Source: Halobacterium salinarum DSM 3754 (GTDB lineage: Archaea > Halobacteriota > Halobacteria > Halobacteriales > Halobacteriaceae). From it: a stretch of DNA of 64,000 bases. The stretch is from the NCBI RefSeq assembly GCF_008124605.1, contig NZ_VRYN01000001.1, positions 484,772 through 548,771 on the forward strand, given 5' to 3'. This document shows, in pieces, positions 1 to 64,000 of this stretch. The position numbers and the translations under genes are program-made. Under the pieces are notes generated by a model. That model had not been told where the DNA came from, ran no database searches, and worked only from the letters and a program-made list of their open reading frames with translations. How positions within the stretch are numbered: position 1 is the first letter of the stretch; every line of letters begins with the position of its first letter.

Positions 1-437
1 TCCGGGGGGAGATCGACGTTGAGCGTGCCCGGGTACGGCTCGTAGCCGAGCTTCTCGGCGAACTGGCGGTTGTACCCGGGGAGGCTGATGTAGTGGCGGC
101 CTTCGCCCATGCCGCTGGTGACTGTCCCCGCCAGCGCGAGCTCGCCGGGGTCCTCGAAGATGCGGCGGTAGTCCTCGTATTCGTGTTTGAGGGCGTGTCG
201 GCCCGCGTCGGTGACGGTGATCCACTGGCCGTCGCTGACGAGGTCACGGGTGACGTGGTCGGCGTCGTCGAGTGCTTGCAGCCGCCGGGAGGCGGTCTGG
301 CTGGAGGCGTCGAGGCGGCTTGCGAGGTCGCCACACGACACTTTCACCTCGCCGCGGTGTGCGCCGTCGAGCGCGAGCAGTTTGAGCACGGCGAGTTCGT
401 CGTACCCGACGTCGCCGGTGCTCGTGGCTCCTGACAT
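1..437 (-). CDS. ribK: CTP-dependent riboflavin kinase, N-terminal part (cut by window edge)
   Basis: Only the first ~145 codons are present; the gene runs off the left edge. It starts at an ATG (435-437, minus strand). Residues ~10-90 form a winged helix typical of haloarchaeal RibK ([13 protein letters not shown], then [19 protein letters not shown]). The start of the DUF120 kinase domain follows, with [19 protein letters not shown] and [10 protein letters not shown], motifs of the archaeal CTP-dependent enzyme that phosphorylates riboflavin to FMN. The HTH domain suggests it may also regulate transcription in response to flavin, which is inference. Family assignment is firm; the catalytic C-terminus is not visible. 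Confidence 0.85.
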
Positions 438-500
438 GGCTGGGGGTTGGCCCGCGCCCCGCATAAGGATACCGAAAGTGGAATGCGTCTCGGAATTGAG

Positions 501-1478
501 CTAGTCCGCGGTGGGGCGAGCGCCCTCGGTCCAGAACGCCGACTCCGGCCGCAGGTCCTCCACCCACGTGTCCTCATCGCGGGCGAGCAGCGCCACCCGC
601 GAGGCGGGCTGCTCCCGGAGCACCGAATGCGGCAGGTGTGTTTTGACCGCGCGAGCGAACGCGAGGACGTCCTCGTGGTCGGGCATCGCCGCCCGCCCCA
701 AGCGGTCCCGGCTATCCCCGACGTGCATGTACGCCTTGAGCTCCACGAAATCGGGGGCCGCACGCTCGAAGAACCCGGCGTACCAGTCCGGGTTCGCCAT
801 GTTCTGGCCGCCGACCAGCGTCGTCCGCAACACGGTCCTGGTGTCGTCTTTCGCGTGCAGCACGTCCATCGTGTCCACGAGGCGCTCCCAGGCGTCGTCC
901 TCGGTCGCCCCCACCACGTCGTCGAACGTCGCGCGCTCGGGCGCATCGACGGAGACGTACAGCTGCGTCGGATCGCACTCCCGGAGCACCGCCGGGCGGG
1001 TGCCGTTGGACACCAGGAACGTCGTCAACCCCCGGTCGTGGAACGCCTCGATGAGTTCGGGCAGGTGGGGGTACAGCGTCGGCTCGCCGTCCAGGGAGAT
1101 GGCGACGTGGCGGGGCTCCATCGCCTCCTCGAAGCGCTCTCTGGGCACCTCGTCGTTGCCGCCGAACCCCGACAGCAGCTTCCGCTGGAGGCGGATCGAG
1201 GCGTCCACCACGGCCTCGGGGTCGTCCCACGCCACGCCGTCGAGCTCGTAGGTGTGCCCGGAGTGGTCCCGCCAGCAGAACACGCACCGCTCGTTGCACC
1301 GCACCACCGGCGTCATCTGGATGCACCGGTGGGACCGGATCCCGTAGAACGCGTGCTTGTAACACGTGCCCTCGCCGCGCATCGCGTTCGCAGTCCAGCC
1401 ACACGTCTGGGCGGCCGTGTGGTTCTCGTGGTGGTAGTCCGGGTCGTCCACCTGTTTCGGACCGTCCGACTCGCTCAT
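501..1478 (-). CDS. taw1: tRNA 4-demethylwyosine synthase Taw1 (radical SAM)
   Basis: This 325-residue protein carries the radical SAM cluster motif CNERCVFCW (C61, C65, C68) and three further conserved cysteines at C26, C39 and C52. In archaeal Taw1/TYW1 those three bind a second 4Fe-4S cluster. Taw1 condenses pyruvate with N1-methylguanosine-37 of tRNA-Phe to form the tricyclic imidazopurine of wyosine. The long open frame extends upstream to 1589, but the ATG at 1478 (MSESDGPKQ) is preceded at ~28 nt by a TATA-like tggtgttatgcgt (about 1501-1513, minus strand), which favours a leaderless start there. The archaeal form lacks the flavodoxin domain of eukaryotic TYW1, as here. Confidence 0.95.
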   Translation of the reverse strand: MSESDGPKQVDDPDYHHENHTAAQTCGWTANAMRGEGTCYKHAFYGIRSHRCIQMTPVVRCNERCVFCWRDHSGHTYELDGVAWDDPEAVVDASIRLQRKLLSGFGGNDEVPRERFEEAMEPRHVAISLDGEPTLYPHLPELIEAFHDRGLTTFLVSNGTRPAVLRECDPTQLYVSVDAPERATFDDVVGATEDDAWERLVDTMDVLHAKDDTRTVLRTTLVGGQNMANPDWYAGFFERAAPDFVELKAYMHVGDSRDRLGRAAMPDHEDVLAFARAVKTHLPHSVLREQPASRVALLARDEDTWVEDLRPESAFWTEGARPTAD

Positions 1479-1679
1479 TACCGATGGGGTCGGACGTGAC
1501 ACGCATAACACCACGGAACTGGACCGCCACCGGAGGGCAGTCCAACCCACCGACCGGAAGCGAGTCCGGCGGTGGCGGCATTGGTTCAACTATCGGCGGT
1601 CTCGTGGGTGCGATGGGGGCGTGCCTCTGTCGAGTCCTTCTGGAGGGCGGGTGACGGACAAACAGTGTGGAGTCGCCGG

Positions 1680-1787
1680 CTACAGCGGCGCGCCGACGTA
1701 CGCGAGCACGCCGTACGTGACCCCGAGCACGACCAGCACGTAGAGCAGCAGCCATCCAGTTGACATTGAATCGCGTTCCGTTGGCAT
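1680..1787 (-). CDS. Small single-pass membrane protein (35 aa)
   Basis: A short frame encodes MPTERDSMSTGW followed by one strongly hydrophobic helix (LLLYVLVVLGVTYGVLAYVG) and a TAG stop. Another in-frame ATG lies at 1766 (28-residue version). The start at 1787 is preferred because a TATA-like gcgttaagcg sits about 28 nt upstream (1811-1820, minus strand), right at the 3' end of the MinD-like gene. This predicts an independent leaderless transcript. Function is unknown; it resembles the many tiny haloarchaeal membrane peptides. It lies between taw1 and the MinD-like ATPase, all on the same strand. Confidence 0.65.
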   Translation of the reverse strand: MPTERDSMSTGWLLLYVLVVLGVTYGVLAYVGAPL

Positions 1788-1813
1788 ACCTGAGTGTCGG
1801 AGGACGCTGTCGC

Positions 1814-2731
1814 TTAACGCTTCCCGTTCGACCCGAGCAACCCACCGGTGAGCCGCCACAGGATCGAGGCGTCCCGTGTCTGGTCGTCGCCGGTCGCCGC
1901 GCCGGCACCGCTGCCGTCGTCGGTGGGCGCTTCGGACGGCGCGGATGCAGCCATCAGCCCCGAAGCGGCGTCACCGCTGGCGTCCCCATCACGGAACGAC
2001 ACCGGCAACGGCTCGTCGAGCAGCGTGTACGCGAGCTCGCGGTACGCCTGGGCGGCGGGGCTCTCCGGGGCGAGCGAGACAAGGGGGGTGCCGGCGCGCT
2101 CGCTGTCGGCGACACGGCTGTCCTCGGGAATCAACCCCAGGATGTCCGTCTGGAGCGTGGCGGCGGCGGCGTCCCCGTGACCGGCGTCGGCGCCACCGGC
2201 GTCGTCGGTGACCCGCGTCACGACAGCGCCGGCGACGTGGCCGCCGACCCGCTCGACGAGGGCGCGGGTTTTCGCGGTGTTGGCCAGGGCGGCCGTCTGG
2301 CGCGTGGACACGAGCACTGTCTCGTCGGCCAGGCCCAGCGGCACGGTCGTGTCGTGGCTGAGTCCGCCGCCGGTGTCGACGATCACGCAGTCGTAGCGGT
2401 CACGGAGCGTCGCCGCGACGTCCGGGAGTGCGGACGGATCCGCGCGCCCGAAATCCGTGATCGCGGTGCCGCCGACGATCACGTCGAAGCCGGCGGGGGC
2501 GGCCGCGGTCGCGTCCGTGAGCGCGGCGTCGTCCGCGAGCACGTCGTGGAGGGTTGCAGTCGCTGACTCGTCGCACGCCACCACGTGATCGACGTTCGCC
2601 ATCCCCAGGTCGGCGTCCACGAGCACCACCGACCGATCGGCTTCCGCCATCACCGCGGCGACGTTTACCGCAGTCGTCGTCTTTCCGACGCCACCCTTCC
2701 CGGAGGCGACGGCGAACACACGGCCACTCAT
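1814..2731 (-). CDS. MinD/ParA-like ATPase
   Basis: The protein has 305 residues. It opens with MSGRVFAVASGKGGVGKTTTA, carrying the deviant Walker A motif with both the signature and P-loop lysines. It continues with VLVDADLGMANVDH (Walker A') and DCVIVDTGGGL (Walker B), the pattern of SIMIBI-class MinD/ParA/FlhG ATPases. The C-terminal ~60 residues are low-complexity (D/G/A/S-rich) and may form a tail or end in a short helix (WRLTGGLLGSNGKR). The ATG at 2731 is 29 nt from a TATA-like gctttatgtg on the minus strand. It is divergent from prf1. Haloarchaea carry several MinD paralogues tied to cell shape and motility positioning; the role of this one is not deducible. Confidence 0.88.
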   Translation of the reverse strand: MSGRVFAVASGKGGVGKTTTAVNVAAVMAEADRSVVLVDADLGMANVDHVVACDESATATLHDVLADDAALTDATAAAPAGFDVIVGGTAITDFGRADPSALPDVAATLRDRYDCVIVDTGGGLSHDTTVPLGLADETVLVSTRQTAALANTAKTRALVERVGGHVAGAVVTRVTDDAGGADAGHGDAAAATLQTDILGLIPEDSRVADSERAGTPLVSLAPESPAAQAYRELAYTLLDEPLPVSFRDGDASGDAASGLMAASAPSEAPTDDGSGAGAATGDDQTRDASILWRLTGGLLGSNGKR

Positions 2732-2753
2732 ATGGTTCCATCTTCGCACACCG

Positions 2754-2822
2754 TCACATAAAGCGTTTGGCGGTGCCGGATGCCCCAGCCACGGCGCTCT
2801 ACAGGGTCAAAGCTTACTTACC
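2754..2822. promoter_or_regulatory. Divergent promoter pair, minD-like / prf1
   Basis: On the plus strand, agcttactta (2811-2820) lies about 30 nt before the prf1 ATG at 2846. On the minus strand, gctttatgtg (about 2757-2766) lies about 29 nt before the MinD-like ATG at 2731. Both match the spacing of leaderless haloarchaeal promoters and support the chosen starts. Inferred from spacing and A/T content only. Confidence 0.55.
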
Positions 2823-2845
2823 GGCCGGTCGGCTATGTCAGTGCA

Positions 2846-4096
2846 ATGAGCGAGCAGGACGAGGTACCGTCCGAGGACCGACGCAAGTACGAGTTCCGCA
2901 AGGTCATCGAGGAGCTCAAAGACTACGAGGGCAGCGGCACCCAACTGGTCACCATCTACATCCCCCCGGACAAGCAGATCTCGGACGTCGTGGCCCACGT
3001 CACCCAGGAGCACTCCGAGGCCTCCAACATCAAATCCAAGCAGACACGCACCAACGTCCAGGACGCCCTCACGTCGATCAAAGACCGACTGCGCTACTAC
3101 GACACGTTCCCCCCGGACAACGGGATGGTCGTGTTCTCGGGCGCGGTCGACTCCGGCGGCGGCCGCACGGACATGGTCACGGAAGTCCTGGAGTCCCCAC
3201 CCCAGCCCATCGAGTCGTTCCGCTACCACTGCGACTCGGCGTTCCTCACCGAACCCCTCGCGGAGATGCTCGGCGACAAGGGCCTCTACGGGCTGATCGT
3301 CCTCGATCGCCGCGAGTCGAACGTCGGCTGGCTGAAGGGCAAGCGGGTCCAACCGGTGAAATCCGCGGAGTCCCTGGTGCCCGGAAAACAGCGCAAGGGC
3401 GGCCAGTCCGCCCAGCGGTTCGCCCGGCTGCGCCTGGAAGCCATCGACAACTTCTACCAGGAGGTCGCGGGCATGGCCGACGACCTCTTCGTGCCGAAGC
3501 GCCACGAGATCGACGGCATCCTCGTGGGCGGCCCGTCACCAACGAAAGACGAGTTCCTCGACGGGGATTACCTCCACCACGAGCTCCAGGACAAGGTCCT
3601 GGGGAAATTCGACGTGTCGTACACCGACGAGTCCGGGCTGTCGGATCTGGTCGACGCGGGGCAGGCGGCGCTGGCGGAAGCCGACCTGATGGACGACAAA
3701 TCCGACATGGAGGAGTTCTTCGAGGAGCTCAACGGCGGCAAGCTCGCCACCTACGGGTTCGAGCAGACGCGCCGAAACCTCATCATGGGCTCGGTCGACC
3801 GCCTGCTGGTCTCCGAGGACCTCCGCGAGGACGTCGTCATCTACGAGTGCCCCAACGACCACGAGGAGTACGAAACCATCGACCGCCGGAACACCAGCCC
3901 CGAGCACACGTGTTCGGACTGCGGCGAGGAGGCCACCGAGGTCGACCGCGAGGACGCCATCGACCACCTCATGTCGATCGCCGACCAGCGCGGCACGGAG
4001 ACGCATTTCATCTCCACGGACTTCGAGAAGGGCGAGCAGCTGCTGACCGCGTTCGGCGGGTACGCCGGGATTTTGCGGTACTCGACCGGCGTGTAG
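2846..4096 (+). CDS. prf1: Peptide chain release factor aRF1
   Basis: The protein has 416 residues, the usual archaeal length. Domain 1 has the stop-codon-reading NIKS motif (residues 61-64) and YHCDSAF, matching the YxCxxxF motif (127-133). Domain 2 has KGGQSAQ with the universal GGQ (185-187) that triggers peptidyl-tRNA hydrolysis. Domain 3 contains CXnC pairs near residues 338 and 365-368 (EHTCSDCGEE), as in zinc-binding archaeal forms. The frame could begin at 2780, but the ATG at 2846 lies 30 nt after a TATA-like element and gives the canonical MSEQDEV start. The factor reads all three stop codons on the ribosome and works with ABCE1. Confidence 0.97.
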   Translation: MSEQDEVPSEDRRKYEFRKVIEELKDYEGSGTQLVTIYIPPDKQISDVVAHVTQEHSEASNIKSKQTRTNVQDALTSIKDRLRYYDTFPPDNGMVVFSGAVDSGGGRTDMVTEVLESPPQPIESFRYHCDSAFLTEPLAEMLGDKGLYGLIVLDRRESNVGWLKGKRVQPVKSAESLVPGKQRKGGQSAQRFARLRLEAIDNFYQEVAGMADDLFVPKRHEIDGILVGGPSPTKDEFLDGDYLHHELQDKVLGKFDVSYTDESGLSDLVDAGQAALAEADLMDDKSDMEEFFEELNGGKLATYGFEQTRRNLIMGSVDRLLVSEDLREDVVIYECPNDHEEYETIDRRNTSPEHTCSDCGEEATEVDREDAIDHLMSIADQRGTETHFISTDFEKGEQLLTAFGGYAGILRYSTGV

Positions 4097-4113
4097 GCCG
4101 CCACGCCGGTCGG

Positions 4114-4776
4114 TTAGTCGTCGACGTGTGCCTGCTCGAAGGGATACGGCGGCAGCCGGAGTTCCGCCAACCCCGGCAGGTGTTTGACGTTGTAGACGAC
4201 GCGCAGCTCCGGCGACAGCGGGACCCCGTTGCAGGACAGCCGGAACCCCTGGTCGATGAGGTCGGCAGTGAGGATGTGGTCGGTGGGCATCGACAGCGCC
4301 CCGTCGGTGACGGCGACCGCGCAGTTCGCACACGCACCACCCCGGCAGGCGTACGGCCACCGCCACCCACGGCGTTCGGCGGCCTCAAGCAGTGATTCGC
4401 CTGGCTCGACGGTGAACTCGCCGTGGTCGACGGGGTCGAGGTCGGCGGCCGCGGCGTTCGCGAACAGGTCGTCGTCGTCGAGCGCCCAGCCCGCGTCCGC
4501 CGCGACCGCGTAGTTCAGGTATTCGACGGTCGTTTCCGCGGATTCCGGCGCGCGCTCGAAACCCCCGTCGCCGGGATCGGTGTCGACGTCGGCCTCATCG
4601 AACCCATCGGCGTCGCCGGCTTCGATGGCGTCGTAGGCGGCCCGCACCAGCTGGAAGCGTTCCCGGGAGCCGCCCTGGTCGGGATGCGTTTCGACGATGC
4701 GGCGGCGGTACGCGCGTTCGATGGCCGCCTCGTCCGCGTCAGGGGACACGCCGAGAACTTCGAACGGGGAGTCCAC
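4114..4776 (-). CDS. J-domain / [2Fe-2S] ferredoxin fusion
   Basis: The 220-residue protein starts with a DnaJ-type J domain (residues ~1-55) holding the HPD tripeptide (31-33) that stimulates Hsp70. An acidic linker follows. The C-terminal plant-type ferredoxin domain has ligands C144, C149, C152 and C182 (CRGGACANC ... LSCNG). It starts at GTG 4776, 27 nt from TATA-like agacttttgatg (4797-4808). It presumably carries electrons on a [2Fe-2S] cluster while docking to DnaK, or uses the J domain in cluster assembly; that coupling is inference. Convergent with prf1 (gap 17 nt). Confidence 0.85.
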   Translation of the reverse strand: MDSPFEVLGVSPDADEAAIERAYRRRIVETHPDQGGSRERFQLVRAAYDAIEAGDADGFDEADVDTDPGDGGFERAPESAETTVEYLNYAVAADAGWALDDDDLFANAAAADLDPVDHGEFTVEPGESLLEAAERRGWRWPYACRGGACANCAVAVTDGALSMPTDHILTADLIDQGFRLSCNGVPLSPELRVVYNVKHLPGLAELRLPPYPFEQAHVDD

Positions 4777-4852
4777 ATCCCGTGTTGGGCGTAGAGCATC
4801 AAAAGTCTCCCCGCCGGCGTGGATGTCGCCGGGGACTCGCGGCCGGCGGCGC

Positions 4853-5245
4853 TCAGATGAGCTGTGCCAACTGTGTGCGCCGCCGGCTCACGTCCACCGC
4901 CGGGGTGACGGCTGTGTCGGCTGCGAGGCGGTCCAAGAACAACAGCACGTCGACGCCGTGGCGTTCGGCGACCCCGGCAACGGCGTCGGCGTCCGCGCGG
5001 TGGAGCGCGAGCCGATCCACGAGCGCGAGCAAGCACGCAAGCACCGCGGCGGTCTCGCCGTCGGCGGGGAAGGCGTCGCTCGCGCGGGCGAAGTCGGGGT
5101 AGTCGTCGGGCGGGTCATCGGTGGGCGCAACGCGCAGACACTGCGTGCAGAGCACAGCGCCGGGCCGGTCGTCGGGGAGGCAGTCGCTGACCGACGCTGG
5201 GATCGGAAACGACACCACCGGACACCCGCAGTTCGAACACGTCAT
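4853..5245 (-). CDS. Small zinc-ribbon protein (DUF6276-like)
   Basis: This 130-residue protein has two cysteine pairs (C3/C6 and C33/C36) spaced as a zinc ribbon, then an alpha-helical region rich in Ala and Leu. From memory it matches a haloarchaeal family annotated as DUF6276, but I have not checked. It starts 14 nt after the atpD stop and so is probably the last gene of the ATP synthase transcript. No enzymatic motif is visible. A structural or assembly role for the synthase is possible only by position. Confidence 0.7.
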   Translation of the reverse strand: MTCSNCGCPVVSFPIPASVSDCLPDDRPGAVLCTQCLRVAPTDDPPDDYPDFARASDAFPADGETAAVLACLLALVDRLALHRADADAVAGVAERHGVDVLLFLDRLAADTAVTPAVDVSRRRTQLAQLI

Positions 5246-5259
5246 GGCTCAGTCGACGG

Positions 5260-5934
5260 CTACGCGCCCGTCGACTCCGCGGCCGCGGCCTCGTCGGCCG
5301 CCTCCTCTTGGGCTTCTTTCTTGTCTTTGACCTTCTTCATCCGGAACATCTCCTCGCGTTCCTTCTCTTCGAGTTTCTGGTCGATGTACTCTTTGCCCTC
5401 GTGGAGTTCGGGCAGCAGCTTGAACTCCAGTGCGTTCACGCGGCGCTTGGTCGTCTCGATCTCGGTGAGCATCTTCTTCATCGCCGTCTCGACCTCCGCG
5501 GCGAGCACGATCGACTCCAACAGCTCCTCGTAGGCGTCTGCGGCCTCGTCGATGCGCGCGCTCGTGCCGAGGATGCCGTAGCCCCGCTTGTCGAAGGATT
5601 TCTTGACTTTCGTCGATTCGATCTGGGGGACGACGACGCCCATGATGTTCATCGACTCGACGGTGATCTCGGGGTACTCTTCGAGCGCCGCGGCGGCCCC
5701 GCTGACCGCGACATCGCCCTCCATGGCGCGCGCCATGTTGATCTTCTGCTGTGCGGTCTCGTAGTCGCCTTCCAGACCCGACCGGACGTCCTGTGACTGA
5801 TCCAGGATGTCCATGAACTCCATGATGAGTCCGTCACGCTTCTGTTCGAGCGTGTCGTGGCCGCGCTCCGAGAGGTCGATGCGGTCCTCGATCTCCATGA
5901 GGTTCTTTCGGGTGGGCTTGATGTCCTGAGCCAT
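5260..5934 (-). CDS. atpD: A-type ATP synthase subunit D
   Basis: The 224-residue protein has the signature N-terminus [19 protein letters not shown] and long amphipathic helices at both ends (about 1-75 and 120-205), forming the coiled coil of the central rotor stalk. The middle contains [21 protein letters not shown], typical of V/A-type subunit D. It joins the proteolipid ring through subunit C/F to the A3B3 head. It is separated from atpB by crtY and blh. The Lys/Glu/Ala-rich C-terminal tail is a halophilic extension. Confidence 0.96.
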
Positions 5935-5990
5935 GCGGGGTTCTTAGCCCGGTGTTCGGCCTCCGGGGAGGTAAACGTTTCCAGTCGGGC

Positions 5991-7013
5991 TCAGAGGACG
6001 CCCTGCACGCGGTCCATCCACGTGACCACGGCGACGTGTGGCAGGGTGAGCACGGCGATCAACACGAGGTAGAGTGCGGCCCCGGATTCGAGCGTGGTCG
6101 GCGGGTTGGGTACCGCCCACCACAGCACGCCGCCCAACGCGAGCGCGGCCGCCGTCATCGGCGCGGCCTCCACGCCGAACCGGGCCAGCGGTCCGAGGAT
6201 GTCGCCCGCGCGCAGCGACGGGTGGACCGAGCCGTCGACGGCGATGGCGCGCGCGACGTGCCGGACCGAGTGCCAGACGCAGAAGTAGACGCCGACGGCG
6301 AACACCGGCGGCACGACGAAGAAGAACACCCACAACAGGAGGGTTTCGGCGGCGTCGACCCGCCACGCGCCGGGGGAGTGGGTGCGGCGTCTGCCCGCCG
6401 CGAGCACCGCGACGGTCGCGGCTGCGAACGCGACGCCCAGCCACAGGCGGACGCGCGGGTCGAACACCGCGAGGTCGCCGACGGAGCCGCCGAACGGCGC
6501 GGCGAACGCGTCGACGACGCTGCGGTACCGCTCCGGGAACCCGAGCAGCGGCACGAGCATCGGGAGGCCACCCCGGATCAGGACCGTCGCCGCGCGCCGC
6601 GGGCGCGTATCGAGGTAGTCGACATCAAGGAAGTCGAGCAGCGGGTAGAGGTCGCCCTGCCCCCAGTGCAGCCACGTGATCGCGACGAACGCGAACGCAG
6701 CGGGAACGGGCGCGAAAAACCACGCGGCGGCGTAGCCACCACCAAGCACGAGGTAGAGGACGCCGACGACCGCCAGCCACCGCACGGTGACGGTGCCCGT
6801 GACCGCGCGGGGCAACGCGAGGTAGTCGATCGCGCCGTGTGGCATGCCGAACACCACCGCGCTGGCGACCAGCGGGGCGTACCGTGCGGTCGGCGAAAGC
6901 GACACGCCGGTGATCGCGGGCAGGGCAGCGATGCTGATCGCCACCCAGCCCAAAGCCAGCGCCGGACGGGCCAGCGTGCGACGCGCCCGCGCCGTGAGTG
7001 GCGTCAACGCCAC
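5991..7013 (-). CDS. blh: Brp/Blh family beta-carotene 15,15'-dioxygenase
   Basis: This integral membrane protein of 340 residues has about eight hydrophobic helices. Conserved histidines are set as in Brp/Blh: GMPHGAIDY, WLHWGQGD, FCVWHSVRHVAR and LTLPHVAVV, which should bind the catalytic iron. The family cleaves beta-carotene to two retinals, the chromophore of bacteriorhodopsin and halorhodopsin. The GTG start at 7013 (VALTPLTARA) overlaps the end of crtY by 10 nt, so the two are translationally coupled; the frame's upstream extension is crtY in another frame. Halobacterium has two such genes (brp near bop, and blh). The position beside crtY argues this is blh. Confidence 0.9.
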   Translation of the reverse strand: MALTPLTARARRTLARPALALGWVAISIAALPAITGVSLSPTARYAPLVASAVVFGMPHGAIDYLALPRAVTGTVTVRWLAVVGVLYLVLGGGYAAAWFFAPVPAAFAFVAITWLHWGQGDLYPLLDFLDVDYLDTRPRRAATVLIRGGLPMLVPLLGFPERYRSVVDAFAAPFGGSVGDLAVFDPRVRLWLGVAFAAATVAVLAAGRRRTHSPGAWRVDAAETLLLWVFFFVVPPVFAVGVYFCVWHSVRHVARAIAVDGSVHPSLRAGDILGPLARFGVEAAPMTAAALALGGVLWWAVPNPPTTLESGAALYLVLIAVLTLPHVAVVTWMDRVQGVL

Positions 7014-7717
7014 CGGGCTAGCACCCACGCGTACAGGATGAGGCCCTGGCTCACGAACACGTTCGTCACGAAGAAAAACGCGCCCTCCTCGATGGGCAGC
7101 CCGAGCACCGTGATTCCGGTGGTGTACTGGCCGGCCAGGATCCAGATGCCGTCCGCGATGGCGTACCGGTCGGCCGCCGACAGGAACAGCGTCGGCACCA
7201 GCACGGCCGCGGCGAACACCCGGCGGCGGCGCCACAGATACCGCCAGCCGACCGCCCACTGGAGCGCGAGCACGGGTGCCGCCCACGCGAGGATCGCGCC
7301 GATGTAGAACGTCGCGTCGACGGTGAGCAGCACAGCGCCCCCACACCCGACGAGCACGCCCGCGAGCGCGCCCAGCACGGCGTCACGCCGGGTCGGCGAG
7401 AAGCCGGCGGTCGGGCGCAGCGGGAGGGCTTGCACCCAGAGCCCGGTGAGCAGCGTCTGCGTGATGACGAACAGATACTCCTCGATGGGCATCTGCCAGA
7501 GCCGCCCCACGACGGTGCCCTCGCCGTACCACCAGACGCCCGTTGCGATCAGGTAGTTGTCCCAGGGGGTCGTGTATGACAGCGCCAACACCAGCAGGAT
7601 GCCGACGCCGGCGGCCCGGGCGCGGTCGCCGTCCCAGCGAGCCGCGCGCACCACGCCCAGCGCAACCAGCGGCGGGCCGACGACGACAGCCAGGAACGTG
7701 AGGTAGCTCGTCGTCAC
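7004..7717 (-). CDS. crtY: Lycopene beta-cyclase, fused CrtYc/CrtYd type
   Basis: The 237-residue membrane protein has seven or so helices arranged as two homologous halves. Each half keeps the active-site signature: YTTPWDNYL with PIEEYLFVI (first half) and LPIEEGAFFFVTN (second half). This is the single-chain form of the heterodimeric CrtYc/Yd cyclase, which converts lycopene to beta-carotene. The GTG start at 7717 gives VTTSYLTFLAVV; the longer open frame upstream lies in intergenic DNA. Together with the overlapping blh gene it provides the two steps from lycopene to retinal. Confidence 0.93.
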   Translation of the reverse strand: MTTSYLTFLAVVVGPPLVALGVVRAARWDGDRARAAGVGILLVLALSYTTPWDNYLIATGVWWYGEGTVVGRLWQMPIEEYLFVITQTLLTGLWVQALPLRPTAGFSPTRRDAVLGALAGVLVGCGGAVLLTVDATFYIGAILAWAAPVLALQWAVGWRYLWRRRRVFAAAVLVPTLFLSAADRYAIADGIWILAGQYTTGITVLGLPIEEGAFFFVTNVFVSQGLILYAWVLARWR

Positions 7718-8007
7718 GCCGTCTCCCCCCGAGAGTGCGCCGTGTGGGCGGCGCGAGCCGCGGGCTGTCCGACCGAGCGCGCCCCACAGCCCGCGGTGTC
7801 GAGTCGGACACGCCACAGCAGCACCGACGGCGAGCCCAACGGGTGCCCAGCAGCCACGTTGTGTATGCCATTTTGCTGCCCGTACGTAACTGTGGGGGGC
7901 AACACACGCGGTGTCCGGGCGGCGGCATGTGACAGGCACACAGCCCACTGGCTGGTGGTGCGAGCGCCGCGGAGTGCAGCGAAAAAGACCGTCGCAGCCG
8001 GACGGCG
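7718..8007. other. Long spacer between atpB and crtY
   Basis: About 290 nt without a credible gene, unusually long inside this otherwise overlapping operon. A weak TATA-like element on the minus strand (around 7860-7870, aatggcatacac) could start a separate crtY-blh transcript with a long leader of ~140 nt. Short frames here lack codon bias. No repeat or mobile-element remnant was recognised. Confidence 0.5.
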
Positions 8008-9426
8008 CTAGTCGGCCGTGGCTTCGTCGGCGACGTCCTCGACGTAGTGGTCCTCGATGAGGTCCTCGTCGACGCGGTTCAGCTCGGTCTTCGGGAACAT
8101 CGACAGCAGTTCCCAGCCGAGATCCAGCGTCTCCTCGATGTCGCGGTTGGTCTTGAACCCCTGGTCGATGAACTCCGCCTCGAAGCGATCCGCGAAGTCC
8201 AGGTAGCGGTTGTCCCGCTCGCTCAGGGCCTCGCGGCCGACGATGTTCACCAGGTCGCGCAGCTCCTCGCCCTCCGCGTAGGCGGCGTACAGCTGGTCGG
8301 ACACGTCACCGTGGTCCGCGCGCGTGAGGCCTTCGCCGATGCCGTCGTCCATCAGCCGGGAGAGGCTCGGCAACACGTTCACCGGCGGTGTGACGCCCTG
8401 GCTGTTCAGATCACGGTTCATCATGATCTGGCCCTCAGTGATGTACCCGGTGAGGTCCGGGATCGGGTGTGTGTCGTCGTCGCCCGGCATCGTGAGAATG
8501 GGGATCTGGGTGACAGAGCCCTCCTTGCCCTCGATGCGGCCGGCGCGCTCGTAGAGCTGCGCCAGGTCCGTGTACATGTACCCGGGGTAGCCACGCCGAC
8601 CGGGCACCTCCTCGCGGGCCGCGCCGATCTGGCGGAGCGCCTCACAGTAGTTCGTCATGTCCGTCAGGATGACGAGCACGTGGTAGTCCTTCTCGAAGGC
8701 GAGGTACTCCGCCGTGGTCAGCGCCATCCGCGGCGTCACCGTTCGCTCGACGGCGGGGTCGTCGGCGAGGTTCATGAACACCACCGAGCGCTCCAGCGCG
8801 CCGGTGCGCTCGAAGTCGTCCATGAACTCGTTGGCTTCCTCGGCCGTGATCCCCATCGCGCCGAAGACGACGGCGAACTCGCTGCCCTCGTCGTCGTCGT
8901 CGGTCTCCGCTTCTTCCTCGGGCACCGACGCCTGGCGGGCGATCTGGAGCGCCAGATCGCTGTGTGGCAGGCCGGAGCCGGAGAAGATCGGGAGTTTCTG
9001 GCCCCGCACCAGCGTGTTCATGCCGTCGATGCCGGACACGCCGGTCTGGATGAACTCCTCGGGGTACTCGCGGGCGTGGGGGTTGATTGCCTCCCCGACG
9101 ATGTCGACGCGGTCGTCGGGCACGATGTCCGGCCCGCCGTCGATCGGGTTGCCGGAGCCGTCCAGCACGCGACCGAGCAGGTCCTCGGTCACGGGCATCT
9201 TCAGGGTCTCACCGAGGAACCGCACCGAGGCGTCCTTCCCGACGCCCTCGGTCCCCTCGAACACCTGGATGGCGACGAACCCGTCGCTTGACTCCAGCAC
9301 CTGTCCGCGCTTCACGTCGCCGTTCGGCGTCTCGATCTCGACGATCTCGTCGTACCCGATCGGCTCGTCGGTTTCGACGTACACCAGCGGGCCGCTGACT
9401 TCAGTGATCGTCTGGTACTCTTTCAT
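8008..9426 (-). CDS. atpB: A-type ATP synthase subunit B
   Basis: The 472-residue regulatory/non-catalytic head subunit starts [18 protein letters not shown] and contains the family blocks [59 protein letters not shown] and [10 protein letters not shown]-like [16 protein letters not shown]. The Walker lysine of the catalytic subunit is absent at SGSGLPH, as expected for B. Three B subunits alternate with three A subunits. The frame's N-terminal extension to 9858 is a shadow of atpA. Five nt separate it from atpA. A halophilic acidic insert ([14 protein letters not shown]) sits near residue 170. Confidence 0.97.
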
Positions 9427-9431
9427 TGTAG

Positions 9432-11189
9432 TCAGTAGAGCTCCCGAAGCTGCTCGGTAATCTGCTGTTTGATCTCCGCGACCTCCGCCTCGTGCTCGTC
9501 GTCGGGCGTCGTGCCGAGACGATTCAGGCGCGGCGCGGCGTCGATCGACGTGATCTCCTCGACCGGCACACCGGCGTCCAACGCCTCGAAGGACTCCTCG
9601 TGAAGCGTCTTGATGCCGGAGAGGATGGCGTACGTCTTCTCGGGCGGGCAGTAGCGATCCACGTCGTGGAGCGCGTTCTGCTGGAGCCACGCCTCGCGGA
9701 TGTACCGCGCGACTTCCAGCGTGAGCTGCTGGTCCTCGGGCAGCGCGTCCTTCCCGACGAGCTGCACGATCTCTTCGAGTTCGGATTCCTCGTCGAGGAT
9801 GTCGACCGCCCACTGGCGCTGCTCGGCCCAGTCGTCGACGACGTTGTCCGTGAACCACGGGTCGAGTTGGTCCTTGTAGAGGCTGTAGGACTCGTCCCAG
9901 TTGATCGCCGGGAAGTGTCGGCGCTCGGCGAGGTCCGAGTCAAGCGCCCAGAACGTCTTCACGATGCGCAGCGTGTTCTGGGTGACCGGCTCGGAGAAGT
10001 CCCCGCCGGGCGGCGACACCGCACCGATGACCGAGATGGAGCCCTCGGTCCCGTTGAAGTTCTCGAAGTAGCCGGCGCGCTCGTAGAACTCCGAGAGGCG
10101 CGCGGCCAGGTACGCGGGATACCCCTCCTCGCCGGGCATCTCCTCGAGTCGCGAGGAGATCTCCCGCATGGCCTCCGCCCACCGCGAGGTGGAGTCGGCC
10201 ATCAGCGCCACGTCGTAGCCCATGTCGCGGTAGTACTCCGCGATGGTGATCCCCGTGTAAATGCAGGACTCACGCGCCGCAACCGGCATGTTCGACGTGT
10301 TCGCGATGAGCGTGGTGCGGGCCATCAGCGGGTTCCCGGTCTGGGGGTCGGGCAGCTCCGGGAAGTCCTCGATGACCTCCGTCATCTCGTTGCCGCGCTC
10401 ACCACAGCCGATGTAGACAACGATGTCCGCGTCGGCGAACTTCGCGAGGGACTGCTGGGTGACCGTCTTCCCGGACCCGAACGGCCCCGGGATCGCGGCC
10501 GTCCCGCCTTTCGCGATCGGGAACAGGCCGTCGAGGATGCGCTGGCCGGACACCAGCGGCTCCGTCGGCGTCTGCTTGTCGACGGTGGGGCGCTGGCGGC
10601 GGACCGGCCACTCCTGGTGCATCTGGATCTCCTCGCCGGTGTCCAACTCGACGACCGTGTCGTCGACGGTGAACGTGCCGGATTCGACGGCGACGACTTC
10701 GCCGCCGTCACTGCGGGGGGGCACCAGGACCTTGTGTTCGATGCTGACCGTTTCGTCGACGGTGCCGACGACATCGCCGGCCGCGACCTCGTCGCCCGCC
10801 TCGACGGTGGGCTCGAACTCCCAGTCGGTGTCGAGGTCGATGCCGGGTGCGTCAACACCGCGATCGAGGAACGCCCCCATCTCGTCTTCGAGGACGTCCA
10901 GTGGACGCTGCACACCATCGTAGATGGAGTCCAGCATCCCCGGGCCCAGGTCCACGGTGAGCGGTTCGCCCGTGTTGTCGACGGGCTGGCCCGGCCCGAT
11001 GCCGGACGTCTCCTCGTAGACCTGGATGGTGGTTACGTCGCCTTCGATCTCGATGACCTCGCCCATCAGACCCTCGTCGCCCACGTAGACGACGTCGTTC
11101 ATCTGCGCGTCGAGGCCCGTGGCGGTCACGACCGGACCGCTCACGCTCTCGATTTCGCCGGTGTCAGTGATTGCTTCAGCTTGACTCAT
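9432..11189 (-). CDS. atpA: A-type ATP synthase catalytic subunit A
   Basis: The 585-residue catalytic subunit has the P-loop GPFGSGKT at residues 235-242, the non-homologous region unique to V/A-type A subunits before it (about 115-200), and [27 protein letters not shown] near residue 330. It hydrolyses or makes ATP at the A/B interface. There is no intein, unlike VMA subunits of some archaea. The ATG at 11189 (MSQAEAITD) lies 5 nt after the atpF stop, tightly coupled. Confidence 0.98.
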
Positions 11190-11194
11190 TCGAA

Positions 11195-11557
11195 TTAGTC
11201 ACCTGCCTCCGTGTCGGCAGCACTTGCATCGTCGTCGTCGTCCATCAGGTCGATGCCGATGGCGCGCTTGATCTGGTCTCGGAGTCCGCTTGCACCGCTT
11301 GCACCGCCACCGATGGTCACGAACGTCGGCTCCACGCTGGCCTCGACGGACTGCCGAACGCCCCGTGAGAGGTGCGCGAGGTCGTCGTCGTGCATCACAG
11401 CGATGCCGACGTCCTCGTCGGCGAGCACTGCTTCGACGGCGGCGTCCAGGTCATCGTCTTTCTCGTCGTCGGCGACGTTCTCGACTTTCCGGACGCCCGC
11501 AAGCTGGAACCCCGTCGTGAACGCGGGACTGCCGATGACAGCGATCTCCTGGCTCAT
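11195..11557 (-). CDS. atpF: A-type ATP synthase subunit F
   Basis: The 120-residue protein begins [22 protein letters not shown], the Rossmann-like N-terminus of V/A-type subunit F, and ends in a short DDDDDAS-rich tail. It sits on the central stalk with D. Its ATG overlaps the atpC stop by four bases (11554-11557), indicating translational coupling. The upstream part of the open frame to 11677 is a shadow of atpC. Confidence 0.94.
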
Positions 11558-12612
11558 AGCATGACCAGCTCCGCCTGGATTTCGTCCTCGCTCATGCCGG
11601 CTTCCCGGCCGCGAGCGATGGCGCGAATGTTGTCTACTTCGCGTTCCTTCGCGAGCACGTACGCCAACACCGGACACACAGACGTGGGGTAGACGTACGA
11701 GAGGTGATCCGAGTACGACAGCAACGCACGGTCGAGGGCGTGCTCGAATCCGATCAGTGAGTCGGACTCCTCGAGGGCGGTCAACGCGGTGGACAGCTCG
11801 TCGCCGTACGTGCTGTCCTGGATCCGGGAGACGAGATCGGATTGGCGTTCGACCAGCGTCGTCATCTCCGAGGCCTCGAACAGCGTGCCACCCTCGATGA
11901 AGTACGCCGCCGGATCAACGGAGACGCCCGAGCGCGCGAGCCGCAACGCGTTTCTGGCGTTCCGGAAGTCGATCTCGGCGGTCAGGAACTCCGCGTACAG
12001 CGCTTCGGGGCTGTCCTGTGCCGCCGTCGCCGGCTGCGACGGGTTCAGGTTCTCGTAGTACGCGCGGTCGACGGCGTTCTCCAGTGGCACGAGCGAGTCT
12101 TCGGCCTCGTAGTCCGCGAACGCGGGTTCGAGGTACGTATCGAAGATCGTGCCGGAGAGCGCGTCGACGACCGTCTCGACGGAGTCCGCCGAGAGCAACT
12201 CGTCGAGGAACGCCGCGTCGAACTCGCCGGCGTCGACGAGGTCAGCGCGGACGGCGTCGGTGTCGGCGTGCGAGTACAGCCCGCGGAACACTGTCTTGAC
12301 GTTCCACGCGTCGAACTTCCGGAGGTATTTGGCGAGCTGATCGTACAGCCGCCCTTCGCTCCAGGAGAGCAGCGCGTCGAACTCCGCGGCCAACCCCTCG
12401 TTGAGCGCGTACTCCACGAGGTCCATCCCACGGTGCCGTGAGGCGAGCGAGTCCACGGCGTCCTTGTACGTCGAGTCCTCCATGAAGCGCGCGATCTCGC
12501 CGGTGCCCATGCGGAGGAGCTTCCGGTACTCGTCGTCGCCGAAGAGGCCGGCGCGGCGGTGGCGGATCCGGGCGACCACGTACTCGTAGTTGGCCGGTCC
12601 GGACGCGCTCAT
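11554..12612 (-). CDS. atpC: A-type ATP synthase subunit C
   Basis: The 352-residue, mostly helical protein starts MSASGPANYEYVVARIRHRRAGLF, conserved in subunit C/d, and links the central stalk to the proteolipid ring. It ends in VRAIARGREAGMSEDEIQAELV-type sequence typical of the family. It overlaps atpE upstream and atpF downstream by four bases each, so atpE-C-F are translated as a coupled block. Confidence 0.95.
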   Translation of the reverse strand: MSASGPANYEYVVARIRHRRAGLFGDDEYRKLLRMGTGEIARFMEDSTYKDAVDSLASRHRGMDLVEYALNEGLAAEFDALLSWSEGRLYDQLAKYLRKFDAWNVKTVFRGLYSHADTDAVRADLVDAGEFDAAFLDELLSADSVETVVDALSGTIFDTYLEPAFADYEAEDSLVPLENAVDRAYYENLNPSQPATAAQDSPEALYAEFLTAEIDFRNARNALRLARSGVSVDPAAYFIEGGTLFEASEMTTLVERQSDLVSRIQDSTYGDELSTALTALEESDSLIGFEHALDRALLSYSDHLSYVYPTSVCPVLAYVLAKEREVDNIRAIARGREAGMSEDEIQAELVML

Positions 12613-13196
12613 TGCTCCTCGTCGAACAGCCGGGCGCTGATTGCTTTCAAGTTGTTCTCCCAGGCGTCCGCGAGGATCGAGTCGAACGTGTTGTTCACGC
12701 GGATCCGGGACGCATCGCTTTCAACCACGACGCCGCCGAGACAGTCGTACTCGCCGGCGTACTCGTAGCCGTCGTAATCGTCGAGGATCTCCGAGATGAG
12801 GGCCTCGTCGTCCGCGCGGCCGAACACGCGGACCGTGTCGGCACCGTCGAACTCCGTGCTGGCGGCGTCGAGCAGCTCACGGGTGAGCTCCTCGCGCTCG
12901 TCGCCGTCGAGGGCAACGATGCGATCCTCGACGGCCGATCGCACGGATTGGAGCGCGTCCCGGCGTGCTTCGAGGCGCATCTGCTTGGCCTCGAGTTCCG
13001 CGCTGGAGAGTTGCTGCTCGCGCTCCTGGTCGATTTCGGCGGTGACCTCGGCCTCGGCGTCGGCGATGATGTCATCGGCGTCGGCTTCCGCCTCGGCGAC
13101 GATCTCATCGGCGCGCTCGTCGGCGTCGGCGCGAATCTCCTTCGCGCGCTCGCGGGCCTCGTCTCGAATATCCTCAACTACTGTTTCCAGACTCAT
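12609..13196 (-). CDS. atpE: A-type ATP synthase subunit E (peripheral stalk)
   Basis: The 195-residue protein has an N-terminal ~90-residue charged coiled coil (MSLETVVEDIRDEARERAKEI onward) and a globular C-terminus with GGVVVESDASRIRVNNTFDS, the subunit E signature. It forms the peripheral stator with AtpH. The ATG at 13196 was chosen because the upstream extension (SSSSRLRSN...) is unlike the family and lies in the atpK-atpE gap. Stop overlaps the atpC start. Confidence 0.95.
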   Translation of the reverse strand: MSLETVVEDIRDEARERAKEIRADADERADEIVAEAEADADDIIADAEAEVTAEIDQEREQQLSSAELEAKQMRLEARRDALQSVRSAVEDRIVALDGDEREELTRELLDAASTEFDGADTVRVFGRADDEALISEILDDYDGYEYAGEYDCLGGVVVESDASRIRVNNTFDSILADAWENNLKAISARLFDEEQ

Positions 13197-13218
13197 AAGT
13201 GAAGGCTGCGGGGGGTGA

Positions 13219-13488
13219 TTAGAACGGAGTCGGGACGACGAAGACAACGACCAGCGCGAGGATGACCAGTGTCTCCGGGAGAACGGTCAGGATGAGCCCG
13301 GTTCCGAAGAGGTCGGGGTCTTCGGCGATCGCACCGACCGCTGCGGACCCGATCCCACGCTCGGCGTACCCGGCGGCGAGGGCTGCGAGGCCGACCGCGA
13401 GCGCCGCGGCGGCTTTCGGGGTGATTGCGGGCATATTGCTACCGGTCTCTGCCAGGATCGTGGACAGCTGGGTGAAAGTTTCGAACAT
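13219..13488 (-). CDS. atpK: A-type ATP synthase proteolipid subunit K (c ring)
   Basis: An 89-residue hydrophobic protein with two transmembrane helices: AAALAVGLAALAAGYAERG and a second helix containing LPETLVILALVVVF. The Glu in LPET is the ion-binding carboxylate. The loop GSAAVGAIAEDPDLFGTGL is the classic c-subunit turn. This is a two-helix proteolipid, so the ring has one carboxylate per hairpin. A hydrophilic N-terminal stretch (1-20) may be processed. It lies 11 nt after the atpI stop. Confidence 0.95.
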   Translation of the reverse strand: MFETFTQLSTILAETGSNMPAITPKAAAALAVGLAALAAGYAERGIGSAAVGAIAEDPDLFGTGLILTVLPETLVILALVVVFVVPTPF

Positions 13489-13499
13489 TTTAATTTTAC

Positions 13500-15668
13500 T
13501 TAATCCTCAGTGGTGTAGTTTCGTGTGTAACCGAACGGGTTGTACTTCTCTCCACCGCCTTCATAAAACTTGTTAAAGAATTCCACGTATTCGAGGCGCA
13601 GCGCCTGTAAGCCCGCGGATGTGACGCCAAGCGCGAGCACCAGCGCGTGGCCAACAAGCAGGACCAACACGCCGATCAGGATGCCGGCCGCACCCATATG
13701 CATCAGGCCGGGGAACAGCACTTCCCCGTGGGCCTCGCCGCTGAACAGCATGAAGTGTGTCTCATGCTCGATGGTCGTGGAGAACAGCCCGAACATGTAG
13801 TCGATCGTCTCGGGGTGTTCGAGGTGGGTTTCGTACGCGCCGAATACGAGCAGGTTCACGACGTACGCCATGCCGGCTTTCGCGAGCAGCACGGCGGCGA
13901 TTCGGGTGTACGAGACGGTGTTGACGAGCGCGTACGTCGGGCTCTCGAGGAACCCGGCGGCGCCCTCGCCGAGGGTGACCAACACGAGCCCGACGGCTGC
14001 AGCCGCCAGGCCCGCCTTGCCGACGATCGGCGGTAGCGCAACGACGCTGTACAGCAACTCGGGGCGGGGGCCGCCGCCGGACTGCATATGCGTGCTGAAC
14101 AGCCACACGCCGACGCCGGCCATCAACAACAGCTGGCCGCCGCTCTCCAGGGCGGCGTCTTTCAGGCCGTGGGAGCGCGATTCGTTGACGAAGCCGAACA
14201 CGTAGCCGATGGCGAGGTGCGCGATCCCGAACACCAGGCTCGCCGCGAGCCAGAGTTCGGCGAACGCGCTGACGTGTAGGCCCTTCTTGAGGGGCGCGTC
14301 GGCGAGTCCGAGCGCGCCGTGCCAGAGGTATTCGGTGACCAGATGCAGGCCGAACACCTCACCGTACAGCACGCCGAACAGCGCCGTGAACCCGCCAGCC
14401 CACATGGCGACGCCGCCGAGCTTCGAGATCATCTCGCTGTCGAAGCTGCGGGACAGCCAGAACCCGAGGAGCGCGTACAGAACCCCGTACCCGAGGTCGC
14501 CGATCATGAACCCGTAGAACGCAGGGAACGTCAGGAACAGGACGACCGTGGGGTCGATCTCGGTGTACTGCGGGCGATTGATGACTTCCGTGAGCGATTC
14601 GAACGACGACACCGGCCCGGGGTTGTCTTGGATGACCGGCGGGCTGTCGGTTTCGTCGAACGACGCGGTGGTGCCGCCGTCAGTGGCGGCGTCCGCGCCG
14701 TCGTCGGCGGGCACGTGCTGGTCGTGGCCCGTCGGCTCGTAGTCAGCGCGTTCGAGCTCCTCGACGAGTACGTGGTCGCCGACGGCCGACTCGATGGCGT
14801 CGGTGAACGCGTCGTACTCGCTGGTCGGCAGCCAGCCTTCCGCGACGAACGCGTGGCTGGTGCTGGCGAACTGCAGCGGTGCTTCGGACTTCTGGACGTC
14901 GATGGCGAGGCGCTCCTCGGCCGCCAGCAGGAAGCCGGCGTGCTCGTCCCGGAACGCGGCCAGTTCGTCGTCGACGTCCTCGATCTCGGCCTGGATCGTG
15001 TCGCGCCGTTCGCGAAGCTCCGAGACGTACTGCTCGGGGCTTCCATCCGCGTCGGGGACGTCGAGGCGCGTGAACGGGACGCCCACGAGGGCGTCGTCAA
15101 GCGCCGCGTCGTCGTCGGCGGCCGGGTAGGCGAACACGCCGATGGTGTCCTGGCCGGTGAACGTTTCGAAGGCGCTGATACGGTCGGACTCCGCGAGCGC
15201 CGCGTCGATGGCGGACTGGTCGCCGGTGCCGACCGCGACCTGCAGGGAGTCGTACCCCGACAGCAGGTCGAGGTCGATGCCGAGGTCGGCGAACGGTTCG
15301 GCGGCGTCGATGCGCTCGGTGACCGCCCGGAGATCGTCGGTGAGCTCGCTGCGGCGGTCGTCGAGATCGGTGGCTTCGACGCGGATGGATTCGAGTTCGG
15401 TGTCGAGAGCGTCGTCGGTGACGATGCGTGTCGGACCCGCGTCCCCCTCGGAAACGTCGAGGAGGGACTTCAGCGACCGCACGGTCACCAGCTTCTCGGC
15501 GGCCTCGTCGGCTCCCGTCATCGGGTCGCCGTTGTCGAACCCGTCGATGCCACCGTCGTAGTCCGAAAGGTGGACCAACTCGGCGTCGTGGACCGCTTCG
15601 ATGACGGGCGTCAACACGTGTGTGGACCCCGCCACCGAGACCTTGCTCATCTGCTCAGGTCTGAGCAT
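13500..15668 (-). CDS. atpI: A-type ATP synthase subunit I (a-subunit)
   Basis: The 722-residue protein has a cytoplasmic N-terminal half (about 1-350) with two coiled-coil arms, then a membrane half with seven to eight helices. Typical blocks are FLTFPAFYGFMIGDLGYGV, LLMAGVGVWLF and ALRLEYVEFFNKFYEGGGEKYNPFGY at the end. It holds the half-channels that pass protons to the AtpK ring. Starts at 15668 (MLRPEQMSKV) and 15650 are both possible. The former overlaps the end of atpH by 14 nt and agrees with the MLRPE start I remember for haloarchaeal AtpI. Confidence 0.96.
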   Translation of the reverse strand: MLRPEQMSKVSVAGSTHVLTPVIEAVHDAELVHLSDYDGGIDGFDNGDPMTGADEAAEKLVTVRSLKSLLDVSEGDAGPTRIVTDDALDTELESIRVEATDLDDRRSELTDDLRAVTERIDAAEPFADLGIDLDLLSGYDSLQVAVGTGDQSAIDAALAESDRISAFETFTGQDTIGVFAYPAADDDAALDDALVGVPFTRLDVPDADGSPEQYVSELRERRDTIQAEIEDVDDELAAFRDEHAGFLLAAEERLAIDVQKSEAPLQFASTSHAFVAEGWLPTSEYDAFTDAIESAVGDHVLVEELERADYEPTGHDQHVPADDGADAATDGGTTASFDETDSPPVIQDNPGPVSSFESLTEVINRPQYTEIDPTVVLFLTFPAFYGFMIGDLGYGVLYALLGFWLSRSFDSEMISKLGGVAMWAGGFTALFGVLYGEVFGLHLVTEYLWHGALGLADAPLKKGLHVSAFAELWLAASLVFGIAHLAIGYVFGFVNESRSHGLKDAALESGGQLLLMAGVGVWLFSTHMQSGGGPRPELLYSVVALPPIVGKAGLAAAAVGLVLVTLGEGAAGFLESPTYALVNTVSYTRIAAVLLAKAGMAYVVNLLVFGAYETHLEHPETIDYMFGLFSTTIEHETHFMLFSGEAHGEVLFPGLMHMGAAGILIGVLVLLVGHALVLALGVTSAGLQALRLEYVEFFNKFYEGGGEKYNPFGYTRNYTTED

Positions 15669-15987
15669 GTACCGCCTCCATGAACCGGTCGAGCGCGAAC
15701 GCCACGGCGTCGTCCTCGTTGGCGTCGGCGTCGGCGAGCAGCGCCTCGCGATCGGACTCGCCGTCCGCGAGCACGGCGTCGCGCTCGGAGTCGATCTGTT
15801 CTCGTGCGTCGGAGAGCTGTTCGTCTTTCAGTTCGCGGGCCGCGTCCTCCGCGTCGGCGCGGATTTCGTCGGCCCGGGTGCGGGCGTCAGAGAGCCGCTG
15901 CTCGCGGTCCTCCTCGGCCTCGGCCACGATGTCGTCGGCGTCTGACTCTGCCGATTTGATGTCTTCGAGAACCTCTGGCCTTGGCAT
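15655..15987 (-). CDS. atpH: A-type ATP synthase subunit H (peripheral stalk)
   Basis: The first gene of the operon encodes a 110-residue, almost entirely helical coiled-coil protein (MPRPEVLEDIKSAESDADDI...), highly acidic, pairing with subunit E in the stator. The ATG at 15987 is preferred over 16050 because a TATA-like element lies about 36 nt upstream. Its end overlaps the beginning of atpI. Confidence 0.9.
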   Translation of the reverse strand: MPRPEVLEDIKSAESDADDIVAEAEEDREQRLSDARTRADEIRADAEDAARELKDEQLSDAREQIDSERDAVLADGESDREALLADADANEDDAVAFALDRFMEAVHAQT

Positions 15988-16016
15988 ACGCTCTAACCAG
16001 GTGGGGGTTAGCGGAC

Positions 16017-16030
16017 GTGCTATATGGTAG
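16017..16030 (-). promoter_or_regulatory. Promoter of the ATP synthase operon
   Basis: The minus strand reads ctaccatatagcac, a good haloarchaeal TATA element, centred about 36 nt from the atpH ATG. This places the transcript start roughly 5-10 nt before the ATG. It is the only strong element before the nine-subunit run. Inference from sequence. Confidence 0.55.
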
Positions 16031-16088
16031 TTGCGAAGTCCCTGGGCCATCGGAAGCTATTATGCGTGTTCAGGCCAACAGTCGGTCG

Positions 16089-16718
16089 ATGGGAGTCCTC
16101 GAAGACAAGGCGCGGGCCCGCACGTTTTACAAGTACCTCTCGAAGGTGTACGACCGCGTCAACACGTTCATTTGGACCGAGGAAATGCGCGCGGAGGCGC
16201 TGTCGATGCTTGACATCGACGCCGAGGATCGCGTGCTCGACGTGGGCTGTGGCACGGGGTTCGGCACGGAGGGGCTGTTGAAGCACACGGAGCACGTCTA
16301 CGGCCTCGATCAGAGCCCCCACCAGCTCACGAAGGCCTGGGAGAAGTTCGGGAAACACGATCCGGTGGCGTTTCACTTCGGGGACGCCGAGCGCCTGCCG
16401 TTCAAGCCCGACAGCTTCGACGTGGTGTGGTCGTCGGGGTCCATCGAGTACTGGCCACACCCCGTGCAGGGGTTGCGGGAGCTGCGGCGCGTCGCCAAAC
16501 CCGGCAGCCAGGTGCTCGTCGTGGGGCCGGACTACCCCGCCTCAACGGTCTTCCGGAAGCTCGCGGACGCCATCATGCTGTTCTACGACGAGGACGAGGC
16601 CGACCGGATGTTCCGGGAGGCGGGCTACGAGGAGATCCAGCACCGCGTGCTCCGGAAGGAGCCAAACAGCCCGCCGGCGATCGTGACCGTGGCGCGCGCA
16701 CCGGCGGCCGACGACTAG
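16089..16718 (+). CDS. Class I SAM-dependent methyltransferase (quinone-type)
   Basis: This 209-residue methyltransferase has motif I VLDVGCGTGFGTEGL (near residue 50), DQSPHQLTKA (motif II acidic residue) and GDAERLPFKPDSFDVVWSSGSIEYWPHP. The N-terminus ARTFYKYLSKVYDRVN and the SIEYWPHP motif resemble MPBQ/MSBQ and demethylmenaquinone methyltransferases, so a role in respiratory quinone methylation is likely but unproven. The ATG at 16089 (MGVLEDKAR) lies 29 nt after TATA-like gctattatgc (16056-16065), a leaderless arrangement. Divergent from the atp operon. Confidence 0.85.
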   Translation: MGVLEDKARARTFYKYLSKVYDRVNTFIWTEEMRAEALSMLDIDAEDRVLDVGCGTGFGTEGLLKHTEHVYGLDQSPHQLTKAWEKFGKHDPVAFHFGDAERLPFKPDSFDVVWSSGSIEYWPHPVQGLRELRRVAKPGSQVLVVGPDYPASTVFRKLADAIMLFYDEDEADRMFREAGYEEIQHRVLRKEPNSPPAIVTVARAPAADD

Positions 16719-17176
16719 GCCGGCGTTGCCGTGGTGTCGGCGACAGCGACGACGTGGCCGCGGACTGCCAGCGTGACGCGGACCGGGTCGCCGGCCGCCG
16801 GCAGTGGATCGTTCGTCGGGGCGATCACGAGCGTCGTGGTGGTGCCGACACGCCAGCGGCCGGCGCTGGCGGCGTTGAACGCGCCCGTCGGCCCGCTGTA
16901 GAAGCCGGTGGCGGAGAAAAACGGCACGGGGGGCTGGTGGGCGAGGTCGGTGCCGGCCACGCGAACCCGCAGTGACACCGCCGCCGGGTCGATCGGCGGC
17001 CCGGAAAGCAGCGTCACGGCGACAGTGCCGTCGGCGGCGGCCGAAACGCTGACGCCGCGCTGTGGCGGCGGGGGTGTCGTCACCGACGGCGCGACAGCGA
17101 ACACGGCGGCCCCGGCCAGGACCGTGATCGCAACGACGGCCACCACGGCCACGACGGGGGCGGAGCCACGCGGCAC
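16715..17176 (-). CDS. Type IV pilin-like exported protein
   Basis: The 153-residue protein begins VPRGSAPVVAVVAVVAITVL: a short basic leader, a Gly-Ser prepilin-peptidase (PibD) site, and a continuous hydrophobic H-domain. This matches the archaeal pilin N-domain family (DUF1628). The rest is a predicted extracellular beta-rich domain with no recognised motif. The GTG start at 17176 is supported by gttcttacc about 28 nt upstream. It lies in tandem with the secreted protein at 17221-18456 but has its own promoter. Whether it builds a pilus or is a pilin-like sensor cannot be said. Confidence 0.65.
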   Translation of the reverse strand: MPRGSAPVVAVVAVVAITVLAGAAVFAVAPSVTTPPPPQRGVSVSAAADGTVAVTLLSGPPIDPAAVSLRVRVAGTDLAHQPPVPFFSATGFYSGPTGAFNAASAGRWRVGTTTTLVIAPTNDPLPAAGDPVRVTLAVRGHVVAVADTTATPA

Positions 17177-17220
17177 ACGGCCAGGTGGCTGGGGCCTCCG
17201 GTAAGAACGTTCGGGGGTGT

Positions 17221-18456
17221 CTACCGGGGCAGCGTGGTGGTTGTGTTCCCGCCGGGAGCGGGCGGGTGTGGGTCCGCAGTGACGGTCGTCGTGACCCTGT
17301 CGCCGCCGACCGTCGCCGCGACGGTGTACTCGCCGGCGGGGCTGACGAACCAGCGGTCGCCGCTGTCGCCGGTCGCGCCGACGACCGTGCCGTTGACACT
17401 GATTGTGGTGTCGACGGGCGTGCCGGTCGCGGTTTCGACGCGCACGTTCACCGGGCCGCCGGCGTACGGCTCCGAAACGCTGAGTGTGGCCGTGTCGGTG
17501 GCGTTCACGGTGGTGTACGAGGCGGGCGTCTGTGGGAGGCGGCGGGTTTGGCGCTCCACGAAGACGTGGGTCGTGGAGGGGTCGTAGTACAGCGACAGCT
17601 CGCCGTGGTCGTGGCTCGCGGAGAACAGGACGGCGTACTGGCCGAGCAGCGAGTACGAGACACCACGGGAGTGGTTTTTCGTCCACGGGTAGGTGGCACC
17701 GATGAACGCGATGGGGTCGCCGTAGTCGGCGGTCGTGGCGGCGTCGAGGTTGCCCGGGACGACCGTCTCGCGGACGTAGGTATCGCCGTCGCGGGTGGCA
17801 AGCATGACCCCGTCGCCGACGGTGACGTGGACGCGGACGGCGTCACGGTCACCGTCGACGACGGCAGCCAGGCGCTCGCGGACCGGGCCCTGAACGGTCT
17901 GGAGGCGGGTGTTGACCTGACTGATCCGCGTGGTGAGGTTGCTGTAGGAGCCCGCGAGCGTGTACAGCGCGCGGTTGTCGTCGGGACCGCCGAGGAACCC
18001 TTCGATGCGTGTGGCGGCCGCGTGAACGGAGCCGACGACGGTGAGGAACTCGGTTGTGGTGATGGTGCCGGCGGCGTAGGCGTCCCTGGCGTCGCGTTCG
18101 CGCTGGACGAGCGCGGTCGTTCGGTTCGTCGCCCAGTCGAGTTCGGTGCGGATGCGCGCGCGGCGCTCGGCGTCCGTGTTGGCGACGGACAGCGCGGTGT
18201 CGAGGCGTTCGAGGCGGTAGGCTGTGGAGATGCCGGTGGCACCCGCGGCGAGCGTGCCGGTGACCGAGAGGGCGGGCGTCCCGAAGGCGGCGGCGTCGGC
18301 GCTGGTGAGCCGGAGGACGCGCGTCGTGTCGGGGGAGGGGCCGACCGCGGGGGACTGCTGTGAGGCGGTGGGCGGTCCCGGGGCGGCGAGCCCGGTCGCC
18401 GCCATGGCGGTGGCGACAACCACGAGGGCGGCGACGGCGAGGGGAGCGCGGGACAT
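17221..18456 (-). CDS. Secreted haloarchaeal protein with C-terminal Ig-like segment
   Basis: The protein has 411 residues with a signal peptide (MSRAPLAVAALVVVATAMAATGLAAPG). A largely helical region follows (about 60-230) with heptad-like repeats, then a beta-rich region. Near the end is an Ig/CARDB-like segment (VNVRVETATGTPVDTTISVNGT ... GEYTVAATVGGDRVTT). From memory, similar proteins are annotated as DUF7094/DUF7096, always beside a membrane-bound helix-turn-helix protein, as here. The ATG at 18456 lies 29 nt after TATA-like tcgtttttgacg. It may be an envelope protein controlled by the divergent gene. Confidence 0.72.
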   Translation of the reverse strand: MSRAPLAVAALVVVATAMAATGLAAPGPPTASQQSPAVGPSPDTTRVLRLTSADAAAFGTPALSVTGTLAAGATGISTAYRLERLDTALSVANTDAERRARIRTELDWATNRTTALVQRERDARDAYAAGTITTTEFLTVVGSVHAAATRIEGFLGGPDDNRALYTLAGSYSNLTTRISQVNTRLQTVQGPVRERLAAVVDGDRDAVRVHVTVGDGVMLATRDGDTYVRETVVPGNLDAATTADYGDPIAFIGATYPWTKNHSRGVSYSLLGQYAVLFSASHDHGELSLYYDPSTTHVFVERQTRRLPQTPASYTTVNATDTATLSVSEPYAGGPVNVRVETATGTPVDTTISVNGTVVGATGDSGDRWFVSPAGEYTVAATVGGDRVTTTVTADPHPPAPGGNTTTTLPR

Positions 18457-18559
18457 GCCCCATGGTTTGCGGAGGGTCGTCAAAAACGATGTGGAGCACT
18501 CGCAGTGCCGACCCGTGGGATAGAAAGGACTTTGCCCGAGCGTCGACCACGAACGGTGT

Positions 18560-19723
18560 ATGCGGCAGGCCCTCCTCCTCCTGGTCGCGCTGGCGTGTCT
18601 GGTCGCGGTCCCGGTTGGAGCCGGGGGCAGTGGGCACGGGCCCGCGCCGACAGCCGAGACCACGGCGATGCCGGCAGCCACCGGTAGCGGCCCACAGAGC
18701 ACGGTCGATATCACGGTGGAGGTCACGGACACCGGGGATGCACACTGGAACGTGTCCGCGACCTACCCGCTGGGGGACGGCAACGGGTCAGTGGCGTTCG
18801 ACCGGGTTTCGACGGCGTTCGAGGCCGGTGAGACCTCCGCTGGGTTCTCCGCGGAGACGTTCAAGGCGGCTGTGCCCGGGGCGAGCGCGCGTGTCGGCCG
18901 TGAGATGTCGGTCACGGACGTCCGCCGGGCGTCCCGGATCGTCGAGCACGACGGGAACGAGACGGGTGTGCTCACGCTGCGGTTCACGTGGACGAACTTC
19001 GCGGCGGTCGACAACGAGACCATAACCGTCGACGCGTTCTCCGGGTCGTGGTTCGGTGACCTGCGTGCCGGGCAGCAGTTGCGGGTTCGTCCACCGGAGA
19101 ACTACCAGGCTGACGACGTATCCCCGAACACGAACGTCGTCGGGGGAGCGTACCAGTGGGAGGGCGGCCAAGCGTTTGCGGCCGACGAGCCGTCGCTGGT
19201 GTTCGTGCCGTCGCCGGGCCTGTCGGGGACGGGGATCCCGGCGACGACTGTGGGGGCGGCGGCGATCGTTCTGGGGGCGGCGGGCGTGACCGCGTGGGCG
19301 TACAGCCGCTCGACGCTGACGCTGCCGGGCACCGGCGGTGACGACAGCGAGGGGGCCACGGGACCGGCGGTCGACGCCGGCGATGGCGGTGAGTCGCCCG
19401 CGCCGACAGTCGACGATCCGGAGCCCGATGACGGCGGCGGCGACAGCGCGGCCGAACGCGAGGACGAGCGCATCGACCCGGAGCTGTTGAGCGACGAGGA
19501 GCGCGTCGAGCGGCTGCTCACGGACAACGGCGGGCGGATGAAGCAGTCCCGGATCGTGGAGGAAACGCGGTGGTCGACGGCGAAGGTCTCGCAGGTGTTG
19601 TCCGGGATGGACGAGGACGGCCGCGTGGAGAAGCTGCGGATCGGCCGCGAGAACCTGATCTCGCTGCCCGGCGAGGGCGTCGACAGCGACACGCTGGCCG
19701 GCGAACACGACGAGGCAGAGTGA
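18560..19723 (+). CDS. Membrane-anchored winged-helix regulator with extracellular sensor domain
   Basis: The 387-residue protein has a signal peptide (MRQALLLLVALACLVAVPVGA). An extracellular beta-rich domain (30-215) ends in GTGIPATTVGAAAIVLGAAGVTAWAY, a transmembrane helix. A disordered acidic linker follows. The C-terminal winged helix (about 315-375: RVERLLTDNGGRMKQSRIVEETRWSTAKVSQVLSGM) looks like the DUF7343-type DNA-binding domain. The layout implies a one-component transmembrane regulator. It is divergent from the secreted protein next door (103 nt apart), its likely target or partner. Confidence 0.82.
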   Translation: MRQALLLLVALACLVAVPVGAGGSGHGPAPTAETTAMPAATGSGPQSTVDITVEVTDTGDAHWNVSATYPLGDGNGSVAFDRVSTAFEAGETSAGFSAETFKAAVPGASARVGREMSVTDVRRASRIVEHDGNETGVLTLRFTWTNFAAVDNETITVDAFSGSWFGDLRAGQQLRVRPPENYQADDVSPNTNVVGGAYQWEGGQAFAADEPSLVFVPSPGLSGTGIPATTVGAAAIVLGAAGVTAWAYSRSTLTLPGTGGDDSEGATGPAVDAGDGGESPAPTVDDPEPDDGGGDSAAEREDERIDPELLSDEERVERLLTDNGGRMKQSRIVEETRWSTAKVSQVLSGMDEDGRVEKLRIGRENLISLPGEGVDSDTLAGEHDEAE

Positions 19724-19752
19724 GGACAACCCCCAACACCGGGCGTACGGTT

Positions 19753-19770
19753 CCGAAAACGTTTACGTAC
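19753..19770 (+). promoter_or_regulatory. etfBA promoter
   Basis: The sequence ccgaaaacgtttacgtac combines a purine-rich BRE-like stretch with a TATA-like core and ends about 23 nt before the etfB ATG at 19793. Spacing fits a leaderless transcript beginning at the start codon. Confidence 0.55.
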
Positions 19771-19792
19771 AGGGGGCTCGATTCCTCGGGTG

Positions 19793-20593
19793 ATGAAGGT
19801 TCTCGTCACCGTCAAGGAGGTGGCTGCCGTCGAGGACGACTTCGAGATCTCGGGAACGGAGATCGAGAGTACGTACCTGGATTACGACCTCAACGAGTGG
19901 GACGACTACGCCGTCGAGGAGGCCGTCCAGCTTGCTGAGGCCGGCGACGACGTCGAGGTCGTCGCGGTCACCATCGGCCCGGAGCGCGCCGAGGAGACGA
20001 TCCGGATGGCGCTGGCGAAGGGCGCGGACCGCGCGGTCCGGGTCTGGGACGACGCCATCGAGGACACCGAGCTGCTCGACGTGGAGACGAAGGCCCGGCT
20101 GCTGGCGGCCGTCGTCGAGGACGAAGACCCCGAGCTGGTGTTTTCCGGGGTGCAGGCCAACGACGACAGCTTCGGCGCGACCGGGATCGCGCTGGCCGAG
20201 ACGCTCGGCGTCCAGTGGGCGGCGGTCGTGAACGACCTCGACACCGCGGGCGTGCTCGACGAGGGCGTGGCGTCGGTGCGCCGCGAACTGGAGGGCGGCG
20301 TCGAGGAGCTCACCGACGTCGAGTTGCCGGCGGTGCTCACCATCCAGACGGGGATCAACGAGCCGCGGTACGCGAGCCTGCGTGGCATCCGGCAGGCGCA
20401 GTCCAAGGAGATCGCGCCGAAGAGCCTCGACGACCTCGGGCTGGACGCGGACGTCGTTGCGTCCAGCCTCGACATCACCGCGATGTACGAGCCCGAGACC
20501 GAGAGCGACGCCGAGTACATCGAGGGCGACGCCGGCGAGCAGGCCAGTGGCGTGGCTGACGTGCTCCGCGACGCGGGGGTGGTCGGCGAATGA
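19793..20593 (+). CDS. etfB: Electron transfer flavoprotein beta subunit
   Basis: The 266-residue protein starts MKVLVTVKEVAAVEDDFEI and contains the ETF-beta signature near residues 145-175 (VRRELEGGVEELTDVELPAVLTIQTGINEPRYAS). It binds AMP structurally and, with the alpha subunit, passes electrons from acyl-CoA or other dehydrogenases to the quinone pool. A GTG one codon earlier (19790) is possible. Its stop overlaps the etfA ATG by four bases. No fixC/fixX-type ETF:quinone oxidoreductase gene is adjacent in this window. Confidence 0.95.
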   Translation: MKVLVTVKEVAAVEDDFEISGTEIESTYLDYDLNEWDDYAVEEAVQLAEAGDDVEVVAVTIGPERAEETIRMALAKGADRAVRVWDDAIEDTELLDVETKARLLAAVVEDEDPELVFSGVQANDDSFGATGIALAETLGVQWAAVVNDLDTAGVLDEGVASVRRELEGGVEELTDVELPAVLTIQTGINEPRYASLRGIRQAQSKEIAPKSLDDLGLDADVVASSLDITAMYEPETESDAEYIEGDAGEQASGVADVLRDAGVVGE

Positions 20594-21558
20594 GCGTGCT
20601 CGCCGTCGCCGATCACCGCCGGGGCGAGCTGCGGGGCGTGAGCTTCGAGTTGCTGACCGCGGGCCGGGAGCTGGCGGACGCGATGGACACCGAGCTTCAC
20701 GCCGCGGTGGTGTCCGGGGACACCGACGGGTTCGCCGACGAGTTGAACCGGGCGGGCGTCGATCACGTCCACGCCGTCGAGCACGGCGCGGAGTTCAACC
20801 ACGACGTCTACGTGCAGGCCGTGGCGGCGCTGGCCGGCGATCTCGACGCGGCGGTCGTGCTCACGCCGAACAGCGTGAACGGGCTGGACTACGCGCCCGC
20901 GGTGGCGACCCGGACGGGGCGCACGTACGTCTCGGACGCCATCGGCCTGGATCACGGCGACACCCTGGAGGTCACGCGGGAGATGTACGGCTCGAAAGTC
21001 GAGACCACGATGGAAGTGAGCGACGGCCCGTACGTCGTCTCCATCCGGGGCGCGGAGTGGCCGGCCGCCGAGGGCGTCGGCGACGCCGAGATCTCGACGT
21101 TCGACGCCGACATCGACGAGGACGCCATCGGGGCCACGGTGAACGGCTTCGAGGAGGTCGGCGGCGGCGACGTCGACATCGCGGACGCGGAGTTCCTCGT
21201 GTCCGTCGGGCGCGGCATCGAGGAGGAGGAGAACATCGCGTTGATCGAGGCGCTGGCCGAGACGACGGGCGCGACGCTGTCCTCGTCGCGGCCCATCGTG
21301 GACAACGGCTGGCTGGCGAAAAACCGCCAGGTCGGGCAGTCCGGCAAGCAGGTGACGCCGGACGTCTACCTCGCGGTCGGCATCTCCGGGGCCGTCCAGC
21401 ACGTCGCCGGGATGAAGGGCGCGGACACCATCATCGCGGTGAACACGGACCCGAACGCACCGATCTTCGACATCGCCGACTACGGCATCGTCGGCGACCT
21501 CTTCGACGTCGTCCCGGCGCTCATCGAGGAGTTCGGCGGCGAAGCGCCGAGCGTCTGA
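20590..21558 (+). CDS. etfA: Electron transfer flavoprotein alpha subunit
   Basis: The 322-residue protein has an N-terminal ETF domain and a C-terminal FAD domain with [25 protein letters not shown] and [23 protein letters not shown], the alpha-subunit signature. It forms the heterodimer with EtfB, to which it is translationally coupled (ATGA overlap). Very acidic, as expected of a haloarchaeal cytosolic protein. Confidence 0.96.
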
Positions 21559-21581
21559 GCGCGGGCGCGAGCAGCACGCAG

Positions 21582-22232
21582 TTACGGCGCGTGTGACCCG
21601 ACCAGCTGGGTCGCTGCGAGCACGTGGCCGCGCACGGCGTTGCCGACGGTCCGCTCGGTGGCGTCCTGGGGGAGTATGAGGGTGGTGTCGAGGGCGTACA
21701 GTTTGAACCGGTAGAGGTGCGTGTCGTCGGGGGGTGCCGGGCCGCCGTAGTCGCGCTCACCGAAGTCGTTGGTGCCGACCGTTGGCTCCGTAGGCGTCCA
21801 GGCGGCCGGGATCCGGGTTCTGGAGGCGGGGATGTTCCACACCAGCCAATGCAGCCACACCTCGCCAGCGGGGTCGACGGCGTCCGGGTCGTCGACGACC
21901 AGCACGAGCGTGGCGGCGTCCTCGGGGACGCCGGCGATCGACAGCGGCGGGTTCACGTCCGCGCCGCTGCGGGTGTACCGGTCGGGGATGGCCGCGCCGT
22001 CGGCGAAGGCGCTGCTCGCCAGTCCGAGCCCGCCGAAATCGGGCGATGGGCCCGCGATCGGGATGTCGTCGGTGGCCGTGGGCGTCGGTTGTGTCTCCGA
22101 CCGGGGCGTCGGTTCGGGTGTGGTTGTCGTGGCGTCGCCGTCGGTGGTGTCGGTGCAGCCGGCGAGTGCGGACACGGCACCGCCACCCACGAGCGCGAGG
22201 ACTGACCGGCGGTGAACGGGTTGGCCGCGCAT
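21582..22232 (-). CDS. PEBP (YbhB/YbcL) family lipoprotein
   Basis: The protein has 216 residues. The N-terminus HRRSVLALVGGGAVSALAGC combines a twin-arginine signal with a lipobox Cys at ~26, so it is probably a Tat-exported lipoprotein. A Thr/Pro-rich linker leads to the PEBP fold (about 65-214) with VVDDPDAVDPAGEVWLHWLVWNIP and YGGPAPPDDTHLYRFKLYAL, the ligand-site signatures of the bacterial/archaeal YbcL branch. Function is unknown across this branch. A TATA-like gtagttatacc lies 30 nt upstream. It is convergent with etfA. Confidence 0.88.
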   Translation of the reverse strand: MRGQPVHRRSVLALVGGGAVSALAGCTDTTDGDATTTTPEPTPRSETQPTPTATDDIPIAGPSPDFGGLGLASSAFADGAAIPDRYTRSGADVNPPLSIAGVPEDAATLVLVVDDPDAVDPAGEVWLHWLVWNIPASRTRIPAAWTPTEPTVGTNDFGERDYGGPAPPDDTHLYRFKLYALDTTLILPQDATERTVGNAVRGHVLAATQLVGSHAP

Positions 22233-22363
22233 GTGCGGGTCGTGCGACCGCGGGCGGTATAACTACCGGGGTGTGCGGGCAGACTGGTGGAAACCGCCCG
22301 GTGGCGGCTGTTCGCCGTGGGATGCCGTCAGGTACTTGCCCGGGAAACCCCGACTGAGTGGTG

Positions 22364-23266
22364 ATGGAGTACGTGGAGGCGCGCCGGGCCGCCATCGAGC
22401 AGCGCATCACCGAGGCGGTCGGCGGTGTCGAGCCGACGGAGCTCGGCGACCAACTCGAACACGTCGTGTTGGCCGGCGGCAAGCGCGTCCGACCGACGCT
22501 CACGGTGCTCGTGTGTGAGGCCGCCGGCGGTGCCGTCTGGACGGGGGCCGACGAAGCCGCCGCGGTCCGGGAGAACGCGGCGCTGTCGGCCGGCGGGGAG
22601 GACGCACTCGATTACGCCGTCGGCGTCGAGTTGGTGCACAACGCCTCGCTGGTCGTCGACGACATCATCGACCGGTCGGAGCTGCGCCGGGGCTCGGCGA
22701 GCGCGTGGGCGGAGTACGGCTACGGGCCGGGGATCGTCGCGTCCGACGGCCTGCTGGGGGAGGCGTTCGCGCTGTTCTCGCGTGACCCGCGCGCGATGGA
22801 GTGTGTGACTGATTCGCTGGTGGAGCTCGGCGAGGGGGAGGCCATCGAGCTCGTGGCCCGGCCGGAGACCGAGCGCGAGTACATGGAGCTCGCGCGCCGG
22901 AAGACCGGAGCGCTGTTCCGCGCGGCGGCGGAGCTGGGCGCGATCGCAGCGGACGCCGACGGGCGGGCCGTCGAGCGCTTCGGCGAGTACGCCGAGCGCG
23001 TCGGCGTGGCGTTCCAGATCCGGGACGACGTGCTGGACGCGACCGCGGACAGCGACGCGCTGGGAAAGCCCGCGGGGGTCGACGAAGCCTTGGACCGCCC
23101 CAGCATCGTGCAGGTCACGGACCGGTCGCCGGACGCGTTGAACCGGTTGGCGGGCGAGCAGTCCGAGCGCGCGCTGGGGGCACTGGCGGAGCTGGAGCTG
23201 CCGGACGGCGAGGCCAAAGACTACTTGCAGTATCTCGCGGAGTTCGTCGTCGAGCGGGACGCGTAG
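22364..23266 (+). CDS. idsA: Trans-isoprenyl diphosphate synthase
   Basis: This 300-residue prenyl synthase has GGKRVRPTL near residue 44, the first aspartate-rich motif LVVDDIID (DDxxD, ~104) and a second one IRDDVLD (~224). These motifs bind Mg2+ and the allylic diphosphate. The residues preceding the first motif (LVHNASL) are small or bulky in a way that could set chain length, but I cannot fix the product (GGPP for lipids and carotenoids, or longer for menaquinone). GTGs at 22358 and 22361 precede the ATG at 22364. A TATA-like aggtacttgcc lies 29 nt upstream of the ATG. Confidence 0.9.
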   Translation: MEYVEARRAAIEQRITEAVGGVEPTELGDQLEHVVLAGGKRVRPTLTVLVCEAAGGAVWTGADEAAAVRENAALSAGGEDALDYAVGVELVHNASLVVDDIIDRSELRRGSASAWAEYGYGPGIVASDGLLGEAFALFSRDPRAMECVTDSLVELGEGEAIELVARPETEREYMELARRKTGALFRAAAELGAIAADADGRAVERFGEYAERVGVAFQIRDDVLDATADSDALGKPAGVDEALDRPSIVQVTDRSPDALNRLAGEQSERALGALAELELPDGEAKDYLQYLAEFVVERDA

Positions 23267-23267
23267 C

Positions 23268-24353
23268 TCAGGACCCTTCGGGGGTGGCGCGCCACGATTC
23301 GACGACCGCGAGCGCCAGCGTCGACAGCACGCTCACCAGCGTGCCGGCCGTGAGCACCGCGGCGAGTTCGGTGAGCGTGACGTACTCCAGGAAGAACCCC
23401 GACAGCGTGTACAGAACGGCGGCGATCGAGAGCACGTAGAACGGCGCGTTCAGATACCGCCAGCGGAACCGGTCGGCGAGGTATTCGTCGGTGACCTGGC
23501 CGAGGCTGGTCGTGAGACCGGCGGCAGCGAACCACCGGACTGCGCCGTAGGTGAGGGCGGCGACGACGGTGCTTGGGGCGAGCGCGCCGTCGGCGTGTGC
23601 GCGCACCGCGTCCAGTCGTGCGGCGCCTTCGACGCCGCCGATGACGAGCAGCGCGGCCGCGACGACGTACGTGATGAGTGTGACGCGGCCGGTGTAGAGG
23701 CCGTCACGGAGGCGGTTGACGGCGTCGTCGGCGACGCGTTCGAGGCCGAGCCCTCGGAACAGGGCGTAGAGGCCGACGGCCGCCGACGACACCCCGAGCA
23801 CCGCGCCGGGGAGCCCGAGCACGTCGGCCAGCACCGCCAGCGGGTAGATCAACAACAGGATGCCCAGCGGAACCAGGATCGTGCCCCGCGTCTCGGGATC
23901 GTTCATCACCTGCTTGAGCGTATAGTACATCGACTCCAAGTCCTGGGCTTGCCGGACAACGACGCGTTTGAGCGCCTCGATGGGGACCCGCGAGCGGATC
24001 ACCGGCACCACTGATTCGTCCTGCGCGCCGTCGGTGACGACGACGGCGCGCACGGGGTCGGTGGGCGACAGCGACGCCAGGACTTCGTCGACTTCCCGGC
24101 CGACTGCGCGGTTGGCGGCCACGTCCCCGCGGTCGACGCCGGTGACCGCCGCCACCACGACGTCCTCGTCGTCGCTGTACCGGTCGTGGAGATGGACGCC
24201 CTCGAAGAGCACGTTCACGTCGCTGTCCTCGGGGTCGGCTTCGGCCAGCGAGACGGCGGCGTGCTCGACGTCGTTGCGCCCGACGACAGGTGTCGGGACG
24301 CCCGTTTTCCGGCCGAGGTCGTCGTCGAGGTCCACGCACAGGACCAACAACAT
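23268..24353 (-). CDS. DUF373 family membrane protein
   Basis: The 361-residue protein starts MLLVLCVDLDDDLGRK. The N-terminal 150 residues are soluble and contain the family's Asp-rich start and the VVVTDGAQDESVVPVIRSRVPI block. Six transmembrane helices follow. This is the DUF373 family, conserved in archaea without assigned activity; the D-rich N-terminus resembles nucleotide-binding folds. The ATG is 28 nt from TATA-like gacaaatatggg. Its stop lies one base after the idsA stop on the other strand. It is divergent from the radical SAM gene. Confidence 0.85.
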   Translation of the reverse strand: MLLVLCVDLDDDLGRKTGVPTPVVGRNDVEHAAVSLAEADPEDSDVNVLFEGVHLHDRYSDDEDVVVAAVTGVDRGDVAANRAVGREVDEVLASLSPTDPVRAVVVTDGAQDESVVPVIRSRVPIEALKRVVVRQAQDLESMYYTLKQVMNDPETRGTILVPLGILLLIYPLAVLADVLGLPGAVLGVSSAAVGLYALFRGLGLERVADDAVNRLRDGLYTGRVTLITYVVAAALLVIGGVEGAARLDAVRAHADGALAPSTVVAALTYGAVRWFAAAGLTTSLGQVTDEYLADRFRWRYLNAPFYVLSIAAVLYTLSGFFLEYVTLTELAAVLTAGTLVSVLSTLALAVVESWRATPEGS

Positions 24354-24477
24354 CTAGGCGGTGGTATGCGACCCCCCCATATTTGTCTTCGGGGGGAGGC
24401 AGCGCTCACAGAAACACCGGTGGCGGTTGCGTTCCGCACGGTTTTTGAGGCTTCACGCGGTACTAATGCGTCACCAG

Positions 24478-25473
24478 ATGATCTCAAAGGGCTGCGAGCA
24501 GTGCGCGGAAGGGGGAAAGATGGTCCTCTTCGTGTATGGGTACTGTGACCAGCGTGACTGTTTCTACTGTCCGCTCGGCGAGAACCGGAAGAACGTCCAG
24601 CAGGTGTACGCCAACGAGCGCCCCGTCGAGGACGACGAGGACATCATCAGCGAGGCGAAGCTGATGGACGCGCTTGGCACCTCGATCACGGGCGGGGAGC
24701 CCCAGGAAGTGCTCGACCGCACCTGTCGGTATCTGCGCCTGCTGAAAGACGAGTTCGGCGAGGACCACCACACGCACCTCTACACGGGGATCACGGGCGG
24801 CCGCGAGAACATGCGTCGGCTGAGCGAGGCGGGCCTCGACGAGATCCGCTTCCATCCGCCCTACGAGCTGTGGGGGGATATGCACGGCACCGAGTGGGAG
24901 GAAATCCTCTACATCGCCCGCGAGGAGGGACTGACCCCCGCCTTCGAGATCCCCGGGATTCGGGCCGAGGACGAGTTCCTGGAGTTCCTCGACGAGGGCG
25001 CGGCGGACTTCTGTAACATCAACGAGTTCGAGATGAGCGACGGGAACTACGAGCGCATGCAGGAGGCGGGCTACGAGCTCCAGGAGGGCCACATGAGCGC
25101 CGTCGACGGCTCGAAGGACGCCATCCTCTCGGAGATGGCCAACCACGAGCAGGTGTACTTCTGTACGAGCGTGTTCAAGGACGCCGCCCAGCACCGCTCG
25201 CGGCTCAAGCGCATGGCGCGCAACGTCCGCCGGGAGTTCGACGAGATCACCGACGACGGCACGCTCGTCTACGGGAAGACCACGGTCGGCGCGGGCCGCA
25301 TCCGCGAGTTGGGCGTTCCCGAGGAGTACTACACCGTGAAGTCCGACCACGTCGAGGTGGCGTGGTGGCTCCTCGAAGAGATGATCGACGACGGCGACAT
25401 CGACGACGGGGAGATCGTCGAGCAGTATCCGACCTACGACGGGCAGGTCGTCGAGCGGACGCCGCTGGCGTAG
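24478..25473 (+). CDS. Radical SAM protein of unknown substrate
   Basis: This 331-residue protein begins MISKGCEQCAEGGKMVLFVY and has the iron-sulfur motif CDQRDCFYC (C23, C28, C31), which is CX4CX2C rather than the usual CX3CX2C. SAM-binding GGEPQEVLD follows near residue 73. Two more cysteines (C6, C9) precede the core, and C183 and C228 follow. It occurs widely in archaea; I do not know a substrate. An ATG at 24466 adds MRHQ; the later ATG matches the MISKGC start I recall in related proteins. No neighbouring gene suggests a pathway. Confidence 0.85.
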   Translation: MISKGCEQCAEGGKMVLFVYGYCDQRDCFYCPLGENRKNVQQVYANERPVEDDEDIISEAKLMDALGTSITGGEPQEVLDRTCRYLRLLKDEFGEDHHTHLYTGITGGRENMRRLSEAGLDEIRFHPPYELWGDMHGTEWEEILYIAREEGLTPAFEIPGIRAEDEFLEFLDEGAADFCNINEFEMSDGNYERMQEAGYELQEGHMSAVDGSKDAILSEMANHEQVYFCTSVFKDAAQHRSRLKRMARNVRREFDEITDDGTLVYGKTTVGAGRIRELGVPEEYYTVKSDHVEVAWWLLEEMIDDGDIDDGEIVEQYPTYDGQVVERTPLA

Positions 25474-25526
25474 CCGCGGTTTTTGCGTCGCGAACACCGT
25501 GTACGGGGCGCGTGCCAGCAGCCAGG

Positions 25527-27248
25527 TTACTCCGTGGTGGCGCTGAACACCACAACAGTGCGGTCGCCGATGTCGTCGAGAGCGTGTGTCTCGCGCTCGT
25601 AGCCAGCACCGATGGCGGCCCCGACCTGTGATTCCAGCGCCGGGGTCGTGATCACGACGGGCGGCGGGGTGTCACCGACCGCCGTGGGGTCGTCGACGCT
25701 TGCGACGTCTGCCTCGAGGGATTCAGTGTACCAGGGGAGCGGCATGCGGGCGTGCCACGCGCCGGTTGCCGGCGGGCGGTCGACGCGTGATTCGGTCATC
25801 GCGAGGGGGGCGCCGACGTAGAGGACGTCCGTGTCCGAGCCGCCGCTGGCGGCCGCGCGTTCGATGTCGGTGACGACCGTGCGGAGGTCCGCGGGCGCTT
25901 GTGCGTAGTAGATCACGTCGCTGCCGGGGCCCCCTCGCGGGCTCTCGTGGGGGGCCTGGTAGCTCGTCTCGATCAGGGTTGCGCCGCCGGCGGCGACAGC
26001 CGACAGGAGGACGGCTGCGGCGAGCACTGCTCGGACGGCGTGCATCGGGGTGTGTTCGCTGAGGATCGTGGGTTCGCGGGCGGGAAGACGGCTACGGCCC
26101 CAGCGGTAGACGACGGCGGCGCCGACGGCCGCGGGAACAGTCAGCGGCACGATGGCGTGGACCGTCGACCACGGAACCGGGAAGTTGTTCGCGAGGGGGT
26201 ACCCGACGAGTGCGGCGACCCCACAGTAGAAGTTGAACGCAACCAGCCCCCGGGGGTGGGCGCCGGCGTAGCGATCCCAGAGGAACCCCACGACTGCGAG
26301 CGCGGCGACCCCGGACGCGCCCGCGATGACGGTGTCAGCGGTGTCCGTGAAGTACGGGAGGTAGGCGTGGCGCTGGATGCTCCCCGTTGCCCAGTAGTCG
26401 ATGGCCTTGTGCAGCGATCCCAGGGTGGCCTCGCCGACGACGGCGGGGAGGGTGGCGAAGTCACCGGTGAGGGCGCGCCAGAGCCCGATCTCCTGGCCGA
26501 GGCCGGCACGGGGGGCGTAGAAGTACACGACGACACTGAGGAAGACGGCGGCCGCGAGAACGCCGTGGTGCCACCAGTCGCGTGCGCCCGCGACGGCACG
26601 GCGGAGCAGCGATCGGAGGGCACCGAGAGCGTCGCCGTCGGTGTCGCGGGCGCGCAGGAGGTGGCGATCGAGCACGAGCACGCTCGCCCCGAGCCACGTC
26701 ACCATCCAGAGGAGGACGCTCTCCTTCGTGGCGAACGCGACCCCGAGCGTGACGGCGCTGGCGTAGAGGTAGCGCGGTCGGCGGGTGTCGGACGCGCGAA
26801 CGAGGAGACCGAGCGTGAGCAGCATGCACGCCGCCAGCGGGAGGTCTTTGCGCATGAACCGCGAGTAGTAGACGAGCACGGGGTTGCACGCGAGGGCGGC
26901 GCCGAGCGCGATGAGTTCGGCGTCGCGGAGGCGGGTGCGGAACAGCCACGCCGCAAGCGGGAGCAGCGCGCCCGTGAGCGCGACGACGAGGCGTGCGGTG
27001 GCGTCGGTTGCGCCGACCACGCCGAAAACCAGCGAGTTGACGCGCGCGAACAGCGGCCCGTGGAGGATGGGGCGGTACTCCCAGGCGCCGTGTTCCATGC
27101 CGCGGAGGACCCAGTAGCCGAACCATGCTTCGTCGTAGTAGAAGACGCGGTCGCCGAGCGCCAGCAGGCGGGCCGCGAGGCCGATGACGGTGGCCGAGAG
27201 GAGTGCACTCGGTACGCGGTGGACCGAGAGGGCGTCGCGGATCGTCAC
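25527..27248 (-). CDS. Agl23-like (TIGR03663) membrane protein, GT39-like fold
   Basis: The 573-residue protein has about 12 transmembrane helices and the N-terminal motif YYDEAWFGYWVLRG with an acidic pair in the first extracellular loop, as in PMT/ArnT-type glycosyltransferases. A C-terminal soluble region of ~120 residues follows. This matches the haloarchaeal flippase-associated family TIGR03663 (Agl23), linked to N-glycan or lipid-linked sugar handling. The start is GTG at 27248; TATA-like gggatttactaac lies ~26 nt upstream. A sugar nucleotidyltransferase lies nearby at 28666-29658. Confidence 0.8.
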   Translation of the reverse strand: MTIRDALSVHRVPSALLSATVIGLAARLLALGDRVFYYDEAWFGYWVLRGMEHGAWEYRPILHGPLFARVNSLVFGVVGATDATARLVVALTGALLPLAAWLFRTRLRDAELIALGAALACNPVLVYYSRFMRKDLPLAACMLLTLGLLVRASDTRRPRYLYASAVTLGVAFATKESVLLWMVTWLGASVLVLDRHLLRARDTDGDALGALRSLLRRAVAGARDWWHHGVLAAAVFLSVVVYFYAPRAGLGQEIGLWRALTGDFATLPAVVGEATLGSLHKAIDYWATGSIQRHAYLPYFTDTADTVIAGASGVAALAVVGFLWDRYAGAHPRGLVAFNFYCGVAALVGYPLANNFPVPWSTVHAIVPLTVPAAVGAAVVYRWGRSRLPAREPTILSEHTPMHAVRAVLAAAVLLSAVAAGGATLIETSYQAPHESPRGGPGSDVIYYAQAPADLRTVVTDIERAAASGGSDTDVLYVGAPLAMTESRVDRPPATGAWHARMPLPWYTESLEADVASVDDPTAVGDTPPPVVITTPALESQVGAAIGAGYERETHALDDIGDRTVVVFSATTE

Positions 27249-27368
27249 GGGCCGACAGACCGCCGGTGTTAGTAAATCCCTTGTGATGGATGGGTGATTG
27301 GTGGCGTCGGGGCTGGTGGGAGTAATGCAGAGGGAATGCTTTTAGAGCGGCCGCCACCAGTAGGGAGT

Positions 27369-27821
27369 ATGGCCGACTGCCCCATCGCCGACGAGTGCCC
27401 CAGCTTCCAGGAACAGATCGAGGGAATGGGGTGCCAGCATTACGGCGACCGCGGCGGGATGGAGTGGTGCCAGCATTACAGCCAGCCGATCGAGGACCTG
27501 CAGACCGCGCCCGTGGTGCCCGGCGAGGAGGTCGTCATCGAGGTGGACGACATGCACGAGAGCGGGGCTGGCGTTGGCCGCCAGGAGGAGTCGGGGTTCA
27601 TCGTGATGGTCGACGGCGTGTTGCCGCCGGCCCGCGTGAAAGCCGAGGTGTCGACGGTGAAGCCCAACTACGCGCGTGCGGAGTTGATCGAGAAGCTCCC
27701 CGACGAGCCGGCGGACGCCGACGACGACGACGCGGCGGGGGGCGACGACGAGGACGCCGACGACGGCGGGCACGACGACCGCGAGCGGTTGGGCAGCCGG
27801 GACAACTTCTGGGGGAGCTGA
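27369..27821 (+). CDS. TRAM-domain protein with Cys-rich N-terminus
   Basis: The protein has 150 residues. Residues ~1-40 contain five cysteines (MADCPIADECPSFQEQI, then GMGCQHYGDRGG and EWCQHYSQP) that could bind zinc or Fe-S. Residues ~52-110 are a TRAM domain (GEEVVIEVDDMHESGAGVGR ... VLPPARVKAEVSTVKPNYARAEL), an RNA-binding beta-barrel that archaea use in small RNA chaperones. The tail is Asp-rich and disordered. The ATG at 27369 is 28 nt after TATA-like gcttttaga, so leaderless. A hairpin follows the stop. Confidence 0.85.
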   Translation: MADCPIADECPSFQEQIEGMGCQHYGDRGGMEWCQHYSQPIEDLQTAPVVPGEEVVIEVDDMHESGAGVGRQEESGFIVMVDGVLPPARVKAEVSTVKPNYARAELIEKLPDEPADADDDDAAGGDDEDADDGGHDDRERLGSRDNFWGS

Positions 27822-27822
27822 C

Positions 27823-27847
27823 GGGGCGGCTGCGAAGCAGCTTCCCC
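27823..27847 (+). terminator. Stem-loop between TRAM and SDR genes
   Basis: Two bases after the TRAM stop, GGGG-cg-GCTGC-GAA-GCAGC-tt-CCCC forms a hairpin (GGGG/CCCC and GCTGC/GCAGC, separated by a cg/tt internal loop; GAA loop). It is not followed by a T tract, so it may be a processing or attenuation element rather than a true terminator. It ends 23 nt before the SDR ATG. Confidence 0.45.
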
Positions 27848-27869
27848 GGTGCGGTGCGAAGGCGTCGGT

Positions 27870-28655
27870 ATGGAACTCGGACTCGATGGGGACGTGGCGG
27901 TTGTGACGGCGTCGTCGAGCGGGCTTGGAAAGGCGAGTGCGGCGGCGCTGGCGCGCGAGGGGGCCGACGTGGTGGTGTGTTCGCGCGACGAAGAGCGCGT
28001 TGTGGCGGCGGCCGAGGAGATCGGCGCGGACGCCGACGGCTCGGTGCGTGGGGTCCCTGCGGACATCACCGACGGGGCGGACGTTACGGCAGTGGTAGAG
28101 ACAGCCGTCGAGACGTTCGGCGGCCTCGATCACGTCGTCACGTCCGCCGGCGGCGTACCCAGCGGGCAGTTCACCGCGGTCACCGACGACGACTGGACGG
28201 ACGCCTTCGAGTTGCTCGTGATGAGTGTCGTGCGGACGCTTGACGCCGCCCACGAGCACCTGGTGGCGGGCGACGGCGGCACCGTGACGTGTATCACCTC
28301 GACCAGCGTGAGCGAGCCGATCGAGGGGTTGGTGTTGTCGAACGCGGTGCGGCGTGGTGTCGTCGGGCTGGCGAAGACCGTCGCCCGCGAGTGGGCACCG
28401 GAGGTGCGCGCGAACGTCGTTCAGCCGGGGCCACACGAGACCGCGCGCATCGAGGAGTTGGTGTCGGCGGCCGTTGCGCGCGGGGAGGCTGACAGCTACG
28501 AGGCGGGGCTGGCGGGGTGGAGCGAGGAGGTCCCCCTGGATCGGCTCGGGGAGCCGAGTGAGCTCGGCGACGTGGTGGCGTTTCTCGCCAGCGACCGCGC
28601 GAGCTTCGTGACCGGTGCCAGCGTGCCCGTCGACGGCGGCCGGCTGTGGGGGTAG
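27870..28655 (+). CDS. SDR-fold protein lacking the canonical catalytic dyad
   Basis: The 261-residue protein has the Rossmann fold and ends GASVPVDGGRLWG like 3-oxoacyl-reductase-type SDRs. The cofactor loop is TASSSGLGKA (13-22), with Ala for the first Gly of TGxxxGxG. The catalytic YxxxK is replaced: aligned from the helix VVGLAK, Ser157 takes the Tyr place and Arg161 the Lys place. It is therefore either non-catalytic or uses other residues. I recall similar haloarchaeal SDRs. No promoter is visible, so it may be co-transcribed with the TRAM gene. Start ATG 27870 removes an unlikely 7-residue extension. Confidence 0.85.
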   Translation: MELGLDGDVAVVTASSSGLGKASAAALAREGADVVVCSRDEERVVAAAEEIGADADGSVRGVPADITDGADVTAVVETAVETFGGLDHVVTSAGGVPSGQFTAVTDDDWTDAFELLVMSVVRTLDAAHEHLVAGDGGTVTCITSTSVSEPIEGLVLSNAVRRGVVGLAKTVAREWAPEVRANVVQPGPHETARIEELVSAAVARGEADSYEAGLAGWSEEVPLDRLGEPSELGDVVAFLASDRASFVTGASVPVDGGRLWG

Positions 28656-28665
28656 TGGCCGGCGA

Positions 28666-29658
28666 TCAGAACGGGGCGTCGAGGGCCGCAACCACGTCGC
28701 GGACGCGCTGGGCGTCCGCTCTCGGGACGACGAGCACGCGGTCGTCGTAGGCCGCGACCACGAGGTCGTCGACGCCGACGACCGAGACGTGTTTGTCGTC
28801 GCTTGCGAGCACGTTCCCGGTGGCGTCGATGGTGGTGGCGTCGCCGAGCACGGCGTTCTCGCCGTCGAGCAGGCGACCGAGGGCGTTCCACGCACCGAGG
28901 TCGTCCCAGTCGAAGGCGGCGGGGACGACGCGCACGTCGGCGGCGCGTTCGAGGACGGCGTAGTCGACGCTCACGGGGTCGACGCGCTCGAAGGCGGTGG
29001 CCGGATCGGCGTCCGTTGCGAGGGCGTCCACGAGGGGGTCGAGTGGGCCGCTGCGGGCGGCGTCGAGGAAGGCCGTGGGCGTCCACGCGAACATCCCGGC
29101 GTTCCAGAGACAGCCGCGGTCGACGAGCCGGCTGGCAGTCTCGGCGTCCGGCTTCTCTCGGAAGACCGCGACCTCGCTGTGGTCGCCGTGGTCGTCGCCG
29201 GGTTCGATATACCCGTAGCCGGTGGCCGGGCGGTCCGGCTCAACGCCGATCGTGACGAGGCCGTCGGTGCGGGCGGCGACATCGACGGCGGTCTCAGCCG
29301 TCTCCTGGAAGCCGTCACCAACGACGTGGTCGCTGGGCAGACAGAGCATGACGGCGTCCTCGCCGAACCGCGCCCGCACCTCGCTGGCGGCGTACGCGAG
29401 CGCCGGCCCCGTGTCCTTGCCCGCGGGCTCCACGAGGACAGTAGCCTCGGGGAGCTCGTCGCGGACGCGGTCCGCGTACGCCTCGCGGGTGACCGCCAAC
29501 AGGTCGTCGGCGAAGGCCGCGCGGTCTGCGGTCCGGCGGAGCAGGCTGCGGTCGTCGTCGCCGAGCGCGAGCAACTGCTTGGGGCGGTGGCTGCGGCTCG
29601 CGGGATACAGCCGGGTGCCGGTGCCGCCGGCGAGCAGGGCAGCGACAGTGTGTGTCAC
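28666..29658 (-). CDS. Mannose-1-phosphate guanylyltransferase-type nucleotidyltransferase
   Basis: The 330-residue protein starts VTHTVAALLAGGTGTRLYP with the GGxGTRLxPxSR...PKQ signature (PASRSHRPKQLLAL). LCLPSDHVV follows (about 110), then GYGYIEPG, FREKPDAETA, WNAGMFAW and FDWDDLGAW. This pattern is the GMP/ManC branch that makes GDP-mannose (or a related GDP-sugar), here without the isomerase domain. The start is GTG 29658; the longer frame upstream is unlike the family. It is convergent with the SDR gene. The product would feed protein glycosylation. Confidence 0.85.
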   Translation of the reverse strand: MTHTVAALLAGGTGTRLYPASRSHRPKQLLALGDDDRSLLRRTADRAAFADDLLAVTREAYADRVRDELPEATVLVEPAGKDTGPALAYAASEVRARFGEDAVMLCLPSDHVVGDGFQETAETAVDVAARTDGLVTIGVEPDRPATGYGYIEPGDDHGDHSEVAVFREKPDAETASRLVDRGCLWNAGMFAWTPTAFLDAARSGPLDPLVDALATDADPATAFERVDPVSVDYAVLERAADVRVVPAAFDWDDLGAWNALGRLLDGENAVLGDATTIDATGNVLASDDKHVSVVGVDDLVVAAYDDRVLVVPRADAQRVRDVVAALDAPF

Positions 29659-29765
29659 GGCGCGCTCACCCGGAGGGTGGAGTGCATGCCGGCGGGTTCG
29701 ACGCCGCGGCCCAAATGCCTGTCTCCGGGGGGGCGAGCGACCGCGTTCACCCCGGGTGCGGAGAT

Positions 29766-29774
29766 TTAAAGGGG
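29766..29774 (+). promoter_or_regulatory. rpa operon promoter
   Basis: The sequence atttaaagg (29764-29772) is a near-consensus TATA element. Transcription would begin about 29795, leaving a leader of ~40 nt before the rpa ATG at 29835, longer than the leaderless norm here. Confidence 0.5.
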
Positions 29775-29834
29775 GTTGGGAGCAAACACCGATACGTCTC
29801 CCATCGAAACACACGCGGAGACGGATACACGACC

Positions 29835-30767
29835 ATGAGCGACCTTTCAGACACGGCTCAGGAGGTCCACGACGACCTCTCGGAGCACGTCGACGCGACC
29901 GTCGACGACGTGGAAGCACGGCTGGAGAAACTGGTTTCTGAGTACAAAGTCCCGGTCGACGAGGCCCGCCGCAGCGTCGAGAACCACTACCTCGACGAGG
30001 CCGGCCTCGACCGCGACGACCTCGCCGGCGGTGGCGGCAACGACACCGTCGAAGTCGAGGACGTCGACGAGGCCGAGCAGTGGGTGGACATCACGGCGAA
30101 AGTCGTGGAACTGTGGGAGCCCCGCTCGGACTCCGTCGGGCAGGTCGGCCTGCTGGGCGACCCGACCGGCACGATCAAGTTCACGAAGTGGGCGAAGTCG
30201 GACCTCGAAACCCTCGACGAGGGCCAAGTCTATCGCCTCGGGAACGTCGTCACCGACGAGTACCAGGGCCGATACTCGGTGAAGCTGAACAAGACAACGT
30301 CCATCGAGGCGGTCGACGAGGAGTTCGAGGTCGGCGACAACGAGGACGAGGTCGCGGGCGCGCTCGTGGACGTACAGTCCGGCAGCGGGCTGATCAAGCG
30401 CTGCCCCGAGGAGGACTGCACGCGCGTCCTCCAGAACGGCCGTTGCAACGAGCACGGCGAAGGCGACGGGGAGTTCGACCTCCGCATCAAGGGGGTGCTC
30501 GACGACGGCACCGACGTCCACGAGGTCATCTTCGACGAGGAGGCCACGGAAGCCCTCACTGGCATCGGCCTGGAGGAGGCCAAGCAGATGGCCAAAGACG
30601 CCCTCGACACGACCGTCGTTGCCGACGAGATGCGCGCCACGATCCTCGGGAAGTACTATCGGGTGACGGGGCCGACGTTCGGTCGGTACGTGCTCGCCAA
30701 CGACACCGAGTTGCTTACCACCCGGCCGGACACTGAATCCGTGCTGATCCGCGCGAGGTCGATCTGA
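29835..30767 (+). CDS. rpa3: Replication protein A, single-stranded DNA-binding (OB fold + zinc finger)
   Basis: The 310-residue RPA has an N-terminal helical segment (1-60), an OB-fold (about 78-150, WVDITAKVVELWEPRSDSVGQ), and a zinc finger with C190, C195, C204 and H207 (CPEEDCTRVLQNGRC). It binds single-stranded DNA in replication and repair. The gene is directly followed by an RPA-associated protein, the layout of haloarchaeal rpa-rpap loci. In Halobacterium NRC-1 the equivalent operon, called rfa3-rfa8-ral, was reported up in radiation-resistant mutants (from memory). The OB plus zinc-finger composition matches the RPA3 type. Confidence 0.9.
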   Translation: MSDLSDTAQEVHDDLSEHVDATVDDVEARLEKLVSEYKVPVDEARRSVENHYLDEAGLDRDDLAGGGGNDTVEVEDVDEAEQWVDITAKVVELWEPRSDSVGQVGLLGDPTGTIKFTKWAKSDLETLDEGQVYRLGNVVTDEYQGRYSVKLNKTTSIEAVDEEFEVGDNEDEVAGALVDVQSGSGLIKRCPEEDCTRVLQNGRCNEHGEGDGEFDLRIKGVLDDGTDVHEVIFDEEATEALTGIGLEEAKQMAKDALDTTVVADEMRATILGKYYRVTGPTFGRYVLANDTELLTTRPDTESVLIRARSI

Positions 30768-30768
30768 A

Positions 30769-31341
30769 ATGAGCGGCGCACCCACCCGCGAAGTCGCACG
30801 CCGCGTCTTCGCGGCCGAGTTCAACGACGCCACGTTCACGTTCAAGGAGTCCGACGACGAGCGCGCGCCGCTGTACGCGTTGCTCCCGACCGGCGAGCGC
30901 GCGAACCGCGTGTTCGTCACCGGGACGCTCACCGAGACCGAGGACATCGGCGAGGACGCGGAGTACTGGCGGGGCCGCGTCGTCGACCCGACGGGGACGT
31001 TTTTCGTCTACGCGGGCCAGTACCAGCCGGAAGCGGCGGCGGCACTGCGGGACGCCGAGACGCCGACGTACGTCGCCGTGGTCGGGAAGCCACGGACCTA
31101 CGAGACCGACGACGGGTCCGTGAACGTCTCCCTGCGGCCGGAGTCGATCACGATGGTCGAGGAGAGCGTTCGTGACCGCTGGGTGGTCGAGGCCGCCGAG
31201 CGCACGCTCGACCGCATCGAGGCCTTCAACGAGGAGGGCAACGAGTACGCCGAGCGCGCCCGCGCCGAGTACGGCGCGGATACCTCGGCGTACCGGCAGG
31301 CGGTCGTCGACGCGCTGGCGGAGTTCGACGCGCCGGGGTGA
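30769..31341 (+). CDS. RPA-associated protein (RPAP, COG3390)
   Basis: The 190-residue protein contains an OB-like fold (about 45-125: RVFVTGTLTETEDI ... WRGRVVDPTGTFFVYAGQYQ), followed by an alpha-helical C-terminus. It belongs to the RPA-associated family that forms a complex with the RPA encoded just upstream. The ATG is one base after the rpa stop, so the two are co-translated. The equivalent NRC-1 gene is called rfa8 in the literature I remember. Confidence 0.88.
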   Translation: MSGAPTREVARRVFAAEFNDATFTFKESDDERAPLYALLPTGERANRVFVTGTLTETEDIGEDAEYWRGRVVDPTGTFFVYAGQYQPEAAAALRDAETPTYVAVVGKPRTYETDDGSVNVSLRPESITMVEESVRDRWVVEAAERTLDRIEAFNEEGNEYAERARAEYGADTSAYRQAVVDALAEFDAPG

Positions 31342-31345
31342 GGGC

Positions 31346-31360
31346 GACAAACGCTTAAGC
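31346..31360 (+). promoter_or_regulatory. Internal promoter before the RHH gene
   Basis: gacaaacgcttaagc is a strong BRE/TATA-like element 5 nt after the rpap stop and about 30 nt before the ATG at 31386. The third gene of the cluster can therefore be transcribed alone. Confidence 0.55.
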
Positions 31361-31385
31361 TGCTCCGGGCGCGACTGTCCGGTAC

Positions 31386-31790
31386 ATGGGGAACAAGAAC
31401 AAGACCATCTCGTTCCGGGTGAACGAGGAGGCGTTTGACGCGCTCAGCGAGATCGCCGAGGAGCGCAACATCTCCCTGTCGGCGGTGTTCCGTGATTACG
31501 TTGACTCGCTTGTGACCCACGACGGGAAGGTCCGGGTCGTGCCCGAGGACAGCACGAGAACGCGAGACGGCGACGACGACGACTTCCCGCCGACCGTCGA
31601 GGTGTCGAAGAGCTTCGTGCGCGAACACGAGCGCCTCGAACTGGAAGCCGAACACCTCCGCGAGCAGCTGGACGAGCAGAAGGCGTACATCGACCACCTC
31701 CGGAGTCAGACCGACAGCGAAGACGAGATCGGTGACGTGGTCAAGTTGGAGGAACTGGATGACGACGACGAACCCTACCAGCTCGGATAG
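31386..31790 (+). CDS. ral: Ribbon-helix-helix / coiled-coil protein of the rpa cluster
   Basis: The 134-residue protein has an N-terminal MetJ/CopG-type ribbon-helix-helix (KNKTISFRVNEEAFDALSEI, then NISLSAVFRDYVDSL, residues 4-45). A charged linker and a coiled coil (about 75-115: VREHERLELEAEHLREQLDEQ) follow, then an acidic tail. RHH dimers bind DNA, so it could regulate the rpa genes; nothing shows this directly. It matches the position and size of the gene called ral in the NRC-1 rfa3 operon. It is preceded by its own promoter and is probably leaderless. Confidence 0.82.
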   Translation: MGNKNKTISFRVNEEAFDALSEIAEERNISLSAVFRDYVDSLVTHDGKVRVVPEDSTRTRDGDDDDFPPTVEVSKSFVREHERLELEAEHLREQLDEQKAYIDHLRSQTDSEDEIGDVVKLEELDDDDEPYQLG

Positions 31791-31980
31791 CGAGTCGTTC
31801 CCACGGCGGGGGTAGCCTTTTTGCGGCGGGTCGTGAACGACCAGCTGTGATGATCGAGTCATGCCAGGGGTCCGGTCGGGCCCGTGGACGCGTTCCGGCA
31901 GGCGCATAGCGGATTCTCGCAGCAGATGCGAGCGACGACGACCACCAGCGACCGCGACGCCGCGAACGGAGGTGGTCGGC
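31791..31980 (+). promoter_or_regulatory. Leader of the ProRS-like gene with a Shine-Dalgarno site
   Basis: A TATA-like gtagcctttttgcg (31811-31824) suggests transcription from about 31848. The gene start GTG 31981 is preceded by GGAGGT (31968-31973) with a 7-nt gap, an evident Shine-Dalgarno site that decides the start. The ~130-nt leader contains a 19-codon frame (ATG 31849, stop 31906-31908) that could be a leaderless upstream ORF. Confidence 0.55.
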
Positions 31981-33288
31981 GTGCGGCGTAGCGACCTGTT
32001 CCTGCCCGCGACCCGGGAGACGCCCGGTTCGGGGTCCAATGCGGCGAAGCTCCTGGTCCGCGCGGGCCTGATTCGGAACTTCGGCAGCGGGCTGTGGGCG
32101 GTGACACCCGCCGGCCAGCGGGTCCGGGAGAAGCTCACCGAGCGCGTGGTCGCGGCGATGGACGCCATCGGCGGGCAGCGCGTCCGACTGCCCGGGCTCC
32201 AGTACGCCGACCGCTGGCGCGAGAGCGGGCGCTGGGGTGGCTTCGAGGACGAGATGTTCACGCTGGAGAACCGCGACGGGCAGGCGATGTGTCTCGCACC
32301 CAGCCACGAGGAGGGCGTCGTCCACTTGCTCGACGGCCGGGTGCGCAGCCACGCCGACCTCCCGCTGCTCGTCTATCAGGTCGAGTCGAAGTTCCGCGAC
32401 GACCACGCGAGGAACGGGCTCGTGCGCACGAAGGAGTTCACGATGCAAGACGCGTACAGCGTCGACGTCGACGAACCTGGGCTCCGAGAGACCTACCGCG
32501 AGGTCCGGGCGGCCTACGAGCGCGTCCTCGACGACGTCGGTCTGGAGTACGCTATCGTCGAGGCCGACGCGGGCGTGATGGGCGGCGCGGCCTCCGAGGA
32601 GTTCGTCGCGCCCGTCTCAGACGCCGGCGGCGACAGCGACCGGCTCGTCCACTGCACGGCCGACGGCTGTCGGTTCGGCGTCACCGACGAACACGACGGC
32701 TCCGACGCGCACGCGACCGGAGACGCCTGCCCCGAGTGCGGTGGCGACCTCGCGGCGAGCGACGGCATCGAGGTCGCCCACGTGTTCAAACTCGGTACCC
32801 GGTACTCCGAAGCGATGGGCTTCACCGTCGACACCGGCGACGGAAGCGAGCGCCGCGTCGAGATGGGGAGCTACGGGCTGGGCGTCGACCGCCTGCTCCA
32901 GACGCTCGCCCAGCAGCACGGCGACAGCGACAGTCTCGCGTGGCCCGTCACAGGCTGGGGGAGCGCCGCGCCCTACCGCGCCGCCGTGATTCCCGTTGGC
33001 GAGGACAGCGAGGTACTGAACGTCGCCGAGCGCATCCACAACGACTGCGGCCGCGACGACGTGTTGCTGTACGACGACCTGAGCGTCGGGGAGCGCTTCG
33101 CCGAGAGCGACCTGCTCGGTATCCCCGCCACGGTCGTGGTCGGGAACACGTATCGCGAGAACGGTGTCGTCGACGTGGAGACCGAAACGGGAACGGAGGA
33201 GCTGGCCGTCGAGGCGGTCGCCGAGTGCGTCGAGCGTTTCGCCGCCAGTGAGGGCGAGCATCGAGTCGGGAGCGGCGCTACCGACTGA
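31981..33288 (+). CDS. Short bacterial-type prolyl-tRNA synthetase-like protein
   Basis: The 435-residue class II aaRS has motif 2-like FEDEMFTLENRDGQAMCLAPSHEE, FRDDHARNGLVRTKEFTMQDAYS (bacterial ProRS signature), motif 3 EMGSYGLGVDRLLQ, and a C-terminal anticodon-binding domain (VLLYDDLSVGERFAESDLLGIP). Bacterial ProRS of ~570 residues carries an editing insert; here that slot holds a ~40-residue zinc-ribbon-like segment (HCTADGCRF ... ACPECGG). Archaea normally use a different ProRS type, so this may be a second, specialised enzyme. Start GTG has a clear GGAGGT; an upstream ATG (31861) would add 40 odd residues. Confidence 0.82.
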   Translation: MRRSDLFLPATRETPGSGSNAAKLLVRAGLIRNFGSGLWAVTPAGQRVREKLTERVVAAMDAIGGQRVRLPGLQYADRWRESGRWGGFEDEMFTLENRDGQAMCLAPSHEEGVVHLLDGRVRSHADLPLLVYQVESKFRDDHARNGLVRTKEFTMQDAYSVDVDEPGLRETYREVRAAYERVLDDVGLEYAIVEADAGVMGGAASEEFVAPVSDAGGDSDRLVHCTADGCRFGVTDEHDGSDAHATGDACPECGGDLAASDGIEVAHVFKLGTRYSEAMGFTVDTGDGSERRVEMGSYGLGVDRLLQTLAQQHGDSDSLAWPVTGWGSAAPYRAAVIPVGEDSEVLNVAERIHNDCGRDDVLLYDDLSVGERFAESDLLGIPATVVVGNTYRENGVVDVETETGTEELAVEAVAECVERFAASEGEHRVGSGATD

Positions 33289-33736
33289 GTTCGCGCTTCT
33301 TCCGGCTGGCGCGGTCGGCCTCCTCTGGGCGGCCGTCCACGTCGGCGAGCTCCTCGACGGCTTCCAGGGTGCGGATGGCGTCGTCAAGGAACGAGTAGAG
33401 GTCGCCGGGGTAGGCGTACACCATGTAGTCGTCGGTCATCACGTCCACCATCGACTCCGGGTCGAGGCCCTGCGCGCGGAGGTCCAGCAGGTACTCGACG
33501 AACTTCTCCTCGGGGTGGCCACAGTAGGGGTTCGAGTCGCAGTCGCAGTCCAGGAAGTCCTCGGCGAACTCCAGGACGGTGTCACGGGTGGCGTCGTTCA
33601 GCGCCGAGAGATCCCCCGTGAACAGGATGTCGAGGGTCGCGCCGCTGAACGCCGACTTGGGGAATCGGGTGTCGAGCTGGGAGGCGATCTGGCGGTGGTT
33701 CTTGACGTAGATTTTGTCCGTGATGGCCACAGTCAC
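33278..33736 (-). CDS. Conserved haloarchaeal protein, Cys-rich centre
   Basis: The 152-residue acidic, mainly helical protein starts VTVAITDKIYVKNHRQIASQ and has a cysteine cluster near residues 67-75 (DFLDCDCDSNPYCGHPEEKF) that could bind zinc or iron. I recognise it as conserved in haloarchaea but cannot give a function. The GTG start 33736 (or 33730) sits 28 nt from TATA-like gatacgcttttcc. Its 3' end overlaps the end of the ProRS-like gene by 11 nt on the opposite strand. Confidence 0.8.
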   Translation of the reverse strand: MTVAITDKIYVKNHRQIASQLDTRFPKSAFSGATLDILFTGDLSALNDATRDTVLEFAEDFLDCDCDSNPYCGHPEEKFVEYLLDLRAQGLDPESMVDVMTDDYMVYAYPGDLYSFLDDAIRTLEAVEELADVDGRPEEADRASRKKRELSR

Positions 33737-33825
33737 CCCGTGATACGGCGGGTTAGTGGAAAAGCGTATCGTCTGCCCGAGGTCGTAACGTATTTGTCTG
33801 CGAGCACGCTACGACAGGATGCAGT

Positions 33826-33899
33826 GTCCGGGGTAGGGTAGTGGACTATCCTTCAGCCTTGTGGAGGCTGAGACGCGGGTTCGATTCTCGCCCCTGGAC
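33826..33899 (+). tRNA. tRNA-His (GTG)
   Basis: The cloverleaf is complete. Acceptor TCCGGGG pairs with CCCTGGA, and the extra 5' G at 33826 (G-1) pairs with C73 at 33899, the hallmark of tRNA-His. The anticodon stem CAGCC/GGCTG encloses the loop TTGTGGA with anticodon GTG. The T arm is GCGGG-TTCGATT-CTCGC. CCA is not encoded. The upstream acgtatttg (33788-33796) fits a promoter, and a TTTT run follows the 3' end. Confidence 0.95.
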
Positions 33900-34085
33900 C
33901 TTTTCGCGACGACCGAAGTGCGAAGCGGGAGGTCCGTCCCGGCGAGCGCTGCCGGTCACGGCACCCGAGCACAGCGAGGGTGACCGCTGGCGCTGGTTCA
34001 ATGCTCCCGTCTGGCCCGTCGCCGAGACTCGAACCGCGAGCAACACGTAGGAATTAATAAGGGACGCGAGCAGAGAGCACGACGT

Positions 34086-34841
34086 ATGCACCGACGAGCC
34101 CTCCTTGGCGGCGTCGCGGCTGCGGCGGCAGCGTCACTGACCGGCTGTATGGGAGCCCAGTCCGACGACCAGTACGAGGAGACGCGGGATGTCGAGTTCG
34201 ACCTGCCCGCCGAGGACACGGCCGTGAGCGTCAGCGGCAAGCACGGCGACGTGGCGGTATCAACACACGACAGCGAGCAGGTGGCGGTAACGGCACGGCT
34301 GTCGGGCCCCAGCGAGGAGCGCGTCGACGGCGCCGAGGTCGCCGGGCAAACCGGCGCCGATGGGCTTTCGGTCGCGCTCGCGGGAACCACCGACGGCGTG
34401 AGCGCGGCGTTCGACGTGCAGGTGCCGGCCGGGACGGCGGTGGGCGAGCTTGAGACGAGCAACGGCGACATCGACGTCCAGGACGTCGCGGGCGTCGAGT
34501 CCGCGACCACGGACAACGGCGACGTGACAGTGCAGTCGGCCGGCCCGGTGTCGGCGGCGGAGACGACCAACGGTGCGGTCACCATCGACGAGCCAGCGCC
34601 GTTGTCCGGTGACGTGACCGCCGTGTCGGACAACGGGGACGTGAGCGTGTCACTGTCCCCGGACGCCGACGCCGAGGTGGTGGCACGGACCGACAACGGC
34701 GAAACCGGCATCGAGGACCTCGAGCTGTCGGACCTGCGTCGCGACGGCGACGGCGGCATGGTGCGTGGCGTGCTCGGCGAGGGGACGCACGAGGTGGTCG
34801 CGGAGTCGGACAACGGTGACGTCGAGTTCGACGCGCTCTAG
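34086..34841 (+). CDS. DUF4097-like lipoprotein
   Basis: The 251-residue protein starts MHRRALLGGVAAAAAASLTGC, a twin-arginine-like signal ending in a lipobox Cys at ~21. The mature part repeats short beta motifs ending in NGD or DNG (ETSNGDIDVQ, TTDNGDVTVQ, AETTNGAVTI, VSDNGDVSVS, ARTDNGETGI, ESDNGDVEFD), the right-handed beta-helix pattern of DUF4097 adhesin-like proteins. Likely anchored outside the cell; ligand unknown. TATA-like gaattaataaggg lies 28 nt before the ATG. Confidence 0.85.
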   Translation: MHRRALLGGVAAAAAASLTGCMGAQSDDQYEETRDVEFDLPAEDTAVSVSGKHGDVAVSTHDSEQVAVTARLSGPSEERVDGAEVAGQTGADGLSVALAGTTDGVSAAFDVQVPAGTAVGELETSNGDIDVQDVAGVESATTDNGDVTVQSAGPVSAAETTNGAVTIDEPAPLSGDVTAVSDNGDVSVSLSPDADAEVVARTDNGETGIEDLELSDLRRDGDGGMVRGVLGEGTHEVVAESDNGDVEFDAL

Positions 34842-35890
34842 GCGTCCCCGTCGTCGGTCCGGGTGACGCCGTCGAGGTCGGTGACGAAGTCGGCGCCGAA
34901 GGCGGTCGCGGGCGTCTGGTAGCCGGGCGGGGTGTCGCCGTCGAGGGTGCGCTCGGCGGCGGTGGTGGCGGCGTCGACGGTGAACGCGTAGGTCTCGGGC
35001 GTGACGAGCCGGGAGACCGCCGTCTCGCCGGTGGCGTCGGAGCTGACTTCACCCCAGATGTGTGCGCGGCCGGTTGCGCGTTCGTCCGCGTCGGGACCGT
35101 CGACGAACCGCGTGATGAGCGATCGGAGAGTGTCCTGGACGGGCGCGGCGTCGAAAAGCGGCGCGAGGTGCCCGGACGCGCGCAGCGCGCGGCGCGCAGC
35201 CGACGGCATGGGGATGTACACCTCGACGTTCGGGATGCCGGTCGACCGGAAGGCGGTGGCGACGTCGCCCCAGGGGAACGTGACCGCGGTCCGGGTGCCG
35301 GTGCCGAAGTCGATGCGGCGCTGGCGGTGGGCGGGCGGCACTGAGAGCAGGCGGCCGTCGCGGCGGACGGCACCACCGTCGCCGAGTTGGCCGACCGCGG
35401 TGGCGGCCGTGCCCGGCGAGATGCCGCCGTGTGGCTCGAAGCCGAGCGCGAGGTGGGTGGCGTCGGGGAGCCGCTGGGCGAGGTGGGCGGCGAGGCAGTC
35501 GGTCGGCACCACGTCGAAGCCGACGCCCGGGAGCAGCGTCGCGTCGGCGTCGCGTGCGTCGTCGTCGCGGCGCGCGAGCGTCTCGAAGACCGGGATCTCG
35601 CCGGTGATGTCGAGGTAGTCGACGCCGGCGTCCAGGCAGGCGTCGGCCAGCGGGGTGGCGGTCTCGGTGAACGGGCCCGCACAGTTCAGGACGACGTCGA
35701 CGCCGTCGAGGTGGGCGGCGGCGGCCCCGACGGGGAACGCGCGCGTGTCGCAGCCCAGGCGGGTGCCGATGCGGTCGAGTTTCGTGGCGTTCCGGCCGGC
35801 CAGCACCGGGTCGTGGCCGCGCGCACAGAGTTCCGCGGCGACCAGTTCACCGGTGTAGCCGTACGCACCGTAGACGAGCAGGGCAGTCAC
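34838..35890 (-). CDS. Saccharopine dehydrogenase-like (trans-acting enoyl reductase type)
   Basis: The protein has ~350 residues. The N-terminus VTALLVYGAYGYTGELVAAEL holds a Rossmann GAYGYTG motif, and VDVVLNCAGPFTETATPLADACL and VDYLDITGEIPVFE follow. This pattern marks the saccharopine dehydrogenase-like / trans-acting enoyl reductase family, not lysine metabolism itself. Substrate is unknown (possibly lipid or isoprenoid). The GTG at 35890 is chosen; a GTG at 35905 adds five residues. It overlaps the lipoprotein gene end by 4 nt, convergent. Confidence 0.85.
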   Translation of the reverse strand: MTALLVYGAYGYTGELVAAELCARGHDPVLAGRNATKLDRIGTRLGCDTRAFPVGAAAAHLDGVDVVLNCAGPFTETATPLADACLDAGVDYLDITGEIPVFETLARRDDDARDADATLLPGVGFDVVPTDCLAAHLAQRLPDATHLALGFEPHGGISPGTAATAVGQLGDGGAVRRDGRLLSVPPAHRQRRIDFGTGTRTAVTFPWGDVATAFRSTGIPNVEVYIPMPSAARRALRASGHLAPLFDAAPVQDTLRSLITRFVDGPDADERATGRAHIWGEVSSDATGETAVSRLVTPETYAFTVDAATTAAERTLDGDTPPGYQTPATAFGADFVTDLDGVTRTDDGDA

Positions 35891-35940
35891 GCACTCGTGT
35901 AGCACGCCCGGGGTCTTGGCTGTGGAGGTCGCGGCGAGGG

Positions 35941-38196
35941 TTAGCGGCGGCTGAACAGCCTGGCGTCGGCGTGGTCGGCGAGCGTGTCGTAGAGGTCGGC
36001 GTACACGTCTGCGCAGCTCGCTGCGGGGCTGCGGTGGCTGGCGGGGTCGGTGAGCGTCGCCCAGTCGCCGACCAGCGAGAGGTGGCGGCGGGCGCGTGTG
36101 AGCGCGACGTTCAGCCGGCGTGGTCCCGCCGCTGGGTGTTCGAGGAAGCCCGCGTCGTGGGCGTCGTTGCTGCGCGCGAACGAGACGACAACGGCGTCGC
36201 GTTCGCCACCCTGGAAGGAGTCGACGGTGTCGACGGTGAGCGCCGGGCGGTCGAGCCCCCGGTCGGCGAGCACGCCCCGGATCGCCGAGACGTGGTCGCT
36301 GTACGCGGCGATGACGCCCAGATCACCGGGCTCGACGCCGGCACGGCGGATCGTGTCGACGCGGTCGGCGACGACCGACGCTTCGGCGGCGTTCCGGACG
36401 CTCGCGCCGCGTTCGTCGCGGCGTTCCTGGCCGGCCACGTCGACGACGGCGACCGGGGGAAGGCCATCAACGGCGCGGTCGGCGGCCACCGCCGCGGTTT
36501 CGAGGCGGCCGCCGTAGAACGCCTCGTTGGGGAAGCCCGCGATGGCGTCGTGCATCCGGTACTGGCGCGCGAGCAGAACGGCAACGTCGTCGCCGTAGCG
36601 GTCGATCAGCGTCTCGAACAGCGACGGCCGCATCTCGCCCGCCCCGCCCTCCCGGACGCCGTACGGCGGGAGTTGGCGGTGGTCGCCGGCGAGCACCAGC
36701 GTGTCGGCGGCGTTCACGGCGATGGCGGTGGCGGCCCGGGAGGCCTGTGTGGCCTCGTCGACGACCGCGAGGTCGAAGGCGTTCTGGTCGAAGGTGGCGG
36801 CGCCGTTCGTCGTCGCGGCAACGACGTCCGCGGCGTCGACCCCGCGCTGGCGGTAGTGGTCGTCGACGACGCGGTTCCGGGAGTGGCGGCCGTGGCGTGC
36901 GATGTCCACCGTGGGGTCGTCGCCGAGCACGCCGTGCAGGGAGCCGTCGTCGGCGGCGTCGAGCGTGCTGTCGCCGACGAGGAGGGTGTCGACGGCCTGG
37001 TTGGAGTGGGCGGTCACGAGCACGCGCTCGCCGCGGGCGACCGACTCGGCGACGACCGCGGCCAGCGTCCGCGTTTTCCCGGTGCCCGGTGGGCCGTGGA
37101 TGCAGGCCACGTCGTCGGCGGCGACCGCCCACGCGAGCGCGCGCTGCTGGTGGTCGTCGAGCGCGAGGTCGGCGCGCCGGTGGTTCGGCGGCCGCGAGAA
37201 CGACAGGGGGCGCTGGCCGGTGAGCAGCCGGCGCTTCGCGGGCGTCTCCCAGACCGCGTCGATGGCGTCCAGGCGGCGGGTGTACGGCACGGGGTTGAGG
37301 AGGCCACGCAGCCAGAACGAGTCGGCGTCCGCGAGCGTCGCGGCGACGCCCTCGGGGTCGGTGACGCGCTCCCAGGTCGGCTGGAGGGTCACCAGCGGGC
37401 CGTCGACGCTCGCGACGCGCGCGGGGAGCGGGAGGGCGTCGTGGAACGCGTCCACGAGCACGCGGTTGTCCGGGTAGAGGTCAAAGGCGGCGACGAGGTC
37501 GATGTCCGCCGGCGCACCGTCGGCGGGCGCGTACTGGACGCGGACGTCCGCCGGCCGGTCGGAGTGGGCGGTCGTCGACACGAGCACGAACGGCCCGTCG
37601 ACGGCGTGCTCGTCGACGAGTCGGCCGAGATCGGCGTCGGCGTGCGCGTCGCGGGTCTGGTCGCGTTCGGCGGCTCGTTCGCCCCGGACCGTGTCCCGAA
37701 GCGTGTCGAAGAACGCCCGGCGGTCGCGGCCGGCGATCGGGTCCGTTGGGGGAACGCCGTCGGGCACGGTGGCGGCTGCAAGCGGGCCGTCCGGGTCGGT
37801 GTCGCCGCCGGGGGCGCGCGCCGGGGGCCAGAACCGCACCCGGTGGGCGATGGCCGTGGCGACCACGTCGTCGAGGGGGACGCGGCTGTGCGCGCCGCTG
37901 ATGCCGAAGCTCTCGTCGAAGTAGCCGACGGCGTCGCTGTCCGGGTCCCAGACGACGTACTCGTCGGTCGGCTCGGGTGTGTCCGGGGCGTGCAACGGCA
38001 CAACCGTCCCGCGGCCGTCCTCGGCGGGCACGTCGACCACGTCGGCGGCCTGCGTCAGGCACGCGCGGAGGTCGTCGTGTTCGAGGCCGAGGTAGCGGCT
38101 GCGCGCGCGCAGGTCGCCGGTGGCGTACCGGTCGGCGCCGTGCAGCGACCACGCCTCGTAGAGGGGCGTGACATCGGGGGCGTCACCGTCGGGCAT
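35941..38196 (-). CDS. Upf1-like superfamily 1 DNA/RNA helicase
   Basis: The 751-residue protein has an N-terminal ~330 residues of unassigned fold, then SF1 helicase motifs in order: Q/I IHGPPGTGKTRTL, Ia VLVTAHSNQAVDTLL, II VVDEATQA, III LAGDHRQLPPYG, IV VLLARQYRMH, V TVDSFQGGERDAVVVS, VI RRLNVALTRARRHL. This order and the DEAT/DEAx box match the Upf1/Dna2/IGHMBP2 group. The long open frame upstream to 39309 is a shadow of the protease gene; ATG 38196 is chosen. No nuclease motif is visible. Confidence 0.9.
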   Translation of the reverse strand: MPDGDAPDVTPLYEAWSLHGADRYATGDLRARSRYLGLEHDDLRACLTQAADVVDVPAEDGRGTVVPLHAPDTPEPTDEYVVWDPDSDAVGYFDESFGISGAHSRVPLDDVVATAIAHRVRFWPPARAPGGDTDPDGPLAAATVPDGVPPTDPIAGRDRRAFFDTLRDTVRGERAAERDQTRDAHADADLGRLVDEHAVDGPFVLVSTTAHSDRPADVRVQYAPADGAPADIDLVAAFDLYPDNRVLVDAFHDALPLPARVASVDGPLVTLQPTWERVTDPEGVAATLADADSFWLRGLLNPVPYTRRLDAIDAVWETPAKRRLLTGQRPLSFSRPPNHRRADLALDDHQQRALAWAVAADDVACIHGPPGTGKTRTLAAVVAESVARGERVLVTAHSNQAVDTLLVGDSTLDAADDGSLHGVLGDDPTVDIARHGRHSRNRVVDDHYRQRGVDAADVVAATTNGAATFDQNAFDLAVVDEATQASRAATAIAVNAADTLVLAGDHRQLPPYGVREGGAGEMRPSLFETLIDRYGDDVAVLLARQYRMHDAIAGFPNEAFYGGRLETAAVAADRAVDGLPPVAVVDVAGQERRDERGASVRNAAEASVVADRVDTIRRAGVEPGDLGVIAAYSDHVSAIRGVLADRGLDRPALTVDTVDSFQGGERDAVVVSFARSNDAHDAGFLEHPAAGPRRLNVALTRARRHLSLVGDWATLTDPASHRSPAASCADVYADLYDTLADHADARLFSRR

Positions 38197-38246
38197 CGTG
38201 GACGAGCCGATAGCGCGAGCACGGCGAAGAACGTACCGGTCGACAG

Positions 38247-39419
38247 TCAGGGGCGGCTGGGGAGATCGAGGGACTCCCGGGAGACCGCCGCCCCGGTGGA
38301 TTGGATGATGCCGAAGGCGTCCATGAGGTCGCTGCGGGTGATGAGCCCCACCATCTCGCCGTCGGCGTCGACGACGAGCAGGCGCCCGACGCTGTGTTCC
38401 TGGAGGGCGTCGAGGGCGTCGGTGGCGTCGGCGGAGCCGGGGATGGTGTAGACGTCGTCGCTCATCACGTCCGCGACGCGCATCGCGTCGCGCTCGACGG
38501 CGCGCACGGACCGGGCGTCGTCGAGAGTCACCATTCCGACGGCGGTGGCGTCCCGGAACACCGGGTAGCCGGTGTGGCGGTGTTCCAGCATGCTGTCCAT
38601 GAGGTCGGCGACGGAGGCCGTGGCAGCGACCGTGTGCACGTCGCTTGCGGGCGTCATCACGTCGGCGACTGTCACACCCTCGAAGGCGGCGTTCATGGCC
38701 GTGCGCTGGGCTTCCCCGGCGGCACCGATGTAGATGAAAAACGCCACCCCGATGAGGATGACGTTGAACGAGAGCAGGCCGGCGATCCCCAGCACGAACG
38801 CGAACAGCTTCCCGACTTCGGCGGCGATCTTGGTGGCGCGGGCGAACGTCCGGGTGCGGGCCAGCAGCGCGCGCAACACGCGGCCGCCGTCCATCGGGAA
38901 CCCCGGGAGCAGGTTGAACGCGGCGAGCGCGAGGTTCATCAGCGCGAGGTAGCCGAACACGAACCGCACAGTGTCGAGCGACGACGGGAGCACGACAAGC
39001 ATTCCGTAGGCGACGGCCGCGAGCGCGACGCTGACGGCGGGACCGGCGAGCGCGATGCAGAGCTCCTGGTCCCACTCCTCGGGCTGGTCGGTGAGGCTGG
39101 CGACGCCGCCGAGCACCCACAGCGTGATGGCGTCGATGGTGAAGTCGTACCGCATCGCGACGACGGAGTGGCCGAGTTCGTGGAGCACGACGCCGACGAA
39201 CAGCCCGACTGCGGCGGCGGCACCGAGCACCCACCGGACGGAGCCGGCGGTCAGCGCTGTGGCGTCCAGGCCGGCGGCGAACGGCGCGCCGTTCAGCGTC
39301 GAGACCCACACCTCCAGTTGGGTGCCGATCAGGTAGGCGAACACCGGGAGCACGAGCAGGAACGTGACGTCGAGCTTGATCGGGATGCCGAACACACGCC
39401 CGATGCGGAACCCTCGCAT
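38247..39419 (-). CDS. Site-2 protease (M50) with two CBS domains
   Basis: The 390-residue protein has six or so membrane helices with the zinc-binding HELGH (~residue 82) and NLLPGFPMDGGR (~170), the third ligand loop of rhomboid-like S2P enzymes. A C-terminal pair of CBS domains (about 250-370: VTVADVMTPASDVHTV, MRVADVMSDDVYTI) likely senses adenine nucleotides. The protease would cut membrane-embedded substrates. ATG at 39419 lies 28 nt after gtggacttaacacg. It is separated by 50 nt from the helicase gene. Confidence 0.93.
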   Translation of the reverse strand: MRGFRIGRVFGIPIKLDVTFLLVLPVFAYLIGTQLEVWVSTLNGAPFAAGLDATALTAGSVRWVLGAAAAVGLFVGVVLHELGHSVVAMRYDFTIDAITLWVLGGVASLTDQPEEWDQELCIALAGPAVSVALAAVAYGMLVVLPSSLDTVRFVFGYLALMNLALAAFNLLPGFPMDGGRVLRALLARTRTFARATKIAAEVGKLFAFVLGIAGLLSFNVILIGVAFFIYIGAAGEAQRTAMNAAFEGVTVADVMTPASDVHTVAATASVADLMDSMLEHRHTGYPVFRDATAVGMVTLDDARSVRAVERDAMRVADVMSDDVYTIPGSADATDALDALQEHSVGRLLVVDADGEMVGLITRSDLMDAFGIIQSTGAAVSRESLDLPSRP

Positions 39420-39476
39420 AGTGGAGCGTACCGGAGGATGCGTGTTAAGTCCACGGCCACCCGGGTTCCAGCCCGG

Positions 39477-40682
39477 CTACCAGGCGGCGTCGAGGATTTC
39501 AGTGGCGTCGGCGCGCGTGAGCGGGACGCCGTCCGGCGCGTTGTCCACGAACGGGTCGGCGACAGCAGCGGCGGCGACCGCCTGAAGCTCGCTGCGGGCC
39601 GGGCCGTCGGTGTCGCGGAGGCGGGCCGGCAGCCCGAGGGCGTCGCGCACCGCCGTGACGGCGTCGATGACGGCGGACGCGGGGTCGGGATCGTCGCCGA
39701 CGTCCAGGGCGGCGGCGAGCCGGTCGCGGCGGCCGTCGGTGCTGTCGAAGAGGTGCGCGAGCACGTGGGGCGTGACGACGGCGTGGGCGACGCCCTGCTG
39801 GATGGGGCTGGCGCGGGACAGCGCGTGGCCGAAGGCGTGGGTCAGCGAGAGCGTGGTGGCGTCGGGCCGCGAGATGCCGTACTCCACCAGCAACAACCCC
39901 CGCAGGATGGGGGCCATCGTCTCCGGCGTGGGATCAGCGGTCCCGAGCGCTCGGAGGCCGGCGGCGAGCGTGCCGACGCCGTGGCTCGCAGTGGCGTCGG
40001 TGATCGGCGTGGCGGTGGCAGCGTAGAGCGTCTCGATGCCCTTGTTGAGGCCGTTCATCGCCGACCCCGCGAGCACGGATCTGGGTGTGGTTGCGGCGAG
40101 CACGGGATCGGCGACGACGCTGGCGGGCATCAGGCGGCGGTCGTCGGCGACGGCGCTGTGGGTGTCGTCCACGACCCCGGCGTCGGGGTGGGCGGCGATG
40201 CCCGCGCCCTGTGAGATGTCGGCACCGGCGAGCGTCGTGGGGACGACAACGATCGGTGGCAGCGCGCCGTCGGGGATCGGGACCGTCGCGGTGTCCCGGA
40301 CGGTCCGGGCGACCGCCGCGCGCGACTGCGTGGTGCCCGTGAGGGCGGCGGCGACAGTGGCCACGTCGATGCTGCTCCCGCCGCCGACAGCGACGATCGC
40401 GTCGGTGTCCGTGGCGGCGACCCGCTCGGCGGCGTCGAACGCGGTCGTGAGGCGTTTCTCGCCGGTGGTCTCCGCGAACACGCCGGCCAGCCGGTCACCG
40501 AGCCCGTCACGCACGGGGTCCATGACGGCTGGGGTGGTGCCGACCGTGGAGCCGGTGACGACGAGCGCGGTGTCGGCGTCGTGGGCGTCGAGGCTGGCGT
40601 CGAGGTCGCGCACGCTGTCGGGACCGAACCGGAGCGCGGGCGACTCGTAGTCGAAGCGAAACGCCGCAGGGGACTGTGGCAT
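39477..40682 (-). CDS. Iron-containing alcohol dehydrogenase family protein
   Basis: The 401-residue protein has the NAD(P)-binding GGGSSIDVATVAA (~100) and metal-site histidines in LTHAFGHALSR and AHAVVTPHVLAH of the group III (Fe-type) dehydrogenases. The middle PTTLAGADISQGAG resembles maleylacetate reductase and glycerol dehydrogenase-like members. Substrate cannot be fixed. ATG at 40682 has TATA-like agacataggg 28 nt upstream. The open frame to 41084 continues through the cupin gene on the other strand and is not real. Confidence 0.88.
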   Translation of the reverse strand: MPQSPAAFRFDYESPALRFGPDSVRDLDASLDAHDADTALVVTGSTVGTTPAVMDPVRDGLGDRLAGVFAETTGEKRLTTAFDAAERVAATDTDAIVAVGGGSSIDVATVAAALTGTTQSRAAVARTVRDTATVPIPDGALPPIVVVPTTLAGADISQGAGIAAHPDAGVVDDTHSAVADDRRLMPASVVADPVLAATTPRSVLAGSAMNGLNKGIETLYAATATPITDATASHGVGTLAAGLRALGTADPTPETMAPILRGLLLVEYGISRPDATTLSLTHAFGHALSRASPIQQGVAHAVVTPHVLAHLFDSTDGRRDRLAAALDVGDDPDPASAVIDAVTAVRDALGLPARLRDTDGPARSELQAVAAAAVADPFVDNAPDGVPLTRADATEILDAAW

Positions 40683-40793
40683 GGACGCGGATAGCCCGGC
40701 CACGTCCCTATGTCTGTGCGCTCCGGCACCGCCGGCCGCGACTCCACGGGGATGGCCGAGCCAGTTATGTGGCGGGTGGGCGTGGTGGTGGCC

Positions 40794-41177
40794 ATGGGAC
40801 AACAGCCGACGCCGCTGGTTCGGCGCGCCAGCGAGATCGACTACGCGGACGTGAGCGCCGGCGACGGCACCAGGAAGGGCGTGCTGATCGACGGCGAGGA
40901 CGGCGCGCCGCATTTCGCGATGCGCCGGTTCGAACTCGACCCGGGGGCACGCGTGCCCGAGCACACGAACGCGGTCGAACACGAGCAGTACGTCCTCGCC
41001 GGCGAGTACACCGTCGGCATCGAGGGCGACACCCACGAGGTCAGCGCCGGCGACAGCCTCCTGATTCCGGCCGGTGCCGTCCACTGGTACGAGAACGACG
41101 GCGACGAGCCGGGGGCGTTCATCTGCGTGGTGCCGAACGGCGACGACGACATCCAGTTGGTCGCGGACGAAGCGTAG
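40794..41177 (+). CDS. Single-domain cupin protein
   Basis: The 127-residue protein has the two cupin motifs: ARVPEHTNAVEHEQYVLAG (His residues near 61 and 66, with Glu) and SLLIPAGAVHWYEN (His near 101). The fold binds a divalent metal; many are sugar isomerases or dioxygenase-like proteins. The start at 40794 is fixed by cagttatgtgg, 28 nt upstream, which lies inside the longer reading frame. Divergent from the Fe-ADH gene. Function not deducible. Confidence 0.88.
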   Translation: MGQQPTPLVRRASEIDYADVSAGDGTRKGVLIDGEDGAPHFAMRRFELDPGARVPEHTNAVEHEQYVLAGEYTVGIEGDTHEVSAGDSLLIPAGAVHWYENDGDEPGAFICVVPNGDDDIQLVADEA

Positions 41178-41183
41178 CGGGCC

Positions 41184-42278
41184 TCAGGCCTCGAACTCGC
41201 CGTCGACGATGCTCGCCGTGACCGCCGCCGTGTAGTCCAGCAGCGGCTCCCAGTCGGTGGGCTCGCCGGCCGCGACCCGGCGGGCGTGGCTGTCCTCCCA
41301 GACGGCGGCGAGCCCGAGCGCGGCGTGTGCCCGGTAGAACCGGCCGTGGTCGAAGGCGAGCCCAGTCCGTGCCTCGTAGCGCTCGATCAACTCGCGACGG
41401 CTGGGGCTGCCCGGCCGGTTCGCGTACCGGTAGAAGCCGTGCTCGGCCGCTGCCGCCACTTCCGCAACGGCGTCCGGGTGGTCGTCACCGTAGCGCGCTC
41501 GGATGGCGTCGAGGCCCGGCGTTGGGTCGCCGTCGTCCCGCCAGTAGAACAGGAGATACCCGAGTTCCGTCCGGGGGTCGGCGAGCGCCGCGGTCTCCCA
41601 GTCGAGGACGCCCGTGATCTCGGGCGGCGTGCCGTCGGCGAAACAGACGTTCCCGGAGTTGAAGTCGCCGTGCGTGAGCCGGGTCTCGTGTTCGGGCGGC
41701 GCGTGCTCGCGGAGCCAGTCGACGACGCGCCGGAGTTCGGGCACGTCGCGGCCGCTGGCGTCGGTCGCCCGGTCGAGACGGTCAGCGAACTGCTCGACCT
41801 GTTCGAGGGGCTCGTAGCGCTCGCAGACGCCCTCGAAGGGCTCGGTGGGGACCGAGTGCACGTCGGCGAGAGTGTCGACGAGTGCCTCGCCGACGGCCCG
41901 CCGGCCGGCCGGCGTCTGGAAACGCTCGGGGAGCGACGAGCCGACCGACACCGGTTCGCCCTCGCGGTACGTCGTCACGGCGAACGGGTCGCCGAGAACC
42001 GACTCGTCCTCGCAGTACACGACTGGCGCTGGCGCGGGAACGTCCGTGTCCGTCAGCGCCGCCAGCACGCGGTACTCGCGGTCGAGGTCGATGAACAGGC
42101 CGCTGTCTCGCATGTCGCTGGCCTGCCGAACCACGTAGGCGTGCTCCGTGGACTCGGTAGAGACGGCGACCACCGTGTTCAGCGCGCCGTCCAGCACCTC
42201 GGTGTCGGTCACGCGCGCACCGAGTTCGTCGGCGAGGTACGCTTCGAGGTCGGCAAGCGGGAGGGCGTCGGCGGTCAT
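41184..42278 (-). CDS. APH-fold phosphotransferase (ACAD10-like)
   Basis: The 364-residue protein has the aminoglycoside-phosphotransferase fold: catalytic loop ETRLTHGDFNSGNVCF (Brenner motif HGDxxxxN, ~212), then GVLDWETAALADPRTELGY (metal-binding DWE). The N-terminal lobe contains TEVLDGALNTVVAV. The domain order resembles ACAD10-type kinases of fatty-acid or CoA metabolism, but the substrate is not known. ATG at 42278 lies 28 nt from ggtttggtt. Convergent with the cupin (6 nt apart). Confidence 0.85.
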   Translation of the reverse strand: MTADALPLADLEAYLADELGARVTDTEVLDGALNTVVAVSTESTEHAYVVRQASDMRDSGLFIDLDREYRVLAALTDTDVPAPAPVVYCEDESVLGDPFAVTTYREGEPVSVGSSLPERFQTPAGRRAVGEALVDTLADVHSVPTEPFEGVCERYEPLEQVEQFADRLDRATDASGRDVPELRRVVDWLREHAPPEHETRLTHGDFNSGNVCFADGTPPEITGVLDWETAALADPRTELGYLLFYWRDDGDPTPGLDAIRARYGDDHPDAVAEVAAAAEHGFYRYANRPGSPSRRELIERYEARTGLAFDHGRFYRAHAALGLAAVWEDSHARRVAAGEPTDWEPLLDYTAAVTASIVDGEFEA

Positions 42279-42403
42279 CGTCGGGGAGTGGACGGCGACA
42301 ACCAAACCGTTCCCGGTACCGTGAGACACTGCCAGCGCGCGCTGGCGGCGGCATCGGGAAGCCAAGCGAACGGCTGAAATACCGGCGTCCTGTATGTGTG
42401 GTC

Positions 42404-44458
42404 GTGTCTGAGCAGGTCCAGCGCGTGGACACGTTGTTCCTCCACGAGACGGGCGACGACTACCTCGCGGTGGCCAACCGCGACGGGGACCGGCTGTTCC
42501 GCGCGAAACTAGAGGTCGCGGAGAAGAGCGCCGGGCCCCGTCCGGCCCGGTTCCGGCGGAAGACCGACGGCGGCGAGGAGCCACGCAACCCCGAGGAGTT
42601 CGTGGAGATCGCGCGCCGCGCCGGCCGCATCCGCATCAGCCAGCAGACGACGGCCGCGGGCCGCGAGGAGGTCCAGGCCATGCTGGACGCCTACCAGCTC
42701 GCCGCGAAGGTGGTGCGGACGTGTCGGTACTGCGCGGGCCGCGGGCGGTACTCCCCGCTCACCGCGGAGACCGCCATCGAGACCGACGGCGAGTTCATCT
42801 GCCGGGACTGCGCGGTCGAGGAGCTGGAGCGCGAGCTCTCCTTTTCCGGGGCGGTGTCGGGGGCCGCACAGGACCGCCTCGAAGAGCTGCTGTTCGCCGA
42901 GCAGGACCTCGAAAAGGTCACCGGGCTGCTGGGTGGCGAGCTCGACCCCGACCTGACGAAATACGACGAAGTGTCGGCGACCACCGACGACGTCGACCCC
43001 GTGGCCGTCTCGGAGTTGGACCTGCATCCGGACGTCCAGGGGCTCTTCGAGGACCGCTTCGAGGAACTGCTGCCCGTCCAGAGTCTCGCCGTCGAGAACG
43101 GGCTCGTCGAGGGCGACGACCAGATGGTGGTGTCGGCGACGGCGACCGGGAAGACGCTGGTCGGCGAGATCGCGGGCCTCCACCGGCTGCAGTCCGGCAA
43201 CGGCAAGCTGCTGTTTCTCGTCCCGCTGGTGGCGCTGGCCAACCAGAAACACGAGGACTTCCAGGACGAATACGGCCACCTCGCGAACGTCACCATCCGC
43301 GTGGGGTCCTCTCGGATCCGGGACGACGGCCACGCCTTCGACCCCGCCGCGGACATCATCGTCGGCACCTACGAGGGCATCGACCACGCGCTGCGGACGG
43401 GCCGCGACCTGGGCGACATCGGCACGGTCGTCATCGACGAGGTGCATACGCTCAAAGAGGACGACCGCGGCCACCGCCTCGACGGCCTCATCTCGCGACT
43501 GAAATACTACTGCGAGCAGCGCCGCGAAGAGCGCGCGGGCTACGACGGCGCCCAGTGGGTGTATCTCTCCGCGACCGTCGGCAACCCCGGCGAGCTGGCG
43601 GGGAAGCTGCGCGCGAACCTCGTGGAGTTCGAGGAGCGCCCCGTGCCCATCGAGCGCCACGTCACGTTCGCCGACGGCGCCGAGAAGCCCGACATCGAGA
43701 ACACGCTCGTCCGCCGGGAGTTCGACCAGGAGTCCTCGATGGGGTACCGCGGGCAGACCATCATCTTCACCAACTCGCGGCGGCGCTGCAACGAGATCTC
43801 GCGCAAACTCGACTACCCCTCGCGGCCGTACCACGCCGGCCTCGACTACGGCGAACGCAAATCCGTCGAGCGACAGTTCGGCGACCAGGACCTCGCGGCC
43901 GTCGTGACGACGGCGGCGCTCGCGGCGGGCGTCGACTTCCCCGCCAACCAGGTCATCTTCGACACGCTGGCGATGGGCATCGAATGGCTCTCCGTCCAGG
44001 AGTTCGAGCAGATGCTCGGCCGCGCCGGCCGTCCCGACTACCACGACCGCGGGAAGGTGTACGTGCTCGTCGAACCCGACGCGTCGTATCACTCCTCGAT
44101 GGAGGGCACCGAGGAGGAAATCGCGTTCACGCTCCTGAAAGGCGACATGGAGAACGTGGTCACGCATTACGACGAGGACGCCGCCGTCGAGGAGACGCTG
44201 GCGAACGTCACCGTCGGCGGCACGGCCGCCAAACGCCTCAACGACCGCATGGTCGGGGACATCCCCACGAAACACGCCCTGGGGAAGCTACTGGAGTACG
44301 AGTTCATCGACGGCCTGGAGCCGACGGACCGCGGGCGCGCGGTCACCACGCACTTCCTGGATCCGGACAGCGCGTTCCGCATCCTCGACGGCGTGCGCAA
44401 GGGCCACGCGCCCGGCCGCATCATCGCGACCCTGGAACTCCGCGAGGACGACCAGTAG
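42404..44458 (+). CDS. DEAD/DEAH (Ski2-like) helicase with DUF5814 N-terminal region
   Basis: The 684-residue protein starts VSEQVQRVDTLFLHET (DUF5814-type region, ~1-200) with a zinc-ribbon pair CRYCAGRGR ... CRDCAVEE near 105-130. The helicase core then has VSATATGKTLVGEIAG (motif I), VVIDEVHTLKED (DEVH), VYLSATVGNP, IIFTNSRRRC and QMLGRAGRPDY. This is the Ski2/Hel308 branch. It has its own leaderless promoter (gctgaaataccgg, 28 nt upstream). GTGs at 42398 and 42404 are both feasible. It is followed by tRNA-Pro. Confidence 0.9.
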   Translation: MSEQVQRVDTLFLHETGDDYLAVANRDGDRLFRAKLEVAEKSAGPRPARFRRKTDGGEEPRNPEEFVEIARRAGRIRISQQTTAAGREEVQAMLDAYQLAAKVVRTCRYCAGRGRYSPLTAETAIETDGEFICRDCAVEELERELSFSGAVSGAAQDRLEELLFAEQDLEKVTGLLGGELDPDLTKYDEVSATTDDVDPVAVSELDLHPDVQGLFEDRFEELLPVQSLAVENGLVEGDDQMVVSATATGKTLVGEIAGLHRLQSGNGKLLFLVPLVALANQKHEDFQDEYGHLANVTIRVGSSRIRDDGHAFDPAADIIVGTYEGIDHALRTGRDLGDIGTVVIDEVHTLKEDDRGHRLDGLISRLKYYCEQRREERAGYDGAQWVYLSATVGNPGELAGKLRANLVEFEERPVPIERHVTFADGAEKPDIENTLVRREFDQESSMGYRGQTIIFTNSRRRCNEISRKLDYPSRPYHAGLDYGERKSVERQFGDQDLAAVVTTAALAAGVDFPANQVIFDTLAMGIEWLSVQEFEQMLGRAGRPDYHDRGKVYVLVEPDASYHSSMEGTEEEIAFTLLKGDMENVVTHYDEDAAVEETLANVTVGGTAAKRLNDRMVGDIPTKHALGKLLEYEFIDGLEPTDRGRAVTTHFLDPDSAFRILDGVRKGHAPGRIIATLELREDDQ

Positions 44459-44467
44459 GGGCGATCG

Positions 44468-44484
44468 AACGAAACGCTTACCAC
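44468..44484 (+). promoter_or_regulatory. tRNA-Pro promoter
   Basis: aacgaaacgcttaccac lies about 30 nt before the mature 5' end of the tRNA at 44509 and resembles the BRE/TATA elements of the other promoters here. Confidence 0.5.
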
Positions 44485-44508
44485 CACCACCACAGTAGGT
44501 GGTGATAC

Positions 44509-44581
44509 GGGACTGTAGGGTAGCTTGGTATCCTTCGGGCCTTGGGTGCCCGTGACCCCGATTCAAATTCGGGCGGTCCCA
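44509..44581 (+). tRNA. tRNA-Pro (TGG)
   Basis: The 73-nt cloverleaf has acceptor GGGACTG paired with CGGTCCC, discriminator A (44581), anticodon stem CGGGC/GCCCG with loop CTTGGGT and anticodon TGG, and T arm CCCGA-TTCAAAT-TCGGG. No intron. CCA is not encoded. A lower-GC region begins immediately after it, so it may have been an integration site. Confidence 0.95.
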
Positions 44582-45064
44582 TACTGTTTAATCTATAGAC
44601 GGCCTGTATTGCCGGTTCTCGGCCGCCATACGAATCCAAGTAGCGCCGGCTCTCGATAGTCGGATAACTGGAATCGCAGAGCGCCGTTACGGGATTCTCC
44701 GGGCCGCTGACAGTTGGACGGCGACATTGAGGATTCAGACAACCACGACGTACTGTAATCGTTTTCTGAGAAGAGGCAGAGCTTGTTCGTCTGAGTTTTG
44801 ATCCATACTCTCGCCAGCAGGTGTCTACCGGAATGAGGAGAGTCGCAATTCTTATCTCCGAACCAACGTGAACCGGATTCATCGAATGCGTCGTCTGCGG
44901 TGCTGCGCTGTCTGCCGCGTCGAATCAACAGCGGCTACCGGCGGTGGTCGACCGCTTCATCGAGGAACACGACATGGAGGTCTCTGAGGAGTAGTAGTCT
45001 ATTGCTAAGGGCGCATCACTTCCTGATTCAGAAATCGGTTAGATGCCCGTTGAGGCACGTGACC
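44582..45064. other. Gene-poor, lower-GC stretch after tRNA-Pro
   Basis: This 483-nt stretch is clearly less GC-rich than the surroundings. Open frames running back through the tRNA are artefacts. Apart from the remnant at 44881-44994, I see no gene, no transposase, and no perfect copy of the tRNA 3' end. It looks like decayed accessory DNA. Confidence 0.6.
44881..44994 (+). pseudogene. Remnant of a zinc-finger-like small protein
   Basis: In frame with a TAG at 44992, 37 codons read IECVVCGAALSAASNQQRL and then PAVVDRFIEEHDMEVSEE. That is protein-like: a CxxC pair followed by an amphipathic helix. It lacks a start codon and is cut off by an in-frame TGA at 44872. This suggests the 3' end of a gene that lost its beginning. 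Weakly supported; no family recognised. Confidence 0.3.
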
Positions 45065-45766
45065 TCAGTTCGAGACGTGAGGCATCACGATGTCGTGCAG
45101 GAACTGCACGAACTCTGTCGTGTCTACGTTGGAGTCGTAGATGTCGACGTACCCGCTTTCCGTGATGAGGAAGTCGAGTGACCGGCCGTTGTACGAGAAG
45201 TTCTCGATTCCGAGCCGATTGATTTTCGCGGAGTCGATGTTCTCCCGAGCGTGTTCGTCCTTGTTCAGATGCCCGATGCTGACTTCCTTGTCAGCAGCTG
45301 CGTCCCTGTCGTAGAACCCGCCGAGCGAGTACTTCACCTCCGGGTAATCGTTGACGAATCCTCGCAGGTCGAGACGAGTGTCGACGACCTCGCCGCCGGT
45401 CGCGTCTTCGACCAGAGAGTGTGCGAAGTCGCACTCGGTGTTCTGGGTGACGATGAACTCGTCCTGGACATGGAGGACGTCCGTCACCTCGGCTCGAACT
45501 CGTGTCCCGTCAGTGCCGACATCGATTCTCCCATCGCGGTGAATCTCTGTCGACTTCGCGTCCTCGACGTGTTCCTTGGCAGCTCGACCTCGATTCCATC
45601 GGATTGACTCTCCGTCCGTGTACGCGTCGAAGGTGAGCACCGTCGGGTTGCGGACTTCAAGTGACGACAGAAGTTTCTCTCCATCCTCGTAGTGAGGCTT
45701 CGGGAAGCCACTGTCGTCGATTTCGCCGCTGGCGTCGGCGAAGTGGGCGATTGCGCCCCTATTCAT
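45065..45766 (-). CDS. Unknown accessory protein
   Basis: The 233-residue soluble, acidic protein starts MNRGAIAHFADASGEIDDSG. No motif was recognised. It is less GC-rich than its neighbours, which suggests recent acquisition. The ATG at 45766 has a clear Shine-Dalgarno GGAGGT eight bases upstream (about 45775-45780), unlike the leaderless norm, so I prefer it over a GTG at 45835. It ends with FVQFLHDIVMPHVSN. Two perfect hairpins lie ~100 nt upstream. Confidence 0.65.
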   Translation of the reverse strand: MNRGAIAHFADASGEIDDSGFPKPHYEDGEKLLSSLEVRNPTVLTFDAYTDGESIRWNRGRAAKEHVEDAKSTEIHRDGRIDVGTDGTRVRAEVTDVLHVQDEFIVTQNTECDFAHSLVEDATGGEVVDTRLDLRGFVNDYPEVKYSLGGFYDRDAAADKEVSIGHLNKDEHARENIDSAKINRLGIENFSYNGRSLDFLITESGYVDIYDSNVDTTEFVQFLHDIVMPHVSN

Positions 45767-45860
45767 CGGCTGATACCTCCGTTCTGGGTAGTAGTGCGTT
45801 CGATCATCGTTGTTACTGATGGCTGCGACTTCCACCCAGAGGCAAAGATTTACCAGCCAG

Positions 45861-45880
45861 GCATCCGGTTGTCCGGATGC
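45861..45880. repeat. Perfect hairpin, 8-bp stem, TTGT loop
   Basis: GCATCCGG-TTGT-CCGGATGC is a perfect inverted repeat. It is the first of two adjacent hairpins in the lower-GC patch. Bases 5' of it (AGCCAGGCA) can alternatively pair with TGCCTGCT further on. Confidence 0.7.
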
Positions 45881-45888
45881 AGACGCGA

Positions 45889-45903
45889 GACCTCTGAGAG
45901 GTC
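45889..45903. repeat. Perfect hairpin, 6-bp stem, TGA loop
   Basis: GACCTC-TGA-GAGGTC is a perfect inverted repeat 8 nt after the previous one. It may be an operator or part of a structured leader of the minus-strand gene at 45065-45766. Confidence 0.65.
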
Positions 45904-46015
45904 AGCCGGTGCCTGCTATGGACAGTCACCGGGTCGCTAACCTTCTGCGCTCGCCGGTCATGGCGAACGTGATACCTTTTACTACTGCCCCGGGCATGAA
46001 CCCTCCCAAAGCGTG

Positions 46016-46141
46016 GTGAAAGTGAAACAGAGTGATGGCCAAAACCGCTGGAAGGCAGAACAATTCCAGTTCCACCCTCCAGACGAACGCAGGGGGTTCG
46101 AAAAGGAGCTATTCACCGAGGAATGCAACCTGTTCCGCTGA
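46016..46141 (+). CDS. Possible 41-aa protein
   Basis: A GTG (46016; another in frame at 46013) opens 41 codons reading VKVKQSDGQNRWKAEQFQFH, then PPDERRGFEKELFTEECNLFR, then TGA. Composition is basic/acidic mixed and looks protein-like. A TATA-like taccttttactac lies about 30 nt upstream. It may be a real small gene or the tail of a degraded one. Confidence 0.3.
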   Translation: MKVKQSDGQNRWKAEQFQFHPPDERRGFEKELFTEECNLFR

Positions 46142-46151
46142 ACAAATCCGA

Positions 46152-46442
46152 CTATAGAAGCCGCTGCAACCGTGGTTTCGGCTGGTCCCGTGCGTCAATC
46201 TCTCCGTCGAGATACTGCTGCCCCCACGTCGTCACGTCGAACCAACCCTTTCCAGTCATCCCGGCCAAACCGGCGTCGGCAAGCTGGAGACAGCGCTCCC
46301 GAATCTGCCCGCTCGATATCCCTACCTCCTCGAATCGAGGATGCTCGGCCATCAGCATCGGGTTCGATTCGCCGGCTTCGTGCAGGTGTTCGAGTAGCCG
46401 TTCGTCCAGCGCTCGCAGCCACGCGGCGTGCTTCCTGACCAT
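46152..46442 (-). CDS. PhiH1-repressor-like winged-helix protein
   Basis: The 96-residue winged helix has WLRALDERLLEHLHEAGESN, then VGISSGQIRERCLQLADAGL, then GWFDVTTWGQQYLDGEIDA. This layout is typical of the haloarchaeal PhiH1-repressor-like proteins found on proviruses and plasmids. It would bind DNA as a dimer. It is evidence that the patch 44582-46442 derives from a mobile element. Target operator unknown. Confidence 0.78.
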   Translation of the reverse strand: MVRKHAAWLRALDERLLEHLHEAGESNPMLMAEHPRFEEVGISSGQIRERCLQLADAGLAGMTGKGWFDVTTWGQQYLDGEIDARDQPKPRLQRLL

Positions 46443-46480
46443 CGGTAGACGACTGGTGGCGACTTTTCTCGCGTCCGGTG

Positions 46481-46876
46481 CTACGCGCCGTTCGTACTGC
46501 GCTCTGCCTGCTCGTCGGAGGGGTCTTCTCCCTCGTCACGGACGGACTGCCCGGAACTCGCGTCGTACTCGCCCTCAAGGTGGGCGCGACCGTCGTCTGT
46601 GACGACGTAGACGCCGGCGAGTTCGGTGGCGGTGACCTGCGTGGTGAACTCGTCGTCCTCCGGCACGGCGTCGTCGGCGACGACAGTGATGGCTTCGATG
46701 GGGTCCCGGCGGAGGAACGCGAGCAGCCGCTGGATACGGGTCGGGGTGCCGCCCTTCCGGCAGACGAGGATGTAGCGGTCGGCGGCCAGTGATTCGAGCG
46801 CCGGCTCCAGGTCGGCGTCGGCGTGTTCCTCCGGCGGCAGGGCGTGAATGACACTCGCGGTCAGTGTCTCGGGCAC
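46481..46876 (-). CDS. Conserved haloarchaeal protein, unrecognised
   Basis: The 131-residue protein starts at GTG (VPETLTASVIHALPPEEHAD) and contains ALESLAADRYILVCRKGGTPTRI, FLRRDPIEAITVVADDAVP and a disordered Glu/Asp/Ser-rich tail. The compact alpha/beta part (about 1-100) has no motif I can name. The frame to 47101 continues into the divergent pilin-like gene and is not used. GC content is back to the chromosomal level here. Confidence 0.65.
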   Translation of the reverse strand: MPETLTASVIHALPPEEHADADLEPALESLAADRYILVCRKGGTPTRIQRLLAFLRRDPIEAITVVADDAVPEDDEFTTQVTATELAGVYVVTDDGRAHLEGEYDASSGQSVRDEGEDPSDEQAERSTNGA

Positions 46877-46950
46877 ACCGTCGTGTGTGGGTGCCGGGGG
46901 GTTGAGTGTTGCGCGTCGGGGACGTGGCAAGATAGCACACGGCCAACAAG

Positions 46951-46962
46951 GCCATATACATA
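46951..46962 (+). promoter_or_regulatory. Promoter of the pilin-like gene
   Basis: ccatatacatac (46952-46963) is a TATA-like element 24-34 nt before the ATG at 46986, predicting a leaderless transcript and deciding the start. Confidence 0.55.
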
Positions 46963-46985
46963 CGTGGGCCGAAGGTAGGGTGCAT

Positions 46986-47357
46986 ATGGCCCGGGCGCCG
47001 TCCGACGAGCGCGCAACATCCCCAGCCACTGGTGTGGCGGTGATGTTCGTGCTTGCGGTGCTGATCGCCGCCGCGGTCGGCGTCGGTGCGTTCACGAACA
47101 ACGAGGAGGTGACCGCAACGGTGCAGGTCGCGGCGACGGACGGCGGGGCGACCGTGCTGTGGACCGATCAGGGCACGGCCAACTACATCGAGGTGACGAC
47201 GGGCAACGCCCTGGGGAACACGACCATCACCGAGGTCGGCGGGACGGCGGAACTCCCGAAGGACGTGGGGCGAACGGGGGAGACAACGCTCGTCGTGCGC
47301 GCGGTGAACAACGAGAGCGACCGCGTCATCGAAGAGCAGGACGTCGAGTTGCGCTAG
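46986..47357 (+). CDS. Type IV pilin-like protein
   Basis: The 123-residue protein starts MARAPSDERATSPATGVAVM with a continuous hydrophobic segment (VAVMFVLAVLIAAAVGVGAF), then a small extracellular beta domain. RATSPATGV matches the archaeal pilin N-domain (RAxSPVxGV) family. No clear Gly-type prepilin-peptidase site precedes it, so processing is uncertain. The start follows from the promoter spacing. It ends 4 nt into the histidine kinase gene on the other strand. Confidence 0.7.
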   Translation: MARAPSDERATSPATGVAVMFVLAVLIAAAVGVGAFTNNEEVTATVQVAATDGGATVLWTDQGTANYIEVTTGNALGNTTITEVGGTAELPKDVGRTGETTLVVRAVNNESDRVIEEQDVELR

Positions 47358-49021
47358 GGGTCGGTGAGCGCGATGGGCGCGGGATCGGTCGTGATTTCGA
47401 GGCGCACGCCGTCCTCGTAGTCGGGATCGACGCTGACCGTCCAGCCGTGGACGCGGGCCAGCGTCTGGACGTTCGGCAGATGCATCCCGGCTTCGGTCGT
47501 GGGCACGGCGTCGCCGTAGTCGAAGAACCGCGTGGTGTCAGTGACCGACGGCGTGGCGCCGTTGTCCGCGATGGAGAAGCCGTTGTCGTGGATGGCGACG
47601 GTGACGGCGGTGGCGTTGTTGTCGGTGGTGAACGCGAACGCGGATTCGAAGAGGTCTTCGAGGCGCACGCGGTCGGCGGAGACCGTCGTGTCCCCGGTGA
47701 CGGTGAGCTCGCAGTCGCCGGTGTCGGTGGTCTGCCAGCCGGCGCGGGCGGCCGCCGCCACGTCGACGGTGGTGGTGTCCCGGAGGGTCCGGCCGTGGCG
47801 GGCGAGCGTGGACAGGTCGTTGACGCGGTCGGCCATGCGGTCGACGGCGTCGGAGACGCGGGCCAGTGATTGCTGGGCGTCGGTGACGTTCTCGGATTCC
47901 AGCGCGCTGGCGGCCTGCGCGGTGTAGCCGGACGCGACCTGGATGGCGTTGCGGAGCTCGTGGTTGACGCCGGCGGCGAACCCTTCGAGTTGGGCGTTGT
48001 GGCGTTCGACCTCGCGGCGGTGGCGTTCGGTTTCGGTGATCTCCGTGAAGACGATGACGCGGCCGAGGTTGCTGGCACCCAGCGAGAACGTGGATTCGGC
48101 GACGAGGTAGTATTCGGTGTCGTCGCTGTGGCGCAACGCGAGCACGTCGTCGTCGCCGTCGACGTGCTCGGCGATCGCTGGCGCGGCGGTGGACAGCGGG
48201 ACGCCGGTGGCGTCCCGGAGAGTGGGGAAGCGCGACCGGGCGGTGTCGTTGACCGCGCGCACGCGGTCGTCCTCGTCGAGCAACGCGACCGGCTCGGCGA
48301 TGTCACCGGTGAGTTGCACCGCCAGGAACCGGTCTTCGTGGATGAACAGGACGCCGACGGCGAACACGGCGACGCCGAGCGGCGAGTGGATCAGGTCGAC
48401 GAGCGTCGAGCTGGCGAAGCTATAGACGTCTAAGATCGCCGGCAGCGCCATCACGGCGACGAGTCCCGCCAGCGGCCGGGTGCCGTAGTCGGCTTCGCGG
48501 AACAGCTCGAACAGCATGAACATGCCGATGGCGGCCAGCGCGTACGACAGGCCCGTGACCGCCCAATGGAAGATGCCGTGCTCGACGACGACGGCGGGGA
48601 AGCTGGCGGGCTGGTAGGTGGCGCGGTAGTAGAGGTGATGGAAGGGGTTGGTGAGTTTCACCGCGACGACCGAGAGGTACGCGAGGATGCTGCCGCGGAC
48701 GACCCAGGTGTCCCGGTGGAGGACACGGCCGGTGTACGCCGAGCAGAAGTAGAGCCACGCCCACACGGTCGAGAACCCCAGGATGAGGCCCGCGAGGTAC
48801 GCGACGTTGGCGATCAGCTGTGATGGTGCCAGCAGCGTCACGACGTGCGTGACCGACCAGCCGCTGGCGGTTGCCAGCAGCGCGATCAGTCCGTGGCGTG
48901 TCTCGCGGTCTTCGATGCGGGTTGCCTGCAGGATGCTGGCGGCTGTCAGGACGGCCCCCAGAACGAACAGTCCCGCGTACAGCGAGTCAATCAGCGTGAG
49001 CCCGAGAACAGTCTCGGGCAC
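47354..49021 (-). CDS. Histidine kinase with 7TM and PAS domains, degenerate ATPase part
   Basis: The 555-residue protein has seven transmembrane helices (about 1-230), the N-terminal 7TM sensor type. A PAS domain (about 245-330) and a HisKA helix with the H-box NHELRNAI (His354) follow. The ATPase half is unusual: the N-box asparagines are absent (LEDLFESAFAF), the D-box is shortened to SIADNGATPS, and the G2 region is GMHLPNVQ. It may still bind ATP or act only as a phosphatase or partner. GTG start 49021; it is divergent from mcm. No response regulator is adjacent. Confidence 0.82.
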   Translation of the reverse strand: MPETVLGLTLIDSLYAGLFVLGAVLTAASILQATRIEDRETRHGLIALLATASGWSVTHVVTLLAPSQLIANVAYLAGLILGFSTVWAWLYFCSAYTGRVLHRDTWVVRGSILAYLSVVAVKLTNPFHHLYYRATYQPASFPAVVVEHGIFHWAVTGLSYALAAIGMFMLFELFREADYGTRPLAGLVAVMALPAILDVYSFASSTLVDLIHSPLGVAVFAVGVLFIHEDRFLAVQLTGDIAEPVALLDEDDRVRAVNDTARSRFPTLRDATGVPLSTAAPAIAEHVDGDDDVLALRHSDDTEYYLVAESTFSLGASNLGRVIVFTEITETERHRREVERHNAQLEGFAAGVNHELRNAIQVASGYTAQAASALESENVTDAQQSLARVSDAVDRMADRVNDLSTLARHGRTLRDTTTVDVAAAARAGWQTTDTGDCELTVTGDTTVSADRVRLEDLFESAFAFTTDNNATAVTVAIHDNGFSIADNGATPSVTDTTRFFDYGDAVPTTEAGMHLPNVQTLARVHGWTVSVDPDYEDGVRLEITTDPAPIALTDP

Positions 49022-49181
49022 TACGCACCCTCCCTCATGCAGACTCAATACAGTCCTGAAGACTCCTAAGCGTTGGCTTCTCGGACAGCAGCGTGGTGTG
49101 CGATGGCGACGGCGGGCCGGCCTGTGTGGCGGTGGTTTGCGAAGGTTCTTACGCCAGCGAGCAGTATTCTGGAAGGACAGA

Positions 49182-51821
49182 ATGGCCCAGGCCGCCAACC
49201 AGGAGCTCGTTGACCAGTTCGAGGAGTTCTACCGGCGATACTACAGCGACGAGATCGGGAACCTCGCACGCCAGTATCCCCGCGAATCGAAGTCCCTCGA
49301 GTTGCACTGGCGGGATCTCTACCAGATGGATCCGGACCTGGCCGACGATTACATCAGCCATCCCGACCAGCTCCAGGAAGCCGCCGAGGAGGCGTTGCGG
49401 GTGTACGATCTGCCCGTCGACGTGAGCCTCGGGCAGGCACACGTTCGCGTGCACGGGCTGGCCGAGCACACGGACATCCGGGCGATCCGCGCCGAACACC
49501 TCAACACGATGGTTTCGATCCAGGGGATGGTGCGGAAGGCCACCGACGTGATGCCGAAGATCCAGCGTGCGGTGTTCGTCTGCCAGCGCTGTGGCACCGA
49601 CACGGAGGTGCCACAGGGGGATGCGGGGTTCCAGGAGCCGTATCAGTGTGAGTCCTGCGAGCGCCAGGGACCGTTCAAGCTCGACCCGGATCGGTCGGAG
49701 TTCGTGGACTCCCAGAAGCTGCGCATCCAGGAGTCACCCGAGGGGTTGGGCGGCGGGGAGACGCCACAGAGCATCGACGTCCACGTCGAGGACGACGCCA
49801 CCGGCAACGTCACGCCGGGCGATCACGTCACCGTCACCGGCGTCCTCCGGCTCGACCAAAGCGAGGAGGCCACCGACTCGCCGGTGTTCGAACATTACAT
49901 GGAAGGGTCGTCGGTCGTCATCGAGGACGCCGAGTTCGACGAGTTGAACATCTCCGAGGCGGACAAAGAGGAGATCGTCGCGCTCTCGGACCACGAGGAG
50001 ATCCACGAGGAGATGGTGGATTCGATGGCGCCGGCGATCTACGGCCACCGCGAGGCCAAGCTCGCGATGATGCTGCAGTTGTTCTCGGGCGTCACCAAAC
50101 ACCTCCCCGATAAGTCCCGCATTCGGGGCGACCTCCACATGCTGCTCATCGGTGACCCGGGAACCGGGAAGTGCGTGCGGGGCGACACCACGGTGGCGCT
50201 CGCCGACGGCAGCGAGCGCGAGATCCGGGACCTCGTCGAAGCGAACCTCGACGACCCGCGGCCCGTCGATGACGGCGTCTGGGACGATGTGGACGTGGCC
50301 GTCCCGTCGCTTGCAGCCGACGGCAGGCTCGTGCAGCGCCGCGCGACGAAGGTCTGGAAGCGCGAAGCCCCCGAGACGATGTACCGCGTGCGGACGGCGG
50401 CCGGTCACCGGCTCACCGTCACGCCGAGCCACCCGCTGTTCGTCGCCGGGTCGCACGGCCCGGACGCGGTCCGAACCGAGGAACTGGAGGTCGGACAGCT
50501 CGTCGGGGTCGCCCCGGACGGCGACGGCTCCGGGCAGGTCGCACCCGACGGGGGCGTTATCCGGGACGCACAACCAGCGCCGGTGGGGAACGCCGAAACC
50601 GTCGCGTGGAGCGCCATCGAATCGATTACCGAAGTCGAACCCGACGAAGAGTGGGTGTACGACCTCGAAGTTGAGGGGACCCACAGTTACCTCACCGACG
50701 GCGTGGTCTCGCACAACTCCCAGATGATCTCCTACGTGCAGAACATCGCGCCCCGGTCGGTGTACACCTCCGGGAAGGGGTCGAGTGCGGCGGGGTTGAC
50801 CGCCGCGGCCGTTCGCGACGACTTCGGTGACGGCCAGCAGTGGAGCTTGGAGGCGGGCGCGCTGGTGCTTGCGGACAACGGCGTGGCGGCCGTCGACGAG
50901 TTGGACAAGATGGCCGACGACGACCGGTCGGCGATGCACGAGGCGCTCGAACAGCAGAAGATCTCCGTCTCGAAGGCGGGCATCAACGCGACGCTGAAGG
51001 CGCGGTGTTCGCTGTTGGGCGCGGCGAACCCGAAGTACGGGCGGTTCGACCAGTACGAGCCGATCGGCGAGCAGATCGACCTGGAGCCGGCGTTGATCTC
51101 GCGGTTCGACCTGATTTTCACCGTGACCGATCAGCCCGACCCCGAGGAGGACGCGGCGCTGGCGGATCACATCCTGCAGACCAACTACGCCGGGGAGTTG
51201 AACACGCAAAACGAGGAACTCGCGAACGCGAACTACTCGGAGGCGGAGATCGAGAGCCAGACCGAGGACGTTGCGCCGGCGATCGAGCCGGGGTTGTTGC
51301 GGAAGTACATCGCGTACGCTCGGCGGACGTGTTTCCCGACGATGACCCCGGACGCGCGCCAGGCCATCGAGGAGTTCTACGTGGATCTGCGATCGAAGGG
51401 CGCGGACGAGGACGCGCCGGTGCCGGTGACCGCGCGCCAGCTGGAGGCGATCGTGCGGTTGGCGGAGGCGTCGGCGCGGCTCCGGTTGTCGGATTCCGTG
51501 GAGAAAAGCGACGCCGACCGCGTGATCGGGATCGTGCAGTCGTGTCTCCAGGACATCGGTGTGGACCCCGAAACAGGCGAGTTCGACGCCGACGTGGTCG
51601 AAACCGGGCAGTCGAAGACCCAGCGGGATCGTGTGAAGAACATCAAGGCACTGATCGGGGAGATCGAAGAGGAGTTCGACGACGGCGCGCCGGTCGAGGA
51701 GGTCCTCGATCGTGCCGAGGAGATCGGGATGGACGCCGGGAAGGCCGAACACGAGATCGAGAAGCTCAAGGAACGCGGGGAGCTCTATCAGCCGAACACG
51801 GACCACTTGCGCTCGATCTAG
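49182..51821 (+). CDS. mcm: MCM replicative helicase with intein
   Basis: The 879-residue precursor (697 after splicing) has the N-terminal zinc ribbon CQRCGTD ... CESCERQ (near 138-165) and an OB fold. The AAA+ core has Walker A GDPGTGK (324-330), interrupted by the intein, then Walker B LADNGVAAVDELDKM and sensor GAANPKYGRF. A C-terminal winged helix closes the protein. It is the ring helicase of the archaeal replication fork. Start ATG 49182 has ggaagga just upstream. The upstream extension of the frame belongs to the opposite-strand kinase. Confidence 0.97.
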   Translation: MAQAANQELVDQFEEFYRRYYSDEIGNLARQYPRESKSLELHWRDLYQMDPDLADDYISHPDQLQEAAEEALRVYDLPVDVSLGQAHVRVHGLAEHTDIRAIRAEHLNTMVSIQGMVRKATDVMPKIQRAVFVCQRCGTDTEVPQGDAGFQEPYQCESCERQGPFKLDPDRSEFVDSQKLRIQESPEGLGGGETPQSIDVHVEDDATGNVTPGDHVTVTGVLRLDQSEEATDSPVFEHYMEGSSVVIEDAEFDELNISEADKEEIVALSDHEEIHEEMVDSMAPAIYGHREAKLAMMLQLFSGVTKHLPDKSRIRGDLHMLLIGDPGTGKCVRGDTTVALADGSEREIRDLVEANLDDPRPVDDGVWDDVDVAVPSLAADGRLVQRRATKVWKREAPETMYRVRTAAGHRLTVTPSHPLFVAGSHGPDAVRTEELEVGQLVGVAPDGDGSGQVAPDGGVIRDAQPAPVGNAETVAWSAIESITEVEPDEEWVYDLEVEGTHSYLTDGVVSHNSQMISYVQNIAPRSVYTSGKGSSAAGLTAAAVRDDFGDGQQWSLEAGALVLADNGVAAVDELDKMADDDRSAMHEALEQQKISVSKAGINATLKARCSLLGAANPKYGRFDQYEPIGEQIDLEPALISRFDLIFTVTDQPDPEEDAALADHILQTNYAGELNTQNEELANANYSEAEIESQTEDVAPAIEPGLLRKYIAYARRTCFPTMTPDARQAIEEFYVDLRSKGADEDAPVPVTARQLEAIVRLAEASARLRLSDSVEKSDADRVIGIVQSCLQDIGVDPETGEFDADVVETGQSKTQRDRVKNIKALIGEIEEEFDDGAPVEEVLDRAEEIGMDAGKAEHEIEKLKERGELYQPNTDHLRSI
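50172..50717 (+). other. Mini-intein in the MCM P-loop (182 aa)
   Basis: The intein begins at Cys331 (CVRGDTTVALADG, block A), has block B GHRLTVTPSHPLF with the TxxH motif, block F DEEWVYDLEVEG and block G TDGVVSHN ending at Asn512. Ser513 is the +1 extein residue. It interrupts GDPGTGK|S, so the helicase cannot bind ATP until spliced. The length leaves no room for a LAGLIDADG homing endonuclease. It matches the MCM-a insertion site and the size I recall for the Halobacterium NRC-1 MCM intein. Confidence 0.95.
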
Positions 51822-51889
51822 CCGACGGCCGGGCTCGGGGGTTGTTCGAACCGGAACGCCTTTTTTGAGTGCGTTGGAATGTCAACGTA

Positions 51890-52228
51890 ATGTTGTTAGC
51901 AGTGGCGTATTCGCGGGCGGCTCGCCGGCAGTTGTGGAACACCTGTGACGCCCATCCGGGGTGTGTCGTGGACCGGTTCGGGCGGGCTGTGCTGTTCCGG
52001 GAGACGGAGTTCAGCGCGTTGCAGGTGTTGCGGCTGCGGGCGCGACACGGCGGCCACGTGGCCGTCAAGCAGACGGCACCGTTCAACGAGTTCAGGGAGG
52101 TGCCCGAGCGGATCAGGACCGCTGCGGAGGCGTACGAGGGCCGGGCGTCGCGGAGCACACCGTATCGGAAGTTCGCGTCGGGGACCGAGCATCCGGATCC
52201 CGAGGGGTTGCGTGGCGTGCCGCTATGA
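51890..52228 (+). CDS. Conserved haloarchaeal protein downstream of mcm
   Basis: The 112-residue basic-to-neutral protein starts MLLAVAYSRAARRQLWNTCD with RFGRAVLFRETEFSALQVLRLRARHGG in the middle. The pattern is reminiscent of small nucleic-acid-binding proteins, but no family was recognised. The ATG at 51890 is 28 nt after TATA-like cgccttttttgag. It is translationally coupled (ATGA) to the next gene and follows mcm on the same strand. Confidence 0.75.
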   Translation: MLLAVAYSRAARRQLWNTCDAHPGCVVDRFGRAVLFRETEFSALQVLRLRARHGGHVAVKQTAPFNEFREVPERIRTAAEAYEGRASRSTPYRKFASGTEHPDPEGLRGVPL

Positions 52229-53022
52229 GGGTGGCGTTCGGCGAGCGCGTGCGGCGCGGGCGCGCCGTCGACCTCCGGAACGAGGGCGTGCCCGCGTCGG
52301 CGGTGGTGGCGGCGATCACCGACCCCGATGACGGCCGTGTGCGCGGACAGCGGCCGGCCGCGGTCCACGAGCACGTGGGCGTGCTGTGCGAGGGGACGAC
52401 GCTGCGGGTGGGAGTGGCACTGGCGGCGGCGGCGCGGAGTCGGGGCGCGCGGACGACACACGACGACGAGCTGGCGGCGGTGACAAGACAGCTCGCGGGG
52501 TTGTCGACACCGGACGTGGATCTGGCGGCGGCGCGGGAACGGGTCGCGGCGGCTGAGGTGGCGGTCGGTCACATGCGCGAGCGTGCGGCACGGGTCCAAG
52601 GGCGGACCCAGCCGGGGGATGGGGAGCCGGTGGTGGCCGTGACCAGGGCGCTGACGGCAGTGGAGACGGAGTGGCACGCCGCCAAAGAGCGGTTGCGGCG
52701 GGCGCAGGCCGCGTGGGCGGACGCCCGCCGCCGGCTCAGCCTCGAAGACCGGCGGGCGAACCTGGAGCAGGCCGCCCGGGACGCGCTGGTAGCGCGCTGG
52801 AGTGACCGGTTTCGGCGGGCGATGGACGCGCTGGCGGTGCCGGCGAGCGTCCCGCCGTCACAGCCCCCACGGCGGTTCAGCGGGCCGCCGTGGGCTGGCG
52901 CGGCCGCGATCGCCAGGCTGGCCGCGCCGGGCGCACCCCTGGTTGTGAGCGCGGCGGTGTGCGCGGACGCGCTGGCGGCGAGTGCGGCGCTGGATGCGCC
53001 GGTCGTGGTGGTGGCTGATTAG
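52225..53022 (+). CDS. Conserved haloarchaeal protein with central coiled coil
   Basis: The protein has 265 residues. The N-terminal ~85 residues look like a small globular domain (MRVAFGERVRRGRAVDLRNE); a coiled coil (about 85-195) is rich in Ala, Arg and Glu. A C-terminal region of ~60 residues ends in AAVCADALAASAALDAPVVVVAD, resembling a compact hydrophobic fold. No enzymatic motif. It is coupled to the upstream 112-residue gene, and its stop overlaps the tfb stop by 4 nt (convergent). Confidence 0.75.
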   Translation: MRVAFGERVRRGRAVDLRNEGVPASAVVAAITDPDDGRVRGQRPAAVHEHVGVLCEGTTLRVGVALAAAARSRGARTTHDDELAAVTRQLAGLSTPDVDLAAARERVAAAEVAVGHMRERAARVQGRTQPGDGEPVVAVTRALTAVETEWHAAKERLRRAQAAWADARRRLSLEDRRANLEQAARDALVARWSDRFRRAMDALAVPASVPPSQPPRRFSGPPWAGAAAIARLAAPGAPLVVSAAVCADALAASAALDAPVVVVAD

Positions 53023-53882
53023 GCGTCAGTGAGGTTCTGGTAGGTCGCGCGCAGCGTCACCGGGGTGACGTCGGCGACGGCCGCGGCGGCCGACTGCGTG
53101 ACGGCGTGGTCGGTCTCGGTTGCGGCGGTGTAGAGGCAGCCGGCGGCGACGCCGCTGGGGTTTCGGCCGGCGACCAGGCCGTCGGTTTCGAGTGCGGCGA
53201 CGAGTTCGCGGGCCTGGCGCTCGATGCGGGCCGGCAGGGAGAGGGCGTCGGCGTATCGTGGGAGGTATTCGCGGGGGTCGATGGGGCCGGTCGGCAGCCC
53301 GAGATCACGGTTCATGGCGTCGTAGGCGGTGGTGAGTTCGGGGCGGGTGGCGCGGGCGGCGGCGGCGATTTCGTCGAGGGTGCGGGTGACCCCGTTGGTC
53401 CGACAGGTGGCGTAGACGCCGGCGGCCGCGAACCCCTCGATGGTGCGGCCGTGGAGCAGGCCCGCCGTTTGGGCGGACGCGAACAGCGTGCAGGCCTGGT
53501 CGCGGAGCCCGGTGCCGATGCCGAACGTGCCGATGAGGCGGCGGATCTCCGTGAACCCGTAGATCCGGTTGTAGTCGGCTTTCGAGGGGATCGTGGCGCG
53601 CTTGTGTTGACGGCGGAGCCGTGCGAACTTGCGGCGTTTGCGGCCCGTGAGCCGTGCGCTGTAGCCGATCTCGGTCGAGAGGCCGCGGTCGTGGCGGGAG
53701 CGGGTGAGCGGCGCGCCGGTGCGCTCGGGTGCGTGGTCGGGGTCGTCGGAGAACGTCCGCCACTCGGGCCCGTGGTCGATGGGCGCGTCCGTGACGACGA
53801 GCCCGCAGTCGGCACAGACGTGTTCGGTGTCGGTTTCGCGGATGGTGCCGTCGCATTCAGGGCAGCGGTGTGGATGCTGCAT
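53019..53882 (-). CDS. tfb: Transcription initiation factor IIB paralogue
   Basis: The 287-residue protein has the N-terminal zinc ribbon CPECDGTIRET..CADCG (C8/C11, C23/C26), the B-finger/linker region (PEWRTFSDDPDHAPERTGAPL) and two cyclin-like repeats with DQACTLFASAQTAGLLHGRTIEGFAAAGVYATCR and SGVAAGCLYTAAT. It is shorter than typical TFBs. Halobacterium has several TFBs; this is probably the one called tfbA in NRC-1, but I only infer that from position. ATG 53882 lies 30 nt after TATA-like tgcttacacac. Divergent from the next gene. Confidence 0.9.
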   Translation of the reverse strand: MQHPHRCPECDGTIRETDTEHVCADCGLVVTDAPIDHGPEWRTFSDDPDHAPERTGAPLTRSRHDRGLSTEIGYSARLTGRKRRKFARLRRQHKRATIPSKADYNRIYGFTEIRRLIGTFGIGTGLRDQACTLFASAQTAGLLHGRTIEGFAAAGVYATCRTNGVTRTLDEIAAAARATRPELTTAYDAMNRDLGLPTGPIDPREYLPRYADALSLPARIERQARELVAALETDGLVAGRNPSGVAAGCLYTAATETDHAVTQSAAAAVADVTPVTLRATYQNLTDA

Positions 53883-54053
53883 TGCGTGTGTGCGTAGGGG
53901 CCAGAGGAGTGTGTAAGCACCGGCGAGCGAGCGTCGAGACGGGGCGAGACGGGCGCGAACGGGTGGATAGTCGATACGTTCGCTGGGCTCGGCGGGGGCT
54001 GTGGCGGCAGCGAGTGCGTACATTTACGTTCGAGTGGGGTGCCATCGCGGTCC

Positions 54054-54584
54054 ATGGGATTGGCGGAGATCGCCGACGGCATCACGACGACAACCACACA
54101 GCAGCGGGAACGTGGGGTGGCGAGCGTGGACCACACGCGGGCACCGCTGGCCGACCGATTGGGGACGTACGCCGACCGGCTGCCGTGTACGGCGGCGCAG
54201 GCGGCGGCCGTCGCCAAGCAACACGCCAGTGGCGCCGGCGAGCAGGCAGTGAGCGACGCCGTCGGCGTCCCGCCGACGACGGTGGCGAAATGCCTGCATC
54301 TGCTTGGCTTCGACGACGTGATGCCGCTATCGGAGCGACAGCGCGAGCCGGTGGCGGCGTGGCTCAAGGGGCAACGAACGCGGGTCGATGCGGTGGCGGC
54401 GGCCGACGGAACCGAACGCGAATGCATGCTGGCCGCGTACATCATGACCCACGACAGCCTGCCCGGCGCTGCGGACGTGGTGGTGAGCGCACTGTCCCCC
54501 CAGCAGGACGCGATGGTGGCAAAACGGGACGCGCTGGCGGCGACGCTGCCGGGATCAGGTGAGGCGGGCGTGGACGGCGTCTAG
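54054..54584 (+). CDS. Helix-turn-helix protein, unknown family
   Basis: The 176-residue protein has an HTH near residues 65-85 (AVSDAVGVPPTTVAKCLHLLG) and otherwise helical composition. I cannot name the family. The ATG at 54054 is 29 nt after acatttacgttc, a leaderless promoter. Its 3' end overlaps the MinD-like gene on the opposite strand by 30 nt. It is divergent from tfb, sharing a 171-nt promoter region. Confidence 0.7.
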   Translation: MGLAEIADGITTTTTQQRERGVASVDHTRAPLADRLGTYADRLPCTAAQAAAVAKQHASGAGEQAVSDAVGVPPTTVAKCLHLLGFDDVMPLSERQREPVAAWLKGQRTRVDAVAAADGTERECMLAAYIMTHDSLPGAADVVVSALSPQQDAMVAKRDALAATLPGSGEAGVDGV

Positions 54585-55304
54585 GACCGACCCGGTGGAA
54601 AGCGACGCGGCGACCGCGGTGTCGAAGACGGCGTCGGCGAGGGCGGCAACCGCGGCGGTGAACGCGCCGGTGCCCGAAAGCGGGACTGGTGTGTCGGGGA
54701 CGCCGGTGGTGGCGTGAGTCGGCACCGCGTGTGTGGCCGCCCGCGGTGTGTCGGCGGCGCGGTTGGCGACGACGTGGGTGCAGTCAGTGCCGATGTCGGC
54801 GAGCCGACCGCGGGCACGCTGGAGGGTGTCGACGCCGCGGTCACCGGGCGGAACGACCGCGACGACGGCGTCGGTGGCCGTGACGGCGGCGACCGCCTGG
54901 TTGGCGGCGATCGGCGGGGTGTCGACGAGCACGTAGTCGTGTGCGTCCGCGAGCGTGTCGACGACGCTGCCGAGGCGGGCGGCCGCCGCGGGTGTTTTCG
55001 CGGCGGCGATGCGCTCGAAGGCGGCGAACGCGGGGTAGGCCGTGAGGGCGGCGTCGGCGTCCGGGGCGATGGCGTACCGGGCGGCCGCCGGGGCCGCGTC
55101 TGTGGTGATGACCCGCGTGACGTCGGTCGTGATGCGGCCGGGAACGTGCTGTGCGAGGCCTTGGGTGGCGAACGCGGCGTCGAGAACCGCGACGTTTGCG
55201 CCAGTGCGTGCGAGGACAGCCCCCGTGGCGACGGCGAGCCGGGTGGCACCTGCGCCGCCGGCGGTTGCGGTCAGTGCGGCCGTCCTGGCTGGTGAGTCGG
55301 ACAC
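54555..55304 (-). CDS. MinD/ParA-like protein without Walker A lysines
   Basis: The 249-residue protein keeps the fold of MinD (VAVLDAAFATQGLAQHV, DYVLVDTPPIAANQAVAAV, VVAVVPPGDRGV), but the P-loop reads TAGGAGATRLA instead of KGGVGKTT: both lysines are gone. It should not hydrolyse ATP by the usual route. The N-terminal MSDSPART starts at GTG 55304, 27 nt after attcttatgcg. The intact MinD-like gene at 1814-2731 has all motifs. Role unknown; perhaps a scaffold or partner. Confidence 0.82.
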   Translation of the reverse strand: MSDSPARTAALTATAGGAGATRLAVATGAVLARTGANVAVLDAAFATQGLAQHVPGRITTDVTRVITTDAAPAAARYAIAPDADAALTAYPAFAAFERIAAAKTPAAAARLGSVVDTLADAHDYVLVDTPPIAANQAVAAVTATDAVVAVVPPGDRGVDTLQRARGRLADIGTDCTHVVANRAADTPRAATHAVPTHATTGVPDTPVPLSGTGAFTAAVAALADAVFDTAVAASLSTGSVLDAVHARLT

Positions 55305-55346
55305 GGTCGGGACTGCCGCGCCATCGCATAAGAATGTCAGCGGGGG

Positions 55347-55775
55347 TCAGGCCAGGCGGTCGGTGATGTCCGCGGCGGTGGCGTCGAGGTCCGCGTCGGA
55401 GACGTCCGGACGGGTGCCCGCGGCGACGTGCAGCGGGCCGCCGTCGTCGTCGGCGAATCGCGGGATGATGTGGCCGTGGACGTGGGGGACCTCCTGGCCG
55501 GCGGCCGTGCCGTTGTTGAACCCGATCGTCGTGGCGTCGGCATCGACCGCGGCTTCGACCGTGGGCGCGAGCGCGTGCAGCGTCTCGAACACCGCGGTGG
55601 CGTCGTCGCCGGGCGTGTCCGCGAGCGTGGCGGCGTGGGTTTTCGGGATGACGAGCGTGTGGCCGGGCGCCATCGGCGTGGCGTCGAGGAACGCCAGCGT
55701 GTCGGCGTCCTCGTGGACGACGCGGGCGGGGATCTCGTCGGCGATGATCTGGCAGAAAACGCAGTCGTCGGACAT
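55347..55775 (-). CDS. HIT family nucleotide hydrolase
   Basis: The 142-residue protein has CVFCQII at the N-terminus and the catalytic triad EVPHVHGHIIPR (HxHxH variant, ~100). It is a HINT/HIT hydrolase of adenosine phosphoramidates or dinucleoside polyphosphates. ATG 55775 is preceded at ~27 nt by cgcttaagagg. It stands alone between a MinD-like gene and small membrane proteins. Confidence 0.93.
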   Translation of the reverse strand: MSDDCVFCQIIADEIPARVVHEDADTLAFLDATPMAPGHTLVIPKTHAATLADTPGDDATAVFETLHALAPTVEAAVDADATTIGFNNGTAAGQEVPHVHGHIIPRFADDDGGPLHVAAGTRPDVSDADLDATAADITDRLA

Positions 55776-55822
55776 GGCTGGTCGGACGCGCGGCAGCCTC
55801 TTAAGCGTGCGTACGCGAGGTG

Positions 55823-56041
55823 TTACTCGATCAGCGGCAGCAGGATGCCGAACAGGAACGGGCAGACGACGATGCCGAGCACGCCGAGGATCTCCAGGTC
55901 GAACAGCATGGACGCCTCCCAGCCGGAAACCACGCCGGAGCCGAGGACCGTGCCCGCCGCTCCGACGCAGATCATCGCCGCGCTCGCCGCCGTCCCGTAC
56001 TTCGCGAGGTCCGGGTAGTCGATGTTCGCTGTGTTACTCAT
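55823..56041 (-). CDS. Small membrane protein, two helices
   Basis: The 72-residue protein starts MSNTANIDYPDLAKYGTAAS with two hydrophobic segments (AAMICVGAAGTVLG and ILGVLGIVVCPFLFGILL). Conserved-looking but unrecognised. ATG 56041 is 31 nt after agacttacca. Divergent from the next small membrane gene (80 nt), both with their own promoters. Confidence 0.7.
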   Translation of the reverse strand: MSNTANIDYPDLAKYGTAASAAMICVGAAGTVLGSGVVSGWEASMLFDLEILGVLGIVVCPFLFGILLPLIE

Positions 56042-56121
56042 ACCGGGGGTGGGGCGTGGCCGATGGTAAGTCTTCCGTGTCGAACGGAAGGCATACAACG
56101 CGCAACTTCCTCACGGCGTGT

Positions 56122-56352
56122 ATGATTGAATCCGTGCCGGAGCTGTTCGACCTCGTGACCGCACCGCTGTTGACGCTCGCGGGCACGACGCTGGTCGGTG
56201 GGGGGCTGTTCGCGGAGCTACAGAGCGCCACGGCGCTGGCCGGCGACGGCGGCAGCATGGTGTTCGGGCTGTGGCTCGCCGTGATGGGCGCAGTGGGCGT
56301 CATCGGCGGGGCGAAGGTCGTGCGCGACGCCGTCACCGGGCAGCTGTCGTAA
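56122..56352 (+). CDS. Small membrane protein, two helices
   Basis: The 76-residue protein starts MIESVPELFDLVTAPLLTLA and has two hydrophobic segments (LLTLAGTTLVGGGLF, MVFGLWLAVMGAVGVIGG). The ATG at 56122 is 29 nt after aaggcatacaacg, supporting it over an earlier frame start. No family recognised. It ends 53 nt before ileS. Confidence 0.68.
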   Translation: MIESVPELFDLVTAPLLTLAGTTLVGGGLFAELQSATALAGDGGSMVFGLWLAVMGAVGVIGGAKVVRDAVTGQLS

Positions 56353-56404
56353 CCGGGACTGTACAACCGATTGTTCTTTGAGGTGCGAGCGGGACGGTAC
56401 CCGT

Positions 56405-59400
56405 ATGAGTGGATTCGGTGACGTGCCCGACCAGTACGATCCCGCGGGCGTCGAGGAGCGGGTGTTCTCGTACTGGGAGGCCGTCGACGCGTACGAGCAG
56501 ACGGTGGATCATCGCGCCGACGCGGAGACGTTCTTCTTCGTTGACGGCCCGCCGTACACCAGCGGCGCGGCGCACATGGGCACCACCTGGAACAAGACGC
56601 TGAAGGACGCCTACATCCGCTACCACCGGATGCAGGGCTACGACGTAACCGATCGGCCGGGCTACGACATGCACGGCCTCCCGATCGAGACGAAAGTCGA
56701 GGAACAGCTGGGCTTCGAGTCGAAAAAGGACATCCAGGAGTTCGGCGAGGAGGCGTTCATCGAGGAGTGCAAGCGGTTCGCCGACGACAACCTCGACGGG
56801 CTGCAGTCGGACTTCCAGAGTTTCGGCGTCTGGATGGACTGGGACAACCCCTACAAGACCGTCGACCCGTCGTACATGGAGGCGGCGTGGTGGGCGTTCA
56901 GCGAGGTCCACGACAACGGCCTCGTCGAGCGCGGACAGCGCTCGATCAGCCAGTGCCCGCGCTGTGAGACCGCCATCGCGAACAACGAAGTGGAGTACGA
57001 GGACGTCACCGACCCCTCGATCTACGTCAGGTTCGACCTCGACGACCGCGAGGGCAGCCTGGTGGTGTGGACGACGACGCCGTGGACGATCCCCGCGAAC
57101 CAGTTCGTCGCCGTCGACGAGGACGGCGACTACCAGCAGGTGCGTGCGACGACGCCGGACGGCGAGACGGACGTCCTCTACGTCGCGTCGGAGTGCGTCG
57201 AGGACGTGCTGTCGGCGGGCGGCTACAGTGACCACGAGGTCGTGGCCGACCACTCGGGCAGCGACCTGATCGGGTGGTCGTACACGCCACCGCTGGCGGA
57301 CGCGGTGCCGGCGAACCCGACCGACGCCGACGGCACCCACGAGGTCTACCACGGCGACTGGGTGGAGGCCGACCGCACCGGCTTAGTGCATTCCGCGCCC
57401 GGCCACGGCGAGGAGGACTTCGAGCGCGGGGCGGAGCTGGACCTGCCGGTGTTCTGTCCGGTCGGCGAGGACGGCGTCTACACCGACGCGGGAGGCAAGT
57501 ACGCGGGGGCGTTCGTGCGGGACGCCAACGACGACATCATCGCGGACCTCGAAGCGCGGGACGCGATGCTCGCCAGCCAGACCGTCGAGCACAGCTACGG
57601 CCACTGCTGGCGGTGTGACACCGGCATCATCCAGATCGTCACCGACCAGTGGTTCATCACGATCACGGACGTCAAAGACGAGTTGCTGGCGAACATGGAC
57701 ACCTCCGAGTGGCACCCCGAGTGGGCGCGCGACAACCGGTTCCGGGATTTCGTGGAGAACGCCCCGGACTGGAACGTCAGCCGGCAGCGCTACTGGGGGA
57801 TTCCGGTCCCCATCTGGACGCCCGAGGACTGGAGCGGCGACGCCGAGGACGTGCTCGTGGTCGGCACCCGCGAGGAGCTCGCGGCGCTCGCCGACCAGGA
57901 CGTCGACCCCGCGTCCGTGGACCTCCACAAGCCGACCGTCGACGACATCACGATCACCGAGGATGGCACCGAGTACACGCGCGTGCCGGACGTCTTCGAC
58001 GTGTGGCTTGACTCCTCGGTGGCGTCCTGGGGCACCCTGAACTACCCCGAGCAGGAGAACGACTTCGACGAGCTGTGGCCGGCCGACCTCATCATGGAAG
58101 CCCACGATCAGACCCGCGGGTGGTTCTGGAGCCAACTGGGCATGGGGACCGCCGCGCTCGGCGACGTGCCCTACGAGGAGGTGTTGATGCACGGCTACGC
58201 GAACATGCCCGACGGCCGCGGCATGTCCAAATCCAAGGGCATCACGATCGAACCGAACGAGGTCATCGACGAGTACGGCGCGGATCCCATGCGGATGTTC
58301 CTGCTGTCGGTGACCCCGCAGGGCGACGACATGAGCTTCTCGTGGGACGAGACCGAGAACATGCAGCGGGACCTCAACATCCTCTGGAACGTGTTCCGGT
58401 TCCCCCGCCCGTACATGGCGCTCGACGACTTCGACGCCAACGTGCCGGCTGCGTTCGGCGGCGACGACGCCGGTGTCGGGATCGCCGACGCCGACCTGGA
58501 GACCGTCGACGAGTGGCTGCTGTCCCGGCTCCAGCACGTGAAAGCCGACGCCACCGCCCACTGGGAGGACTTCGAGCAACACCGTGCGCTGGACGCCGTC
58601 CTGGAGTTCGTCGTCGAAGACCTTTCACGGTATTACGTCCAGGTGGTGCGCGAACGCATGTGGGAGGACGACGCGTCGGCGTCGAAGACCGCAGCGTACG
58701 CCACCATGCAGCGCGTCCTGCTCGAAGTCGTGGCGCTGCTCGCGCCGTACGCGCCGTTCGTCACCGAGGAGCTGTACAGCCACCTCACCGGCGATCGGGG
58801 CTACGATACGGTGCATATGGCCGACTGGCCGACCGTCGAGGAGTCGCTGCGCGCGCCGGCCCTGGAGGCCGACGTGGCAGTGCTGCGCGCCGCCGAGGAG
58901 GCGGGCAGTCACGCCCGCCAGCAGGCCGGCCGGAAGCTGCGCTGGCCGGTCACGCGCGTCGTCGTGGACGCCGCCGAGGACAGCGTCGTGGACGCGCTCG
59001 ACGCCCACGGCGACCTGCTCGCGGACCGCCTCAACACGCGCGCGGTCGAGGTCGTCGAACCCGGGGCGGCCTGGGACGAGCTGGCGTACAGCGCCCGCGC
59101 GGACATGAGCGAGCTCGGGCCGGCGTTCGGCGACGACGCCGGCGCGGTGATGAACGCGCTCAACGACGCCCACGTCACCGACAGGGACATCGACGCGCTC
59201 GCCGAGCAGGTCGCCGCCGACCTCGGGAGGGACGACATCGAGTTGACCACGGAGATGGTCGAGTTCGTCGAAGAAACGCCCGAGCACGTCGCCGGCGCGG
59301 CGTTCGAGACGGAGACGGCGGCGGGAACGGTCTACGTCGACACCGAGTTGAACGAGGACGTCGAGAGCGAGGGGTACGCTCGGGAGGTCGTGCGCCGCGT

Positions 59401-59617
59401 CCAGGAGATGCGCAAGGAGATGGACCTGGCGATGGACGCCGAGATCCGCCTGGACGTGCTCGTGTTCGACGAGCGCGTAGGCGAGCTGGTCGCGCGCCAC
59501 GAGCCCCTCATCACAGAGGAGACGCGCGCCCGGGAGCTCGGGGAGGTCGAGGACGGCCACCGCGAGGAGTGGGACGTGGAAGGAACCACGATGATCCTGG
59601 AAGTCGAGGCGGTGTAG
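56405..59617 (+). CDS. ileS: Isoleucyl-tRNA synthetase
   Basis: The 1070-residue class I aaRS has HIGH-type GAAHMGT at residues 54-60, KMSKS-type GMSKSKGI near 605, and the editing domain (about 220-410: TTPWTIPANQFVAVD). It charges tRNA-Ile and edits Val-AMP. The N-terminus was set at ATG 56405, 30 nt after TATA-like ttgttcttt. Two Cys pairs (CPRCETA ~190, HCWRCDTG ~405) could bind zinc. The long C-terminal region is typical of the archaeal type. Confidence 0.97.
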   Translation: MSGFGDVPDQYDPAGVEERVFSYWEAVDAYEQTVDHRADAETFFFVDGPPYTSGAAHMGTTWNKTLKDAYIRYHRMQGYDVTDRPGYDMHGLPIETKVEEQLGFESKKDIQEFGEEAFIEECKRFADDNLDGLQSDFQSFGVWMDWDNPYKTVDPSYMEAAWWAFSEVHDNGLVERGQRSISQCPRCETAIANNEVEYEDVTDPSIYVRFDLDDREGSLVVWTTTPWTIPANQFVAVDEDGDYQQVRATTPDGETDVLYVASECVEDVLSAGGYSDHEVVADHSGSDLIGWSYTPPLADAVPANPTDADGTHEVYHGDWVEADRTGLVHSAPGHGEEDFERGAELDLPVFCPVGEDGVYTDAGGKYAGAFVRDANDDIIADLEARDAMLASQTVEHSYGHCWRCDTGIIQIVTDQWFITITDVKDELLANMDTSEWHPEWARDNRFRDFVENAPDWNVSRQRYWGIPVPIWTPEDWSGDAEDVLVVGTREELAALADQDVDPASVDLHKPTVDDITITEDGTEYTRVPDVFDVWLDSSVASWGTLNYPEQENDFDELWPADLIMEAHDQTRGWFWSQLGMGTAALGDVPYEEVLMHGYANMPDGRGMSKSKGITIEPNEVIDEYGADPMRMFLLSVTPQGDDMSFSWDETENMQRDLNILWNVFRFPRPYMALDDFDANVPAAFGGDDAGVGIADADLETVDEWLLSRLQHVKADATAHWEDFEQHRALDAVLEFVVEDLSRYYVQVVRERMWEDDASASKTAAYATMQRVLLEVVALLAPYAPFVTEELYSHLTGDRGYDTVHMADWPTVEESLRAPALEADVAVLRAAEEAGSHARQQAGRKLRWPVTRVVVDAAEDSVVDALDAHGDLLADRLNTRAVEVVEPGAAWDELAYSARADMSELGPAFGDDAGAVMNALNDAHVTDRDIDALAEQVAADLGRDDIELTTEMVEFVEETPEHVAGAAFETETAAGTVYVDTELNEDVESEGYAREVVRRVQEMRKEMDLAMDAEIRLDVLVFDERVGELVARHEPLITEETRARELGEVEDGHREEWDVEGTTMILEVEAV

Positions 59618-59627
59618 GCGGCCGCTC

Positions 59628-60203
59628 TTACCGTTTGACCGGAACGTTGCCGAACCGGACCGTGTGGCGAGTGAGCCGTTCGCCGCCGCCGTCGACGTAG
59701 TCGACGCCGACGATGGTCATCGTCGCGGGTGTTTCGCCGTCCGGCAGCGCGTACGTCGCCGACAGGGTGGCTGACTCGCCGACGCCGAGCCGGTCGGTGG
59801 CCGCGGTGCCGTCCACGCGGCTGCCGTTCTGGGTCGTGACGGTGCCCAACCGGAGTTCGTAGGGTCGGTCGCCGGTGTTTTCGACGGCGACCGTGAGTGC
59901 GAACCGCCAGCCGTCGGTGGCGGCGTGCACGGTGGCGTCCGAGAGCGTGGCGCTGCGGGCGGACGCCGCCAACAGGTCGTCGCCAGTGCCGACGGGTGGT
60001 GGCCCGGAGGTGGTTGCTGTCGGGCCGGTGATCGTGGCGGCGTCGTCGCCGTCACCGTCACCGAACAGCCCCGATTTGAGGAGGCCGACGAGCGTGCCGC
60101 CTTCGATGACCACCGGGATGCCGAACCCGATGCCGACGAGCGCGCGGATCAGCCAGCGACGCGGGACGCCGTCGTCGGTGTTGTCGGTGTCTGAATCAGC
60201 CAT
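59628..60203 (-). CDS. Oxidase-associated membrane protein (CbaE-like position)
   Basis: The 191-residue protein has one transmembrane segment near residues 18-45 (LIRALVGIGFGIPVVIEGGTLVGLL) and an extracellular beta-rich domain (about 85-191: FALTVAVENTGDRPYELRLG). It is the last gene of the ba3-oxidase operon. It resembles, in place and topology, the extra small gene (cbaE) reported with haloarchaeal ba3 oxidases. It may assist assembly or bind the electron donor; function unproven. Confidence 0.72.
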   Translation of the reverse strand: MADSDTDNTDDGVPRRWLIRALVGIGFGIPVVIEGGTLVGLLKSGLFGDGDGDDAATITGPTATTSGPPPVGTGDDLLAASARSATLSDATVHAATDGWRFALTVAVENTGDRPYELRLGTVTTQNGSRVDGTAATDRLGVGESATLSATYALPDGETPATMTIVGVDYVDGGGERLTRHTVRFGNVPVKR

Positions 60204-60226
60204 GAGTGAACAGGTGGGTGTGTGGG

Positions 60227-61924
60227 TTACACCGGGAAACCGGGGCTGCCGGGGGCGAGAACGCCGTCGGCGAGCATGCCGTACAGCGGGAGCCCGTACG
60301 CGATGATCACGAGGACGACCGCGATGGCCGTCCAAACCTTGAGGTTGTCGAGGATGCGGGGGCTGTCGGCGGGGCCGGATAACGCCGACGGGATCGAACC
60401 GTTGACCGAGAGCCGCCCCATGCCGGGTCGTGACAGCCACGTGCCCACCATCACGGCCAGGAACAGCGCCAGCGAGACGAACAGCAGCGTGCCGCCGATC
60501 GCGATCTGGAGTTGCATCTCGCTGATGGTGCCGACCACCGGATCAAAGGGGGCCGCCCCCTCACCGCGGAACAGCGGCTTGGCGGTGCGCCGTGGCAGCC
60601 CGGCGAGGCCGCCGCGGTGCATGGCGTTCGACATCAGCGTCATGCCGATCACCCAGACGAACGGCTGGATGGCCGCCAGCGTCCGGTGTTGGAGGCGTTT
60701 GCCGGTGATCTGGGGGACCAGCCAGTACGCGACGCCCATCATGGTCAGGGCGAACGCGGTGCCGACGGTGAGGTGGAAGTGGCCGGGCACCCAGATGGTG
60801 TTGTGGATGAGGTAGTTGATGTTCATGCCGGCGTTGATCATGCCGGAGAACCCGCCGGCAGCGAACACGAGCCCGGCAAGCGCCATCGCCGAGAACGACG
60901 GCTTGCCCCAGGGGAGCGCGCGCAGCCAGCCGATGTAGCCGCTGCCGCCGCGCTGGCGGGCGCCGTGTTCCAGGGACGCCACGACCGTGAACGCGGTCAG
61001 CAGCGACGGTAACAGCAGCATGAAGGTGTTCGTCATCGCGATGAATTTGAACCCTTCAGCGATCCCGGGGTCGGTGTACTGGTGGTGGAAGCCGACCGGC
61101 GTCGACAGCAACACGAACAGCACGAAGACGACGCGTGCCAGCGGATCACTGAACAGTTTGCCGCCGGCGAGCTTCGGGAGGATGGTGTACCACGCCAGGT
61201 AGGCGGGCAGCAGCCAGAAGTAGACGACGGGGTGGCCGAAGTACCAGAACAGCGTGCGGGTCAACAGCGGGTCGACCTGGCTGATCCACCCCATCGACCA
61301 CGGGATCAGGAACGCGACGACTTCGACGGCCACGCCGGCCGAGGAGAGATACCACATGACGAACGTCGCGAGCACCATGAACGTCTGGAGTGGGATGCGC
61401 TTGTCGGGGTTGTCCGCGCGCCACGCGCGATACGTCAGGAAGTAGTCGGCGCCGACGATCCAGGAGCCGACGATGAGCAGCGCCGCCCCGACGTAGAAGG
61501 CGGGGTGGGCTTGCAGCGGCGGATAGAACGTGTACAGCACGTTCGCGGAGCCAAAGGGCAGCTCCGGCGCGAACCCGTTGAGGATGGTGATGGCGGCCAG
61601 CGTGGTGCCGACGACCATCGAGATGAACCCCGTCCAGACGAGCCGTGGGTGCGAAAGCGGGCGGTCGAGGCTGCGTGTGACCGCCCACACGAAGAACCCA
61701 CAGATCAGGAACGTGGTGAACACGAGCGCCAGCAGCACGCCGTGGCCGGTCAACACCGTGTAGTACTGGGCGGCGTTGATCGGGAGCAGCGACCGGAGGT
61801 GCCCGGTGCGGTAGAGCGCTTGCACGAGGCCAAACAGGCCGCCGATGGCGAGCGCGACGAACCCAACGCCGAAATGCCATCTGACGAGCTTCGCTTCGGT
61901 CGGGAACTTGTCGATGAACGTCAC
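60227..61924 (-). CDS. cbaA: ba3-type cytochrome oxidase subunit I
   Basis: The 565-residue subunit has about 13 helices and the haem-copper ligands: VLTGHGVLLAL (low-spin haem His), YFGHPVVYFW (CuB His), GFHHQYTDP (two CuB His) and VPGHFHLTVG (haem His). The K-pathway is of the B-type family, as expected for ba3. It reduces O2 and pumps protons. It is downstream of and overlaps subunit II by 4 nt. The motif order matches the Natronomonas cbaA family. Confidence 0.93.
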   Translation of the reverse strand: MTFIDKFPTEAKLVRWHFGVGFVALAIGGLFGLVQALYRTGHLRSLLPINAAQYYTVLTGHGVLLALVFTTFLICGFFVWAVTRSLDRPLSHPRLVWTGFISMVVGTTLAAITILNGFAPELPFGSANVLYTFYPPLQAHPAFYVGAALLIVGSWIVGADYFLTYRAWRADNPDKRIPLQTFMVLATFVMWYLSSAGVAVEVVAFLIPWSMGWISQVDPLLTRTLFWYFGHPVVYFWLLPAYLAWYTILPKLAGGKLFSDPLARVVFVLFVLLSTPVGFHHQYTDPGIAEGFKFIAMTNTFMLLLPSLLTAFTVVASLEHGARQRGGSGYIGWLRALPWGKPSFSAMALAGLVFAAGGFSGMINAGMNINYLIHNTIWVPGHFHLTVGTAFALTMMGVAYWLVPQITGKRLQHRTLAAIQPFVWVIGMTLMSNAMHRGGLAGLPRRTAKPLFRGEGAAPFDPVVGTISEMQLQIAIGGTLLFVSLALFLAVMVGTWLSRPGMGRLSVNGSIPSALSGPADSPRILDNLKVWTAIAVVLVIIAYGLPLYGMLADGVLAPGSPGFPV

Positions 61925-62463
61925 GTATCAGTCACCTCGGATTGGTCGGCAGCCGCCTGCTGTGGGGGTGTGAACTCCGACTGCGGGACGACTTCGATGG
62001 AGCCCTCCATGGCGTGGTGGGCTGGCCCACAGTACTCGTGGCAGACGATGTGGTGTGTGCGGGCTTCGTCGAAGTTGACCGTGAGCTGTGCGACCTGCCC
62101 CGGGATCACCATGGTGTTGACGTTCGTGCCGACCAGCTCGAAGCCATGGGTGACGTCGCCGCTGGTGACGTGGAACGTCACGTTCGTGTCGGCGGGTACG
62201 CGGATCGGCTCGCTCGTCCCGGGAGAGAACGCGAACTGTCTGGCTTCGACGTACACGTCGTAGCTGTCGTCGTCGGCCTGGTAGACACCGGGGTCGCGGA
62301 AGTTGTCCGCGGCAGTCGGGTTGTCCGGGTTGACTGTGCCGCCGTCGTCGCCGACCATCGCAACGCCCGGGCCGAGTGAGCCGTAGACGATGGTTGCGAT
62401 GAACGCAACGATGAGTACGAACGCCGCGCCGAGCCAGAGTTTTTCGAATCTGTGAATCCTCAC
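61921..62463 (-). CDS. cbaB: ba3-type cytochrome oxidase subunit II (CuA)
   Basis: The 180-residue protein has one N-terminal helix (VRIHRFEKLWLGAAFVLIVA) and the CuA cupredoxin domain with HGFELVGTNVN and VCHEYCGPAHHAMEG, the CxxxCxxxHxxM binuclear copper site. GTG 62463 is chosen because the following RIHRFEKLW matches haloarchaeal CbaB. It accepts electrons from halocyanin and passes them to subunit I. Overlaps the cbaA ATG by 4 nt. Confidence 0.92.
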   Translation of the reverse strand: MRIHRFEKLWLGAAFVLIVAFIATIVYGSLGPGVAMVGDDGGTVNPDNPTAADNFRDPGVYQADDDSYDVYVEARQFAFSPGTSEPIRVPADTNVTFHVTSGDVTHGFELVGTNVNTMVIPGQVAQLTVNFDEARTHHIVCHEYCGPAHHAMEGSIEVVPQSEFTPPQQAAADQSEVTDT

Positions 62464-62468
62464 GTGAG

Positions 62469-63758
62469 TCACCCCATGATCGTCGGTCCGTTCCCGAGGA
62501 ACTCGATGAAGTACGTGAACGCCCACATCCCCACGAGAATGAGGAAGTAGACCGCAACGATGGAGAGCGTTCCAACCGGGTCGTACTCGTCGTGCCCGAG
62601 TTCGGTGTCGGGTTCGAAGGCGTCGGCCTCGGGGATCGCAGGTTGGTCGTCCGTGTCGCCGCCCGGCTCGTAGTCGAACGCCCCCGATGAGTCCGGGGCG
62701 GGCGTGCGCCGGTAGTAGCTCACCGCAACCGGGACCAGCATCGCAACCCCGACCGCGCCGGCGAACACGGCTGTCCAGAGGGTGCTGGCCGGAGAGACGC
62801 TGCTGCCGGCCGCCCCGCCGCCACCACCGCCAGTGGTGCCACTCGGGGGCGCGCCGACGACGATAGCGCCTTTCATCCCCATCGTGAGATGGGGGTTGCA
62901 GTAGTACGTGTACACGCCCGCCGTCTCGAACGTATGCGTGTGGGTGAACCCCTCGTTCTCGATGGGTTCGTGGCCGCCCCAGTCGGCGCCGTCGGGCTGG
63001 GCTTGGACCAACACGTTGTGCGTGTTCGAGGTCCACTTGAACGTCACCGTCGTGCCCGGATCGACCCGCACGGCTGCCGGCCCGAACCCGTACGTGCCGC
63101 CGTTGGCGTCAGCGCCGACCTCGACGGTCACCTCGTCGGTGCCGGTTTTGTCCGTGGTGTCGCCGGTGTAGTTCCCGGTCGCGCCGCCGTCGGCGCTTTT
63201 GGTGAACCAGTCGCCGTAGTCGGCCGCGACGGTCGGCTGATCGGAGCCGCCGCCACCGCCGCCGCCGCTGTCGCCGCCGACGACGATCGCGCCTTTCATC
63301 CCCATCGTGAGATGGGGGTTACAGTAGTACGTGTACACGCCCTCGGTGTCGAACGTGTGGGTGTGCGTGAACCCCGTGTTCTCGATGGGGTCGTGGCCGC
63401 CCCAGTCGGCGCCGTCGGGCTGGGCGTCGATCAGGATGTTGTGCGTGTTCGACACCCACTCGAAGGACACCGTCGTGCCCGGGTCGACCCGCACGGCTGC
63501 CGGCCCGAACCCGTACGTGCCGCCGTTGGCGTCCACCCCAACGTCGATCGTGACCTCGTCAGTGCCGGTCCGGTCAACAGTCGTTCCGTCGTAGTTGCCG
63601 ACGGCGCCGCCCTTGGCGTCGCCGGAGAACCATCCATCGTACGCTTGAGCCGCGGCCGCCCCGGTCGCCGCCGTGCCGGCCGCGACCGCCGTCGCAGTGC
63701 CGGCAGCGGCGCGCAGGACGCCGCGGCGTGAGAGCGCTGTGTCATCTAGTCTGGTCAT
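62469..63758 (-). CDS. Tandem halocyanin fused to CbaD-like tail
   Basis: The 429-residue protein starts with a Tat signal (SRRGVLRAAAGTATAVAAG). Two halocyanin domains follow (about 42-165 and 183-306), each with Cu ligands in SNTHN, YYCNPHLTMGM. A poly-Gly linker and a transmembrane helix (VFAGAVGVAMLVPVAVSY) lead to a second membrane helix near the end (GTLSIVAVYFLILVGMWAFTYF) like CbaD. It feeds electrons to the ba3 oxidase it precedes. ATG 63758; a GTG 9 nt earlier is also possible. Similar to the NRC-1 gene called hcpB. Confidence 0.92.
   Translation of the reverse strand: MTRLDDTALSRRGVLRAAAGTATAVAAGTAATGAAAAQAYDGWFSGDAKGGAVGNYDGTTVDRTGTDEVTIDVGVDANGGTYGFGPAAVRVDPGTTVSFEWVSNTHNILIDAQPDGADWGGHDPIENTGFTHTHTFDTEGVYTYYCNPHLTMGMKGAIVVGGDSGGGGGGGSDQPTVAADYGDWFTKSADGGATGNYTGDTTDKTGTDEVTVEVGADANGGTYGFGPAAVRVDPGTTVTFKWTSNTHNVLVQAQPDGADWGGHEPIENEGFTHTHTFETAGVYTYYCNPHLTMGMKGAIVVGAPPSGTTGGGGGGAAGSSVSPASTLWTAVFAGAVGVAMLVPVAVSYYRRTPAPDSSGAFDYEPGGDTDDQPAIPEADAFEPDTELGHDEYDPVGTLSIVAVYFLILVGMWAFTYFIEFLGNGPTIMG
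62869..63590. repeat. Tandem duplication of the halocyanin domain DNA
   Basis: Two copies of about 240 nt, offset by 423 nt (for example cctttcatccccatcgtgag at 62869 and 63292), are nearly identical. They encode the two blue-copper domains. The identity suggests a recent duplication or gene conversion. Confidence 0.85.
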
Positions 63759-63964
63759 CGTATGCACCTCGCGTTGGTCCCGTCACCGCCACAGGCGGCA
63801 ACGAGAGTGCGTTGGCACCGGGCAGCAGCCGTGGGACCGTGGCCGCCCTCCCCGTGTCCGTCCACGTCCCCGTATTTCGAAGGTGTCCTTTAGCAACGCT
63901 CGGTGATTCCAAGCGCGTAGGAATTCGTCAAAGCGTTTAGGGGCAGCGCTGGCAACGAGCGCGT
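63759..63964. promoter_or_regulatory. Divergent region, halocyanin operon / next gene
   Basis: On the plus strand, gcgtttagggg (63934-63944) lies about 26 nt before the ATG at 63965. On the minus strand, tgctaaaggac or gaaatacgggg (63870-63897) could start the oxidase transcript with a leader of ~90 nt. No other gene is visible. Confidence 0.4.
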
Positions 63965-64000
63965 ATGAACGTGCGACCACAGGTTATTGCGACCGTGATG
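63965..64000 (+). CDS. Start of a gene cut by the window end
   Basis: An ATG at 63965 opens MNVRPQVIATVM and continues to the window edge. A TATA-like element ~26 nt upstream supports a leaderless start. Too short to identify; the adjacent oxidase operon makes a haem or oxidase assembly gene conceivable, nothing more. Confidence 0.45.
   Translation, partial: MNVRPQVIATVM

Follow-up and report, generated by a model that had tools for sequence, protein, structure and literature searches.

A structured candidate 5' leader in Halobacterium salinarum and a candidate RNA family upstream of related genes

Two short perfect hairpins lie 8 nt apart, just upstream of a minus-strand gene, in the 64,000-nucleotide stretch of Halobacterium salinarum DSM 3754 analysed here (the window). 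The question they raise is whether such palindromes form a regulatory switch, mark the end of a mobile element, or belong to some larger structure. The host genome (G000) comprises 2.36 Mb, and its family is represented in this analysis by 26 genomes of seven genera. The hairpins, their surroundings and the gene are laid out as follows.

45861..45880, minus: hairpin 1, GCATCCGG-TTGT-CCGGATGC, 8 bp with a 4-nt loop
45889..45903, minus: hairpin 2, GACCTCT-G-AGAGGTC, 7 bp (in RNA, GACCUC/GAGGUC)
45906..45932, minus: third hairpin, CCGGUG..CACCGG with inner CUG/CAG
45774..45859, minus: long imperfect hairpin, in which a Shine-Dalgarno (SD)-like GGAGG (45780-45776) is paired with 45844-45848
45767..45945, minus: putative 5' leader, its start near 45945 being a promoter-spacing estimate only
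45065..45766, minus: gene for a 233-aa acidic soluble protein (MNRGAIAHF...) of the phrog_18169 family

The initial annotation had described two adjacent hairpins with a possible long-range pairing between their flanks, and both are indeed present: the arms AGCCAGGCA (45855-45863) and TGCCTGCT (45910-45917) can form an 8-bp helix containing one bulge. It had also proposed a search for other copies in the genome; the hairpin pair proved to be single-copy, with no dispersed repeat family, which speaks against an element end or a dispersed repeat. IS200/IS605 and other palindromic element ends likewise carry short perfect hairpins close together; the window differs from them in that the pair has no second copy in the genome and none of the nearby genes examined encodes a transposase, so the suggestion of a mobile-element end was not borne out. 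DNA relatives of the leader were sought among 391 genomes of the class, plasmids and phages, and none was found; short class-wide matches (L083-L086, 25-41 bases) were set aside as chance once their sequence had been read. A generic scan returned no terminator at the hairpins. With Rfam 15, a gathering-threshold scan of the window returned tRNA only, and a scan of the locus at E<=1 gave no match. Perfect hairpins with stems of at least 7 bp number 99 in the window and 75 in shuffles, and adjacent pairs of them number 4 against a mean of 1.24 in 25 dinucleotide shuffles; one shuffle reached 7, so the hairpin pair alone is not significant.

The unusual feature is the entire minus-strand leader of the gene rather than the hairpins alone. 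Folding of 45767-45985 on the minus strand gives z = -5.2 to -5.3, with none of 200 shuffles as low, and the 170-nt leader body gives z = -5.66; the local region as a whole reaches -3.2 on the plus strand and -4.1 on the minus. Among 638 tiles of 200 nt, the one starting at 45767 ranks first, a rank somewhat favoured by setting the frame at the gene start. Shifted by 20 nt, the tile falls to z = -2.6 and rank 31, and the fold thus hinges on base-pairing by the final 20 nt, including the SD-like GGAGG. Pairing probabilities computed on 45945-45740 (minus) are 0.98-1.0 for hairpin 1, about 0.78 for hairpin 2 and 0.84-1.0 for the outer helix of the third hairpin. The SD site and leader that had been ascribed to the minus gene both find support: an SD-like GGAGG precedes the ATG at 45766, and the upstream region is single-copy, strongly folded (z = -5.3) and has its best promoter-like site beyond the hairpins. 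This SD-like site is paired with a probability of 0.86-1.0; the AUG is paired at only 0.04-0.10, leaving the start codon open. In Haloferax volcanii SD motifs are not used for initiation (PMC3986360), which weakens an SD reading in haloarchaea.

The initial annotation had further envisioned mutually exclusive folds, and this part did not hold. Forcing the AGCCAGGCA/TGCCTGCT helix changes the stability from -88.6 to -73.7 kcal/mol (a cost of about 15 kcal/mol), and forcing pairing of the start codon gives -76.9 kcal/mol (about 12). Under the parameters used, which describe 37 C and ordinary salt rather than molar KCl, neither alternative is predicted to compete, and the predicted fold places the TGCCTGCT arm in the third hairpin, not in the long-range helix.

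Whether transcription passes through the hairpins can be approached from promoter-like sites. A BRE/TATA matrix was derived from 43 upstream regions belonging to other members of the protein family, where the element it recovers lies about 39 nt before the ATG, as expected for leaderless genes; most other members have a TATA-like site about 30 nt before the ATG, also as in leaderless genes. The matrix exceeds a score of 6.4 about once per 5 kb per strand. Two features emerge upstream of the window gene.

45970..45983, minus: BRE/TATA-like site, AGTAAAAGGTATCA, score 5.5, the best within 300 nt upstream of the gene
46013..46141, plus: possible divergent small ORF with a GTG start and a promoter-like site (45970, score 5.0) at the spacing of leaderless genes

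A promoter between the hairpins and the gene would have spoken against a transcript through them; the candidate there is weak (score 1.9), and the best site lies upstream. These positions weakly favour transcription through the hairpins. Short sequences similar to the small ORF occur near locus L003 and upstream of the L072 gene. At 46015-46024 (minus) an element, CACTTTCACC, is common to the region upstream of a ribonucleotide-reductase-like gene in a second genome of the set, G009; in the form CACTTTCACCACGCTTTGGGAG it is found both there in the window and at about 1500-1530 of L003, upstream of unrelated genes, and is perhaps a promoter element.

The leader lies in a distinctive setting. 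A tRNA-Pro gene occupies 44509-44581, and just downstream a low-GC stretch (about 44500-46250, with 54-60% G+C inside surroundings of 66-71%) holds the hairpins. Its borders are shared with G009.

44869..44994, plus: shared flank, 92% identical to G009 (L051 94-219), where it adjoins different cargo
46156..46619, plus: shared flank, 84% identical to G009 over 46170-46619 (L051 5612-6061)
46152-46442, minus: winged-helix regulator gene (phrog_2440), inside the right flank

Since the two common flanks enclose different cargo in G009, the window stretch is a site of cargo exchange. The G009 cargo includes a kinase matching PD-T4-6 (defence-kinase-like), and we read integrase-like remains there as well; phosphoesterase-like and TGT-like genes also lie between the flanks. 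Further along the window, at 48783-51821, an ORF reads as an MCM replicative helicase gene with an apparent intein insertion.

The downstream protein offers little functional guidance. It is a distant member of phrog_18169 (E=2.5e-16), and searches of Pfam, NCBIfam and PADLOC gave no significant match; a search of the PDB likewise found no relative of the family, and an AlphaFold model from a two-sequence alignment reaches a pLDDT of 38.9. Relatives occur in 45 of the 391 class genomes, and protein searches of the viral_contigs set and phage records found none. The window gene shares family membership with these proteins and differs from most of them in its upstream region, since most other members were found with a TATA-like site and without leader RNA. 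In a tree of 52 rows, the window protein falls with those of L196, L200, L197, L198, L199 and L244 in a clade of seven (support 100/97), the remaining 45 rows forming the other side.

It is at these sister loci that a second RNA comes into view. Five of the six other clade loci (all but L244) carry a structured RNA of about 215 nt upstream of the gene, and the same RNA is found on a Natrinema thermotolerans plasmid (L242) before an unrelated hydrophobic peptide.

L196 8171-8389: conserved RNA
L200 7744-7962: conserved RNA
L197 10890-11086: conserved RNA
L198 9818-9606: conserved RNA
L199 10267-10481: conserved RNA
L242 5880-5679: conserved RNA

All six share the motif CCCGACYGGR-N6-9-CCAGCCGARG. 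L198 and L199 are 69% identical over 320 nt, though they come from different families, and their frames shift against each other (read by eye), so that coding capacity was rejected as an explanation. For helices picked by eye, pairing with the own strand is 97-100%, against 42-74% when strands are swapped; own-strand pairing is high by construction, because the strands were chosen, and the real tests are the swapped-strand control and cross-detection between two models, R1 (L198, L199, L242) and R2 (L196, L200, L197). R1 finds L196, L197 and L200, on which it was not trained, at the expected position and in the expected orientation (E 0.001-0.03 in 304 kb); R2 finds the untrained L242 (E 0.002) but misses L198 and L199. 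A pseudoknot between the loop of the RNA's hairpin A and a strand before P6 pairs 5-8 nt in all six, a sum reached by 44 of 20,000 shuffles. Hairpin A alone is no more stable than shuffles and is supported by position and covariation. The six loci may thus be regarded as a previously undescribed candidate structured RNA family, with covarying helices and a pseudoknot.

Matches elsewhere add little to this picture. Rfam scans of L055, L056, L059, L076, L242 and L200 gave no credible match, and a PyrR207 match in L200 was sub-threshold and taken as chance. Motif scans of genome_contigs and viral_contigs yielded Haloferax sulfurifontis itself as the only relevant match; the others were scattered over unrelated lineages and were also taken as chance. 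R1 also gives one match in the window's own genome (L264, 13.3 bits, E 0.29); it falls within an M48-peptidase-like gene, on the antisense strand, and was dismissed as chance.

The company kept by the conserved RNA suggests, through gene content, a function in defence or plasmid maintenance. In all six loci it adjoins a divergent gene of about 220 aa whose product has two hydrophobic segments and, in our reading, a winged-helix-like N-terminal part. At L244 the ~230-aa and membrane proteins are both present without the RNA; at L242 the RNA and membrane protein are present, and a small hydrophobic peptide replaces the ~230-aa protein. That peptide (MTSIKPQSG..., 5636-5475, minus), downstream of the RNA, has a type I toxin-like look. 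L197 neighbours a CBASS cyclase and a 2TM effector, L198 neighbours GmrSD/BREX/DISARM-like genes, and L200 and L242 are plasmids.

Does the window leader belong to this RNA? It directly precedes a gene of the RNA-linked clade, which invites the comparison, and the two have in common the same-clade protein downstream, a long multi-helix fold and a mobile or defence context. Across the seven loci of the RNA group, window included, leader z averages -3.0, against -0.5 for 48 other family leaders (Mann-Whitney p = 7e-5; 2e-4 without the window). The conserved RNA differs from the window leader in having the motif, the pseudoknot and the divergent membrane gene. Direct reading and a shortened-motif scan of the loci both found the CCCGACYGGR-N6-9-CCAGCCGARG motif absent from the window leader; with filters off, R1 and R2 gave no match above about 0 bits there on the minus strand, nor did a six-row sequence profile match. 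The best loop pairing reaches only 3-4 nt, and no divergent winged-helix membrane gene was found within 40-52 kb or anywhere in the genome. The leader is therefore not assigned to the conserved RNA, though it might act along similar lines, as a gene-controlling leader.

We give about an even chance to the reading that the region is a structured, orphan, cis-acting 5' leader of the minus gene 45065-45766, the hairpins being two of its helices. Transcription would start near 45945 and run through the hairpins; the fold would regulate the gene in cis by restricting how readily ribosomes reach the start-codon region, until a trigger (a ligand, protein or physiological change) opened it. The stable fold, SD pairing, single copy and structured RNA of clade-mates argue for this, as do the low-GC cargo site beside tRNA-Pro and the location of the strongest promoter-like site beyond the hairpins, in a family whose members are mostly of leaderless type. 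It is also encouraged by work in Haloferax, where RNA structure masking the SD and start codon controls reporter translation (PMC8241225). Against it stand the absence of DNA relatives among the class genomes, plasmids and phages searched, the modest promoter score, the frame-dependent tile z and the unpaired AUG; haloarchaea may have no need for an SD (PMC3986360), the conserved-RNA models miss the leader, and the genome lacks the divergent partner. It is unlikely, yet deserves attention, that the structure is functionless: 45766-46013 would then be GC-rich divergent promoter DNA with little or no leader transcription, and its palindromes would be due to chance or would serve as protein-binding sites. 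In favour of this explanation, the window is rich in adjacent perfect hairpins, promoter-like sites of similar strength lie on both strands near 45970-45983, and the leader is not conserved among class genomes, plasmids or phages; however, the leader z lies beyond all 200 shuffles in a region GC-poorer than its surroundings, and the leaders of relatives are structured.

That the leader is instead a far-diverged member of the conserved RNA, having lost the motif (CCCGACYGGR/CCAGCCGAGG), the P3 extension and the pseudoknot, seems rather improbable. It holds the same position before a same-clade protein, with similar length and a strong fold, and an 8-bp hairpin at 45948-45969 followed by CAGAAGG and GCGACCCGG can be mapped by eye in roughly the family order; yet R1, R2 and the six-sequence profile miss it, loop pairing is at most 3-4 nt, and the genome has no divergent winged-helix membrane gene. 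A genuine two-state switch through AGCCAGGCA/TGCCTGCT would draw on the pairable arms and their single bulge, but it lies about 15 kcal/mol above the best fold, the right arm is also in a strong local hairpin, and there is no comparative support; we consider it very improbable indeed. More broadly, and as a doubtful proposal, the loci could represent a hitherto undescribed module, built around an RNA and carried by haloarchaeal plasmids and defence islands, of which the window would hold a far-diverged or re-invented RNA version. Such a module would join a pseudoknotted RNA, a divergent winged-helix membrane protein and an interchangeable third component (either the ~230-aa protein or the small hydrophobic peptide), and the RNA may sense infection and then release the effector.

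Among known systems, a parallel to the structured-leader reading is offered by translational riboswitches and structured 5' UTRs, such as the synthetic theophylline riboswitch E of Haloferax volcanii (PMC8241225), in which leader structure likewise covers an SD-like site. Translational riboswitches differ from the window leader, which has no known aptamer or ligand, no supported second state and, in the model, an unmasked start codon; two exclusive folds of similar energy were not found, the alternatives costing 12-15 kcal/mol under ordinary-salt parameters. Most haloarchaeal transcripts are leaderless (PMC3986360), and long structured leaders are uncommon in these archaea.

Taken alone, the window leader is a modest orphan candidate. 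To our knowledge, few natural regulatory RNAs are known in haloarchaea. The conserved RNA is the main by-product of this analysis: a concrete new candidate with a fixed gene partner, near CBASS and restriction-type genes, which could show whether archaeal defence and plasmid-maintenance genes use RNA leaders as sensors.
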